Source: an uncultured SAR86 cluster bacterium (lineage in GTDB: Bacteria > Pseudomonadota > Gammaproteobacteria > Magnimaribacterales > D2472). Taken from it: a stretch of 43,839 nucleotides of DNA. The translations under genes and the position numbers were made by a program. This document shows, piece by piece, positions 1 through 43,839 of this stretch (position 1 is its first letter; the number at the start of each line of letters is the position of its first letter). The notes under the pieces are model-generated. The model was given only the letters and a program-made list of their open reading frames with translations, did no database searches and was not told where the DNA came from. The DNA is taken from contig CACDVW010000008.1 in the NCBI GenBank assembly GCA_902556355.1, forward strand, positions 1 through 43,839, in the 5' to 3' direction.

Positions 1-4
1 TTAA

Positions 5-2221
5 TTAAATAATAGAACTTTCAAACAATAAGCTATGAATCTCTTCGGTTATGAATGGTGCAAAGGGGTGCATCATAATGAGTATTTCTTTTAAAAGAGG
101 TCTTAAATTATTTGTTTCCCCACTTTTTTTACATTCTTCTATATAGACATCACAAAACTTACTCCAAAAAAACTCATAAACTTCGTTGATAGCATAGTCC
201 AATCTGTAGTCTTTAATATTTTTCTCGATTTGTTTTTTTGATTTATCAAACTCCTCATATATCCACTCATCAGTTTTATTAGCCGATTGAAATGAATCGT
301 TCCCAACTGGATAGCCGTTGATAAATCTTGCTGCATTCCAGACTTTAGTACAGAAGTTTCTATATCCTTTAAGTCTACCCATCTCAAAGCTAATATCTTT
401 GGTGTGTGTTGCTAGTGAGTAAAATGTCATTCTTAAAGCATCTGTTCCGTATGAATCAATGCCTTTTGGAAATTGATTTCTTGTCTTTCGTTCAATCTTC
501 TGAGCAATACCTTCTTGCATGAGATTCGAAGTTCTTTTTTCAACTAAATCATCTTGAGAAATACCATAAATTAAGTCTAGCGGATCAATAACATTGCCTT
601 TAGATTTTGACATCTTTTGCCCATTTTCATCTCTTATAAGGCCAGTAACATAGACATCTTTGAAAGGGATTTGATCAGTAAACTCAAGGCTCATCATCAT
701 CATTCTTGCCACCCAGAAAAAAATGATATCAAACCCAGTAACCAGTAAGGAGGTTGGAAAATGCTTTTCAAAATCTTCAGTTTTTTCAGGCCATCCCAAA
801 GACGCAAAAGGCCATAAGCTTGAAGAAAACCAGGTATCTAAAACGTCTTCATCTTGAGAGAGTTTTCTATCATCAAGTTTATAAAATTGCCTAACTTCTT
901 TTTCACTATAACCAACGTAAACATTATTTTCTGAGTCATACCACGCTGGAATTCTGTGACCCCACCATATTTGCCTACTGATGCACCAGTCCTCAATATT
1001 ATTCATCCAATTAAAATATGTTTTAACCCAATTGCCAGGATGAAACTTTATTTTACCCTTGTTAACAGCTTCATTAGCTCTTGCAGCCATTTCTTCAGTT
1101 TTGACATACCATTGATGACTTAATCTAGGCTCAATAACAATATTAGATCTTTCACCTCTGGGCACGCTTATGTGATGTTTTTCTTCTTTTTCTAAAAGAT
1201 TGAGTTCTTTAAGCTTCTCTAATACAGCCTTTCTAACTTTAAAACGATCAAGATTTGAAAATGGCTCAGGTACATTTTCATTTGACCATGCATCTTCATT
1301 AAATATATTGATAGGCTCAAAATCACTTGCGTCATCCGAAGTCTTTACCTGACCGTCTACTTCATGAAGTGAGTATTTTTTACCTATTTCGTAATCATTA
1401 AAGTCATGACCTGGAGTAATTTTCAGACAACCAGTACCAAATTCCATATCAACATATTCATCAGCTAGTACCGGTATTTTTCTTCCAACAAAAGGTAAAA
1501 CGATATTTTTACCTATAAGATTTTTATACCTATCATCATTTGGGTTAACAGCAACTGCCATGTCTCCAAACATAGTTTCAGGTCTTGTTGTTGCTACTAT
1601 TACATACTCTTCTAAATCTTCAATTGGATATTTAATATGCCAAAGGAGACCATCTTTTTCCTGCCTTACCACCTCAAGGTCTGAAACAGCAGTTTTAAGG
1701 GATGGATCCCAATTAACTAACCTGTAACCCCTATAGATTTTATCTTTTCTGTGTAACTCAACGAATGCTTTTATAACTGCTTCGTTGCATCCATCATCTA
1801 AGGTAAACCTATATTTATTCCAATCTACCGAGCATCCAAGTCTTTTAATTTGGGATGTAATTTTTTCTTCTGAATAATCTTTCCATGACCAAACTTCATC
1901 AAGAAATTTCTCTCTTCCAAGTTCATTTCTAGTTATATCTTTTTTTGCAAGATTATTTTCTACAACCATCTGAGTAGCTATACCAGCATGATCAGATCCT
2001 ACTTGCCAATGAGCATCCTTACCAGCCATATGGTTATACCTAGTATAAAAATCCATAATGGCATATTGAAAACTATGACCCATATGAAGAGTACCGGTTA
2101 CATTTGGAGGTGGTATTACCTGAGAAAAAGAATCCTCAGAGTCTTTATTAGAAATAACTCTTTCAGCCCAAACCTTGGACCATTTTTCTTCAATTTCTAC
2201 AGGGTAATACTGTTTATCCAT
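5..2221 (-). CDS. valS: Valyl-tRNA synthetase, C-terminally short
   Basis: Class I aminoacyl-tRNA synthetase that charges tRNA-Val in the cytoplasm. Near the N-terminus is PPPNVTGTLHMGH (HIGH-type signature), then the editing-domain segment with ATTRPETMFGD, the CISRQIWWGHRIPAW segment, DVLDTWFSSSLWP, and the KMSKS loop in GQKMSKSKGNVIDP; the anticodon-binding helical domain follows. The sequence follows the bacterial (E. coli-like) enzyme closely. The protein is 738 residues against about 950 in E. coli: it stops just after FAPFITEEIHSLLFESSII, where relatives continue with a WP motif, the rest of the domain and a C-terminal coiled-coil arm. The stop lies four bases from the window edge, so a frameshift cannot be told from a natural short form. 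It lies 18 bases downstream of pepA on the same strand. No clear Shine-Dalgarno precedes the ATG. Confidence 0.95.
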   Translation of the reverse strand: MDKQYYPVEIEEKWSKVWAERVISNKDSEDSFSQVIPPPNVTGTLHMGHSFQYAIMDFYTRYNHMAGKDAHWQVGSDHAGIATQMVVENNLAKKDITRNELGREKFLDEVWSWKDYSEEKITSQIKRLGCSVDWNKYRFTLDDGCNEAVIKAFVELHRKDKIYRGYRLVNWDPSLKTAVSDLEVVRQEKDGLLWHIKYPIEDLEEYVIVATTRPETMFGDMAVAVNPNDDRYKNLIGKNIVLPFVGRKIPVLADEYVDMEFGTGCLKITPGHDFNDYEIGKKYSLHEVDGQVKTSDDASDFEPINIFNEDAWSNENVPEPFSNLDRFKVRKAVLEKLKELNLLEKEEKHHISVPRGERSNIVIEPRLSHQWYVKTEEMAARANEAVNKGKIKFHPGNWVKTYFNWMNNIEDWCISRQIWWGHRIPAWYDSENNVYVGYSEKEVRQFYKLDDRKLSQDEDVLDTWFSSSLWPFASLGWPEKTEDFEKHFPTSLLVTGFDIIFFWVARMMMMSLEFTDQIPFKDVYVTGLIRDENGQKMSKSKGNVIDPLDLIYGISQDDLVEKRTSNLMQEGIAQKIERKTRNQFPKGIDSYGTDALRMTFYSLATHTKDISFEMGRLKGYRNFCTKVWNAARFINGYPVGNDSFQSANKTDEWIYEEFDKSKKQIEKNIKDYRLDYAINEVYEFFWSKFCDVYIEECKKSGETNNLRPLLKEILIMMHPFAPFITEEIHSLLFESSII

Positions 2222-2239
2222 TAGGAAGCTTAATTAAAA

Positions 2240-3751
2240 TTATTTTAATTTCTTACTTAATAGCAATTGGCTAATAAGAGGAACCGGTCTACCAGTTCCA
2301 GCTTTTACAGGAGTGCTATAGGAAGCTGTAGCAGCAATATCGATATGCGCCCACTTATAATCATTGGTAAATTTTGAAAGGAAAGCAGCAGCATGAATTG
2401 TTCCAGCTTCTCTTCCACCGCCAATGTTCGCTAAATCTGCATATTTAGTTTTAGTACATGATTGATGCTCATCCCATAATGGAAGTTGCCAAGCTCTATC
2501 ACCTGACTCTTCACCAGATTCAATTATTTTATCTGCAAGATGCTGGTCATTTGCCATAACTCCACTTGCATGCCTACCAAGAGCAATGACAACAGCTCCG
2601 GTTAGTGTTGCCATATCGATAACATATGAAGGTTTGTACTTTCCGACGTATGTTAAACAATCTGCAAGTATTAATCTTCCTTCAGCGTCAGTATTAAGTA
2701 TTTCAATAGTCTGACCCGACATTGAAGTTACAACATCTCCAGGTTTTGTGGCTTTGGATGAGCACATATTTTCAGCACAACCCATAACACCAACTACGTT
2801 AACATCTGCATTTAATCTTGCTAGGGTAGACATTACTCCAAACACAGTCGCAGCTCCACACATATCCCATTTCATTTCATCCATAGCAGGACTTGGTTTG
2901 ATCGAAACTCCACCAGTATCAAAGGTGACACCTTTGCCGACTAGTGCAATAGGTTTGTCAGATGATTTACCGCCTTTATATTCGATAACCATCATCCTAG
3001 CTGGTTCTTCACTTCCCCTAGAGACGCTTAAAAATGAGCCCATACCCATTTTTTGCATTTGTTGTTCGTTAAAAGATTTAACTTTTAGTTTAGGGAAATC
3101 TTTAGTCATTGCTTTTACCTTTTTCTCAATGATTCTTGGGGTGCAATGATTGGCTGGAAGATCTCCTAAATATTTTGCAGTATTAACTCCTTCACCAATA
3201 GCATATCCAACTTTTGCAGCCTGTTTAGCTTTTGTTAATTTAGCTCCAGTTAAGCCTGAGGCAAGGATAGTCAATTTTTTTACACTAGGCTTCTTAGAAG
3301 TTTTATTTTTTGTTTCAGAAAAAATATAAACATTAGACTCAATTGTTTTAGAAACCATCTCAATTAACCAAAGCTCATCCTTACCCTTTGGCGCAGTTGT
3401 TCCCGGCATAATTGATATATCTTTGCACTTATTTTGATTTCCTTTTTGAGCAATACCTTGATACATAGATAACCATTTATGAGTAGGAGTATCCGCATCA
3501 AGCCCTTTAACTAGAAGAATATTTTTAGCATTAATTCCATCAATTTTTGGAAGCAAAATACTGCCCCCAGATTGATCAAGATGTGACTGAATAGTTTTAG
3601 AAATATAACTTTTTGATTTTTTATTGAGCTCTTTGAAAGAGGAGTCATTTTTTGTATTTTTATTGATAACTAAAACAAGCATATCTGTTGATAAAGAAGA
3701 TATGTTTGATGCGTCTTTTACAAGAACATTATTTAAAACTTTATACGCCAT
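2240..3751 (-). CDS. pepA: Leucyl aminopeptidase (M17 family)
   Basis: Cytosolic two-metal aminopeptidase that removes N-terminal residues from peptides; the E. coli protein also binds DNA. The C-terminal half carries the family hallmarks: VGKGVTFDTGG (metal-binding Lys and Asp) and the signature NTDAEGRLILADCL (metal Asp and Glu, catalytic Arg). Length of 503 residues equals the E. coli enzyme. The ATG is preceded by a good AGGAG ribosome site. Order pepA then valS, divergent from lptF, is the classic gammaproteobacterial arrangement, except that holC, normally between pepA and valS, is missing. In a marine oligotroph it probably serves peptide recycling together with the nearby POT transporter; that link is inference. 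Confidence 0.97.
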   Translation of the reverse strand: MAYKVLNNVLVKDASNISSLSTDMLVLVINKNTKNDSSFKELNKKSKSYISKTIQSHLDQSGGSILLPKIDGINAKNILLVKGLDADTPTHKWLSMYQGIAQKGNQNKCKDISIMPGTTAPKGKDELWLIEMVSKTIESNVYIFSETKNKTSKKPSVKKLTILASGLTGAKLTKAKQAAKVGYAIGEGVNTAKYLGDLPANHCTPRIIEKKVKAMTKDFPKLKVKSFNEQQMQKMGMGSFLSVSRGSEEPARMMVIEYKGGKSSDKPIALVGKGVTFDTGGVSIKPSPAMDEMKWDMCGAATVFGVMSTLARLNADVNVVGVMGCAENMCSSKATKPGDVVTSMSGQTIEILNTDAEGRLILADCLTYVGKYKPSYVIDMATLTGAVVIALGRHASGVMANDQHLADKIIESGEESGDRAWQLPLWDEHQSCTKTKYADLANIGGGREAGTIHAAAFLSKFTNDYKWAHIDIAATASYSTPVKAGTGRPVPLISQLLLSKKLK

Positions 3752-3817
3752 TTAAGTTCTCCTGTTATGGTATTTACTGATAAGATAAATATTGTAATGC
3801 ATCATAGTTCTCAAGGC

Positions 3818-4951
3818 ATGTATAAAAAAAATATTCTTTCAAAAAGTTTGAATATGGAGGTCTTTAGATCATCAATTGGTGTGCTATTAATCTTCTTTCT
3901 ACTTGTTGTAGGATCAAGGGTTGTCGGCTACTTTGAACAAGCTGCTGAAGGAAATATAGATCCTGGAATAATATTGAGTGTAATTACTTTAAGGTTTCCT
4001 GACTTTATAACATTATTGATACCCTTATCTTTTTTTTTAGGACTGCTCATAACAATTGGCAGATTGAATTCTGAGGGAGAAATTCATGGATATTTTTCAG
4101 CTGGCTTATCAAAATTTAACTTAATAAAATTTTTGCTGCCTCAAGCTTTTATTTATTTCTTTATAACTCTTGTTTTAAGCTTATATATCGCACCCTACAC
4201 AAAAAATCTCTCTAAAGATTTACTATTAATAGACTCATTTGAAGAGCAGATTGATGCAATTCAATCTGATGAAATAGTTTCACTAGATGATGGAGGATTT
4301 CTTTATGTGCAAACTGCAGATGAAGGTTTAATAAAAGGGGTTAAGCTTTTTCAGGTTGATGAAGATAATTCATTTATTGTTATTTCTGATGAGTTGTTAA
4401 CTACAGAGAAAGATAAAACCATTGAATTAAATTTAAAAAATGGGTCTTTTTACGGCGGTTTATTTTCAGAGTCATCAAAAATTATTTCAAACTTTGATAA
4501 TTTTAATTTTGAAATTGATAAAAACATGTCTCAAAGCAATGATTTAAGTTTAACTAAATTATTTGATTATTCTTCAGCATCAGACCAAGCAACATTTCAG
4601 TGGAATATATCAATACCAATAACAATTTTAATTCTATTACTTTATGGCATTTATATTTCATCTTCAAAACCGAGAGAAGGCAAATTCTCATTTATGCTGC
4701 CAGGAATGTTGATATATGTTTCTTATTTAAGTCTTTTAATACTCGGCAGAGAATTCATATCTGATAACCCGGGCTCGATTTTTAACCTTTGGTTTATTCA
4801 TGGTTTATTTATCTTATTTTTATTTCTCTATGCTTATAGAGAAAAAATTATTTTTGTAAGTTTTGCAAACCTGGCAATACAGGAAAATATTTATTTGAGA
4901 TACTTCATTGGGATCATGATATTTATTTTATTTATATGGATGGTGGCATGA
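3818..4951 (+). CDS. lptF: LPS export ABC transporter permease LptF
   Basis: One of the two inner-membrane permeases of the LptB2FG complex, which extracts lipopolysaccharide from the inner membrane and feeds it to the LptC-A-D bridge. It shows the family layout: TM helices near the N-terminus (FRSSIGVLLIFFLLVVG), the LIPLSFFLGLLITIGRL helix with the conserved SEGEIHGYFSAGLS cytoplasmic segment, a periplasmic beta-jellyroll region, and C-terminal TM helices with the PREGKFSFMLPGMLIY signature. The start at 3818 (MYKKNIL) fits the E. coli N-terminus best. In-frame ATGs at 3767 and 3797 would add 17 or 7 residues but leave little room for a promoter between pepA and lptF; none has a convincing Shine-Dalgarno. 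The stop overlaps the lptG start as ATGA. Confidence 0.93.
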   Translation: MYKKNILSKSLNMEVFRSSIGVLLIFFLLVVGSRVVGYFEQAAEGNIDPGIILSVITLRFPDFITLLIPLSFFLGLLITIGRLNSEGEIHGYFSAGLSKFNLIKFLLPQAFIYFFITLVLSLYIAPYTKNLSKDLLLIDSFEEQIDAIQSDEIVSLDDGGFLYVQTADEGLIKGVKLFQVDEDNSFIVISDELLTTEKDKTIELNLKNGSFYGGLFSESSKIISNFDNFNFEIDKNMSQSNDLSLTKLFDYSSASDQATFQWNISIPITILILLLYGIYISSSKPREGKFSFMLPGMLIYVSYLSLLILGREFISDNPGSIFNLWFIHGLFILFLFLYAYREKIIFVSFANLAIQENIYLRYFIGIMIFILFIWMVA

Positions 4952-5733
4952 TTAAAATTTTTCATGGTTATCTCATAAAAAGATCGTTTTTAATTTCCTT
5001 ATCAATTTTTATATTATTTGCCACGCTGGATTTAGTTTTTAGTTTAATGTCTGAACTTGAAAACTTATCTGAAGAATATAATTTTTCTAATGTTTTTTTG
5101 TATGTTTTGAGCGTATCTCCAAGTAATGCAATAAATTTTCTAGAAGGTGCTTGTTTGCTTGGAGTTATGATTTCTTTAGGAATATCACATCAAGAAGGCA
5201 ACTTAAACGTCTTAAGATCGAGTGGGGAATCGCCATTAAAAATAGTATTAATAAGCTCAATAGGCCCAATATTGTTAATATTTTTATTTTTACCATCCAA
5301 TGAGTTATTTTTAAAAGATCTTAGAGCCGACGCAGAGATCAATAAAAATTTAATTGTGCAATCAGCAGAAGAAAGTAGCCAAAACAATAATTGGATTAAA
5401 GATGGAAAATCTTTTTTAACATATTCTTATATGAAAGATTCTTTTATTTATAAGGTTAAATTTATTAAAACTGATGATGGTAAAGTTCTTTATTTTAAAA
5501 TGGCAGATTCAGCTGAAATCATTAAAAATCAAATAAAATTTGATGAAACAATGCAATATCATTTTTTTGAGGGAACTGGCATAGATAATAATTATGAAGA
5601 ATTTAAATTTCCTTTGATTACAAAGATGCCATTTGCAAGGGTAGAAAATTTAAAAACTTCTGAAATAATTAACGCTCAAAAATTCATTGAAACCATTTCA
5701 AAAAAGAAGACAAGTTATTTATTGCCCATTTAG
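4948..5733 (+). CDS. lptG: LPS export permease LptG, N-terminal part (frame broken)
   Basis: Partner permease of LptF. This frame encodes the first TM helix, the conserved FLEGACLLGVMISLGISHQEGNLNVLRSSG cytoplasmic/TM region in outline, and the periplasmic jellyroll, ending SKKKTSYLLPI before a TAG at 5731-5733. That is about 100 residues short of a normal LptG (around 360). The missing C-terminal TM domain is encoded immediately downstream in the -1 frame (5691-5999). The overlap of the two open frames is 5691-5733, and the only run there that could slip is A AAA AAG at 5700-5706. The ATG at 4948 overlaps the lptF stop; an upstream in-frame ATG at 4936 is possible. The gene is normally essential in LPS-bearing cells, so a base-calling error or productive slippage is more likely than true loss. 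Confidence 0.88.
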   Translation: MIKIFHGYLIKRSFLISLSIFILFATLDLVFSLMSELENLSEEYNFSNVFLYVLSVSPSNAINFLEGACLLGVMISLGISHQEGNLNVLRSSGESPLKIVLISSIGPILLIFLFLPSNELFLKDLRADAEINKNLIVQSAEESSQNNNWIKDGKSFLTYSYMKDSFIYKVKFIKTDDGKVLYFKMADSAEIIKNQIKFDETMQYHFFEGTGIDNNYEEFKFPLITKMPFARVENLKTSEIINAQKFIETISKKKTSYLLPI

Positions 5734-5999
5734 AAAAATTTTTTTATAAAAATATATTTCTGCCTATATCCATTTTGTGCTTAATTGTTTTCTTTGGTTC
5801 TTTTATTTTTAGCTCGTTGCGAGATGTAACGCCAGCATCAAGAATAGTATTATCAGTAGTTGGAGCTTTTATTTATAAAGTCTTTCAAGACTTCACAATA
5901 AGTTTCTCAATAGCTACAAATCTCTCGGTATTAATTGGTGTCATTGCTCCAGCTTTGATTTTATTGATAATGAGCATATTTTTTTATAGAAGAATCTAA
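5691..5999 (+). CDS. lptG: LptG C-terminal part, read in the -1 frame
   Basis: Continuation of lptG after the frame shift. Read in this frame from the A-run, the protein continues KKEDKLFIAHLEKFFYKNIF, then LPISILCLIVFFGSFIFSSLRD. This aligns with the E. coli LptG segment in which a soluble helix leads into SKIFQPLSV and the penultimate TM helices with FGPLR. It then gives SRIVLSVVGAFIYKVFQDF and a last TM helix ending RRI. No start codon with a ribosome site precedes it (the first possible start is TTG at 5775, inside a TM helix), so it is not an independent gene. Its stop overlaps the stop of the convergent RDD gene. Confidence 0.82.
   Translation, partial: NHFKKEDKLFIAHLEKFFYKNIFLPISILCLIVFFGSFIFSSLRDVTPASRIVLSVVGAFIYKVFQDFTISFSIATNLSVLIGVIAPALILLIMSIFFYRRI
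5700..5706 (+). other. A AAA AAG slippery heptamer at the lptG frame break
   Basis: In the upstream reading frame the codons are TCA AAA AAG, so the heptamer A AAA AAG is positioned exactly as in the E. coli dnaX programmed -1 site. One extra A (seven instead of six) would also restore the LptG frame. No Shine-Dalgarno-like stimulator is seen about ten bases upstream and no strong stem-loop just downstream, so the sequence alone does not decide between a programmed shift, RNA polymerase slippage, a true one-base deletion and a homopolymer sequencing error. Confidence 0.6.
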
Positions 6000-6406
6000 A
6001 TAATTTTTAAAGCTGTTTTTGATAGGGTGTCATTGATTGCTAAACCTTTTTGAGAAAAGTAAATTTGTATAAGTGGCAATCCTGCTAGAAATAAAATTAA
6101 AATGTTCACCAAAAATCTTATTGAAATTTGCTTTATAGTAATTTTTTCTCCATTAAGACTATAAATTTCAATGTTCCACACTGCCATGCCTAGAGTTTTA
6201 TTTCCGTTAAGCCAAAAGTAAGCAAAAAAACCCCAGCTACTTAAAATTACAAGAGATAGGCCCAGCCACGGATTTAATGTTTCACCTCCGTTTAACCACA
6301 GAGCTATTGAACCAACAGCAAACCAAACACCCAATAAAAGAAAGAAGTCATAAATACCTGCTGTGATCCTTTTTAAAGGAAAGACTTTGTATGCTTTTTC
6401 ATTCAT
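5996..6406 (-). CDS. RDD family small membrane protein
   Basis: A 136-residue integral membrane protein with the RDD-family signature: KRITAGIYDFFLLLGV near the N-terminus (Arg13 and Asp20), a second hydrophobic segment (LGLSLVILSSWGFFAYFW), the conserved GNKTLGMAVWNIEIYSLNG motif, and a C-terminal TM stretch followed by NDTLSKT with the third conserved acidic position. RDD proteins are widespread with poorly defined function; some have been linked to ion or solute transport. A gene of this family often sits beside lptG in gammaproteobacteria, which fits here. It is convergent with lptG and overlaps its stop codon. On its own strand TACTAT lies six bases before the ATG. Confidence 0.85.
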   Translation of the reverse strand: MNEKAYKVFPLKRITAGIYDFFLLLGVWFAVGSIALWLNGGETLNPWLGLSLVILSSWGFFAYFWLNGNKTLGMAVWNIEIYSLNGEKITIKQISIRFLVNILILFLAGLPLIQIYFSQKGLAINDTLSKTALKII

Positions 6407-6440
6407 TTTGGTATAGTAATTAAAATAAATTTTAAAATAT
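6407..6440. promoter_or_regulatory. Short divergent promoter region RDD / POT transporter
   Basis: Only 34 bases separate two divergent starts. On the plus strand TGG TATAGT (6409-6417) is an extended -10 element that would start transcription near 6424. On the minus strand TACTAT (6418-6413) lies six bases before the RDD ATG. The two -10 candidates overlap. This is a sequence reading only; AT-rich DNA gives such matches by chance. Confidence 0.35.
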
Positions 6441-7916
6441 ATGATTATGGATAAAGATACAGCATTTTTTGGTCATCCGATTGGTCTTAGAACCTTATTT
6501 TTAACTGAGATGTGGGAAAGAATGTCTTACTATGGAATGAGAGCATTGCTTGTTTTATATATGACTGGATCATTGACTGGATTTAATCCAGGAATGGGTC
6601 TTTCTGCAATGGATGCTAATGCTATCTATGGAATATATGTTGGTATGGTCTATTTTATGGTCGTTCCAGGCGGTTGGATAGCTGATAATATTTTAGGTCA
6701 TCAAAAAGCTGTTTTGTTGGGCGCAATAATTATCGCCCTTGGGCATTTCACACTAGCAATTCCAATTGAGCAAACATTTTTCTTGGGCTTGATTCTTGTA
6801 GTTCTAGGAACAGGCTTGTTAAAAGGAAATATCTCAACAATCGTTGGAAGCCTATACCGAGATAACGATCAAAGAAGAGATTCAGGTTACACAATTTTCT
6901 ATATGTCCATAAATATTGGCTCAACATTGGGATTTCTTATATGTTCTTATCTTGGTGAAAAAATAGGTTGGCATTATGGCTTTGGGGCAGCTGGTGTTGG
7001 TATGGCTTTTGGCGTGTATCAATATATAAATTACAGACATCTACTTGGTGATGCTGGCTTGAATCCTAATGATATGTTGGATTCAAGAAGAGCAAGCCTG
7101 ATCTCATGGACTAAAAGAAGTTTAGTTTTAATGTTTATAGTTATAGGTCTTGGTTTATTTGGTTTAATTTCAATAGATCCTAGAGTCTTTGCAGAGAATT
7201 TTGCATACTTTCTTACTATAGTGGCCGGTGCATATTTCATCTATCTTTATGGGTTTGCAGGTCTAAATAGTTCTGAGAAAAAGAATTTATTACTACTTTT
7301 TGTTTTATTTATAGGGGCCGCTGCATTTTGGTCAGGCTTTGATCAATCAGCAAGTTCTTTAAGTATTTTTGCAAGAGACTATACTGATTTATCAATTGCT
7401 GGTTTCATAATTCCTATAGGATGGCTTCAGTTTGCTAATCCAATATTTGTTGTTACTTTTGCTCCTATATTTGCAGGAATCTGGGCTCATCTAGGAAGAA
7501 TGAATATGGATCCATCACTGCCATTAAAGTTTGCAATCGGTTTAATTTTTATGGCATTAAGCTTTATCGTAATGGTATATGCTGTAAAGCTTGCTATGGT
7601 TTCTGCCCCAGTGGGCATGCAATGGCTTTTAATAACATATTTGCTTCAGACATGGGGTGAATTAGCATTGTCTCCAATTGGATTATCTGCATTCTCTAAA
7701 TATTCTCCAAAAAAATATATGGGTCAGATGTTTGGCTTATGGTTCTTAGCTTCAGCTATAGGTGGTGTTCTTGCAGGCCTTTTAGGAGGAGATGCAACGG
7801 TTGATGGGTTAAATTCTGTTCAACCTATATTTACATTTATGATTCAATATTATGTTGTTATAGCAATTGCCTTAATTGTAATGGCGTATTTATTTAAAAA
7901 GAAAGAATCTAGCTAA
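6441..7916 (+). CDS. POT/PTR2-family proton-coupled peptide transporter
   Basis: Inner-membrane major-facilitator protein of the proton-dependent oligopeptide transporter family, importing di- and tripeptides with protons. The N-terminal signature LTEMWERMSYYGMRALLVLYM contains the E-x-x-E-R motif of helix 1 and the Tyr pair of the peptide site. The second family motif appears around GTGLLKGNISTIVGSLY and DSGYTIFYMSINIGSTLGFLICSYLGE. Late signatures are FWSGFDQSASSLSIFARDYT and LLQTWGELALSPIGLSAFSKYSP. Length of 491 residues and about 12-14 hydrophobic segments are normal. A second ATG two codons downstream (6447) could be the start; neither has a Shine-Dalgarno. It ends eight bases before convergent dapE. 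Confidence 0.95.
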   Translation: MIMDKDTAFFGHPIGLRTLFLTEMWERMSYYGMRALLVLYMTGSLTGFNPGMGLSAMDANAIYGIYVGMVYFMVVPGGWIADNILGHQKAVLLGAIIIALGHFTLAIPIEQTFFLGLILVVLGTGLLKGNISTIVGSLYRDNDQRRDSGYTIFYMSINIGSTLGFLICSYLGEKIGWHYGFGAAGVGMAFGVYQYINYRHLLGDAGLNPNDMLDSRRASLISWTKRSLVLMFIVIGLGLFGLISIDPRVFAENFAYFLTIVAGAYFIYLYGFAGLNSSEKKNLLLLFVLFIGAAAFWSGFDQSASSLSIFARDYTDLSIAGFIIPIGWLQFANPIFVVTFAPIFAGIWAHLGRMNMDPSLPLKFAIGLIFMALSFIVMVYAVKLAMVSAPVGMQWLLITYLLQTWGELALSPIGLSAFSKYSPKKYMGQMFGLWFLASAIGGVLAGLLGGDATVDGLNSVQPIFTFMIQYYVVIAIALIVMAYLFKKKESS

Positions 7917-7924
7917 ATAAAAAA

Positions 7925-9055
7925 TTAGGCTAATTTTTGGTTAAGGTTATTGAGAATATTTGTATAAATTTTTTGTAGAAGCTCTATTTCTGAAATTTTT
8001 ACATGTTCATCAATTTGATGAATTGTTTCATTCAATGGACCTAATTCAACTATTTCGGTTCCCATTTTAGCTATAAATCTTCCATCTGATGTTCCGCCTT
8101 TTGCATTTAAATCAGGTGAATAACCAGTAATATTTTCTATAGAATCGACCACAACATCTTTTAAATTATCTTCTTTTGTCAGGTATGGAAGACCACTTAG
8201 CTTCCAATCAATTTCATATTCAACGTTAAGTTCTTTAAGTATAGATTCAAACTCACTCATTAGTTTTTCGTGAGTTGATTCAGTTGAGTACCTAAAGTTA
8301 AACAACATATCCAAATCTCCAGGGACTATATTTTTTGCACCCGTACCCGAATGAATATTAGAAATTTGAAAACTTGTTGGTTGGAAAATAGCATTGCCGT
8401 TATCCCAGACTGTATTTTTTAATTTAACAATCACATCGCTTGCAGAAAATATTGGGTTCACCACATTCTCTGGATAAGCAATATGACCCTGTTTGCCAAT
8501 AATTTTTAATGATCCGCCTAGTGATCCTCTTCTACCAATTCTGATGCTGTCTCCAATTTTTTTATATGATGTAGGCTCACCAACAAGACATAAATCAATT
8601 TTTTCATCTTTTTCAATCATGTCATCAACAATTTTGTCTATGAAGCCATCTTCAGCATCTCCTTCCTCATTTGAAGTAAGCAATATTGCAATCCTGTAAT
8701 TTAAGTCAGGCTCAGAATCCATAAATTCTTCGAGTGATTCTATAAAAGCTGCTATTGATGCTTTCATGTCAGCAGTTCCTCTACCGTACATTACATCACC
8801 TTCAATATGACCTGAGAAGGGAGGGTGAGTCCATTGGTCTTCTGGGCCAGTTGGAACTACATCCGTATGACCAAGGAAGCAGAAAATTTTACCTTTATCT
8901 CCATAAGTAGCATATAGATTCTCAACATTAAGATAATCAATTCTTTCACATTTAAAATTAAGCCTATTTAATCTCTCTTCAATTAGATCAAAACACCCTT
9001 CATCCCTAGGTGAGATGGATTGGATTTGTATGAGTTTTTGCAGGAATTCAATCAT
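7925..9055 (-). CDS. dapE: Succinyl-diaminopimelate desuccinylase
   Basis: M20-family two-zinc hydrolase of the succinylase branch of lysine and meso-diaminopimelate synthesis; it cleaves N-succinyl-LL-DAP to LL-DAP and succinate. Metal and catalytic residues are visible: His63 and Asp65 in FLGHTDVVPTG, Asp96 in YGRGTADMKAS, the Glu pair 130-131 in LLTSNEEGDAEDG, and a C-terminal His in LGPLNETIHQIDEHV. KGGTSDGRFIA is the conserved dimer-side motif. Length of 376 residues matches E. coli (375). The start lies inside the end of dapD (8-base overlap), so the two consecutive-pathway enzymes are translationally coupled. Confidence 0.97.
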   Translation of the reverse strand: MIEFLQKLIQIQSISPRDEGCFDLIEERLNRLNFKCERIDYLNVENLYATYGDKGKIFCFLGHTDVVPTGPEDQWTHPPFSGHIEGDVMYGRGTADMKASIAAFIESLEEFMDSEPDLNYRIAILLTSNEEGDAEDGFIDKIVDDMIEKDEKIDLCLVGEPTSYKKIGDSIRIGRRGSLGGSLKIIGKQGHIAYPENVVNPIFSASDVIVKLKNTVWDNGNAIFQPTSFQISNIHSGTGAKNIVPGDLDMLFNFRYSTESTHEKLMSEFESILKELNVEYEIDWKLSGLPYLTKEDNLKDVVVDSIENITGYSPDLNAKGGTSDGRFIAKMGTEIVELGPLNETIHQIDEHVKISEIELLQKIYTNILNNLNQKLA

Positions 9056-9962
9056 TTTTATGTAGTTCAGAGTTTAAATTAATGGACTTTTGATTTACTT
9101 TGGCGAACACCTTACCATTCTGTGAGTTTCTTAAAAAGACTAAGTTGGAGCAATTTGATAATTCAGAACCTTTGAAAACTCCATCTATATCACCATTTTC
9201 TTTAAATAGTTCAATTTTTGTTCCAGCAGTAACATATAAGCCAGCTTCAATTGTACAGTTATCTCCAAGGGGTATACCCACGCCAGCATTAGCTCCAATT
9301 AAGCAGTTTTCTCCTATAGAAATCTTTATATTATTTCCACCTGAAAGAGTTCCCATAGTACTGCAGCCACCCCCAAGGTCAGAATTATCTCCAACAACAA
9401 CTCCGGCAGATATTCTTCCTTCTATCATAGCTGTGCCCAGTGTTCCTGCATTAAAGTTGACGAAACCTTCATGCATGATTGTGGTTCCTGGGCTTAAATA
9501 GGCTCCTAGTCTTACTCTTGAGGTATCAGCTATTCTCACATTTTTTGGAATAATGTAATCAACCAGTTGAGGAAATTTATCAAGCGACCTTATGAATAGA
9601 TTATTTTTATTTTGTTTTGAATTTAGTAGCTCTTGATCAATTTCATCGATAGATATTGGGCCTTTATTTGTCCAAGCTACATTTGGCAATGCATTAAAAA
9701 GACCATCAAGATTAATTGAATTAGGAAGAACAAATCTATATGAAATTAAGTGTAATTTAAGATATGCACTTACAACATCTTCTATTGGTTTATCAAGATC
9801 TTTTTGAGTCCAATGTATTTCAACGACTTCTTTTTCTAAGTTATCAGTACTTATATCCTGAATATCGGTTTTTTGATCGTTAAATTCAATAACAGGAAAA
9901 TATGCATCAAGCGTTTCACCGCTAGACGATTTTGTTATTAAGCCTGTTGCTTTGATATTCAT
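9048..9962 (-). CDS. dapD: Tetrahydrodipicolinate N-succinyltransferase
   Basis: Transfers succinyl from succinyl-CoA to tetrahydrodipicolinate, opening the succinylase route to DAP and lysine. The C-terminal half is a left-handed beta-helix of hexapeptide repeats (SRVRLGAYLSPGTTIMHEG, then GTAMIEGRISAGVVVGDNSDLGGG, then GENCLIGANAGVGIPLGDNC in outline). The long N-terminal domain and LGGGCSTMGTLSGG place it with the Pseudomonas-type DapD rather than the 274-residue E. coli form. It follows glnD, as in many gammaproteobacteria, with a 29-base gap. No ribosome site is seen; a perfect TATAAT sits six bases before the ATG, which suggests its own promoter and a leaderless message. Confidence 0.94.
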   Translation of the reverse strand: MNIKATGLITKSSSGETLDAYFPVIEFNDQKTDIQDISTDNLEKEVVEIHWTQKDLDKPIEDVVSAYLKLHLISYRFVLPNSINLDGLFNALPNVAWTNKGPISIDEIDQELLNSKQNKNNLFIRSLDKFPQLVDYIIPKNVRIADTSRVRLGAYLSPGTTIMHEGFVNFNAGTLGTAMIEGRISAGVVVGDNSDLGGGCSTMGTLSGGNNIKISIGENCLIGANAGVGIPLGDNCTIEAGLYVTAGTKIELFKENGDIDGVFKGSELSNCSNLVFLRNSQNGKVFAKVNQKSINLNSELHKND

Positions 9963-9974
9963 GACGCTATTATA
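9963..9974 (-). promoter_or_regulatory. Candidate dapD promoter giving a leaderless mRNA
   Basis: On the minus strand TATAAT (9974-9969) is followed by AGCGTC and then the dapD ATG. Transcription normally starts about seven bases after the -10 box, so the first base of the mRNA would be at or next to the ATG. No good -35 is seen at 16-18 bases and no Shine-Dalgarno exists in the gap. Confidence 0.45.
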
Positions 9975-9991
9975 GGGACGAATTAAGTTAT

Positions 9992-12508
9992 TTACATAGT
10001 TTCTTTGAGACTATCACTTATTTTTTTAATTTTTTTACTCGAAACAGATGAAAGTGTCATATCTTCAATTTCAAAAGTATCCTCAACCCTGTCACCGAGG
10101 GTATTAATTCTCGCAGAATATATTGAAGTACCATTTTCATGGAGTGTTTTGGCAATTTTTACCAACAAACCAGGGCTATCTGCAGTTTCAATGGTTAGTA
10201 AATTTCTTTTTTTATCTTTTTGTTCAACATTTGAAATTTTAAAAGGTTTCCCAAAAGATTCATTTTTCTTTTTCTTGAAGACTAATTTTTTTGATTGACC
10301 TTCAAGATTATTAAAATTATTAGATATTTTTAATTTAATATCTTGAACCTCAATATTGGTTAAAGGTCTATTGTGAAACGAATACTTTGCAATAAAAGTA
10401 TTTGCAGCAATAGCTTTGTTGGTGCTGGTAGAGATGTTCGCATCAATTATTTCAAGACCAGATAACTGGAAAACTTGAACTAATTTTAAAAAGAGCCCAT
10501 CAAAATTTTCAGTCTTAATAAAAATTTCTAACAAGTTATCAAAACACTTTCTAGCACCAATAACTGTTTTATTTATTTCACTATTAATAACTAAACCGCA
10601 TTGCCATTTTAATTTATCGAGATTATTTTTTGTAAAGAAGGAATCTTCAAAGATTCCAAGATAGTTTTTAATTTTTTTCTTATCTCTTTCTTCTCTAAAT
10701 GATCTTATGCAGTTCTTTTTCCTATCCTCTGTAATCTCTTTCATGGTTTGCACAGGTTCTTTATTTATTTTTGATCTTGTTAGTATAAAAAGATCTTTAA
10801 GAAGCCCATGCTTCCAGCCATTCCAAAGGGCAGGGTTAGTAGCTCTTATATCATTAACAGTTAACAGATATAAATAATCTAGTTTTTCAGTTGTTCCAGC
10901 AAGATTTGCAAACTCTTCAATTGTATCTATGTCAGAAATATCTTTTTTCTGAGAAATTGATGACATTTCAAGATGATGAAGTACTAACCAAGAAATAAGT
11001 TCAGCATCAGCTTTTGATAAACCAATTTTTTTTGCAAAATTATAACTAGTTTTTGCTCCAATTTTTGAGTGATCTCCACCTTTACCTTTACCTAAATCAT
11101 GAAAGAGACCAGCTAAATATAGAATTTCTATCTTTGGGAGCCTGTTTATTAACTCATGCTCTAATTTGAATTCATCCTTGAAGTGAATTTTCATTTGGCG
11201 CATATTTCTTACAACTTTAAACGTATGTTCATCCACCGTATAAACATGAAATAAATCAAATTGCATTTGACCAATCACCTCATTAAATTCATCTACGTAT
11301 TTCTGAATTATTCCAATAGCTTTCATGGACTTTAAGATCGAAGAAAGATTATATTTTGACCTAAAAATTTCTAAAAATTGGTTTGCATAAATTTGGTCCT
11401 CTTTGAACTTCTTATTAATAAGTTTTAGATTGTTTTTTAGAAGAGATACCGTATTGGTATCAATCGCATTAATTTTTTTGTTTGATCCTATAAAGTTATA
11501 AATGCCAAAAATTAAGTCCTTTCTATTTGAAAGATTAATTTTTGGATTAATACCAATTTTGTCTCCTTTGATATAGTAATCGCCAATATTTTTTTTAAGG
11601 CTAAAAGCATTCTGTTCCTCAAACTTGTTAAATACTTGCTGATTAAAGTTGGTTAGATTTGATGCGTTTTCATAGAATTTTTGCATCATTTTTTCTACAG
11701 ACCTTTTTCTAGTTCCTTCATTTATATTAGCCTTGAGAGCAATTTCTAGTTGAAGTTCAAAAGTTAACCTATTTCTTGAGGATAAAGTGTTTGTTATATA
11801 TCTTAGAGTTTTAACAAAATTATAAGAATCAATAATTTCATCAATATTATCTCCGAATTCTTTTGAGTTTTTGATCTCTTTAATATTTTTTAAATCAAAA
11901 CAGTGTTGAAGAATCCATAAAGCTGTTTGAAAATCTCTTAAACAACCAGGTGATTCTTTTAAATCTGGCTCTAAGTTATATGCCGTAGAGTAAAAGGATT
12001 TATATCTATCTTTTTGCTCTAATAATTTTACTTTGTAGAATTTTCTTTTTGACCATATTTTTTGCAGTGTAGAGGTAATTTCTTTGTCGATAGCATTGTT
12101 GGTAATTAATGCTCTTCGAGTTAAATATGAAGTAAATTCTTTTGGGTCATCCTTAGTAACTTTTTTAATATCTTTGATAGTTCTAACAGAATGACCAACC
12201 TGAAATCCTAAATCCCAAAGTTTAGCTATAAATTTTTCTAAATTTTCAATTTTTTTTGCTTTCTTGTTTTTATGAATTATTGAAATATCTATATCTGATG
12301 ATGGATAAAGTTCCTTTCTACCAAATCCACCATTGGCATAAATAGCAAAATCTTTATCAAGTTCGTATTGCTTGAAATACTTGAGGATTTTCTCTTCAAT
12401 TTGAGATGTATTTTCGGACAAGTAGCTATTTGTTGAACTTGGATTTTGATATATTTTTGGAAAATTTTTTAAAAACTCATCATTTAAATCTGATTTATTT
12501 TTAATCAT
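9992..12508 (-). CDS. glnD: Bifunctional uridylyltransferase/uridylyl-removing enzyme GlnD
   Basis: Glutamine sensor of the nitrogen regulatory cascade; it uridylylates and de-uridylylates PII (GlnB/GlnK). Domains in order: nucleotidyltransferase with GGFGRKELYPSSDIDISI (Gly-Gly near residue 60, metal Asp72 and Asp74), an HD domain with TVDEHTFKVV and LAGLFHDLGKGKGGDHSKIGA, and two C-terminal ACT domains (LVQVFQLSGLEIIDANIS and SPGLLVKIAKTLHENGTSIYSARINT) that bind glutamine. The chosen start gives 838 residues (E. coli 890) and overlaps the map stop as ATGA; an upstream in-frame ATG at 12577 lies within map and adds a lysine/arginine-rich stretch foreign to the family. No PII gene or glnA is in this window. 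Confidence 0.95.
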   Translation of the reverse strand: MIKNKSDLNDEFLKNFPKIYQNPSSTNSYLSENTSQIEEKILKYFKQYELDKDFAIYANGGFGRKELYPSSDIDISIIHKNKKAKKIENLEKFIAKLWDLGFQVGHSVRTIKDIKKVTKDDPKEFTSYLTRRALITNNAIDKEITSTLQKIWSKRKFYKVKLLEQKDRYKSFYSTAYNLEPDLKESPGCLRDFQTALWILQHCFDLKNIKEIKNSKEFGDNIDEIIDSYNFVKTLRYITNTLSSRNRLTFELQLEIALKANINEGTRKRSVEKMMQKFYENASNLTNFNQQVFNKFEEQNAFSLKKNIGDYYIKGDKIGINPKINLSNRKDLIFGIYNFIGSNKKINAIDTNTVSLLKNNLKLINKKFKEDQIYANQFLEIFRSKYNLSSILKSMKAIGIIQKYVDEFNEVIGQMQFDLFHVYTVDEHTFKVVRNMRQMKIHFKDEFKLEHELINRLPKIEILYLAGLFHDLGKGKGGDHSKIGAKTSYNFAKKIGLSKADAELISWLVLHHLEMSSISQKKDISDIDTIEEFANLAGTTEKLDYLYLLTVNDIRATNPALWNGWKHGLLKDLFILTRSKINKEPVQTMKEITEDRKKNCIRSFREERDKKKIKNYLGIFEDSFFTKNNLDKLKWQCGLVINSEINKTVIGARKCFDNLLEIFIKTENFDGLFLKLVQVFQLSGLEIIDANISTSTNKAIAANTFIAKYSFHNRPLTNIEVQDIKLKISNNFNNLEGQSKKLVFKKKKNESFGKPFKISNVEQKDKKRNLLTIETADSPGLLVKIAKTLHENGTSIYSARINTLGDRVEDTFEIEDMTLSSVSSKKIKKISDSLKETM

Positions 12509-13275
12509 AAAGATTCTTCTTGTCTTTTTGTAAGAACCTCCACTCCTCTTGATGTAACTGCAAGTGTATGTTCCCATTGAGCAGAATTTCTTCCGTCTTT
12601 GGTTTCAACAGTCCATCCATCTTGTAAGGTTTTACAGTGTTTAGATCCTTGGTTAATCATTGGCTCAATTGTGAAACACATGCCTTCTTGAATTTGAATA
12701 CCTCTTCCAGGCTTTCCATAATGAAGTATTTGCGGTTCCTCATGATAGACGTTTCCTATTCCATGACCACAGTATTCCTCGACAACACTATAGTAGTTAG
12801 ATTCGGCATGTTGTTGAATAGCATGCCCAATATCGCCAAGATATGCTCCAGGCTGAACCACTTCAATAGCTTTGTAAAGACATTCTTGGGTAATTTTAAC
12901 CAATCTTTCATTGTGTGGTTGACACTTTCCAACAAGATACATTTTTGATGTGTCCCCATGCCATCCATCTTTAATAACAGTAACATCAATATTTAAGATG
13001 TCCCCATTCTTTAAGATTCTATTTTTATCTGGAATACCATGGCATATTACTTGATTAATGCTTGAACAAATGGTTTTTTCAAAACCGCGGTAACCAACAT
13101 TTGCAGGAATTGCTTTTTGAACATTAACAATATGCTCATAGCAAATATTATCCAACTCTTCAGTAGATACACCAGGAACAACGAAAGGTTCTATCATTTC
13201 TAATACTTCTGCTGCCAGCTTTCCAGCAACTCTCATTTTTTCAATTTCTTTTTCAGTTTTAATAGAAATTTTCAT
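12505..13275 (-). CDS. map: Methionine aminopeptidase type I
   Basis: Removes the initiator Met from nascent proteins; a dinuclear metallo-enzyme. Visible signatures: KTEKEIEKMRVAGKLAAEVL at the N-terminus, HGIP, the metal-binding Asp pair in LNIDVTVIKDGWHGDTSKMY, the His in EYCGHGIGNVYHEEPQI, FTIEPMIN, and the last Glu in QWEHTLAVT. The start at 13275 (MKISIKTEKEIEKM) matches the E. coli N-terminus exactly and has GAG seven bases upstream; an ATG four codons earlier (13287) is less likely because a -10-like TATACT (13295-13290) would put the transcript start after it. In E. coli this gene lies beside rpsB-tsf; here its upstream neighbour is divergent carA. Confidence 0.97.
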   Translation of the reverse strand: MKISIKTEKEIEKMRVAGKLAAEVLEMIEPFVVPGVSTEELDNICYEHIVNVQKAIPANVGYRGFEKTICSSINQVICHGIPDKNRILKNGDILNIDVTVIKDGWHGDTSKMYLVGKCQPHNERLVKITQECLYKAIEVVQPGAYLGDIGHAIQQHAESNYYSVVEEYCGHGIGNVYHEEPQILHYGKPGRGIQIQEGMCFTIEPMINQGSKHCKTLQDGWTVETKDGRNSAQWEHTLAVTSRGVEVLTKRQEESL

Positions 13276-13429
13276 ATTTTTTCTCATTTAGTATAGACAG
13301 TTGACTACTAAATCTATAAAGTACAATTTTAATGCCAGCACGATATTTTAGCTCATTAAAAACCAAAATTTCTTTAAATAGTTACCCATTAATTTTCTCA
13401 AATTTCAAGCCCGATTGGAGGAACTTTTA
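13276..13429. promoter_or_regulatory. Divergent map / carA intergenic region
   Basis: This 154-base region must hold promoters for map-glnD on the minus strand and for the carAB cluster on the plus strand. Minus strand: TATACT at 13295-13290. Plus strand: TTGACT at 13301 with TACAAT at 13322, spacing only 15, so weak. The strong carA ribosome site GGAGGA is at 13417-13422, seven bases before the GTG at 13430. No clear arginine or pyrimidine operator or leader peptide was recognised. Confidence 0.4.
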
Positions 13430-14551
13430 GTGTCTTTTCCAGCCATTTTAGCACTTGAAGATGGAAGTATATTCTATGGGGAGGGCTTTGGTGAAGAAAA
13501 GATTGATGTTGGTGAATTAGTTTTTAATACCTCTATGACTGGATATCAAGAAATTATTACAGATCCTTCATATAAAAAACAAATTATTACATTTACTCAC
13601 CCTCATATTGGCAATACCGGTATTAATGATGAAGATAATGAATCGTCTTTAATTCATGCTTCTGGGATTGTTATTAATAAGCATTGTGCCAAGCCAAGTA
13701 ACTGGCGATCTAATAAAACATTAGATGAATTTTTACGCGAGCAAGAGGTAATTGCAATTTCAGAAATTAATACAAGAAAATTAACATCAATATTGCGAGA
13801 TAAAGGGTCGCTAAATAGTTGTATTGCACCTCTTTCAAAATTAACAGCAGAAGAAGCCATGGCAAAGGCTAAAGATTTTTCAGGGTTAAAAGGGATGGAT
13901 TTAGCTAAGGTAGTTTCTGTAAAAGAGAAATATATTTGGAATAAGGGTGTATGGCCAGCTAATAATTTAGCTACAAAAAATCATAGAGTAGTTGCCTTTG
14001 ATTTTGGTATAAAAAATAATATTTTAAGGCTTTTATCTGATCATGTAGGGGAAATTACTGTAGTTAACGCAGAGACATCTTTTGAGGAGATAATGGAACT
14101 CTCGCCAAAAGGTATATTCCTATCAAACGGGCCAGGAGATCCTGAGCCATGCACTTATGCTATTGATAATATTAGAAAATTCCTTGAGGTTAATCTTCCA
14201 ATTTTTGGTATTTGTCTTGGTCATCAACTTTTAGCACTCGCTGGGGGAGCATCAACATATAAGATGAAATTTGGTCACCATGGGGCTAATCATCCTGTAC
14301 AAGATTTAAAAACAAAAGAAGTTTTTATTACAAGTCAAAATCATGGTTTTGCAGTGGATGAAAAGACTTTACCTGCAAATATAAGTGCTTCTCATGTATC
14401 TCTATTTGATCAATCATTACAAGGTATTGAGTTCACTGATAAACCAGCATTTAGTTTTCAGGGTCATCCTGAAGCAAGTCCAGGCCCACAAGAAATACAA
14501 ACTTTATTTAAAAAGTTTCAATCTATGGTAGAAGAATATGCCAAGACGTAA
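13430..14551 (+). CDS. carA: Carbamoyl-phosphate synthase small subunit
   Basis: Glutamine amidotransferase subunit that supplies ammonia to CarB for carbamoyl phosphate, the shared precursor of arginine and pyrimidines. Motifs: [21 protein letters not shown] in the N-terminal domain, [11 protein letters not shown], the class I amidotransferase nucleophile in [25 protein letters not shown], and the catalytic His/Glu in [14 protein letters not shown] chose the GTG at 13430 because a full GGAGGA ribosome site lies seven bases upstream and the resulting 373-residue protein ([15 protein letters not shown]) matches the family; an in-frame TTG at 13415 lies within that ribosome site. It overlaps carB by 14 bases. 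Confidence 0.97.
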
Positions 14552-17500
14552 AGATATAAAATCAATTTTAATAATTGGTGCAGGCCCTATTATCATTGGT
14601 CAAGCATGTGAATTTGATTACTCTGGAGCTCAGGCTTGTAAGGCATTAAAAGAAGAGGGTTTTAGAGTAATTTTAGTTAATTCCAATCCGGCAACTATTA
14701 TGACGGATCCTTTAATGGCAGATGCAACTTATATTGAACCAATTCATTGGGAATCAGTTGAAAAGATAATTGAAAAAGAAAAGCCGGATGCAATTTTGCC
14801 AACAATGGGTGGTCAGACAGCTCTAAATACCGCCTTATCTTTAGACAAACACGGAGTGCTTAAGAAGCATGGAGTAATCTTAATAGGAGCTAACAGAGAA
14901 GCTATTGATAAAGCAGAAGATAGACAGCTCTTTGATGAGACAATGCAGACAATTGGAATTGATACTCCAAGCTCAGGTATTGCTCATTCAATGGAAGATG
15001 CAATTGAAGTCCAAAAAAGAATTGGTTTTCCATGCATTATTAGACCTTCATTTACTATGGGTGGAACTGGTGGGGGAATTGCTTATAACATTGATGAGTT
15101 TGAAGCTATTTGTAAGAAAGGACTTGAGTTATCACCTACGAATGAACTTTTAATTGATGAATCTTTAATTGGTTGGAAAGAGTTTGAAATGGAGGTTGTT
15201 CGAGACTGCAAAGACAATTGTATTATTGTTTGCTCAATCGAAAATCTTGATCCAATGGGTGTTCATACAGGAGACTCTATTACTATAGCTCCAGCACAAA
15301 CCTTAACTGATAAAGAATATCAAATAATGAGAAATGCTTCATTTAAGATTCTCAGAGAAATAGGCGTAGATACTGGTGGATCAAATGTTCAATTTGCAAT
15401 CAATCCAGACAATGGAAAAATGGTTGTCATAGAAATGAATCCAAGAGTAAGCCGGTCATCTGCCCTTGCTTCAAAAGCTACAGGTTTTCCAATCGCTAAA
15501 GTAGCTGCATTGCTATCTGTTGGATACACACTTGATGAATTAAAAAATGATATTACAGGAGGACTTACACCCGCATCATTTGAGCCTAGCATTGATTATA
15601 TCGTTACTAAAATTCCTAAATTTGCTTTTGAAAAATTCCCACAGGCTGAACCAAAGCTTACAACCCAAATGAAATCTGTTGGAGAAGTGATGGCAATTGG
15701 GTCTAATTTTCAAGAATCACTTCAAAAGGCTCTAGCAAGCATGGAAGAAGACTTAAATGGCCTTAATTCCATAGTTGAAAAATCATATGAAGAATGTAAG
15801 GAAGAAATTCTTTATCAATTAACATTTCCTGGTCCTAAAAGATTATTTTATGTTTGTGATGCGATAAGAGCAGGATGGGGGCTTGAAAAAATTTATGAGC
15901 TTACAAAAATCGATTATTGGTTTCTTGATCAACTTGAAGAAATCTTAAACATTGAGAAATCTTTACAAGATAAAAAATTATCTGACCTTGATCATCAGGC
16001 AATATATTCATTAAAGAAAAAAGGCTTCACTGATTCAAGAATAGCTGAATTAATTAATATTAAAGAATCTGACTTTAGAGACTTGAGGAAAGAGCTTAAT
16101 ATTCTACCTGTTTACAGAAGAGTAGATACCTGTGCTGCAGAATTTTCAACTTCTACATGTTACATGTACTCAACCTATGCAGATCAATGCGAAAGCAATC
16201 CAACAAACAATAAAAAAATTCTTGTTTTAGGAAGTGGGCCAAACAGAATAGGGCAAGGAATTGAATTTGATTATTGTTGTGTTCATGCTTCACTTGCTAT
16301 GCAAGAAGAAGGCTATGAATCTATTATGGTTAATTGTAATCCTGAAACTGTCTCTACAGATTACGATGTTTCAAATAGATTATATTTTGAGCCAATAACA
16401 GCTGAAAAGATTCTAGACATTATTGATAATGAGAAGCCCGAGGGAGTTATTATTCAATTCGGTGGACAAACCCCATTAAAGTTAGCAGATGTTTTATCGG
16501 AGAGGGGTGTAAAAATTCTTGGAACAGATGTGGATGCAATTGATAGATCTGAAGACAGAGAAAGGTTTCAAGAATTAATTCAAAAACTTGATTTAAAGCA
16601 GCCCGCAAATGCAACTGTAAAGAATATATCTGAAGCCATGATTGAGGCAAAAAAAATTGGATTCCCCATAGTTGTAAGACCTTCTTATGTATTAGGCGGA
16701 AGAGCAATGCAGCTTGTTCATAACTTAAACGAATTAGAACTATATTTAAATGAAGCTGTAGAAGTTTCAAATAGTAAGCCAATTTTATTAGATAGCTACT
16801 TAACAGATGCTGTTGAGGTTGATGTTGATGTTGTTTCTGATGGAAAAGAGATTCAAGTTGGAGGAATTTTGCAGCATATTGAGCAAGCTGGTATTCATTC
16901 GGGTGATTCTGCATGCTCATTACCTCCATACAGTTTGTCAGAAGAAATTCAAAAAGAAATTTCTGATCAATCTATTAAAATTGGTAAAGAATTAGATATT
17001 TTAGGCCTAATGAATATTCAATTCGCTGTAAAAGGTGATGTTGTATATATTATTGAAGTAAACCCCAGGGCTTCAAGAACGGTTCCATTTATATCTAAAG
17101 CAATTGGTAGCTCACTTGTTAAAGTTGCTTCAAAAGCTATGATAGGTAATAGTCTAGCCAATCAAAAATTTTCAAGCGCTTTACCTAATGATTTATATTT
17201 TGTTAAGGAAGCAGTCCTGCCATTCGATAAATTTCCTTTAGTTGATCCAATACTGGGGCCAGAAATGAAATCCACAGGAGAGGTAATGGGGATTGGAATT
17301 GATTTTGGTGAGGCGTATGCAAAAGCACAAAAAGGCGCTAACAAAATCTTACCAAGGTCTGGAACTGTTTTCATAAGCGTAAAAGATAGCGATAAAAAAT
17401 ATTTAGATGAACTTTTGCCTCTCATAGAAAAGAATGGTTTTGAAATGGTTGCTACTGGAGGAACAGCTGCTTACATTAAAGGCTTAAATTATAAAGTGAA

Positions 17501-17753
17501 AAAAATTAACAAAGTTTTAGAAGGAAGACCTCACACAGTTGATAGCCTTTTAAATAAAGAAATTGATTTGGTCATAAACACAACAGAAGGAACTCAATCA
17601 ATTAAAGATTCAGCTGCTATAAGAAGAACAGCCTTGCAAAATAAGATCTTTTGTACAACAACAATGTTCGGTGCATTTGCAATAATGCAAGCTCTAAATG
17701 GTAGAGAAGCAGATTGGTCATATAAGACACTCCAAGAAATACATAATTCTTAG
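14538..17753 (+). CDS. carB: Carbamoyl-phosphate synthase large subunit
   Basis: Makes carbamoyl phosphate from bicarbonate, ammonia and two ATP, channelling ammonia from CarA. The two tandem ATP-grasp halves are both complete: the first opens [21 protein letters not shown] and contains [15 protein letters not shown] and [20 protein letters not shown]; the second opens [19 protein letters not shown] and contains [15 protein letters not shown] and [17 protein letters not shown]. An MGS-like allosteric domain closes the protein ([16 protein letters not shown], then [13 protein letters not shown]). Length is 1071 residues against 1073 in E. coli. It is translationally coupled to carA and followed 22 bases later by greA, the order known from Pseudomonas. 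Confidence 0.98.
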
Positions 17754-17760
17754 CCATAGT

Positions 17761-17769
17761 TGCTATAAT
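17761..17769 (+). promoter_or_regulatory. greA: Extended -10 promoter element before greA
   Basis: TGCTATAAT is a perfect extended -10 element (TGN plus TATAAT). It ends six bases before the greA ATG, predicting a transcript that begins at the start codon. There is no Shine-Dalgarno in the 22-base carB-greA gap. This would give the greA-rlmE-ftsH group its own promoter as well as read-through from carAB. Confidence 0.5.
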
Positions 17770-17775
17770 TAAAAT

Positions 17776-18252
17776 ATGTCACGCGTACCTATAACAATCG
17801 AGGGTGAGATTGCCCTTAAAGATGAATTGTCTAAACTTAAATTTGTTGAGAGACCAAAAATATCAGAAGCTATAGCTGAAGCTAGAGCGCATGGTGATTT
17901 AAAAGAAAATGCAGAATACCATGCGGCCAAAGAACTTCAAGGTTTAATGGAAGCAAAAATAAATGAAATAGAAAGTGCTCTATCAAATGCTCAAGTAATT
18001 AATGTAAAAGACATACCAGAAACTGGTAGAGTTGTATTTGGCTCGACAGTTAAATTATATGACGTAAACAATGATAAAGAGATTGTTTATAAAATAGTTG
18101 GTAACTTAGAGTCCAATCCTGAAAATGGTCATATTTCCATTGAAACACCAATTGCAAAAGGTTTGGTTGGCAAGTTTGTTGATGATGAAGTAGAAATCGT
18201 TACTCCATCAGGAAAAATGACATACGAAATTATTGAAGTTAAACATATCTGA
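17776..18252 (+). CDS. greA: Transcription elongation factor GreA
   Basis: Stimulates RNA polymerase to cleave backtracked RNA in the secondary channel. The N-terminal coiled-coil holds the conserved tip acidic residues in ARAHGDLKENAEYHAAKE, and the C-terminal FKBP-like domain has VFGSTVKL, VGNLESNPENGHISIETPIAKGL in outline and VTPSGKMTYEIIEV. Length of 158 residues equals E. coli GreA. It is placed between carB and rlmE. Its stop overlaps the rlmE start as TGATG. The usual next gene, yhbY, is absent. Confidence 0.97.
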   Translation: MSRVPITIEGEIALKDELSKLKFVERPKISEAIAEARAHGDLKENAEYHAAKELQGLMEAKINEIESALSNAQVINVKDIPETGRVVFGSTVKLYDVNNDKEIVYKIVGNLESNPENGHISIETPIAKGLVGKFVDDEVEIVTPSGKMTYEIIEVKHI

Positions 18253-18821
18253 TGCATGCTGATAACTGGGCAAATAAGGCAAAGCAAGAGGGTTACAGAA
18301 CAAGAGCAGTATATAAGCTCGAAGAAATTCTCCAAAAAACAAAATCCCTAAAAAAAAGCCAAAATGTTTTAGATTTAGGCTCGGCTCCAGGCGGGTGGTC
18401 GCATTATATTAAAAAAAAATCACCCAATTCAGAGGTTTATGCGATTGATATATTAGATATGGAAGCAGTTGATGGAGTATATTTTTTTCAAAACAGCATC
18501 GAAGAAATAGATAGCATAGATCACATTAGATCAAAAATGGGTTCATTTGGGCTTGTAATTTCAGATATAGCCCCCAACATTACTGGTATAAATGCTATAG
18601 ATATAGAAAATATATACGAGCTTAATATTCTAACTCTAGATACAGCAGCAAAATATTTAAATAAATCTCATGGCTCATTTATTATGAAGACTTTTCAAAA
18701 TAGTATGTTGAAAAATCTTCGAAAAAAAATGGAATTATCTTTCAAGATAGTCCAAACTTTTAAACCTGCTGCTTCAAAAAAGCAATCAGGAGAAATATTT
18801 TTGTATGGAGCATATAAATAA
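18252..18821 (+). CDS. rlmE: 23S rRNA (uridine2552-2'-O)-methyltransferase RlmE
   Basis: SAM-dependent FtsJ/RrmJ-type enzyme that methylates U2552 in the A loop of the large subunit, a late assembly step. The K-D-K-E catalytic tetrad is intact: Lys22 (RAVYKLEEI), Asp105 (VISDIAPN), Lys146 (SFIMKTFQ) and Glu181 (KKQSGEIFL). The SAM site is [11 protein letters not shown]. At 189 residues it is about 20 shorter than E. coli at the N-terminus, beginning [22 protein letters not shown]. It is coupled on both sides: TGATG with greA and TAATG with ftsH. The rlmE-ftsH pairing is classic. Confidence 0.96.
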
Positions 18822-20728
18822 TGAATAGTGTTTTAAGAAATTTAGTTGTTTGGTTCGTTCTAGGGTCATTATTAATTTATGTTTTCAATAACATTGAAAA
18901 TACAGGTGCTAGAGAGCAGATCAGCTATAGTCAATTTAAAGAAGAAGTTCTTTCTGATCGAATTGCCAAAGTAGTCTACAAAGGTGATCAAATGACAATT
19001 ATTGGCGATCGTTTGGATGGTTCTAAGTTTGAAACAACACACCCAATATTTAAAAAAGATGAAGCCGTTGATAATGCAATTGAAGATAATGGTGTAATTG
19101 CTGTATACGAAAAAATTGAACAACCATCAGTCTTATCTCAATTATTAGTTGGTGCATTTCCGATACTATTACTTTTAGGTATTTTCTTCTTTTTTATGAG
19201 ACAAATGCAAGGTGGAATGTCTGGTAAAGGCGGCCCCATGTCTTTCGGCAAGAGTAAAGCTAAATTGATGGAAGGTGGAAAAGTAAAGACGACGTTTAAG
19301 GATGTTGCAGGTTGCGAAGAAGCAAAACAAGATGTTCAAGAATTAGTTGATTTTTTAAGAGATCCTACAAAGTTTCAAAAATTAGGTGGAAAAATTCCTA
19401 GAGGAGTTTTAATGGTAGGCCCTCCGGGTACTGGTAAGACGCTTTTAGCAAGAGCTGTTGCCGGTGAAGCAAAAGTTCCATTTTTTACAATATCAGGATC
19501 TGATTTTGTAGAGATGTTTGTAGGTGTTGGTGCTTCAAGAGTAAGAGATATGTTTGATCAAGCTAAAAAACAATCTCCTTGTATTGTTTTCATTGATGAG
19601 ATAGACGCCGTAGGTAGACATAGAGGTGCTGGTTTAGGTGGTGGTCATGATGAGAGAGAACAAACACTTAACCAATTACTTGTAGAAATGGATGGTTTTG
19701 AAGGCAACGATGGAGTTATTGTTATAGCTGCAACTAATAGACCTGATGTACTAGATCCAGCCTTGTTAAGACCAGGAAGGTTTGATAGACAGGTTGTAGT
19801 AGACCTTCCTGATATCAGAGGAAGGGAAGCAATTCTTAAAGTTCACATGAGAAAAGTACCGCTTGATTCTGATGTTGATCCATTGGTACTGGCTAGAGGC
19901 ACGCCAGGTTTTTCTGGAGCAGACTTAGCTAACTTAATTAATGAAGCAGCATTATTTGCAGCCAGATACTCTGATAAAAAGATAGATCAAACGCACTTAG
20001 ATTTAGCTAAAGATAAAATTATGATGGGTGCAGAAAGAAAATCTATGATTTTAAGTGAAGAGCAAAAAAGAATAACTGCATATCACGAAGCAGGACATGC
20101 AATAGTAGGAAGATTATGCCCAACTCATGATCCTGTATATAAAGTTACAATTATTCCAAGAGGAAGAGCCCTAGGTGTAACAATGTTCTTACCAGAAGAA
20201 GATACTTACATGCAAAGTAAAGAATATTTGTTAGCAAGGATTGCAGCATTATTTGGTGGCAGAATTGCAGAAAGTATTATTAATGGTAATCAAGGCATTA
20301 CGACTGGTGCTTCAAATGATATTGAGGTAGCAACTAATATAGCAACAAACATGGTTACAAAATGGGGCTTTTCTGAAGCCCTTGGTACTATTAAGTTTGG
20401 TGAAGATGAAGGAAGTCCATTCCTTGGAAGAACAGCATCATCACCATCACAACATCGAAGTGAAGAAACTTCAAAATTAATTGATTCAGAGATTAAATCA
20501 ATTATTGATTCATGTTATGAAAGAGCTGAAAATCTTTTGAAGACAAATCTCGACAAATTAAATGTTATGGCTGATGCTTTATTAAAATATGAAACAATCG
20601 ACGAACCTCAGATTGATGACATAATGGCAGGAGCTGAACCTCGAGAGCCAAAAGGTTGGTCAGATGACGATCCAAAGCCTAAATCAAATAAAAAAACATC
20701 GATAAAAGGTGCCGCTGAAGAGTTATAA
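18821..20728 (+). CDS. ftsH: ATP-dependent zinc metalloprotease FtsH
   Basis: Membrane-anchored AAA+ protease that degrades unassembled membrane proteins and short-lived regulators (LpxC in E. coli). There are two N-terminal TM helices (residues about 5-23 and 105-126) flanking a periplasmic domain, then the AAA+ module with Walker A GPPGTGKT at 200-207, Walker [16 protein letters not shown], the second region of homology [20 protein letters not shown], and the zinc site HEAGH at 422-426. Length of 635 residues is typical (E. coli 644). Its TAA stop lies within a TATAAT box ahead of glmM. Confidence 0.98.
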
Positions 20729-20729
20729 T
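20724..20729 (+). promoter_or_regulatory. Possible -10 box overlapping the ftsH stop, before glmM
   Basis: TATAAT at 20724-20729 lies eight bases before the glmM ATG and includes the ftsH stop codon. If used, the glmM transcript would be leaderless or nearly so; there is no Shine-Dalgarno in the nine-base gap. A Leu codon TTA followed by TAA T makes this hexamer by chance easily, so support is weaker than for dapD and greA. Confidence 0.3.
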
Positions 20730-20737
20730 CTTTAGTT

Positions 20738-22060
20738 ATGAATTTAAAATTTGGTACTGATGGTATTCGAGGACCTGTAGAAACTCATATCACACCAGAA
20801 GCTTGTCTTAAAATAGGGCATGCCACTGGTTTGGTTATGAAAGAGCAGGGCTGGGATACTGTAATGATTGGAAAAGATACTCGCGTATCAGGTTACATGC
20901 TTGAATCTGCATTACAGGCTGGTTTCATTGCTGCTGGAGTTAATGTTAGCCTATGCGGTCCATTACCAACACCCGGAGTGGCATATCTTACAAAGTCATT
21001 AAGAAGAAAATTCGGAGTGGTAATTAGTGCGTCTCATAATGATTTTTTAGATAATGGAATTAAGATATTTGATGCTGATGGTGAAAAGTTATCTAGGGAT
21101 TTAGAAAAAAAAATAGAAAAGCTATTAGAATCTGATCTTAATCCAGTAAAAACTGAAGAATTAGGAAAAGCTAGACGTTTTGATGAGTCGGGAGCACGAT
21201 ACATAGAGTTTTGTAAATCAACAGTACCACAAGACATCTCGTTTGCATCTTTACGAATTGTTTTAGATTGTGCAAATGGTGCTTGTTATAAAACAAGCCC
21301 TGACGTCTTCAAAGAACTTGGAGCAGAAGTAATTTTAGTTGGTGTTGATCCTGATGGTTACAATATAAATGCTGATTGTGGATCTACGCACCCAGAACTG
21401 GTTCAAAATGAAGTGATTAAGCATCGAGCTGATTTTGGTATATCTCTTGATGGAGATGGTGATAGAGTAATTATTATCGATCGTAATGGAAATATATTAG
21501 ATGGTGACGATCTTTTATATATATTAGCTTTTGCAAACCCTAATAGAATTGGACCATGGTCAGGTGTAGTTGGCACACACATGAGTAATCTTGGTTTTGA
21601 AGATGGTATTACGAAGCTTGGGTATAAATTTATTCGCGCTGATGTTGGTGATAAATATGTTAGCAACATGCTAACTAAAAAAGGTTGGATGTTGGGAGGT
21701 GAAACCTCAGGACATATAATATGTAAAGACTTAGTTAGCACCGGCGATGGGACCATTGCAGCCTTAAAAGTAATTTCTTCCTTGCTTCTTCTTGAAAAAG
21801 ACCCTTCAGAGGTGTTGTCAAATTATACAAAGATGCCTCAAGTAAATAATGCAGTTAAAGTTGCAAATAAAGACATAGTCAATGATAAGGACTTGTTAAA
21901 TCTTATAAAAAAAATTGAATCTGATATTACTGTAGGAAGAGTTTTAGTAAGAGCTTCTGGAACAGAGAGTAAAATAAGAGTAATGATAGAGGCACCTGAA
22001 GAAAAAGTTGCAAAAAAATATGTCAAAGATATAAGCGACTTAATAAAATCAAAATCATAA
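20738..22060 (+). CDS. glmM: Phosphoglucosamine mutase
   Basis: Interconverts glucosamine-6-phosphate and glucosamine-1-phosphate on the way to UDP-GlcNAc for peptidoglycan and LPS. The start MNLKFGTDGIRGPVE is the family signature. The phosphoserine loop is VVISASHNDFLDNGIKIF with Ser99 as the phosphorylated residue, the magnesium loop is LDGDGDRVI, the sugar-binding motif is GGETSGHIIC, and the phosphate-binding loop is VRASGTESKIRVM. Length of 440 residues is typical. In E. coli and Pseudomonas folP separates ftsH and glmM; here glmM follows ftsH by nine bases and folP is absent from the window. Confidence 0.97.
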   Translation: MNLKFGTDGIRGPVETHITPEACLKIGHATGLVMKEQGWDTVMIGKDTRVSGYMLESALQAGFIAAGVNVSLCGPLPTPGVAYLTKSLRRKFGVVISASHNDFLDNGIKIFDADGEKLSRDLEKKIEKLLESDLNPVKTEELGKARRFDESGARYIEFCKSTVPQDISFASLRIVLDCANGACYKTSPDVFKELGAEVILVGVDPDGYNINADCGSTHPELVQNEVIKHRADFGISLDGDGDRVIIIDRNGNILDGDDLLYILAFANPNRIGPWSGVVGTHMSNLGFEDGITKLGYKFIRADVGDKYVSNMLTKKGWMLGGETSGHIICKDLVSTGDGTIAALKVISSLLLLEKDPSEVLSNYTKMPQVNNAVKVANKDIVNDKDLLNLIKKIESDITVGRVLVRASGTESKIRVMIEAPEEKVAKKYVKDISDLIKSKS

Positions 22061-22062
22061 TT

Positions 22063-22806
22063 GTGATAATTGCTAACTGGAAAGCCAACGGAGATATTAA
22101 ATCAAATAAGGCTTGGTGCAATCAACTTATTGTAAGAATGTCTAATAGAGGACTGAAATCTATTGGAATAGCCCCATCATTTATACATTTTAATCAGATA
22201 AAGAATGCGTTTATAAATAATGATATTAAAGTAGGTTTTCAAGATATTGATATTGATGGCGGGGCTAGAACTGGATCAATTTCACCATCAATGGCGGTAG
22301 ATAGTGACTGTTCTTTTTGTTTAATTGGTCATTCAGAAAGAAGAGAAATATTTAATGAAGACAATAATATTATTTCTAAAAAATATAAGATGTTAGTTAA
22401 AAGCCATATAAAACCAGTTCTATGTATTGGAGAAAGCTTTGAAGAGTTTAAAGCTGGCAAAACAGAACAAAAATTACAAACTCAAATTCAAGAATGTATT
22501 CAAGGAAATATTTCATCAGAAAATTTAACTATTGCATATGAGCCAATATGGGCAATAGGTTCAGGAAACACACCAAAACCAAAAGATGTAAATACAATTC
22601 ACGAATTTATTAAAGATGTTGTACAATCCGCATCTGAAAATAATTTGAGGCCACAAGTTTTATATGGTGGAAGTGTTAATAAATCAAATGCAGCAGATTT
22701 TTTTGTTGAAAAAAATATAGACGGTGCATTGATTGGGGGCGCTTCATTAGACGCAGATATATTTTCAGATATTATAGAAATTTATAGTAGGCATAAAGAA
22801 AAATGA
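22063..22806 (+). CDS. tpiA: Triose-phosphate isomerase
   Basis: Glycolytic and gluconeogenic isomerase of dihydroxyacetone phosphate and glyceraldehyde-3-phosphate. Catalytic residues are visible: Asn5 and Lys7 (MIIANWKANG), the electrophile His90 (LIGHSERREIF) and base Glu160 (AYEPIWAIGSG), plus the phosphate-binding YGGSVN at 201-206. Length of 247 residues is slightly under E. coli (255). The start is GTG two bases after the glmM stop, forced by the fit of NWK at the N-terminus. The last four bases overlap secG as ATGA. Order glmM-tpiA-secG is that of Pseudomonas. Confidence 0.97.
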   Translation: MIIANWKANGDIKSNKAWCNQLIVRMSNRGLKSIGIAPSFIHFNQIKNAFINNDIKVGFQDIDIDGGARTGSISPSMAVDSDCSFCLIGHSERREIFNEDNNIISKKYKMLVKSHIKPVLCIGESFEEFKAGKTEQKLQTQIQECIQGNISSENLTIAYEPIWAIGSGNTPKPKDVNTIHEFIKDVVQSASENNLRPQVLYGGSVNKSNAADFFVEKNIDGALIGGASLDADIFSDIIEIYSRHKEK

Positions 22807-23114
22807 TAGTTTTAATAAAAATAGTTTGTATAGTTTTGGCTGTTGCAATAATCGCATTAGTACTTTTACAACAAGGTAAGGGCTCTGATTTAGGTTCAGC
22901 ATTTGGTGGGGGTTCATCTAATTCAATGTTCGGAGCATTGGGACCTTCAGATTTTTTAGGAAAACTAACATATTCTTTAGTGGCTTTATGGTTAGTTTTA
23001 ACATTAACTTTGGCATATTTATATAAAACTGAAAATACTAAAGAAATGTTTGAAACACCTCTTATTGAAGAGGTTATGGAAGAAATTCCAACAGATGAAA
23101 TTCCAACTGAATAA
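22803..23114 (+). CDS. secG: Preprotein translocase subunit SecG
   Basis: Small inner-membrane partner of SecYE that assists SecA-driven export. Two TM helices (residues about 3-20 and 55-75) flank the conserved cytoplasmic segment LLQQGKGSDLGSAFGGGSSNSMFG. The tail after the second helix is acidic with a near repeat, EEIPTDEIPTE. Length of 103 residues is typical (E. coli 110). It is coupled to tpiA and ends 13 bases before the 3' end of an oppositely oriented tRNA-Leu gene, with no terminator between. Confidence 0.96.
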   Translation: MIVLIKIVCIVLAVAIIALVLLQQGKGSDLGSAFGGGSSNSMFGALGPSDFLGKLTYSLVALWLVLTLTLAYLYKTENTKEMFETPLIEEVMEEIPTDEIPTE

Positions 23115-23127
23115 ATAAACAATACAA

Positions 23128-23214
23128 TGGTGCCGAAAGCGGGACTTGAACCCGCACGAGCTTTCGCTCACTAGCCCCTCAAGCTAGCGTGTCTACCAAT
23201 TCCACCACTTCGGC
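23128..23214 (-). tRNA. tRNA-Leu (anticodon GAG)
   Basis: On the minus strand an 87-base cloverleaf with a long variable arm begins GCCGAAG and ends in an encoded CCA. The anticodon arm is CTAGC TTGAGGG GCTAG, so the anticodon is GAG, reading CUC and CUU. The variable arm stem is GAGC/GCTC around GAAA, and the T arm is GCGGG TTCAAGT CCCGC. The acceptor pairs fully apart from a G7-U66 wobble. The sequence closely matches E. coli leuU, which also lies downstream of secG, but there it reads in the same direction as secG; here it is inverted. Confidence 0.97.
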
Positions 23215-23226
23215 AAAAGATTGCGA

Positions 23227-23232
23227 ATTATA
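23227..23232 (-). promoter_or_regulatory. -10 box of the tRNA-Leu promoter
   Basis: On the minus strand a perfect TATAAT lies 12 bases before the tRNA 5' end, placing the start of transcription about six bases ahead of the mature tRNA and leaving a short leader for RNase P. The -35 position at 16-18 bases is AT-rich and has no TTGACA match. Confidence 0.5.
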
Positions 23233-23237
23233 ACAAG

Positions 23238-23265
23238 ATATTATTTTAAATATTAAAAATAATAT
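23238..23265. repeat. AT-rich inverted repeat between divergent tRNA promoters
   Basis: Arms ATATTATTTT (23238-23247) and AAAATAATAT (23256-23265) are a perfect 10-base inverted repeat around an 8-base centre. It lies upstream of the -10 of tRNA-Leu on one side and just upstream of the -35 of tRNA-fMet on the other. It could be a binding site or simply UP-element-like AT-rich DNA; nothing decides. Confidence 0.4.
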
Positions 23266-23267
23266 AC

Positions 23268-23296
23268 TTGACCAAACATACTAAACTTCATAAACT
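23268..23296 (+). promoter_or_regulatory. Promoter of tRNA-fMet (rimP-nusA-infB operon)
   Basis: TTGACC (23268-23273) and TAAACT (23291-23296) are separated by 17 bases and followed by a G+C-richer discriminator (cactcgctgcg), the arrangement of stable-RNA promoters that respond to ppGpp. Transcription would begin near 23303, nine bases before the tRNA. Confidence 0.6.
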
Positions 23297-23311
23297 TCAC
23301 ACTCGCTGCGT

Positions 23312-23388
<77 letters not shown>

Positions 23389-23408
23389 CAGTTACATATA
23401 TTTTTTGT

Positions 23409-23428
23409 GGGGCATATGCCCCTTTTTT
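23409..23428 (+). terminator. Intrinsic terminator between tRNA-fMet and rimP
   Basis: GGGGC ATAT GCCCC (23409-23422) followed directly by six T (23423-23428) is a textbook rho-independent terminator for the tRNA-fMet transcript. It lies 15 bases before the rimP ATG. Since no other promoter for rimP is visible downstream of it, part of the transcription must read through, so it may act as an attenuator that sets the tRNA to mRNA ratio. Confidence 0.8.
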
Positions 23429-23442
23429 GTACATAAAAAAAG

Positions 23443-23922
23443 ATGAAAGATGAGATTGAAAAAATTGTAGTACCAGTTATTGAAAGACATGATTGTTTTT
23501 TGTGGGGACTTGAAATTTTAAGAGGTAGAAAAAGACCTACTTTAAGAATTTATATTGAGTCTGATCAAGGTGCAAATATTGATGATTGTGAAAATATTTC
23601 TAAAGATCTTAATTATGAAATAGATTTAGATTCATCCTTTGGTGATGATTATGTTTTAGAAGTATCAACACCTGGAATTAGTAGAAGATTTTTTAAACAG
23701 AGTCAGCTTGAGACATATATTGGCGAAGAATTAAAAGTTAAATTAAGAGAGCCTCTTGAGGGAATAAAGAACATTGAAGGGACTTTAGTTGATTGTAATA
23801 AAGAATATTTTCTTATAGAGTCACTAAACTTAGAGTATAAGTTAAATTTTAATGATATTGATTTTTGTATGTTAGAACCAAATTTTGATAAATTAATGAA
23901 GGAAGAAAATTATGCAAAGTAA
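23443..23922 (+). CDS. rimP: Ribosome maturation factor RimP
   Basis: Needed for assembly of the 30S subunit. N-terminal domain carries WGLEILRGRKRPTLRIYIES and the conserved IDDCENISKDL; then DDYVLEVSTPGISRRFF, the strongest family signature, leads into the C-terminal Sm-like beta domain. Length of 159 residues is typical. The start has no Shine-Dalgarno and follows an A-rich stretch (ATAAAAAAAG). The end overlaps nusA by 11 bases. First protein gene of the classic rimP-nusA-infB operon. Confidence 0.95.
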   Translation: MKDEIEKIVVPVIERHDCFLWGLEILRGRKRPTLRIYIESDQGANIDDCENISKDLNYEIDLDSSFGDDYVLEVSTPGISRRFFKQSQLETYIGEELKVKLREPLEGIKNIEGTLVDCNKEYFLIESLNLEYKLNFNDIDFCMLEPNFDKLMKEENYAK

Positions 23923-25372
23923 TGAAATTTTAGCAGTGGTTGATTCGGTTTCAACTGAGAAAGGGTTGGAGAAGGATGTAATTTTTACAGCTATTGAAAT
24001 AGCTATTGCATCTGCATCACAAAGACATTTCCACGAAGATGCTGATTTATTTGTCAAAATCGATAGAACCACAGGAGAATATTCAACACATAGGAATTGG
24101 ATTGTTTTTGATGAGAACAATGAAGAATTCCACCCAGAAACACACATCTCAGGTAGTGACTCTAATCTTGCATTGAATGAAATTTATACAAAAGAGCAAG
24201 ATAACATACCTTTTGGAAGAATAGAGACTCAGGCCGCAAGACAAGTAATGTTGCAGAAAGTAAGAGAGGCTGAAAGAGAAAAAGTTGTAGCTCAGTTTAA
24301 AAGTCAAAATAATCAATTGGTTAATGGTACTGTTAAAAGAGTAACAAGAGATAATATTATTGTAGACATTGCATACGATGCTGAGGCTATTTTACCAAGA
24401 GATAGACTAATGCCTGGAGAGATATATAAAATTAATGACAGAATTAGAGCAATTCTTCAGATTCAAGAAGTTGAGGGCAGAGGCCCTCAATTAATGTTAA
24501 ATAGATCTTGCCCAGAAATGGTAACTGAGCTTTTTAGCATTGAAGTGCCAGAGATTAATGAGGATGTTATTGAAATTAGAGGCGTTGCAAGAGATGCTGG
24601 ATCAAGATCTAAGATAGCAGTTAAAACAAATGATGGAAGAATAGATCCGGTTGGAGCATGTGTAGGTATGAGAGGTTCTAGAGTTCAGGCTGTTTCTGCT
24701 GAGCTAGGCAACGAAAGAATAGATATAATTATATATGACGACAATCCAGCTCAGCTAGTTATTAATGCTCTTGTTCCTGCAAAAGTTGAATCTATTGTTA
24801 TGGATGAAGACTCAAGATCTATGGATATTGCCGTAAATCAAGAAAATCTTGCATTGGCAATTGGTTCTAGAGGTCAAAATATTAGACTTGCATCCAAGTT
24901 GGTGGGATGGGACTTAAATATTATAAGTAGTGAAGAAGCAGAAGCTAAAGTTAAAGTTGATGAGACTGAGTTTTTAGCTAGCCTTATTAGTAGTCTTGAG
25001 ATATCTGAAGAAATCGCCGAAAAAATAGCATCTACAGGTTTATCAAGTTTTGACGATATAGCATATGCTGAAGATGAGATATTTAAATCATTCATTGAGG
25101 ACGAAGAAGAGATTGCAAGGGTAAAAAGTGCTGCCGAAGATGCAGCCTTGCTTGAGGCTATGGGAGCAATCACTGAAGAAGAAGATAATGTCGAATCACT
25201 TACAGATTTAAATTTAAGTGATGAAGATATTCAAAAGTTATCTAATAAGGGTATTAAAAATAAAGATGATCTAGCAGAATTAGCTGTTGATGAATTACAA
25301 GAAATTATTGAAATTTCCTCCGATGATGCATCAAAAATGATAATGAAAGCAAGAGAACACTGGTTTAATTAA
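23912..25372 (+). CDS. nusA: Transcription termination/antitermination factor NusA
   Basis: RNA-polymerase-associated factor for pausing, termination and rRNA antitermination. Domains in order: N-terminal polymerase-binding domain (MQSNEILAVVDSVSTEKGL), S1 domain (LVNGTVKRVTRDNIIVDI), KH1 (DAGSRSKIAVKT through VGACVGMRGSRVQAVSAELG), KH2 (LAIGSRGQNIRLASKLVGWDLNI), and two acidic helix-hairpin-helix repeats at the C-terminus as in gammaproteobacterial NusA. Length of 486 residues compares with 495 in E. coli. GGAAG lies before the ATG inside the end of rimP. Confidence 0.97.
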   Translation: MQSNEILAVVDSVSTEKGLEKDVIFTAIEIAIASASQRHFHEDADLFVKIDRTTGEYSTHRNWIVFDENNEEFHPETHISGSDSNLALNEIYTKEQDNIPFGRIETQAARQVMLQKVREAEREKVVAQFKSQNNQLVNGTVKRVTRDNIIVDIAYDAEAILPRDRLMPGEIYKINDRIRAILQIQEVEGRGPQLMLNRSCPEMVTELFSIEVPEINEDVIEIRGVARDAGSRSKIAVKTNDGRIDPVGACVGMRGSRVQAVSAELGNERIDIIIYDDNPAQLVINALVPAKVESIVMDEDSRSMDIAVNQENLALAIGSRGQNIRLASKLVGWDLNIISSEEAEAKVKVDETEFLASLISSLEISEEIAEKIASTGLSSFDDIAYAEDEIFKSFIEDEEEIARVKSAAEDAALLEAMGAITEEEDNVESLTDLNLSDEDIQKLSNKGIKNKDDLAELAVDELQEIIEISSDDASKMIMKAREHWFN

Positions 25373-25388
25373 TTAAGAGGAAAATATT

Positions 25389-27662
25389 TTGGCTTTAACT
25401 GTTAAAGATTTCGCAAAAACACTAAAGATTAGTGATACTGCTTTGCTAGAACGTATGCAGAATGCTGGACTAAGTCATTCTAAAAACACAGACGAGGTTA
25501 CAGCTGCAGATAAACAAGCTCTTTTAAAATCTTTAAAAAGTGCAAAAGCAACTCCATCTAAATCGATAACTTCAGGGTCTGGAGTTACAGTTACTTCTAA
25601 AGGAAAGTCCTCTAAAGATACAGAAACAGTAAAAAGTTATTCAGATAATATAGAAGCAAAAAGAGCAGCAGCCTCTGAACAACTAAAAGAGCAACAAAAG
25701 AAAAGAGAAGAGCAGTTAAAAGAAGCCGCAAGACTAAAACAAGAAGAAGTCAAAAAAAGAGAGAAATTTAAAAAAGTTGATAAAGATAAACCGGCTATCA
25801 AAGTAGATGTTAAGGATCAGTTATCAAGCGCTGTTAATGCATATAAAAGAAGAGAGACTGCTTTTTCTCCGGAATCAGAGCATAAGTTTGAAGCACCTAC
25901 TGAGTTCATAAAAAAAGATATAGAAGTTCCATCGTCGATTCAAGTTGGCGAATTAGCTAAATTAATGGCTGTCAAAGGAAATGTAGTTGTAAAGAATCTC
26001 ATGGGGCTCGGGGTAGTTGCAACTATAAATGATGTTATTGACCAAGAGACAGCAATATTAGTGGTAGAAGAAATTGGCCATAATGGAATAGCATTAAAAG
26101 AAGAAAATTTTGAAGAAGATTTAGCTAACTTAATTAACTATTCGGATGAAGCAAAACCTAGGTCACCGGTAATTACAGTTATGGGGCATGTTGATCATGG
26201 TAAAACAACACTTCTTGATTTTATTAGAAAAACAAAAGTCGTAGACGGTGAGGCTGGAGGTATTACACAACATATTGGAGCTTATGAAGTTGAAACACCT
26301 AAAGGTAAAATAACTTTTATAGATACTCCTGGTCATGCTGCTTTTTCATCCATGAGAGCCAGGGGTGCCAATACAACTGACATTGTCATTTTAGTCGTAG
26401 CTGCAAATGATGGCATTAAGCCCCAAACAGAAGAAGCAATTAATCATGCTAAAGCAGCCGGCGTGTCAATTGTTGTTGCAATAAATAAGATTGATTTAGA
26501 TGGAGCGGATATTGATAAAGTAAAAGGAGATTTAGCAGCTAAGGACTTGACTCCAGAAGACTGGGGAGGAACTACACAAATGGTTCCAGTGTCAGCTTTA
26601 AAAGGCACTGGGGTTGATAAATTATTAGAATGTGTTTCTCTTGAAGCAGAATTACTTGAATTAAAAGCTCATCACAAAGGTCCTGCTCAGGGTGTAGTTA
26701 TTGAATCTGAGTTAGATAAATTTAGAGGCTCAGTCGCAACTTTTTTAATTCAAAATGGAACATTAAAAGTTGGTGATTTAGTTGCCTCTGGAAATTCAAT
26801 TGGCAAGATTAAAAGTATTGTAAACAGTGATGGGTCAAAGATTAAATCAGCTGGCCCATCTGCTGCTGTTGAAGTGTTAGGTTTAAATAATGTACCAAAT
26901 GCAGGAGATCCTTTTCAGGTAGTTGAAAATGAAAAACAAGCAAGAGAAATTGCTGAGTACAGAATCAATCAAGAAAAGGAAAGAAAGCTTTTAAAACAAA
27001 AAGATGACACCGCTGGTGATTTATTTGAATCGCTTGGACAAGAATCTAAAAAAGTACTTAATATCATAGTTAAAACTGATGTTGGTGGAACATGTGAAGC
27101 AATTTCAGCTGCACTAAATGATTTAAGTAATGATTTAGCAAAAGTTAAGATTGTATCCAGTGGTGTTGGTGGAATATCAGAGTCAGATGCAAACTTAGCA
27201 TTGGCTGTAGATGCAATTATTTTAGGTTTTAATGTGAGATCAGATAATTCTGCAAAGAAGATTATAGAAGATGAATCTATACCTTTAAGCTATCACAGCA
27301 TTATTTATGAATTATTAGATGATGTGAAGGCAAGAATGAGTGGGCTTCTTGACCCAATTATTAAAGAAGAGATAGTAGGAACAGCAGAGGTATTAGAAGT
27401 ATTCAATTCTCCTAAATTTGGACAAATAGCTGGTTGTACAGTTATCGAAGGAAATGTTTTGCGAAACAAACCAGTAAGAGTTCTTAGAGACGAGATAGTC
27501 ATCTTTGAGGGTGAATTAGATTCTCTAAGAAGGTTTAAAGAAGATGTAAACGAAGTTAAAAATGGAACCGAATGCGGTATAGGCATCAAAAACTATAAAG
27601 ATATTAAACCTGGCGATAAGATAGAGGTTTATGATCGCAAAGAAGAAGCACAATCAATGTAA
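25389..27662 (+). CDS. infB: Translation initiation factor IF-2
   Basis: GTPase that brings fMet-tRNA to the 30S P site and promotes subunit joining. An N-terminal IF2_N domain (MALTVKDFAKTLKISDTALL) is followed by a charged, Lys/Glu-rich linker, then a second IF2_N-like segment (SSIQVGELAKLMAVKG) and the G domain: GHVDHGKTT (G1), DTPGHAAFSSMRARGA (G3), NKID (G4), SAL (G5), followed by domains II-IV. At 757 residues the N-terminal linker is compact (E. coli 890). The start is TTG, supported by AAGAGGA eight bases upstream and by the next in-frame Met lying inside the N-terminal domain. Confidence 0.97.
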   Translation: MALTVKDFAKTLKISDTALLERMQNAGLSHSKNTDEVTAADKQALLKSLKSAKATPSKSITSGSGVTVTSKGKSSKDTETVKSYSDNIEAKRAAASEQLKEQQKKREEQLKEAARLKQEEVKKREKFKKVDKDKPAIKVDVKDQLSSAVNAYKRRETAFSPESEHKFEAPTEFIKKDIEVPSSIQVGELAKLMAVKGNVVVKNLMGLGVVATINDVIDQETAILVVEEIGHNGIALKEENFEEDLANLINYSDEAKPRSPVITVMGHVDHGKTTLLDFIRKTKVVDGEAGGITQHIGAYEVETPKGKITFIDTPGHAAFSSMRARGANTTDIVILVVAANDGIKPQTEEAINHAKAAGVSIVVAINKIDLDGADIDKVKGDLAAKDLTPEDWGGTTQMVPVSALKGTGVDKLLECVSLEAELLELKAHHKGPAQGVVIESELDKFRGSVATFLIQNGTLKVGDLVASGNSIGKIKSIVNSDGSKIKSAGPSAAVEVLGLNNVPNAGDPFQVVENEKQAREIAEYRINQEKERKLLKQKDDTAGDLFESLGQESKKVLNIIVKTDVGGTCEAISAALNDLSNDLAKVKIVSSGVGGISESDANLALAVDAIILGFNVRSDNSAKKIIEDESIPLSYHSIIYELLDDVKARMSGLLDPIIKEEIVGTAEVLEVFNSPKFGQIAGCTVIEGNVLRNKPVRVLRDEIVIFEGELDSLRRFKEDVNEVKNGTECGIGIKNYKDIKPGDKIEVYDRKEEAQSM

Positions 27663-27673
27663 TTGAAGTTTTA

Positions 27674-28021
27674 ATGTCATCATTAAGAGCAGAAAAAATT
27701 GGCGACGAACTAAAAAAAGAAATATCTTTAATTATCAACAAAGAAACAAAAGATCCAAGACTTCAAAATATTAATATTACTGCTGTAAAAGTCTCAGATG
27801 ATATTGGTATAGCGACTGTCTTTTATACAGTCATTGGAGAATCTATAATTAAAGACCAAAGTGAGATAAACCCTAAAGTATTAAAAAAATTTTCAGGAAT
27901 GATTCGATCAAAGCTTTCAAAAACTATGCAGATTAGAAGGGTGCCTGTTATAAATTTTAGATTTGATGAAAGTATCGAATACTCCGATAATATTGAAAGT
28001 CTATTAAAGAATATAAAATAA
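27674..28021 (+). CDS. rbfA: 30S ribosome-binding factor RbfA
   Basis: Small KH-fold factor binding the 30S neck during late 16S maturation. Recognised by the N-terminal SSLRAEKIGDELKKEISLII, the DPRLQNINITAVKVSDDIGIATVFYTV strand region in outline, and the terminal RRVPVINFRFDESIEYSDNIESLL motif. At 115 residues it is slightly short (E. coli 133), missing part of the flexible tail. It sits 11 bases after infB and its stop overlaps the truB start by one base. Confidence 0.95.
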   Translation: MSSLRAEKIGDELKKEISLIINKETKDPRLQNINITAVKVSDDIGIATVFYTVIGESIIKDQSEINPKVLKKFSGMIRSKLSKTMQIRRVPVINFRFDESIEYSDNIESLLKNIK

Positions 28022-28860
28022 TGGATGGTTTTTTTCTTTTAAACAAAGAAAAAGGTATAACCTCTAATCAACTTGTTCAAAATATAAAAAAATCTTTGAA
28101 ATTCAAAAAAGTTGGTCACTTGGGAACACTAGACCCAATGGCAACTGGATTAATGGTGCTAGCAGTTAATAGAGCTACAAAGTTTTCTAGTTATTTTTTA
28201 GAATCTGATAAGAGTTATTATGCAACAGTAAAACTTGGGTCTTTTACCGATACGGATGATGCGCTAGGTAAAATTATCGAGACCTCAGACAACATCCCAA
28301 CTGAGGAAAATACTAACGAAGTTCTAAATTCATTTATTGGGCAGTCTTTGCAGACGGCACCCTTTTATTCAGCTTTGAAGCATAAAGGTAAGCCATTATA
28401 TAAGTATGCAAGAGAGGGAGATTTGATATCAAAGCCACCAAGAGAAATTAATGTTTTCTCAATAAAAGATTTTATTTTTGATAACGATGAATGTTCTTTC
28501 TTAATTCATTGCTCAAAAGGAACCTATATTAGGTCGATTGCAAGAGATTTAGGAAAAAAACTTGGATGTGGCGCTCATTTATCAGGCTTAAAAAGAGTAT
28601 CTCAAGGAAAATTTAATATTAATCAAGCATTAAATACTGAGGAAGTTAAAATAAAAAATCTAATATCTATTGAAGAGGCATTTAAAGCATTTTCTGCTAT
28701 TAAATTACAGAATGATCAATTAAAGATTTTTTTAAATGGCGGTAAATTAAAAAACATTAATTGCGAAGACAATGACTACAGAATTTATGATTTATCATCA
28801 AAATTTCTAGGTCTTGGCAATGTATCAAATAATGTTCTGGCTTTAAAACGACTTGTTTAA
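28021..28860 (+). CDS. truB: tRNA pseudouridine55 synthase TruB
   Basis: Makes pseudouridine 55 in the T loop of most elongator tRNAs. Catalytic Asp38 lies in VGHLGTLDPMATGLMVLAVNRATK; FLLNKEKGITSN opens the protein, and YSALKHKGKPLYKYAREG and CSKGTYIRSIARDLG are further signatures. At 279 residues it is shorter than E. coli (314) at the C-terminal PUA-like end. Usual position between rbfA and rpsO. The rpsO promoter appears to begin inside its last codons. Confidence 0.95.
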   Translation: MDGFFLLNKEKGITSNQLVQNIKKSLKFKKVGHLGTLDPMATGLMVLAVNRATKFSSYFLESDKSYYATVKLGSFTDTDDALGKIIETSDNIPTEENTNEVLNSFIGQSLQTAPFYSALKHKGKPLYKYAREGDLISKPPREINVFSIKDFIFDNDECSFLIHCSKGTYIRSIARDLGKKLGCGAHLSGLKRVSQGKFNINQALNTEEVKIKNLISIEEAFKAFSAIKLQNDQLKIFLNGGKLKNINCEDNDYRIYDLSSKFLGLGNVSNNVLALKRLV

Positions 28861-28881
28861 TAGCTAGATTAGTTATAAGAT
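28853..28881 (+). promoter_or_regulatory. Candidate rpsO-pnp promoter
   Basis: TTGTTT (28853-28858) and TAAGAT (28876-28881) are 17 bases apart, followed by TTCGCACGC, a G+C-rich discriminator fitting a ribosomal-protein promoter. It starts in the last codons of truB. The leader of about 60 bases to rpsO has a GAGGA ribosome site. E. coli rpsO is also driven from a promoter just after truB and is autoregulated by S15; no pseudoknot was worked out here. Confidence 0.5.
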
Positions 28882-28947
28882 TCGCACGCTTACTTTAGTT
28901 GTACGAGGTTTGCATTTTTATTAATAAGTACATCGAGGAATATAAAT

Positions 28948-29217
28948 ATGGCACTTTTAGCTAACGAAAAAGAAAAAATTGTTGGAAAATTTCAAAGAAC
29001 AGACAACGACACAGGATCTCCTGAAGTTCAAATTGCGTTGTTGACAGAAAATATCAATAAATTACAAAGTCATTTTAAAACACATAAAAAAGACCACCAT
29101 TCAAGAACAGGCTTAATAAGAATGGTAAATCTAAGAAGAAAGCTTTTAGCTTATCTAAAAAGAAAAAACCTAGATAGTTACAAAGAGGTTGTAAAGCAAT
29201 TAAAACTTCGTGGCTAA
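28948..29217 (+). CDS. rpsO: 30S ribosomal protein S15
   Basis: Binds the central domain of 16S rRNA early in 30S assembly. At 89 residues it has the exact length of E. coli S15. The signature runs from [20 protein letters not shown] through [19 protein letters not shown] to [18 protein letters not shown] lies before the ATG. Its own promoter seems to lie at the end of truB, and pnp follows 26 bases later without a terminator. Confidence 0.98.
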
Positions 29218-29243
29218 TTATAAAAACATAAAAAAGGATAATC

Positions 29244-31376
29244 GTGGAAAATAATAAATTAGAATCTACATCGGTAGAGTTTCAGTATGGAAACAAATTA
29301 GTAAAATTAGAAACAAATAAAGTTGCAAGACAAGCTACAGCTGCAGTTGTTGTAACAATAGATGATTTGGTTGTTCTCACAACTGTAGTCGCAAAAAAAG
29401 AAGCAGATCCTGGAAAAGATTTTTTTCCATTAGCTGTTTTTTATCAAGAAAAATTTTATGCAACAGGAGTAATTCCTGGAGGGTTCTTTAAAAGAGAGGC
29501 AAGGCCTACTGAAAGAGAGACATTAACATCAAGGCTAATTGATAGGCCAATTAGACCTCTATTTCCAGAAGAGTTTAAAAATGAGGTTCAAGTCTTTTCA
29601 ACAGTGATGTCATCAGGTAAAGACCAAAACCCTGATATAGCTGCCATGATTGGTGCTTCAGCAGCCCTATGTGTAGCAGGTGTTCCTTTTGATGGACCTA
29701 TGGGTGCTGCTAGGGTGGGATTTATTGATGGTAACTATGTTTTAAATCCGACATTTGCGGAGCTAGAAGAGTCATATCTTGATATGGTTGTAGCTGGAAC
29801 TGAACAAGCGGTTCTAATGGTTGAGTCTGAGGCAAAAGAATTAAATGAAGATCTTATGCTCGGTGCGGTATTATTCGGCCATCAGGAAATGCAGGCAGTT
29901 ATCAATGCTTGTAAAGAGCTAAAGGATAAAGCAGGAAAAGAAGACTGGGTCATTACACCTGATGAAGAATCTCCAAGATATTACTCAGAGTTACAAGAAA
30001 AATATACTAACCAGATTAAAAGTGCTTTTACTATAAAGCTTAAATCCGAGAGATCTGAGGCTATAAGTAAAATTAGAGAAGATATTGTTAATTCATATCC
30101 TGAAGCTGATGACATTCAATTAGGAAAAGTTTTAGGTGCGTTTAAAAATCTAGAAAAGGACATAGTTAGACAAAATATCTTAAGCAATCAGCCAAGGATT
30201 GATGGAAGAGATACAGATACAGTTAGACCAATTTTTATCGAAACTGATGTTTTACCAAGCACTCACGGATCATCTTTATTTACAAGAGGTGAAACACAAG
30301 CAATTGTTGTTGCAACACTAGGCTCATCAAGAGATGCTCAAAGAATTGAAGCTATTGAAGGTCAAGGAACTGACAATTTTATGCTGCATTATAATTTTCC
30401 TGCATACAGTGTTGGAGAAATAGGAATGCCAATGGGTCCAAAAAGAAGAGAGATTGGACACGGAAATTTAGCTAAAAGAGCTATTAAAGCAGTACTACCT
30501 GATGTAACAGATTTTGGATATACAATGAGGGTAGTTTCGGAGATTACTGAATCTAATGGTTCAAGTTCTATGGCATCAGTATGCGGTACTTCATTATCAC
30601 TAATGGATGCCGGTGTTCCAATATCAAGTCCAGTTGCAGGTATAGCAATGGGATTAATAAAAGAGGGCGATGATTTTGCTGTTCTTACAGATATTCTAGG
30701 TGATGAAGATCATCTTGGTGATATGGATTTTAAAGTAGCTGGAACAGAAACAGGAATTACTGCTCTTCAAATGGATATTAAAATTCAAGGGATAAATGAA
30801 GCCATTATGGAAGTTGCTCTAACCAAAGCAAAAGCTGCAAGAACTCATATCCTTGGAATAATGAATGAAGCTATTTCAGCACCTAAAGATCTTTCAGAAA
30901 ATGCCCCTGCAATGAAAACTTTTATGGTTGATAAAGATAAGATTAAAGAGATTATCGGTAAAGGTGGAGCAGTTATTAAATCAATGCAAGAAAAAACAGG
31001 AGCTACAGTTGATATTGATGATGATGGTACTGTCTCTGTATTTGGTCAGAATCAGTCATCAATGAAGGCATGTCTTGAAATAATAGAAGGTATTTTAGAA
31101 GAACCAGAATTAGATAAAGTTTATAAAGGAACTGTTGTAAAAATAGTAGATTTTGGTGCCTTTGTTAATATTCTTCCAGGTAAGGATGGATTGCTGCATA
31201 TATCTGAAATTGCTCATGAAAGAACAGAGGATGTCAGTGCTGTGCTTTCAGAAGGTCAAGAAATTGACGTAAAACTTATAGGCTTTGATAGAGGAAAGAT
31301 GAAATTATCTGCAAAAGCTTTAATAGAAAAAAGTAAACAAGAAGAGCCTGAAACAGAAAAAAGCTCTGAAGAATAA
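29244..31376 (+). CDS. pnp: Polyribonucleotide nucleotidyltransferase (PNPase)
   Basis: Phosphorolytic 3'-5' exoribonuclease and degradosome component. Two RNase PH-like domains are visible (first with [28 protein letters not shown] in outline, second with [29 protein letters not shown] and SDGxx-type core around [21 protein letters not shown]), then a KH domain ([21 protein letters not shown]) and an S1 domain ([21 protein letters not shown]). Length of 710 residues matches E. coli (711). The start is GTG with AAGGA seven bases upstream. A strong terminator follows. Confidence 0.98.
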
Positions 31377-31391
31377 CCTTAATAAACCTAT

Positions 31392-31424
31392 AAAACCGAA
31401 AAGTCAAATTTTCGGTTTTTTTTT
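31392..31424 (+). terminator. Rho-independent terminator of the rpsO-pnp operon
   Basis: AAAACCGAAAA (31392-31402) pairs with TTTTCGGTTTT (31409-31419) across a six-base loop, and the T-run continues to 31424. It lies 15 bases after the pnp stop. Confidence 0.9.
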
Positions 31425-31479
31425 GTTCACAATATTTGAAACCTTCCCTATTTTATGGTCTGATGTAAATTGCAAATCA

Positions 31480-31485
31480 TATAAA
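31480..31485 (+). promoter_or_regulatory. Candidate -10 box before the first small membrane protein
   Basis: TATAAA at 31480-31485 lies between the pnp terminator and the first small gene. The -35 at 17 bases is poor. An independent promoter is needed because the strong pnp terminator lies in front. Confidence 0.35.
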
Positions 31486-31507
31486 AAACCTAATAGGGGG
31501 GAATATT

Positions 31508-31729
31508 ATGGATAATGCATGGAGAATGATAAAAGACCTAGTTAGTGAGTTAACTAGTGTTGTAATCGGACTTGCAGGGCTTGGTATTGTTGCTGCTATC
31601 GTATTTGGTGGCCCAGTATTTGGTCTTGATGTCATTGGCGGTGTTACTGAATTAGTTGAAATGCTTTCATCTAACGGTATCGTAGGATTGCTTGTATTAG
31701 CAATCTTATATAGCTTGGTTGCTAAATAA
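31508..31729 (+). CDS. Small two-helix membrane protein, unknown function (copy A)
   Basis: A 73-residue protein I cannot name. It has an amphipathic N-terminus (residues 1-16), a TM helix about 17-40 (VVIGLAGLGIVAAIVFGG), a short segment DVIGGVTELVEMLSSNG at 41-57, and a second TM helix about 58-71. A six-G stretch (AGGGGGG) six bases before the ATG gives an unusually strong ribosome site, and the gene has its own terminator, so high expression is plausible. It shares with the next gene the spacing FG...DVxxxVxx(L/I)(V/L)EMLxxN followed by a terminal TM helix, so the two are paralogues. Size and topology are those of small holins or membrane-associated peptides, but no family was recognised. 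Confidence 0.8.
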   Translation: MDNAWRMIKDLVSELTSVVIGLAGLGIVAAIVFGGPVFGLDVIGGVTELVEMLSSNGIVGLLVLAILYSLVAK

Positions 31730-31745
31730 GCCAAACTCTATATAT

Positions 31746-31775
31746 TAGGAAGGGTCTATGACCCTTCCTATTTTT
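31746..31775 (+). terminator. Very strong terminator hairpin between the two small genes
   Basis: TAGGAAGGGTC (31746-31756) and GACCCTTCCTA (31760-31770) form a perfect 11-base stem with a three-base loop followed by TTTTT (31771-31775). It lies 16 bases after the stop of copy A, and its T-run ends four bases before the ATG of copy B. Confidence 0.9.
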
Positions 31776-31779
31776 AAAA

Positions 31780-32010
31780 ATGAATTTAAATAACTCTTTA
31801 AAAAAAGCTACAGATTTTTTCAATAAAATAACAAAGTTATTAGTTCCATTGGTTGCAGTTACGCTTCTTCTTGGGATTATATTTGGACCAGACACACCAT
31901 TTGTTGGTGATGTTTATAAAAATGTAGCCAACATCCTCGAGATGCTTGGAGAGAACGCTCTGCTTGCATTGGTATCTATACTTATTATAGCTCTATACTT
32001 GAAGAAATAA
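31780..32010 (+). CDS. Small two-helix membrane protein, unknown function (copy B)
   Basis: A 76-residue protein, paralogue of the preceding gene: a basic, amphipathic start (NSLKKATDFFNKITK), a TM helix about 20-36 (LLVPLVAVTLLLGIIFG), the linker PDTPFVGDVYKNVANILEMLGEN, and a terminal TM helix (ALLALVSILIIALYLKK). The DV, V and EML positions coincide with copy A at identical spacing. Its ATG is only four bases after the T-run of the terminator hairpin and has no ribosome site; the only purine-rich stretch upstream (GGAAGGG) is buried in the hairpin's 5' arm. Expression would need read-through or a promoter in the hairpin region. It is convergent with the tRNA-Met gene, nine bases away. Confidence 0.7.
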   Translation: MNLNNSLKKATDFFNKITKLLVPLVAVTLLLGIIFGPDTPFVGDVYKNVANILEMLGENALLALVSILIIALYLKK

Positions 32011-32018
32011 TTAGAACT

Positions 32019-32095
32019 TGGTGGCTATGGGTGGAATTGAACCACCGACCCCAGCGTTATGAGTGCTGTGCTCTAACCATCTGAGCTACATAGCC
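32019..32095 (-). tRNA. tRNA-Met, elongator (anticodon CAT)
   Basis: A 77-base cloverleaf on the minus strand with encoded CCA. The acceptor GGCTATG/CATAGCC pairs perfectly and resembles E. coli elongator tRNA-Met. The D stem is GCTC/GAGC, the anticodon arm CAGCA CTCATAA CGCTG, the T arm GGTGG TTCAATT CCACC. The closing pair of the anticodon stem is A31 against C39, a mismatch. With CAT at 34-36, tRNA-Ile2 (lysidine-modified) is the alternative; the acceptor sequence favours Met. Confidence 0.85.
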
Positions 32096-32104
32096 AATCG
32101 TTGA

Positions 32105-32132
32105 ATGATAAGTCCTAGAATTTAAGAGTCAA
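32105..32132 (-). promoter_or_regulatory. Promoter of tRNA-Met
   Basis: On the minus strand TTGACT (32132-32127) and TATCAT (32110-32105) are separated by 16 bases and precede the tRNA 5' end by nine bases. It lies in the gap after ychF. Confidence 0.6.
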
Positions 32133-32150
32133 TATTTTTTTTCATTAACT

Positions 32151-33239
32151 TTAAACATTAAATTTAAAATGAATAACATCGCCATCCTTTACGATGTATT
32201 CCTTTCCTTCTAACCTTAATTTACCTTTTTCTTTTGAACCAGATTCTCCATTGCATGAGATGTAATCCTCAAAACTAATTACTTCTGCCTTAATAAATCC
32301 TCTTTCAAAATCAGTATGAATGACTCCAGCTGCATTGGGAGCAGTTGAGTTGTTCTTGATGGTCCATGCTCTTATTTCTTGAGGTCCAGCAGTAAAATAT
32401 GTTTGAAGTCCAAGAAGCTCATATCCTTTAAAAATAATTTTATTTAGAACAGGCTCATCCATATCCATTAATTCTAAATATTCTTTTCTTTCCTCTTCAT
32501 CTAAAATGGCTATCTCTTGCTCAATCTTAATTGAAGTTGGTATCACTGTATTGCCAGATAGATTTGCAAATTCTATTAATTTATTAAGAGCATCATCTGA
32601 GGACCCATCATCAGAGATATTTGCAATATAAAATGTTGGTTTGGAGCTGAGCAATTGAAAACTTTTAATAATCGCTCTTTCGTCTTCATTGAAACTTTCG
32701 ATATTGATAAGCTTTCCTTGATCAAGGTCGTTTTTAATCCTTCTTAAGATTTCATGTTCAGCCTTATTTTTTTTATCGTTAGTTTTGAGAAGTTTTTCGC
32801 ATTTTGATATTCTCTTACTGACTGTCTCAAGATCAGACATTATTAATTCAAGATTAATTATTTCAGCATCTCTTACAGGATCAATTGACCCATCAACATG
32901 GGTAATGTTTTCATCCTCAAAGCATCGCACGACATGTGCGAGGGCATTCATTTCTCTAATGTTAGATAGGAATGCATTACCAAGACCCTCTCCTTGTGAG
33001 GCACCCTTAACAAGACCTGCAATATCAACAAGATCTAAACTTGCTGGAATTATCTTTTTTGAATTTACGATATCATTGAGTTTCTTTAATCTATTATCTG
33101 GAAGAGGGACCTTTCCAACATTTGGTTCAATAGTACAAAAAGGAAAATTCTCAGCAGGTATTGAAGATTTAGTTAAAGCATTAAAAAGGGTAGACTTACC
33201 TACATTTGGAAGCCCAACAATACCGCATTTAAATCCCAT
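32151..33239 (-). CDS. ychF: Redox-regulated ATPase YchF (OBG family)
   Basis: Ribosome-associated P-loop NTPase of the Obg family that prefers ATP; in E. coli it affects the oxidative stress response. G1 is GLPNVGKST at residues 9-17, followed by AENFPFCTIEPNVG, DLVDIAGLVKGASQGEGLGNAFL (G3 region in outline), a coiled-coil insertion, and a C-terminal TGS domain. The chosen start (MGFKCGIVGLPNVGKS) gives 362 residues against 363 in E. coli; an upstream in-frame ATG at 33287 would overlap pth by 47 bases and adds nothing conserved. It starts one base after the pth stop, the normal pth-ychF pairing. Confidence 0.97.
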   Translation of the reverse strand: MGFKCGIVGLPNVGKSTLFNALTKSSIPAENFPFCTIEPNVGKVPLPDNRLKKLNDIVNSKKIIPASLDLVDIAGLVKGASQGEGLGNAFLSNIREMNALAHVVRCFEDENITHVDGSIDPVRDAEIINLELIMSDLETVSKRISKCEKLLKTNDKKNKAEHEILRRIKNDLDQGKLINIESFNEDERAIIKSFQLLSSKPTFYIANISDDGSSDDALNKLIEFANLSGNTVIPTSIKIEQEIAILDEEERKEYLELMDMDEPVLNKIIFKGYELLGLQTYFTAGPQEIRAWTIKNNSTAPNAAGVIHTDFERGFIKAEVISFEDYISCNGESGSKEKGKLRLEGKEYIVKDGDVIHFKFNV

Positions 33240-33240
33240 A

Positions 33241-33807
33241 TTATCTCGTATGTAACTCTTTTTGTAATTTAGAAAACTCTTGAGCACATAATGTACTAAA
33301 GCTCATGCTAAATAGATTATAGGCTTCATCAATATACTTTCTATCGGTTGGATGAAATTTGTTTAAAACCCAACTAGAGACTAAATCTTTATTACCTGGA
33401 TGGCCAATGCCAATTCTTATTCTCAAGTAATCTTTTGTACCAGTTTTTTCAAAGATATCTTTAAGCCCATTGTGACCTCCGTGACCGCCACCTTCTTTTA
33501 GTCGAACTTCTCCAGGATTTAAATCTAAATCGTCATGAAAAATTATAATTTTATTATTGGGAAGATTAATATTCTTTAATAGTTTAGAGACAGTCCGCCC
33601 GCTATTATTTACATAATTATCAGGAATAACCCAAAGGATTTCTTCTGCTTGTGAGTAGGTTATATCTGCTTCAATACTACTTTTTGCAACAAAGTCAGAG
33701 CAATGCGATTCACTTAGTTTTAATAACCATTCTTTGCCAATATTATGCTTAGTACCGTTATATTTTGCTCCAGGATTTCCTAGACCAACTAAGCAAAGCT
33801 TAAGCAC
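33241..33807 (-). CDS. pth: Peptidyl-tRNA hydrolase
   Basis: Recycles tRNA from drop-off peptidyl-tRNA. Catalytic His21 is in YNGTKHNIGKEW; other active-site residues are in YVNNSGRTV (Asn) and FHDDLDLNPGEVRLKEGGGHGGHNGLK (Asp91 and the His/Asn of GGHNGL, in outline). Length of 188 residues is typical. The start is GTG five bases after the rplY stop, fixed by the match of LKLCLVGLGNPG to the family's N-terminus; GAAGAGAG lies upstream in the end of rplY. Gene order rplY-pth-ychF is conserved. Confidence 0.97.
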   Translation of the reverse strand: MLKLCLVGLGNPGAKYNGTKHNIGKEWLLKLSESHCSDFVAKSSIEADITYSQAEEILWVIPDNYVNNSGRTVSKLLKNINLPNNKIIIFHDDLDLNPGEVRLKEGGGHGGHNGLKDIFEKTGTKDYLRIRIGIGHPGNKDLVSSWVLNKFHPTDRKYIDEAYNLFSMSFSTLCAQEFSKLQKELHTR

Positions 33808-33812
33808 TATTT

Positions 33813-34526
33813 TTAGCTCTCTTCAGATCCTTCTGCAGAGTCTTCAGAGGCTGATTCTTCACCGCCTTCTTCAGCAGCACCTTCTTCAGCAGCACCCTCT
33901 TCAGCAGCACCTTCTTCACCTTCTTCAATGACTGGCTCTTCTTCAACAGCTTTAGGAGCATTAACAGATACAACCATTTGATCGGTTTCTTCTGTAAGCC
34001 CAGGAATCTCAGATCCTTCAGGCAAAGCAATTTCGGTAAGTCTTATTGAAGCACCCAATTCTAGTTCGGAAACGTCTACATCTATTGATTCAGGAATATT
34101 TCCAGCTAAACACATTATCTCAACTTCTCTGATAGCTTTTGTTATTAAGCCACCATCATTCTTAACCCCGACACACTCGTCTTCATTGACAAAGTTCATA
34201 GGAATGACGACTTTTAGTTTAGTTTTTCTAGATACTCTTTGAAAATCAGCATGAAGTAATTTGCCTTTAGCAGGATCTCTTTGAAGCTCTTTTAATACAA
34301 CTTTCTCTTCAAGATCACCATTTTTAATTAGAAGAACCTGAGTATAAAAAAGCTCATTTTGAGAAGCTTTAGTAAGCTCATTAAGATGTAACTTTAAATT
34401 TAAAGATTCTTTTTCATCTCCATAAACTATTGCTGGAACCATTCCGTCAACTTTTCTAATAACTCTAGCTTTATTAGATCCAGTTCTTTCTCTTGTTTCA
34501 GCATTTAAAACTATTTGATCACTCAT
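33813..34526 (-). CDS. rplY: 50S ribosomal protein L25, long (Ctc) form
   Basis: Binds 5S rRNA. The N-terminal L25 domain is seen in ARERTGSNKARVIRK-like RERTGSNKARVIRKVDGMVPAIVYG and KELQRDPAKGKLLHADFQRVS in outline; the C-terminal Ctc/TL5 beta domain follows (VPIEFVNE-type IPMNFVNEDECVGVKNDGGL, then IPESIDVDVSELELGASIRL). The last 43 or so residues are a low-complexity acidic tail with three GAAEE repeats. The total of 237 residues is the long form rather than the 94-residue E. coli L25. AAGAGGAT precedes the ATG. It is nine bases downstream of prs. Confidence 0.95.
   Translation of the reverse strand: MSDQIVLNAETRERTGSNKARVIRKVDGMVPAIVYGDEKESLNLKLHLNELTKASQNELFYTQVLLIKNGDLEEKVVLKELQRDPAKGKLLHADFQRVSRKTKLKVVIPMNFVNEDECVGVKNDGGLITKAIREVEIMCLAGNIPESIDVDVSELELGASIRLTEIALPEGSEIPGLTEETDQMVVSVNAPKAVEEEPVIEEGEEGAAEEGAAEEGAAEEGGEESASEDSAEGSEES
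33866..33910. repeat. Three 15-base tandem repeats in the rplY tail
   Basis: Three copies of cttcttcagcagcac (plus-strand reading), the third with one substitution, encode three GAAEE units of the acidic L25 tail on the minus strand. Such in-frame 15-base units can expand or contract by replication slippage without breaking the gene. Confidence 0.85.
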
Positions 34527-34535
34527 AATATCCTC

Positions 34536-35489
34536 TTATATAAACATCTCACTTAGAGATTCTTCATTGCTTAATCTTTTGATGCATTCTGCAATTGTCG
34601 CACCTAAAGAAATGACGCGTATTTTACTGCATTTTTCACCTTCATGTGACAATGGAATTGAATTTGTTACTACAAGTTCATCAATTTCTGACTTATTTAA
34701 TCTTTCTATAGCTGGACCAGAGAGCACAGGATGGGTGATATATGCTTTTACACCTGCTGCACCATGATCTTTTAATGCTTTAGCGGCATTACACAGTGTT
34801 CCAGCTGTATCAATGATATCGTCAGGCACTATACATACTTTACCTTCAATATCACCAATAATATTCATTACCTCTGATTGGTTTGCTGCAGCTCTTCTTT
34901 TGTCTATGATTGCCAAGTCAGCATCATTCAATTGTTTTGCTAAAGCTCTAGATCGAACTACACCACCAACATCTGGTGAAACCACAACAATATTATTATC
35001 TGGATTATTCGCTTTAATATCATCAACCATCAATTTAGTTGCATAGACATTATCAGCAGGCATATCAAAGAAACCTTGAATTGTCTCAGAGTGCAGGTCT
35101 ACAGTTAAAACTCTATCGATCCCAACAGAATAAAACATATCAGCTACAACTTTTGCACTAATTGGTACCCTTGCAGATCTAACTCTTCTGTCTTGTCTTG
35201 CATAACCGTAATAGGGAACAATGGCTGTAATTCTTGATGCGGACGACCGCTTAAGAGCATCTGCAAGCAACATTAATTCCATTAAATTTTTATTTGAAGG
35301 AGCACATGTAGATTGAAGTATAAAAGTATCATGACCTCTGACATTATCTTCAATTTGAACTTTTATTTCTCCATCCGAGAAATACCCCACATCTGCTTTA
35401 GATATTTTAATATCTAGTATTTTTGCAACCTCATTAGCTAGCTCTGGATTTGCTGTCCCAGTGAAAAGATCTAGGATTTGTTTGCTCAT
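34536..35489 (-). CDS. prs: Ribose-phosphate pyrophosphokinase (PRPP synthase)
   Basis: Makes phosphoribosyl pyrophosphate from ribose-5-phosphate and ATP, feeding purine, pyrimidine, His, Trp and NAD synthesis. Signatures: [16 protein letters not shown] near the N-terminus, [10 protein letters not shown], the metal site [32 protein letters not shown], and the PRPP loop [17 protein letters not shown]. Length of 317 residues is standard (E. coli 315). AGAGGG lies before the ATG. It is downstream of tRNA-Gln and ispE on the same strand, the usual lolB-ispE-(tRNA)-prs order. Confidence 0.98.
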
Positions 35490-35506
35490 TTTTTCCCTCT
35501 CTTAAT

Positions 35507-35581
35507 TGGCTGGGGTGGTAGGATTCGAACCTACGCATGACGGGATCAAAACCCGTTGCCTTACCGCTTGGCTACACCCCA
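35507..35581 (-). tRNA. tRNA-Gln (anticodon TTG)
   Basis: A 75-base cloverleaf on the minus strand, acceptor TGGGGTG/CACCCCA with discriminator G and encoded CCA. The anticodon arm is ACGGG TTTTGAT CCCGT, anticodon TTG; the T arm is GTAGG TTCGAAT CCTAC. The sequence closely follows E. coli glnU. It begins three bases after the ispE stop and ends 17 bases before the prs start, so it must be cut out of an ispE-prs transcript. Confidence 0.97.
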
Positions 35582-35584
35582 ATA

Positions 35585-36397
35585 CTACACAAACTCCCTT
35601 AAAGGCGAATATTGTAATGGTTTAGCTAAAAAGAATCTCCAATTACTTGGAATTATTTTTAAAATTTTCTCTTTTTCAGCCTCATTATTATATTTTATAA
35701 ACATGCTTGAGCCACTACCCGAAAGATAAATCTGATGTTTTTTTGAATTTTTTCTATAAAAATCTTCTACCTCTTTATTGCTCTTTAAAAAAATTCCCCA
35801 AAAAGAATTCTGATCATTTTCTAATAATTCATTTTTATTTTTTTTTGATTCCTCATAGTCTGAGAACATTTTTTGTGTTGAATTAAATATCTTTGGGTCA
35901 ATGATAATATATTTTGAAATATCGGATTTTTTCTCTTGAAAAATATCACCAATACCTGAGGCAAATGCATTTTTACAATTTATAAAAAATGGAACATCCG
36001 CACCTATTGTTCTTCCAATATTTATCATTTGGTCTTGGTTTAAATTTAATCCCCATATCTTATTTAAAACCATAATTGTTGTGGCTGCATTTGAACTACC
36101 GCCGCCAAGACCTGCACCTATTGGGATATTTTTTTTAATTGTAATTTTAGCTCCATAATTTTTCTTATAAAGTTCTTGTAAAGAAACTGCAGCCTTGTAA
36201 ATTGTATTTTCTTTTGCATTAAGTGAAGAATTATTGGTATTAATCAAGATACCGTCTTTTGCTTGTTCAAAAGTCATAAAATCATACAAATCAATAAATT
36301 GAAAAGAAGTATCCAGATTATGATAACCATCAGAATTTTTATCTAATATTTTTAAATGGAGATTAATCTTTGCTGGTGAGCTTATTGAGACCTTCAT
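35585..36397 (-). CDS. ispE: 4-diphosphocytidyl-2-C-methyl-D-erythritol kinase
   Basis: GHMP kinase of the MEP isoprenoid pathway. The N-terminal SPAKINLHLKILDKNSDGYHNL is the family signature; the ATP-binding glycine-rich loop is PIGAGLGGGSSNAATTIMVL; the late motif is LSGSGSSMFIKY. Length of 270 residues is slightly short of E. coli (283). Its ATG overlaps the lolB stop as ATGA. Confidence 0.96.
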   Translation of the reverse strand: MKVSISSPAKINLHLKILDKNSDGYHNLDTSFQFIDLYDFMTFEQAKDGILINTNNSSLNAKENTIYKAAVSLQELYKKNYGAKITIKKNIPIGAGLGGGSSNAATTIMVLNKIWGLNLNQDQMINIGRTIGADVPFFINCKNAFASGIGDIFQEKKSDISKYIIIDPKIFNSTQKMFSDYEESKKNKNELLENDQNSFWGIFLKSNKEVEDFYRKNSKKHQIYLSGSGSSMFIKYNNEAEKEKILKIIPSNWRFFLAKPLQYSPLREFV

Positions 36398-36873
36398 TTT
36401 TTGATTAAATACCCGTTAATTAAATTTTCTTGATAAGAGATAGCAAAATTTACCTTATTGTCTTTTCTACTGCATGTAAAATCAAAATATGAACCTTCAA
36501 CCAATTCATTAATGTTAAAGCTTCTTGATAAAAGGCATTGTCTCAACCAATACTTGAAATTTGTGTTTACAGTATCAGGTATATAAAAAGGATTACTGTT
36601 TTTAGTTGGCACTATGTTTAAATTTTTGTTCTCTCTAGCTTCAATAATCAAGACATTTCCATAAAAAGGCTTCTTAAGTTGTATAATAGAATCTAGTTTA
36701 GATAAGCTTATAACTATATTTAGTGATACTGGTTCAACATTGCTTGATTCAACCAGCAACTTGCCTGAATAAATGTTGTATTTATTATCTTTGTTAATAG
36801 TTGAGCAAGAGACAGTTATACAAACAAGCACATAAATAAATTTTTTTATAATGGAATTACAGTTATTTGGCAT
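36394..36873 (-). CDS. lolB: Probable outer-membrane lipoprotein LolB (divergent)
   Basis: LolB receives lipoproteins from periplasmic LolA and inserts them in the outer membrane. The call rests on position (hemA divergent, ispE downstream, as in most gammaproteobacteria), a signal peptide with a Cys near residue 23 (FIYVLVCITVSCS), and faint similarity: YSGKLLVES, LKKPFYGNVLIIEA and KYWLRQCLLSR resemble the E. coli positions around TRGAFAY, LTNPLGSTELEL and LRQWILGLP. The lipobox is imperfect (Thr at -3) and the 159-residue length is short (E. coli 207). The ATG at 36873 lies 22 bases inside hemA on the other strand; no later ATG is available before the signal peptide. No ribosome site is seen. 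Confidence 0.6.
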   Translation of the reverse strand: MPNNCNSIIKKFIYVLVCITVSCSTINKDNKYNIYSGKLLVESSNVEPVSLNIVISLSKLDSIIQLKKPFYGNVLIIEARENKNLNIVPTKNSNPFYIPDTVNTNFKYWLRQCLLSRSFNINELVEGSYFDFTCSRKDNKVNFAISYQENLINGYLIKK

Positions 36874-38083
36874 AAATCATAAAACTTCAAATGTTTCTGA
36901 AAGAGAGCAATTCATTATAAATGAGTCCAATCAAATTTTATTAAATACTTTCTTAAAAGAAAAATTTAAAGAAAAGATAGACTCTTTTTTTGGTGTTTCT
37001 ACTTGTAATAGAACTGAAGTTTATTTACTAGCTGATTCGGGGCTTGTTAGTAAAATTCTTCTTGAAACATTAATATTCTTTGAAATAAACCACATTCAAA
37101 AAGAAAGCTTTTATATCCTTGATAATCAGGATGCATTGATACATATGTGTAAAGTTGCATCAGGAATAGATTCTCAAGTACTTGGAGAGCAAGAAATATT
37201 TGGACAATTTAAAAAAGCTATAGAGGTTGCAAGACATGCAGATATAGCTAAACCCAGTCTTTTAAGTTACACAAAAAAAGTTATCGAGATAGTAAAAAAA
37301 GTTAGAACACAGACAAATATAGGATTAAATCCATTATCTGTAAGTGGGTTGTCGTTAAATTTAGTAAAAAATATCTTTGAGGAGCCTCAAAATCAAAACG
37401 TTCTTATACTTGGAGCTGGATCACTGGCACACGCTATTATTGATGATCTTATTAAAAAAGGCATAACTAATATTCGAGCAGTAAATAGAAGTAAAAAAAT
37501 AATAAAAATAAATAATGATCATGAAATAGTGCCATCATCTTTAAATACTTTGCATAGAGAATTAGAGTTTGCTGACATTGTAATAGCCTCGGCTACTGCT
37601 GATCTGCCTTTAATTGGTAAAGGCTCTATAGAAAACGCTCTTAAAGTTCGAAGAAACAAACCAATGCTTTTAATTGATTTAGCAGTTCCAAGAAATATTG
37701 AGGAAGAAATTAAGAAAATAGAGCAAGCATATTTATTTTCAATCGACGATATAGAAAAAATTACGCAGGACAATTATGGTCAAAGAGTAATAGAAGCTGA
37801 AAAAGCTCTTAACATAATTGTGCTTGAGTCTCAGGATGCCCTTAAATCAATTCGTGAAAAAATAACCAAAGATAAAATTCAAATAAAATTAGAATCGTTC
37901 TTAGATCAGCTTTCAGACGAAGAGATAAAAAGGTTTAAATCAGCAGAGGATTTAAAACAAATGATAATGAATTTATCAATAATAAAATATGAAGATAAAT
38001 CTTTAGATGATGTCTTAGATATTAAAAATATTGATAATCATGTAATTGAGTCAATGTTTAAAAGGTATATTGATAATGCATGA
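36851..38083 (+). CDS. hemA: Glutamyl-tRNA reductase
   Basis: First enzyme of C5-pathway tetrapyrrole synthesis, reducing glutamyl-tRNA to glutamate-1-semialdehyde with NADPH. The start MELQLFGINHKTSNVSERE matches the family exactly. The catalytic nucleophile is Cys52 in GVSTCNRTEVY; ASGIDSQVLGEQEIFGQFKKA follows; the NADPH site is VLILGAGSLAHAII; the helical dimerisation domain closes the protein. Length of 410 residues is close to E. coli (418). No Shine-Dalgarno lies in the AT-rich region before the ATG, and the first 23 bases overlap the divergent lolB start. It overlaps prfA by eight bases. Confidence 0.97.
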   Translation: MELQLFGINHKTSNVSEREQFIINESNQILLNTFLKEKFKEKIDSFFGVSTCNRTEVYLLADSGLVSKILLETLIFFEINHIQKESFYILDNQDALIHMCKVASGIDSQVLGEQEIFGQFKKAIEVARHADIAKPSLLSYTKKVIEIVKKVRTQTNIGLNPLSVSGLSLNLVKNIFEEPQNQNVLILGAGSLAHAIIDDLIKKGITNIRAVNRSKKIIKINNDHEIVPSSLNTLHRELEFADIVIASATADLPLIGKGSIENALKVRRNKPMLLIDLAVPRNIEEEIKKIEQAYLFSIDDIEKITQDNYGQRVIEAEKALNIIVLESQDALKSIREKITKDKIQIKLESFLDQLSDEEIKRFKSAEDLKQMIMNLSIIKYEDKSLDDVLDIKNIDNHVIESMFKRYIDNA

Positions 38084-39161
38084 TTCAATGAAGGCAAAGC
38101 TATCAAAACTTCAGGAAAGGCTTGCTGAAATTCAGAAGCTATTAATAGACTCAGAGACTATCAAAGATATGGATAACTACACTCTGCTTAATAAAGAGTT
38201 TGCAGATTTAAAGCCAATTGTTGATAAGTTTGATGAATATAACTCTGTTCTTGCTGCTATAAATGATGCAAATGAGATTCTTGAATCAGGTGACGAAGAT
38301 TTAAAAAGTCTTGCTGAAGAAGAATTAAAAGAATCATTAGATAAACCAGATAAATTAGAACAAGAATTAAAATTAATGTTATTACCTAAAGATTCAGCAG
38401 ATGATGGTTCTGCATTTCTTGAAATCAGAGCAGGAGCTGGAGGAGATGAGGCAGGTATTTTTGCAGGGGATCTATTCAGAATGTATTCACGACTTGCAGA
38501 AAGAGAAGGCTGGAATGTTGATGTGATTGATATTAAACAAGCAGAGCAGGGCGGTCTTAGAGAAGTCGTTGCTCAATTGAACGGTAAAAGTGTATTTAAA
38601 GTATTAAAATTTGAATCGGGTGTTCATAGAGTTCAAAGAGTTCCTGAGACTGAATCTCAAGGAAGAATTCACACTTCAACGTGTACTGTTGCGATACTGC
38701 CTGAAGTTGAAGAAGTTCAAGACATACAAATTGATAAAAATGATTTAAGGGTTGATACATTTAGAGCCTCTGGAGCTGGAGGTCAACATGTAAATAAAAC
38801 TGATTCTGCTGTTAGGCTAACACATATACCTAGCGGTCTCGTTGTTGAGTGCCAAGACGGAAGATCTCAGCATAAAAATAAAGAAAAAGCACTCTCGTTA
38901 TTGGCTTCAAAATTAAAACAAGCAGAAATTGAAAGTCAGCAAGAAAGTATTGCTAGTGAAAGAAAAATATTAGTTGGTACTGGAGACAGAAGCGAAAAAA
39001 TTAGAACATATAACTTTCCACAAGGCAGAATGACTGATCATAGGATTAAGTTAACACAACATAACTTAGATCAAATTATGGATGGAGATATTAAATCTAT
39101 ATGTGATGCTCTATTAGCGGAGAATCAGTTAGCAATGCTTTCTCAACTTGAATCAGAATAA
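38076..39161 (+). CDS. prfA: Peptide chain release factor 1
   Basis: Recognises UAA and UAG and triggers release. The tripeptide region is RVPETESQGRIHT (P-x-T motif, PET here, PAT in E. coli) and the catalytic GGQ is in SGAGGQHVNKTDSAVRLTH. LEIRAGAGGDEAGIFAGDLFRMYSR and RTYNFPQGRMTDHRI are further signatures. The start at 38076 (MHDSMKAKLSKL) gives 361 residues, aligning end to end with E. coli RF1 (360), with AAAAGG ten bases upstream; an in-frame ATG at 38046 lies deeper in hemA and is less likely. Standard hemA-prfA-prmC order, so RF1 is made next to its own methyltransferase. Confidence 0.97.
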   Translation: MHDSMKAKLSKLQERLAEIQKLLIDSETIKDMDNYTLLNKEFADLKPIVDKFDEYNSVLAAINDANEILESGDEDLKSLAEEELKESLDKPDKLEQELKLMLLPKDSADDGSAFLEIRAGAGGDEAGIFAGDLFRMYSRLAEREGWNVDVIDIKQAEQGGLREVVAQLNGKSVFKVLKFESGVHRVQRVPETESQGRIHTSTCTVAILPEVEEVQDIQIDKNDLRVDTFRASGAGGQHVNKTDSAVRLTHIPSGLVVECQDGRSQHKNKEKALSLLASKLKQAEIESQQESIASERKILVGTGDRSEKIRTYNFPQGRMTDHRIKLTQHNLDQIMDGDIKSICDALLAENQLAMLSQLESE

Positions 39162-39989
39162 TTGAATTCCAAAATTAGTTTTTATATCAAGAATATTAAT
39201 GAAATGTTGCCAAGTGATAGCGGCATTTCAAAAGAGCTGATATTTTTTTTAAAAGATAGGCTAGGGTTAAGTGATACATCTATTTTTTTAGATGAATATA
39301 ATCTTTCAGACAAAGAAGAAAATTTAATTAAAGAATTTATTGATTTAAAAAGCCAAGGATTTCCTCTAGATTATATTTTGCAAAACACATCTTTCTATAA
39401 AGATGATTTTTATGTTGATCGTCGTGTTTTAGTTCCAAGGCCTGAGACAGAATTGCTTGTTGATTATATTAATGGCTTAAATTTAAAAGCTGGAATGAAA
39501 ATTTTAGATGCTGGAACAGGTTCTGGTTGTATAGGAATATCCATAGCTAAATATAATCCGAGTATTACAGTTTATGGCATTGATTATTCTCGTGATGCAT
39601 TAGAGGTCGCACAAATTAATAAAAAAAATAAATTATTAGATAACTTTTATTTAATTAATTCAGATTGGCTGAATTGCATACAAGAAAGATCTATAAATAT
39701 TCTAGTGAGCAATCCTCCATATATTGCACCTTCAGACCCTCATTTAGAAAATCTTAAATATGAACCCATAAAAGCATTAGTTGCTGGTGATAATGGGCTA
39801 AAAGATTTTAAAACCATAACCAAGCAAGCAAAAAATGTCCTAAGCTCTGATGGTATTTTAGTTTTTGAACACGGCTACAATCAATCTATGAATGTAGAAA
39901 ATATTTTAATTGCATCAGGTTTTAAAAATATATATTTGATGAAAGATCATCAATCTCAACCTAGAATAACAACCGCAAGATTGGCATAA
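39162..39989 (+). CDS. prmC: Release factor glutamine methyltransferase PrmC
   Basis: SAM-dependent enzyme that methylates the Gln of the GGQ motif in RF1 and RF2. The SAM site is ILDAGTGSGCIGISIA, the substrate-glutamine motif NPPY is at residues 184-187 (VSNPPYIAP), and RRVLVPRPETELLVDYI is the other family marker. Length of 275 residues equals E. coli (277). The start is taken as TTG immediately after the prfA TAA; the first ATG lies 14 codons later and would trim the N-terminal helical domain. No good ribosome site is seen. Confidence 0.95.
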   Translation: MNSKISFYIKNINEMLPSDSGISKELIFFLKDRLGLSDTSIFLDEYNLSDKEENLIKEFIDLKSQGFPLDYILQNTSFYKDDFYVDRRVLVPRPETELLVDYINGLNLKAGMKILDAGTGSGCIGISIAKYNPSITVYGIDYSRDALEVAQINKKNKLLDNFYLINSDWLNCIQERSINILVSNPPYIAPSDPHLENLKYEPIKALVAGDNGLKDFKTITKQAKNVLSSDGILVFEHGYNQSMNVENILIASGFKNIYLMKDHQSQPRITTARLA

Positions 39990-40011
39990 AAATTTATTGC
40001 TCTAGCTGTTT

Positions 40012-40032
40012 TTTAAGAATATTATTCTTAAA
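40012..40032. repeat. Perfect palindrome upstream of the oxygenase gene
   Basis: Arms TTTAAGAAT (40012-40020) and ATTCTTAAA (40024-40032) are a perfect nine-base inverted repeat around ATT. It lies in the 70-base gap between prmC and the oxygenase gene, 16 bases before the GGGGG ribosome site. It could be an operator for the accessory operon or a weak terminator of prmC (the downstream stretch is T-rich but broken). Confidence 0.6.
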
Positions 40033-40059
40033 GATTCTTTATTTCTTTGGGGGTAGAAA

Positions 40060-41148
40060 ATGTTAGATTTTACGATGAATGAAAGCTCATTAAAAATCAT
40101 TAAGAATAAAGAAGACCAATATAATCTTCCATATTTATGGATAAGAGACAACTGCTCATGTGATCAATGCAGAGTTAAAGAAACTCAAGAAAAAAGATTT
40201 ATGTTAAATGCAGTTTCAGTTGATTTAAAACCAAAAAAAGTTGTTATCGATAAAGATATAGTAAGTATTGAATGGCCTGATAATCACGAAACATCTATAA
40301 ATATTTCAGAACTTGAAAATTTGAATAAATCTAGAAAGCCTGAAAAGATTTTATGGACTAATGATTTTATTCCAGAATATTACGATTGGAATGAGTTTAT
40401 AGATAATAAAAATGTTGCAATTGATGCCTTTACTAATTTTATTACTAAGGGTGCGATATGCATTAAAAATGCACCATCTACTCCAAACTCTTTAGAAAAT
40501 CTTGCGCCTAGACTTGGCCCAATCAGAGAAGTTTTATTTGAAAGAATTCACAATGTTTCTATAGACGGACATGTATATAATATAGCCCATACTTCACTTG
40601 AGGTTCCGCCTCATAACGACTTTGCAAGTTATACATGGCCACCAAGTGTTCAAGCTCTTCATATGCTAGTTAATGATTGTAAGGGTGGAGAATCAATGAT
40701 TGTTGATGGTTATTCAGTCTTAAACGATTTAAAAGAAGAGCACCCACATTTTTTTGAAATCTTATGTAATTTCCCCGTGCCTTTTAGAGAATTCGATGAA
40801 GACAATGAAACTTATGCTATTGAACCAATCATTAGATTAAATTCAAAGAAAGAAATAGTTGGTTTTAGATACTCAAATCAATTAATGCAAATGATAAATC
40901 CTAACTTAGAAAATGTAGATTTATTCTACAAGGCTTATCATGAATTATGTTCAAGAGTGAATAGTGACAAATACAAATCAAAATTTAGATTAGAGTCTGG
41001 TCATATACTTTTAGTTTCTGCTCACAGAGTCCTTCATGGTAGACAAGAATTTAAACCAAATGGAAAGCGTCACCTTCAAGACGCTTACTATGAAATGGAT
41101 AACATTGAGAATAATCTAGTCTTGTATCAGGCTCAAAGGAGTAATTAG
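40060..41148 (+). CDS. Fe(II)/2-oxoglutarate oxygenase, gamma-butyrobetaine hydroxylase-like (TmpA-like)
   Basis: Two domains: an N-terminal zinc-binding GBBH_N/DUF971 domain with Cys32, Cys34 and Cys37 (RDNCSCDQCRV) and His76 (WPDNHET), then a TauD/TfdA oxygenase domain with facial-triad His185 and Asp187 (VPPHNDFAS) and His326 (RVLHGR), and 2-oxoglutarate Arg337 (KRHLQDAYYEMD). Length of 362 residues is typical of the family, which includes gamma-butyrobetaine and trimethyllysine hydroxylases and TmpA, the first enzyme of 2-(trimethylammonio)ethylphosphonate breakdown. The HD-domain gene directly downstream favours a TmpA-type role; carnitine synthesis is the alternative. GGGGG lies six bases before the ATG, a stronger ribosome site than most genes here. 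The substrate is inference. Confidence 0.85.
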   Translation: MLDFTMNESSLKIIKNKEDQYNLPYLWIRDNCSCDQCRVKETQEKRFMLNAVSVDLKPKKVVIDKDIVSIEWPDNHETSINISELENLNKSRKPEKILWTNDFIPEYYDWNEFIDNKNVAIDAFTNFITKGAICIKNAPSTPNSLENLAPRLGPIREVLFERIHNVSIDGHVYNIAHTSLEVPPHNDFASYTWPPSVQALHMLVNDCKGGESMIVDGYSVLNDLKEEHPHFFEILCNFPVPFREFDEDNETYAIEPIIRLNSKKEIVGFRYSNQLMQMINPNLENVDLFYKAYHELCSRVNSDKYKSKFRLESGHILLVSAHRVLHGRQEFKPNGKRHLQDAYYEMDNIENNLVLYQAQRSN

Positions 41149-41149
41149 A

Positions 41150-41707
41150 TTGACTAAAAAAGTTGAGTTCACATCTATGGACAAAGGAACAAGGAATGAT
41201 TATGACCTTATATCAATCCATGATTCGGAAAATGAAAGAAACTTAGTTTCTAGAGTTATTGAATGGTTGAAGATGATGGATGGAGAGTCGCCCTATAAAA
41301 TTAGCAGATTACAACATTGTCTCCAAACGGCTACAAGAGCAGAAGAAGACGGAGCTGATACCGAGACTATTGTTTGCGCTCTTCTTCATGATATTGGTGA
41401 TGTAATTTCACCTTCTAATCATTCTCAGGTTTCTGCAGCACTCCTAAGACCTTATATAAGCGAAAAAAATTATTGGATAGTTCTTAATCATGGTTTGTTC
41501 CAAGGTTATTACTGGATGCATCATTATGACAAGGATAGAAATTTAAGAGATCAATATAAGGACCATCCATATTATCAAGACTGTATTGATTTTTGTGCTA
41601 ACTGGGATCAGAAATCTTTTGATCCAGAGTATAAAACTAAATCCTTAGAATACTTTGTACCTATGATTGAAAAGATTTTTTCAAAAGAACCAAAGTCGTT
41701 TGTATAA
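41150..41707 (+). CDS. HD-domain protein with diiron oxygenase ligand set (TmpB/PhnZ-like)
   Basis: A 185-residue HD-fold protein with the full six-ligand set of mixed-valent diiron oxygenases (PhnZ, TmpB, MIOX): His56 (SRLQHCLQTATRA), His80 and Asp81 (CALLHDIGD), His91 (PSNHSQV), His114 (VLNHGLFQGYYW) and Asp153 (NWDQKSFDP). Simple HD phosphohydrolases have only His, His-Asp and Asp. TmpB and PhnZ cleave the C-P bond of 1-hydroxyphosphonates made by a partner Fe/2-oxoglutarate enzyme, and the partner lies one base upstream. The Y-x-x-E substrate lid of PhnZ is not clearly conserved (MDGE at 43-46, Tyr49), so the substrate may differ. The start is TTG, supported by AAGGAG eight bases upstream; no ATG exists nearby in frame before the conserved part. 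Confidence 0.8.
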   Translation: MTKKVEFTSMDKGTRNDYDLISIHDSENERNLVSRVIEWLKMMDGESPYKISRLQHCLQTATRAEEDGADTETIVCALLHDIGDVISPSNHSQVSAALLRPYISEKNYWIVLNHGLFQGYYWMHHYDKDRNLRDQYKDHPYYQDCIDFCANWDQKSFDPEYKTKSLEYFVPMIEKIFSKEPKSFV

Positions 41708-41710
41708 AAA

Positions 41711-43177
41711 TTAAGTACCACAGAAAGTTTTATATCTCACTGAAGAACTTTTAACTGGCTTTTCATATTCATAAAATTCTTTAATTTCGTCGTAAGGATT
41801 TTTTAAAATATCATGAAGTTTTAAAAAAGGTTTCATATTATTATCAAAAACTGCTGCCTTTAAAGCTTCCTCAACTTTATGATTTCTTGGAATATATAAT
41901 GGATTGACTGCATTCATTGAAGATGCAATCTTTTCATCAGATATGCTTTCTTGCGAGACTCTTTCTTTCCATAATGTCATCCAGTTATCGAATGCTATAT
42001 CATTTTTAAAAAGATTTTTAATACTTTTTATGTCACCAACAAGTGCTTTTGAGAGATATCTAAAGCATAAAGTGAAGTCAACCTTATTAGTTTTCATAAG
42101 ATTTAATAGCTGAGATATTAAATTAATATCATCTTGATCTTCTTTTGATAAACCAATTTTAGACCTCATAGAAGAAAGCCAATAGTTTGTATATACAGGC
42201 TTAATTAATTGAAGCACCTCTGTTAATAGTTTTATTGCTTCATTCTGATCTTTGTGAACTAGAGGAATTAATGTTTCGGCGAGCCTGGTTAAATTCCAAG
42301 TTAAGATTTTTGGTTGGTTTTTATATGAGTATCTTCCATTTTTATCTATTGAACTAAAAACAGTAGAGGGATCATAGACATCCATGAATGCACAAGGACC
42401 ATAATCAATAGTTTCTCCTGAAATAGTCATATTGTCAGTGTTCATGACCCCATGAATAAATCCAATACTCATCCAATTTGCAACTAATGATGCTTGCTCA
42501 TTACAAACGGCTGCAAAAAAAGCAAGATAGGGATTTTCTACATCTGCGGTTTCAGGAAAGTGCCTATTTATTGAGTAATCAGCTAAGTCTTTAATTAAAG
42601 ACTGATTTTTAGATTTGTATGCATATTCAAAACTTCCAACTCTAATATGACTTGAAGCAACTCTTGTCATTACACCTCCTGGTAATTCTTGTTCTCTTTG
42701 AACATTTTCACCAGTTTTAATTGCAGCAAGGGCTCGTGTTGTTGGAATACCTAAGACATTCATACTTTCACTAATTAGATACTCTCTTAGCACTGGTCCC
42801 AATGCAGATTTACCATCTCCTCTTCTTGAAAATGGTGTTGGCCCAGATCCTTTTAATTGAATATCTCTTAGATCACCATTTGTATTTACAGATTCACCAA
42901 GCAATAAAGCTCTTCCATCACCAAGTGCAAGATTGAAGTGACCAAACTGGTGACCAGAATATGCTTGAGCTATGGGCTGAGAGTCTTTTAAAACTTCTCT
43001 TCCTGAAAATATCTCGGTACATTTATTTTGATTCTTTGCCAAAGAGCTTAAATTTAATTCTTCTGCAAGTGAATTATTGAATATAAGTAATTCCGGCGCT
43101 GGTGCTGGAGTTGCATAACTCTTTTCGCACATTTCACTTAAACTCTCTAAAAAGGTATTTTGTAGATCAAGTTTCAA
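41711..43177 (-). CDS. selO: Protein adenylyltransferase SelO (YdiU)
   Basis: Pseudokinase-fold enzyme that transfers AMP to Ser, Thr or Tyr of target proteins; linked to oxidative stress. Signatures: AQAYSGHQFGHFNLALGDGRALLLGE in outline, the nucleotide site QLKGSGPTPFSRRGDGKSALG, SSHIRVGSFEY, HGVMNTDNMTISGETIDYGPCAFMD (metal and catalytic-like residues) and IPRNHKVEEAL. The C-terminal end is YKTFCGT, a Cys near the end where eukaryotic SelO carries selenocysteine. Length of 488 residues is typical. It is convergent with the HD gene (three bases between) and starts six bases after the nitroreductase stop, likely one operon. Confidence 0.96.
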   Translation of the reverse strand: MKLDLQNTFLESLSEMCEKSYATPAPAPELLIFNNSLAEELNLSSLAKNQNKCTEIFSGREVLKDSQPIAQAYSGHQFGHFNLALGDGRALLLGESVNTNGDLRDIQLKGSGPTPFSRRGDGKSALGPVLREYLISESMNVLGIPTTRALAAIKTGENVQREQELPGGVMTRVASSHIRVGSFEYAYKSKNQSLIKDLADYSINRHFPETADVENPYLAFFAAVCNEQASLVANWMSIGFIHGVMNTDNMTISGETIDYGPCAFMDVYDPSTVFSSIDKNGRYSYKNQPKILTWNLTRLAETLIPLVHKDQNEAIKLLTEVLQLIKPVYTNYWLSSMRSKIGLSKEDQDDINLISQLLNLMKTNKVDFTLCFRYLSKALVGDIKSIKNLFKNDIAFDNWMTLWKERVSQESISDEKIASSMNAVNPLYIPRNHKVEEALKAAVFDNNMKPFLKLHDILKNPYDEIKEFYEYEKPVKSSSVRYKTFCGT

Positions 43178-43183
43178 ATTACT

Positions 43184-43839
43184 TCACTCAATGAAAGTTA
43201 CAAACTTTTCTATAGATTCTCTTGATGTTCTATAGTTATTTATTGGATGCTCTTTATTTGGATAGCCTAATGCAATCCCACACCAAACAACTTCGTTATC
43301 TGGAATGTTAAGAATATCTTTAACAGTTTCTGGATATATTGACCAAGATTCTTGAAGGCAAGTTCCCATGCCACGCTCAACAGTACTTAAACAGATATTT
43401 TGAATAAACATTCCAACATGTCCCCATCCATTCTCAGCAAATGCTTTATCAATAGTGACTATCATCCCAACCGGAGCACCAAAAAACTTAAAATTCTCTC
43501 TTATTTGCGAAAGTCTCGATTCAATATCATCTTGTTTAATAGACAAAGCTGTATACATATCCTTGGCACATTCCGATCTTCTTTTTTTATACTCTTCGTC
43601 CAATGGGTTGGGGTATATCTCGTATTCTATTTTTTCTTGTACGCCATTGTCATAGTTAGCAAGAGCTTTTTCAACAAGCTTTTCTTTTGCATTATTAGTT
43701 ACAACATAAATTTTCCATGGCTGGATATTACCCCCAGAAGGAGCGCAGCTAGAAATTTCTAGTATCTCTTTGATAGTTTCAATATCTATTTCTTCATTAG
43801 TGAAGCTTCTAACAGAATATCGTGATTTTATAAGTTCTT
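43184..43839 (-). CDS. Nitroreductase family protein, 5' end cut by the window
   Basis: FMN-dependent oxidoreductase of the nitroreductase superfamily. Reading in from the right edge without interruption gives 217 residues: RYSVRSFTNEEI (FMN phosphate Arg region), EISSCAPSGGNIQPWKIYVV, GHVGMFIQNICLSTVERGMGTCLQ and IALGYPNKEHPINNYRTSRE. Only a few N-terminal residues should be missing, beyond base 43839. The TTG at 43603 is an internal Leu codon, not a start. It is co-directional with selO six bases downstream; a redox-stress operon is a reasonable guess. The substrate cannot be told. Confidence 0.92.
   Translation of the reverse strand, partial: ELIKSRYSVRSFTNEEIDIETIKEILEISSCAPSGGNIQPWKIYVVTNNAKEKLVEKALANYDNGVQEKIEYEIYPNPLDEEYKKRRSECAKDMYTALSIKQDDIESRLSQIRENFKFFGAPVGMIVTIDKAFAENGWGHVGMFIQNICLSTVERGMGTCLQESWSIYPETVKDILNIPDNEVVWCGIALGYPNKEHPINNYRTSRESIEKFVTFIE

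Follow-up and report, generated by a model that had tools for sequence, protein, structure and literature searches.

The window, by which we mean the whole stretch of DNA analysed (43,839 nucleotides), comes from an uncultured bacterium of the SAR86 cluster whose source genome is 75% complete (1.07 Mb in 47 contigs). Near its end lie two genes on the plus strand. The first, at 40060-41148, starts with ATG and encodes a protein of 362 amino acids with GBBH-like_N and TauD domains, that is, a GBBH-like Fe(II)/2OG oxygenase. The second, at 41150-41707, starts with TTG and encodes an HD-domain protein of 185 amino acids, a predicted diiron oxygenase. A single base separates the stop codon of the oxygenase gene from the start of the HD gene. 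Reading by eye, we noted a Shine-Dalgarno-like GGGGG on the plus strand before the oxygenase gene (40049-40053); a second such sequence on the same strand, AAGGAG (41136-41141), also read by eye, precedes the HD gene and overlaps the last codons of the oxygenase. The original prediction had described an oxygenase/HD pair with a gap of one base and a full set of metal ligands in each protein, and both the open reading frames and the residue check bear this out.

The pair is followed at 41711-43837 by minus-strand genes that we take to be SelO/YdiU pseudokinase-like and nitroreductase-like. Further upstream in the window, two neighbouring small membrane-like proteins (73 and 76 amino acids), alike in layout, are encoded at 31508-32010.

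Residues and predicted fold of the HD protein

The HD protein matches the Pfam HD family at 5.3e-07. The residues H56, H80, D81, H91, H114 and D153 are all present, and these six diiron-type ligands are invariant across the 90 aligned rows of the family. Its structural model (pLDDT 96.6) gave Z scores of 16.6 with PhnZ, 15.8 with TmpB and 10.9 with MIOX, the best other chain listed reaching 7.8; Foldseek likewise placed PhnZ, TmpB and MIOX above the other listed chains. The match to MIOX is less safe than those to PhnZ and TmpB, since helical folds can reach middling Z scores by chance. The modelled fold is nearest to PhnZ, TmpB and MIOX, the structural class of HD-domain diiron oxygenases. 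The diiron-oxygenase fold that had been proposed for this protein is supported by a model that finds these three enzymes first.

Within that class the protein stands apart from the curated families. It scored 48.7 against the cut-off of 214.6 for TIGR03276, 39.3 against 300 for NF049941 (TmpB) and 29.9 against 300 for NF052439; no NCBIfam model scored above its cut-off for this HD branch, and no solved structure was closer than PhnZ. When 36 members of the HD family were scanned against NCBIfam, the commonest matches were to the same phosphonate models. In a quick tree, which carries a long-branch warning, the 14 TmpB/PhnZ-like rows separated from the 90 rows of the family with an SH-aLRT of 99. 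TmpB and PhnZ carry a YxxE lid motif (PMC8177086); this motif was absent from all 90 rows of the HD family. The position of its Glu is occupied by Tyr (62 rows) or Phe (28 rows), and the window protein has E46..Y49 and not Y..E. The earlier suspicion that the lid is poorly kept is borne out by the Tyr or Phe that stands for Glu in every one of the 90 rows.

Residues and phylogeny of the oxygenase

The oxygenase matches the Pfam families TauD (3.9e-33) and GBBH-like_N (2.8e-09). It has the iron ligands H185, D187 and H326, with R337 as the 2OG arginine, together with Cys32, Cys34, Cys37 and His76, which we take to be the zinc-site pattern seen in human GBBH; the zinc and iron ligands named in the original prediction were thus all recovered by the residue check. 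Its top NCBIfam match was TIGR02409 (GBBH), with 230.6 bits, under the cut-off of 414.75 bits, and it scored 213.5 against a cut-off of 400 with the TmpA model NF049936. The structural model (pLDDT 84.9) is closest to human BBOX and TmpA; its pLDDT drops below 50 in two segments that include cage residues (160-167 and 170-174). In the tree of oxygenases, a branch with support of 100/100 places the window protein on a side of 15 rows, and 11 TmpA and 5 GBBH-like rows are among the 24 on the other side. No protein exceeded the TIGR02409 cut-off in any of 143 genomes, so that the tree holds no certified GBBH.

With the cage numbered as in hBBOX, the window protein has F160, H164, H177 and Y343 at the cage positions, where the 11 TmpA rows all have Tyr, Phe, Tyr or Phe, and Tyr. 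Both cage histidines occur in 12 of the 15 proteins that make up the clade of the window oxygenase; the exceptions are two actinobacterial proteins (L113 and L114), with Phe at the one position and Phe or Tyr at the other, and one from SAR324 (L119), with His and Ser. The cage argument is therefore not uniform across the clade, as L113 and L114 keep aromatics and L119 has Ser. TmpA binds the phosphonate through N187, N287 and R288 and BBOX uses N191 and N293 (PMC9296572); the acid-group role of N191 and N293 in BBOX and the roles of Arg288 and the cage are taken from PMC9296572 and PMC4736438. N174 and N273 of the window protein are the kept counterparts of the BBOX acid-binding residues N191 and N293. 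Gln274 replaces Arg288 of TmpA, the arginine being present in 11 of 11 TmpA rows, two of which lack the second Asn.

Recurrence of the pair and exchange of hydroxylase partners

The closest match to the HD protein among the best 80 of at least 558 relatives, L103 from the SAR86 cluster, is 98% identical. Across 203 genomes of the window's order, the HD protein was present in 138 and the oxygenase in 50. The oxygenase lay directly upstream of the HD gene in 19 of the 19 order genomes with an HD protein 79-99% identical to that of the window, two of these oxygenase copies being incomplete (cut by a contig end in G132, N-terminally truncated in G080). Oxygenases at least 69% identical were found in 21 genomes, of which 19 are paired, and in the other two (G084 and G085) roughly 10 kb separate the gene from a more divergent HD gene. 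No adjoining HD gene was listed for the 29 lower-identity oxygenases (51-58%, one 30%), of which the G152 copy runs off its contig; an HD gene was found elsewhere in 20 of these 29 genomes, no enrichment over the base rate of 138 in 203. The upstream neighbours of the pair are the same as in the window in G144 and different in G073 and G128. Comparisons with relatives gave dN/dS values of 0.03-0.11 in five cases, two of them saturated (dS >2), and of about 0.24 in two further near-identical cases, which are little informative. We conclude that the pair is not due to chance, because dN/dS is low and the oxygenase lies upstream in 19 of 19 order genomes.

We also searched across species for HD relatives and kept the best 80 of at least 558 as named loci; three of these (L103, L104 and L105) match contigs of G134, G073 and G132 in length, so that they add nothing independent to the survey of the order. 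VIA rows may include other HD folds. Within these best 80 of at least 558 loci, 16 had a same-strand gene for a 2OG-type hydroxylase within 250 bp of the HD gene: 14 partners are GBBH-like, one is PhyH (L117) and one is Asp_Arg_Hydrox (L108). The other 64 of the best 80 (of at least 558) have no adjoining 2OG-type gene, so the HD protein may have an independent role. Of 23 2OG-type open reading frames in the 1.36 Mb covered by the best 80 of at least 558 loci, 18 adjoin the HD gene, a count biased towards adjacent genes since the profiles were seeded with genes adjoining HD; one of the five non-adjacent frames is a fragment of a broken gene beside HD in L118. Partners drawn from three families are what one would expect if a common cleaving enzyme worked with interchangeable hydroxylases.

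At L118 (1719-4102) and at L119 (723-3233; SAR324 cluster), HD is preceded by a GBBH-like gene and followed by a PhyH-like one, and each such row of three genes could represent a longer oxidative unit. HD proteins of the wider family are paired with PhyH-type oxygenases at L037 5772-7270, L038 6416-7924 and L117 10001-11390, the PhyH label being given by Pfam for L037 and L117 and by BLAST similarity only for L038. The partner type of these pairs is nearer to that of PhnY*-PhnZ than is the case in the window, and one genome of the order carries such a PhyH and HD pair (L037). At L108 (8983-10558) the HD gene overlaps the Asp_Arg_Hydrox gene, and BKACE-, crotonase- and acyl-CoA dehydrogenase-like genes lie 5-9 kb upstream. 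In HTCC2143 (L109), the HD protein is 66% identical and its gene has an AstE_AspA-type gene upstream, with no adjoining 2OG-type gene by the profiles used. A single oxygenase scan of viral contigs gave six pattern matches, none of which was confirmed.

Genomic context in relatives

In several relatives the genes around the pair belong to methylated-amine and C1 metabolism. In G368, the pair stands beside MTTB, B12-binding, Pterin_bind, MTHFR, RACo and DAO/GCV_T genes, with a BCCT transporter about 13 kb away. In the SAR86 genus g5, an FAO_M (FAD/GcvT-type) gene occurs within 10 kb of the pair in six of the seven pair-bearing genomes, and four pair-bearing genomes of this genus also have a BCCT gene within 10 kb. 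L104 encodes two DmdA-like proteins, one of them at the DmdA cut-off (410.5 against 410), as well as class III alcohol dehydrogenase, NAD formate dehydrogenase and formate-THF ligase. L099, which has an oxygenase of the same clade without an adjoining HD gene, also has a DmdA-like gene and genes that resemble the formate and alcohol dehydrogenases of L104. MttB-like genes were found in 3 of the best 80 of at least 558 loci and in 4 of 20 class loci; at L110, L112, L123 and L130 the HD gene lies in methyl-transfer neighbourhoods with no GBBH-like match. In the window and its genus, the pair is not near an FAO_M gene, which lies on other contigs or, in G144, 415 kb off; the methylated-amine context is therefore borrowed from relatives.

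Other surroundings of HD genes were also observed. In SAR11, solo HD genes directly follow a purF-like gene (L137 1579-3618 and L143 8516-10555; label by inspection), and a purF-like cluster occurs in 25 of the best 80 of at least 558 HD loci. In SAR86, the solo HD gene of L047 (2915-6994) is followed by genes for a DUF3089 protein, an alpha/beta hydrolase and an MFS_2 transporter, and L048 and L100 have genes of similar size to these. An alphaproteobacterial HD gene (L126 2966-12988) is found among acyl-CoA dehydrogenase-, CoA ligase-, aminotransferase- and BKACE-like genes, together with a thioesterase that resembles the C-terminal part of carnitine 3-dehydrogenase.

Proposed function and alternatives

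We consider it fairly probable that the pair forms a coupled oxidative pathway, in which a compound of the type N-CH2-CH2-X is hydroxylated and then cut to an N-CH2-carboxylate for methylated-amine and C1 catabolism. The GBBH-like Fe/2OG oxygenase would hydroxylate a small zwitterion of this type; the HD diiron oxygenase would cut the C(OH)-X bond with O2, releasing the N-CH2-carboxylate (glycine or a methylated glycine), and this product would feed methylated-amine and C1 catabolism. TmpA and BBOX both hydroxylate the carbon adjoining the N-CH2 group, and because hydroxylation would fall next to N-CH2, cleavage of C(OH)-X would yield an N-CH2-carboxylate whatever X is. The principle of hydroxylating and then cleaving is well supported; the order of the two reactions we infer.

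Since the asparagine pair is kept and the arginine is lost, a carboxylate-bearing X is favoured, and we judge X more likely to be carbon (carboxylate or CH2-carboxylate) than phosphonate. The contexts of the relatives favour a glycine-type product, and the altered cage, read from sequence, would leave the amine (or sulfonium) end of the substrate open. A possible form of the chemistry, which we put forward tentatively, is a carbon counterpart of TmpA-TmpB: the oxygenase would hydroxylate a betaine-type or sulfonium acid, candidates being beta-alanine betaine, gamma-butyrobetaine/carnitine and DMSP, and C-C cleavage by the HD protein would then yield glycine betaine, glycine or an analogue.

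The original prediction had likened the pair to TmpA-TmpB, which turn TMAEP into glycine betaine and phosphate, and had allowed for a related substrate. Much of it stands: the relation to TmpA, TmpB and PhnZ is supported by shared superfamilies and by the fold matches, and so are the two-step logic, the likelihood that annotation pipelines would mislabel both genes, and the room left for a different substrate. The use of TMAEP itself is not supported. A true TmpA-TmpB would explain the same two superfamilies in the same order, the methylated-amine genes near some relatives and the structural matches that include TmpA and TmpB, but we regard it as very unlikely, given scores far under the cut-offs (213.5 of 400 for TmpA, 39.3 of 300 for TmpB), trees that place both proteins outside the TmpA and TmpB clades, the Gln in place of Arg288, the changed cage, the absent YxxE and the lack of PhnD; as the best reading it was rejected on scores, clades, residues and gene content. 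A genuine TmpA-TmpB yardstick exists, since TmpA exceeded its cut-off in 13 of 299 genomes and a TIGR03276-type HD gene lay directly beside tmpA in all 11 checked. A search of 20 oxygenase-bearing SAR86 genomes (HD adjoining in 18; 59-93% complete) gave no PhnD. This is a weak argument, since these genomes are incomplete and the TmpA genomes are several times larger and carry PhnD far from tmpA (a match in 13 of 13, 11 over the cut-off, none within 100 kb). That some other phosphonate, such as a 2-AEP derivative, is cleaved to phosphate is unlikely too: PhnZ and TmpB cleave C-P bonds (PMC8177086) and the HD fold is closest to PhnZ, but the phosphonate arginine is missing, the scanned neighbours in L104 are C1 and methyl genes, and the 20 SAR86 genomes have no PhnD-type binding protein, the one type of phosphonate transport protein that the search covered.

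The HD protein could also act independently, with the same function as the solo HD proteins of SAR11 and SAR86, so that co-transcription would reflect one substrate range and not sequential chemistry. The greater frequency of HD than of the oxygenase in the order (138 against 50 of 203 genomes), the 29 lower-identity oxygenases without adjoining HD, with HD elsewhere at the base rate (20 of 29), and the methyl-transfer neighbourhoods of L110, L112, L123 and L130 without a GBBH-like match all speak for it; the repeated direct adjacency to 2OG-type hydroxylases of three families and the precedents of PhnY/PhnZ and TmpA/TmpB speak against it, and we hold it to be rather unlikely. An ordinary carnitine-forming GBBH beside an unrelated HD phosphohydrolase is very unlikely. 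The top NCBIfam match to TIGR02409 and the kept acid-binding Asn pair would fit such an enzyme, but not the 230.6 of 414.75 bits, the two cage histidines, the position outside the clade of the available GBBH-like rows or an HD fold nearest to the oxygenase class. The outcome that would have counted against the original prediction, an oxygenase that clusters with carnitine-forming GBBH in a carrier of carnitine genes, was not seen: the score is below the cut-off and BKACE is found in 0 of 20 SAR86 genomes, the tree offering GBBH-like rows below the cut-off for comparison.

Carnitine formation with the known downstream route was likewise tried and rejected, BKACE being absent from these 20 SAR86 genomes and from G213; in G368 it is present, on another contig. 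A link to carnitine or gamma-butyrobetaine keeps some standing because BKACE-like (7), CaiD-like (6) and CaiA-like (7) genes flank other HD loci among the best 80 of at least 558, the CaiD-like match in L108 being under the cut-off (325 against 500 bits).

Taken as a coupled oxidative pathway, the pair would belong to an uncharacterised branch of HD oxygenases with exchangeable 2OG partners, which probably cuts a betaine-like compound, the substrate we infer, to (methyl)glycine. Three HD-domain oxygenases were known to a 2020 review, namely MIOX, PhnZ and TmpB (PMC8177086), and a 2023 review adds a methylphosphonate-type PhnY/PhnZ and a fused fungal PhoF (PMC10574752). In the open-licence PMC literature, judged by title or the start of the abstract, we found no description of the present branch. 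SAR86 has been noted, in one paper, to encode putative taurine dioxygenases that may have a different function (PMC11582366).

HD relatives are common in SAR11, which accounts for 26 of the best 80 of at least 558 HD loci, and this may bear on the disputed counts of phnZ in the ocean. For surface waters, the 2023 review cites one study with phnZ in about 20% of the expected bacteria and another with the 2-AEP type below 0.01% and other types below 1% (PMC10574752); in one survey, Pelagibacterales made up 45% of marine phnZ sequences after a residue filter (PMC9381506). If the carbon-counterpart chemistry is true, there would be C-C cleavage in a PhnZ-like HD branch of which SAR11, SAR86 and others carry related forms; some of the marine genes counted as phnZ and assigned to phosphonate degradation might then belong to the catabolism of methylated compounds.

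Comparison with known systems

The pair would work like TmpA-TmpB and PhnY-PhnZ and is a member of neither. With TmpA-TmpB of Leisingera caerulea (TMAEP to glycine betaine and phosphate) it shares the superfamilies, the gene order, the full ligand sets and the fold; it differs in scoring under the cut-offs, in its separate clades, in Gln for Arg288, in the F/H/H cage and in having no YxxE. PhnY*-PhnZ (2-AEP to glycine and phosphate) follows the same logic of a 2OG hydroxylase and an HD oxygenase, PhnZ is the top structural match, and some HD relatives pair with PhyH oxygenases as in that system; in contrast, the partner in the window is GBBH-like and not PhyH, YxxE is absent and none of 20 oxygenase-bearing SAR86 genomes gave a PhnD. 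BBOX differs from the window oxygenase at two cage positions, where the latter has His, and in the score (230.6 against 414.75 bits), and shares with it the fold, the Fe/2OG residues and both acid-binding Asn. MIOX, only 14% identical to the window HD protein in the structural alignment and with no sequence match at E 1, has the same HD ligand pattern (PMC8177086) and fold (Z 10.9), and provides a precedent for C-C cleavage.
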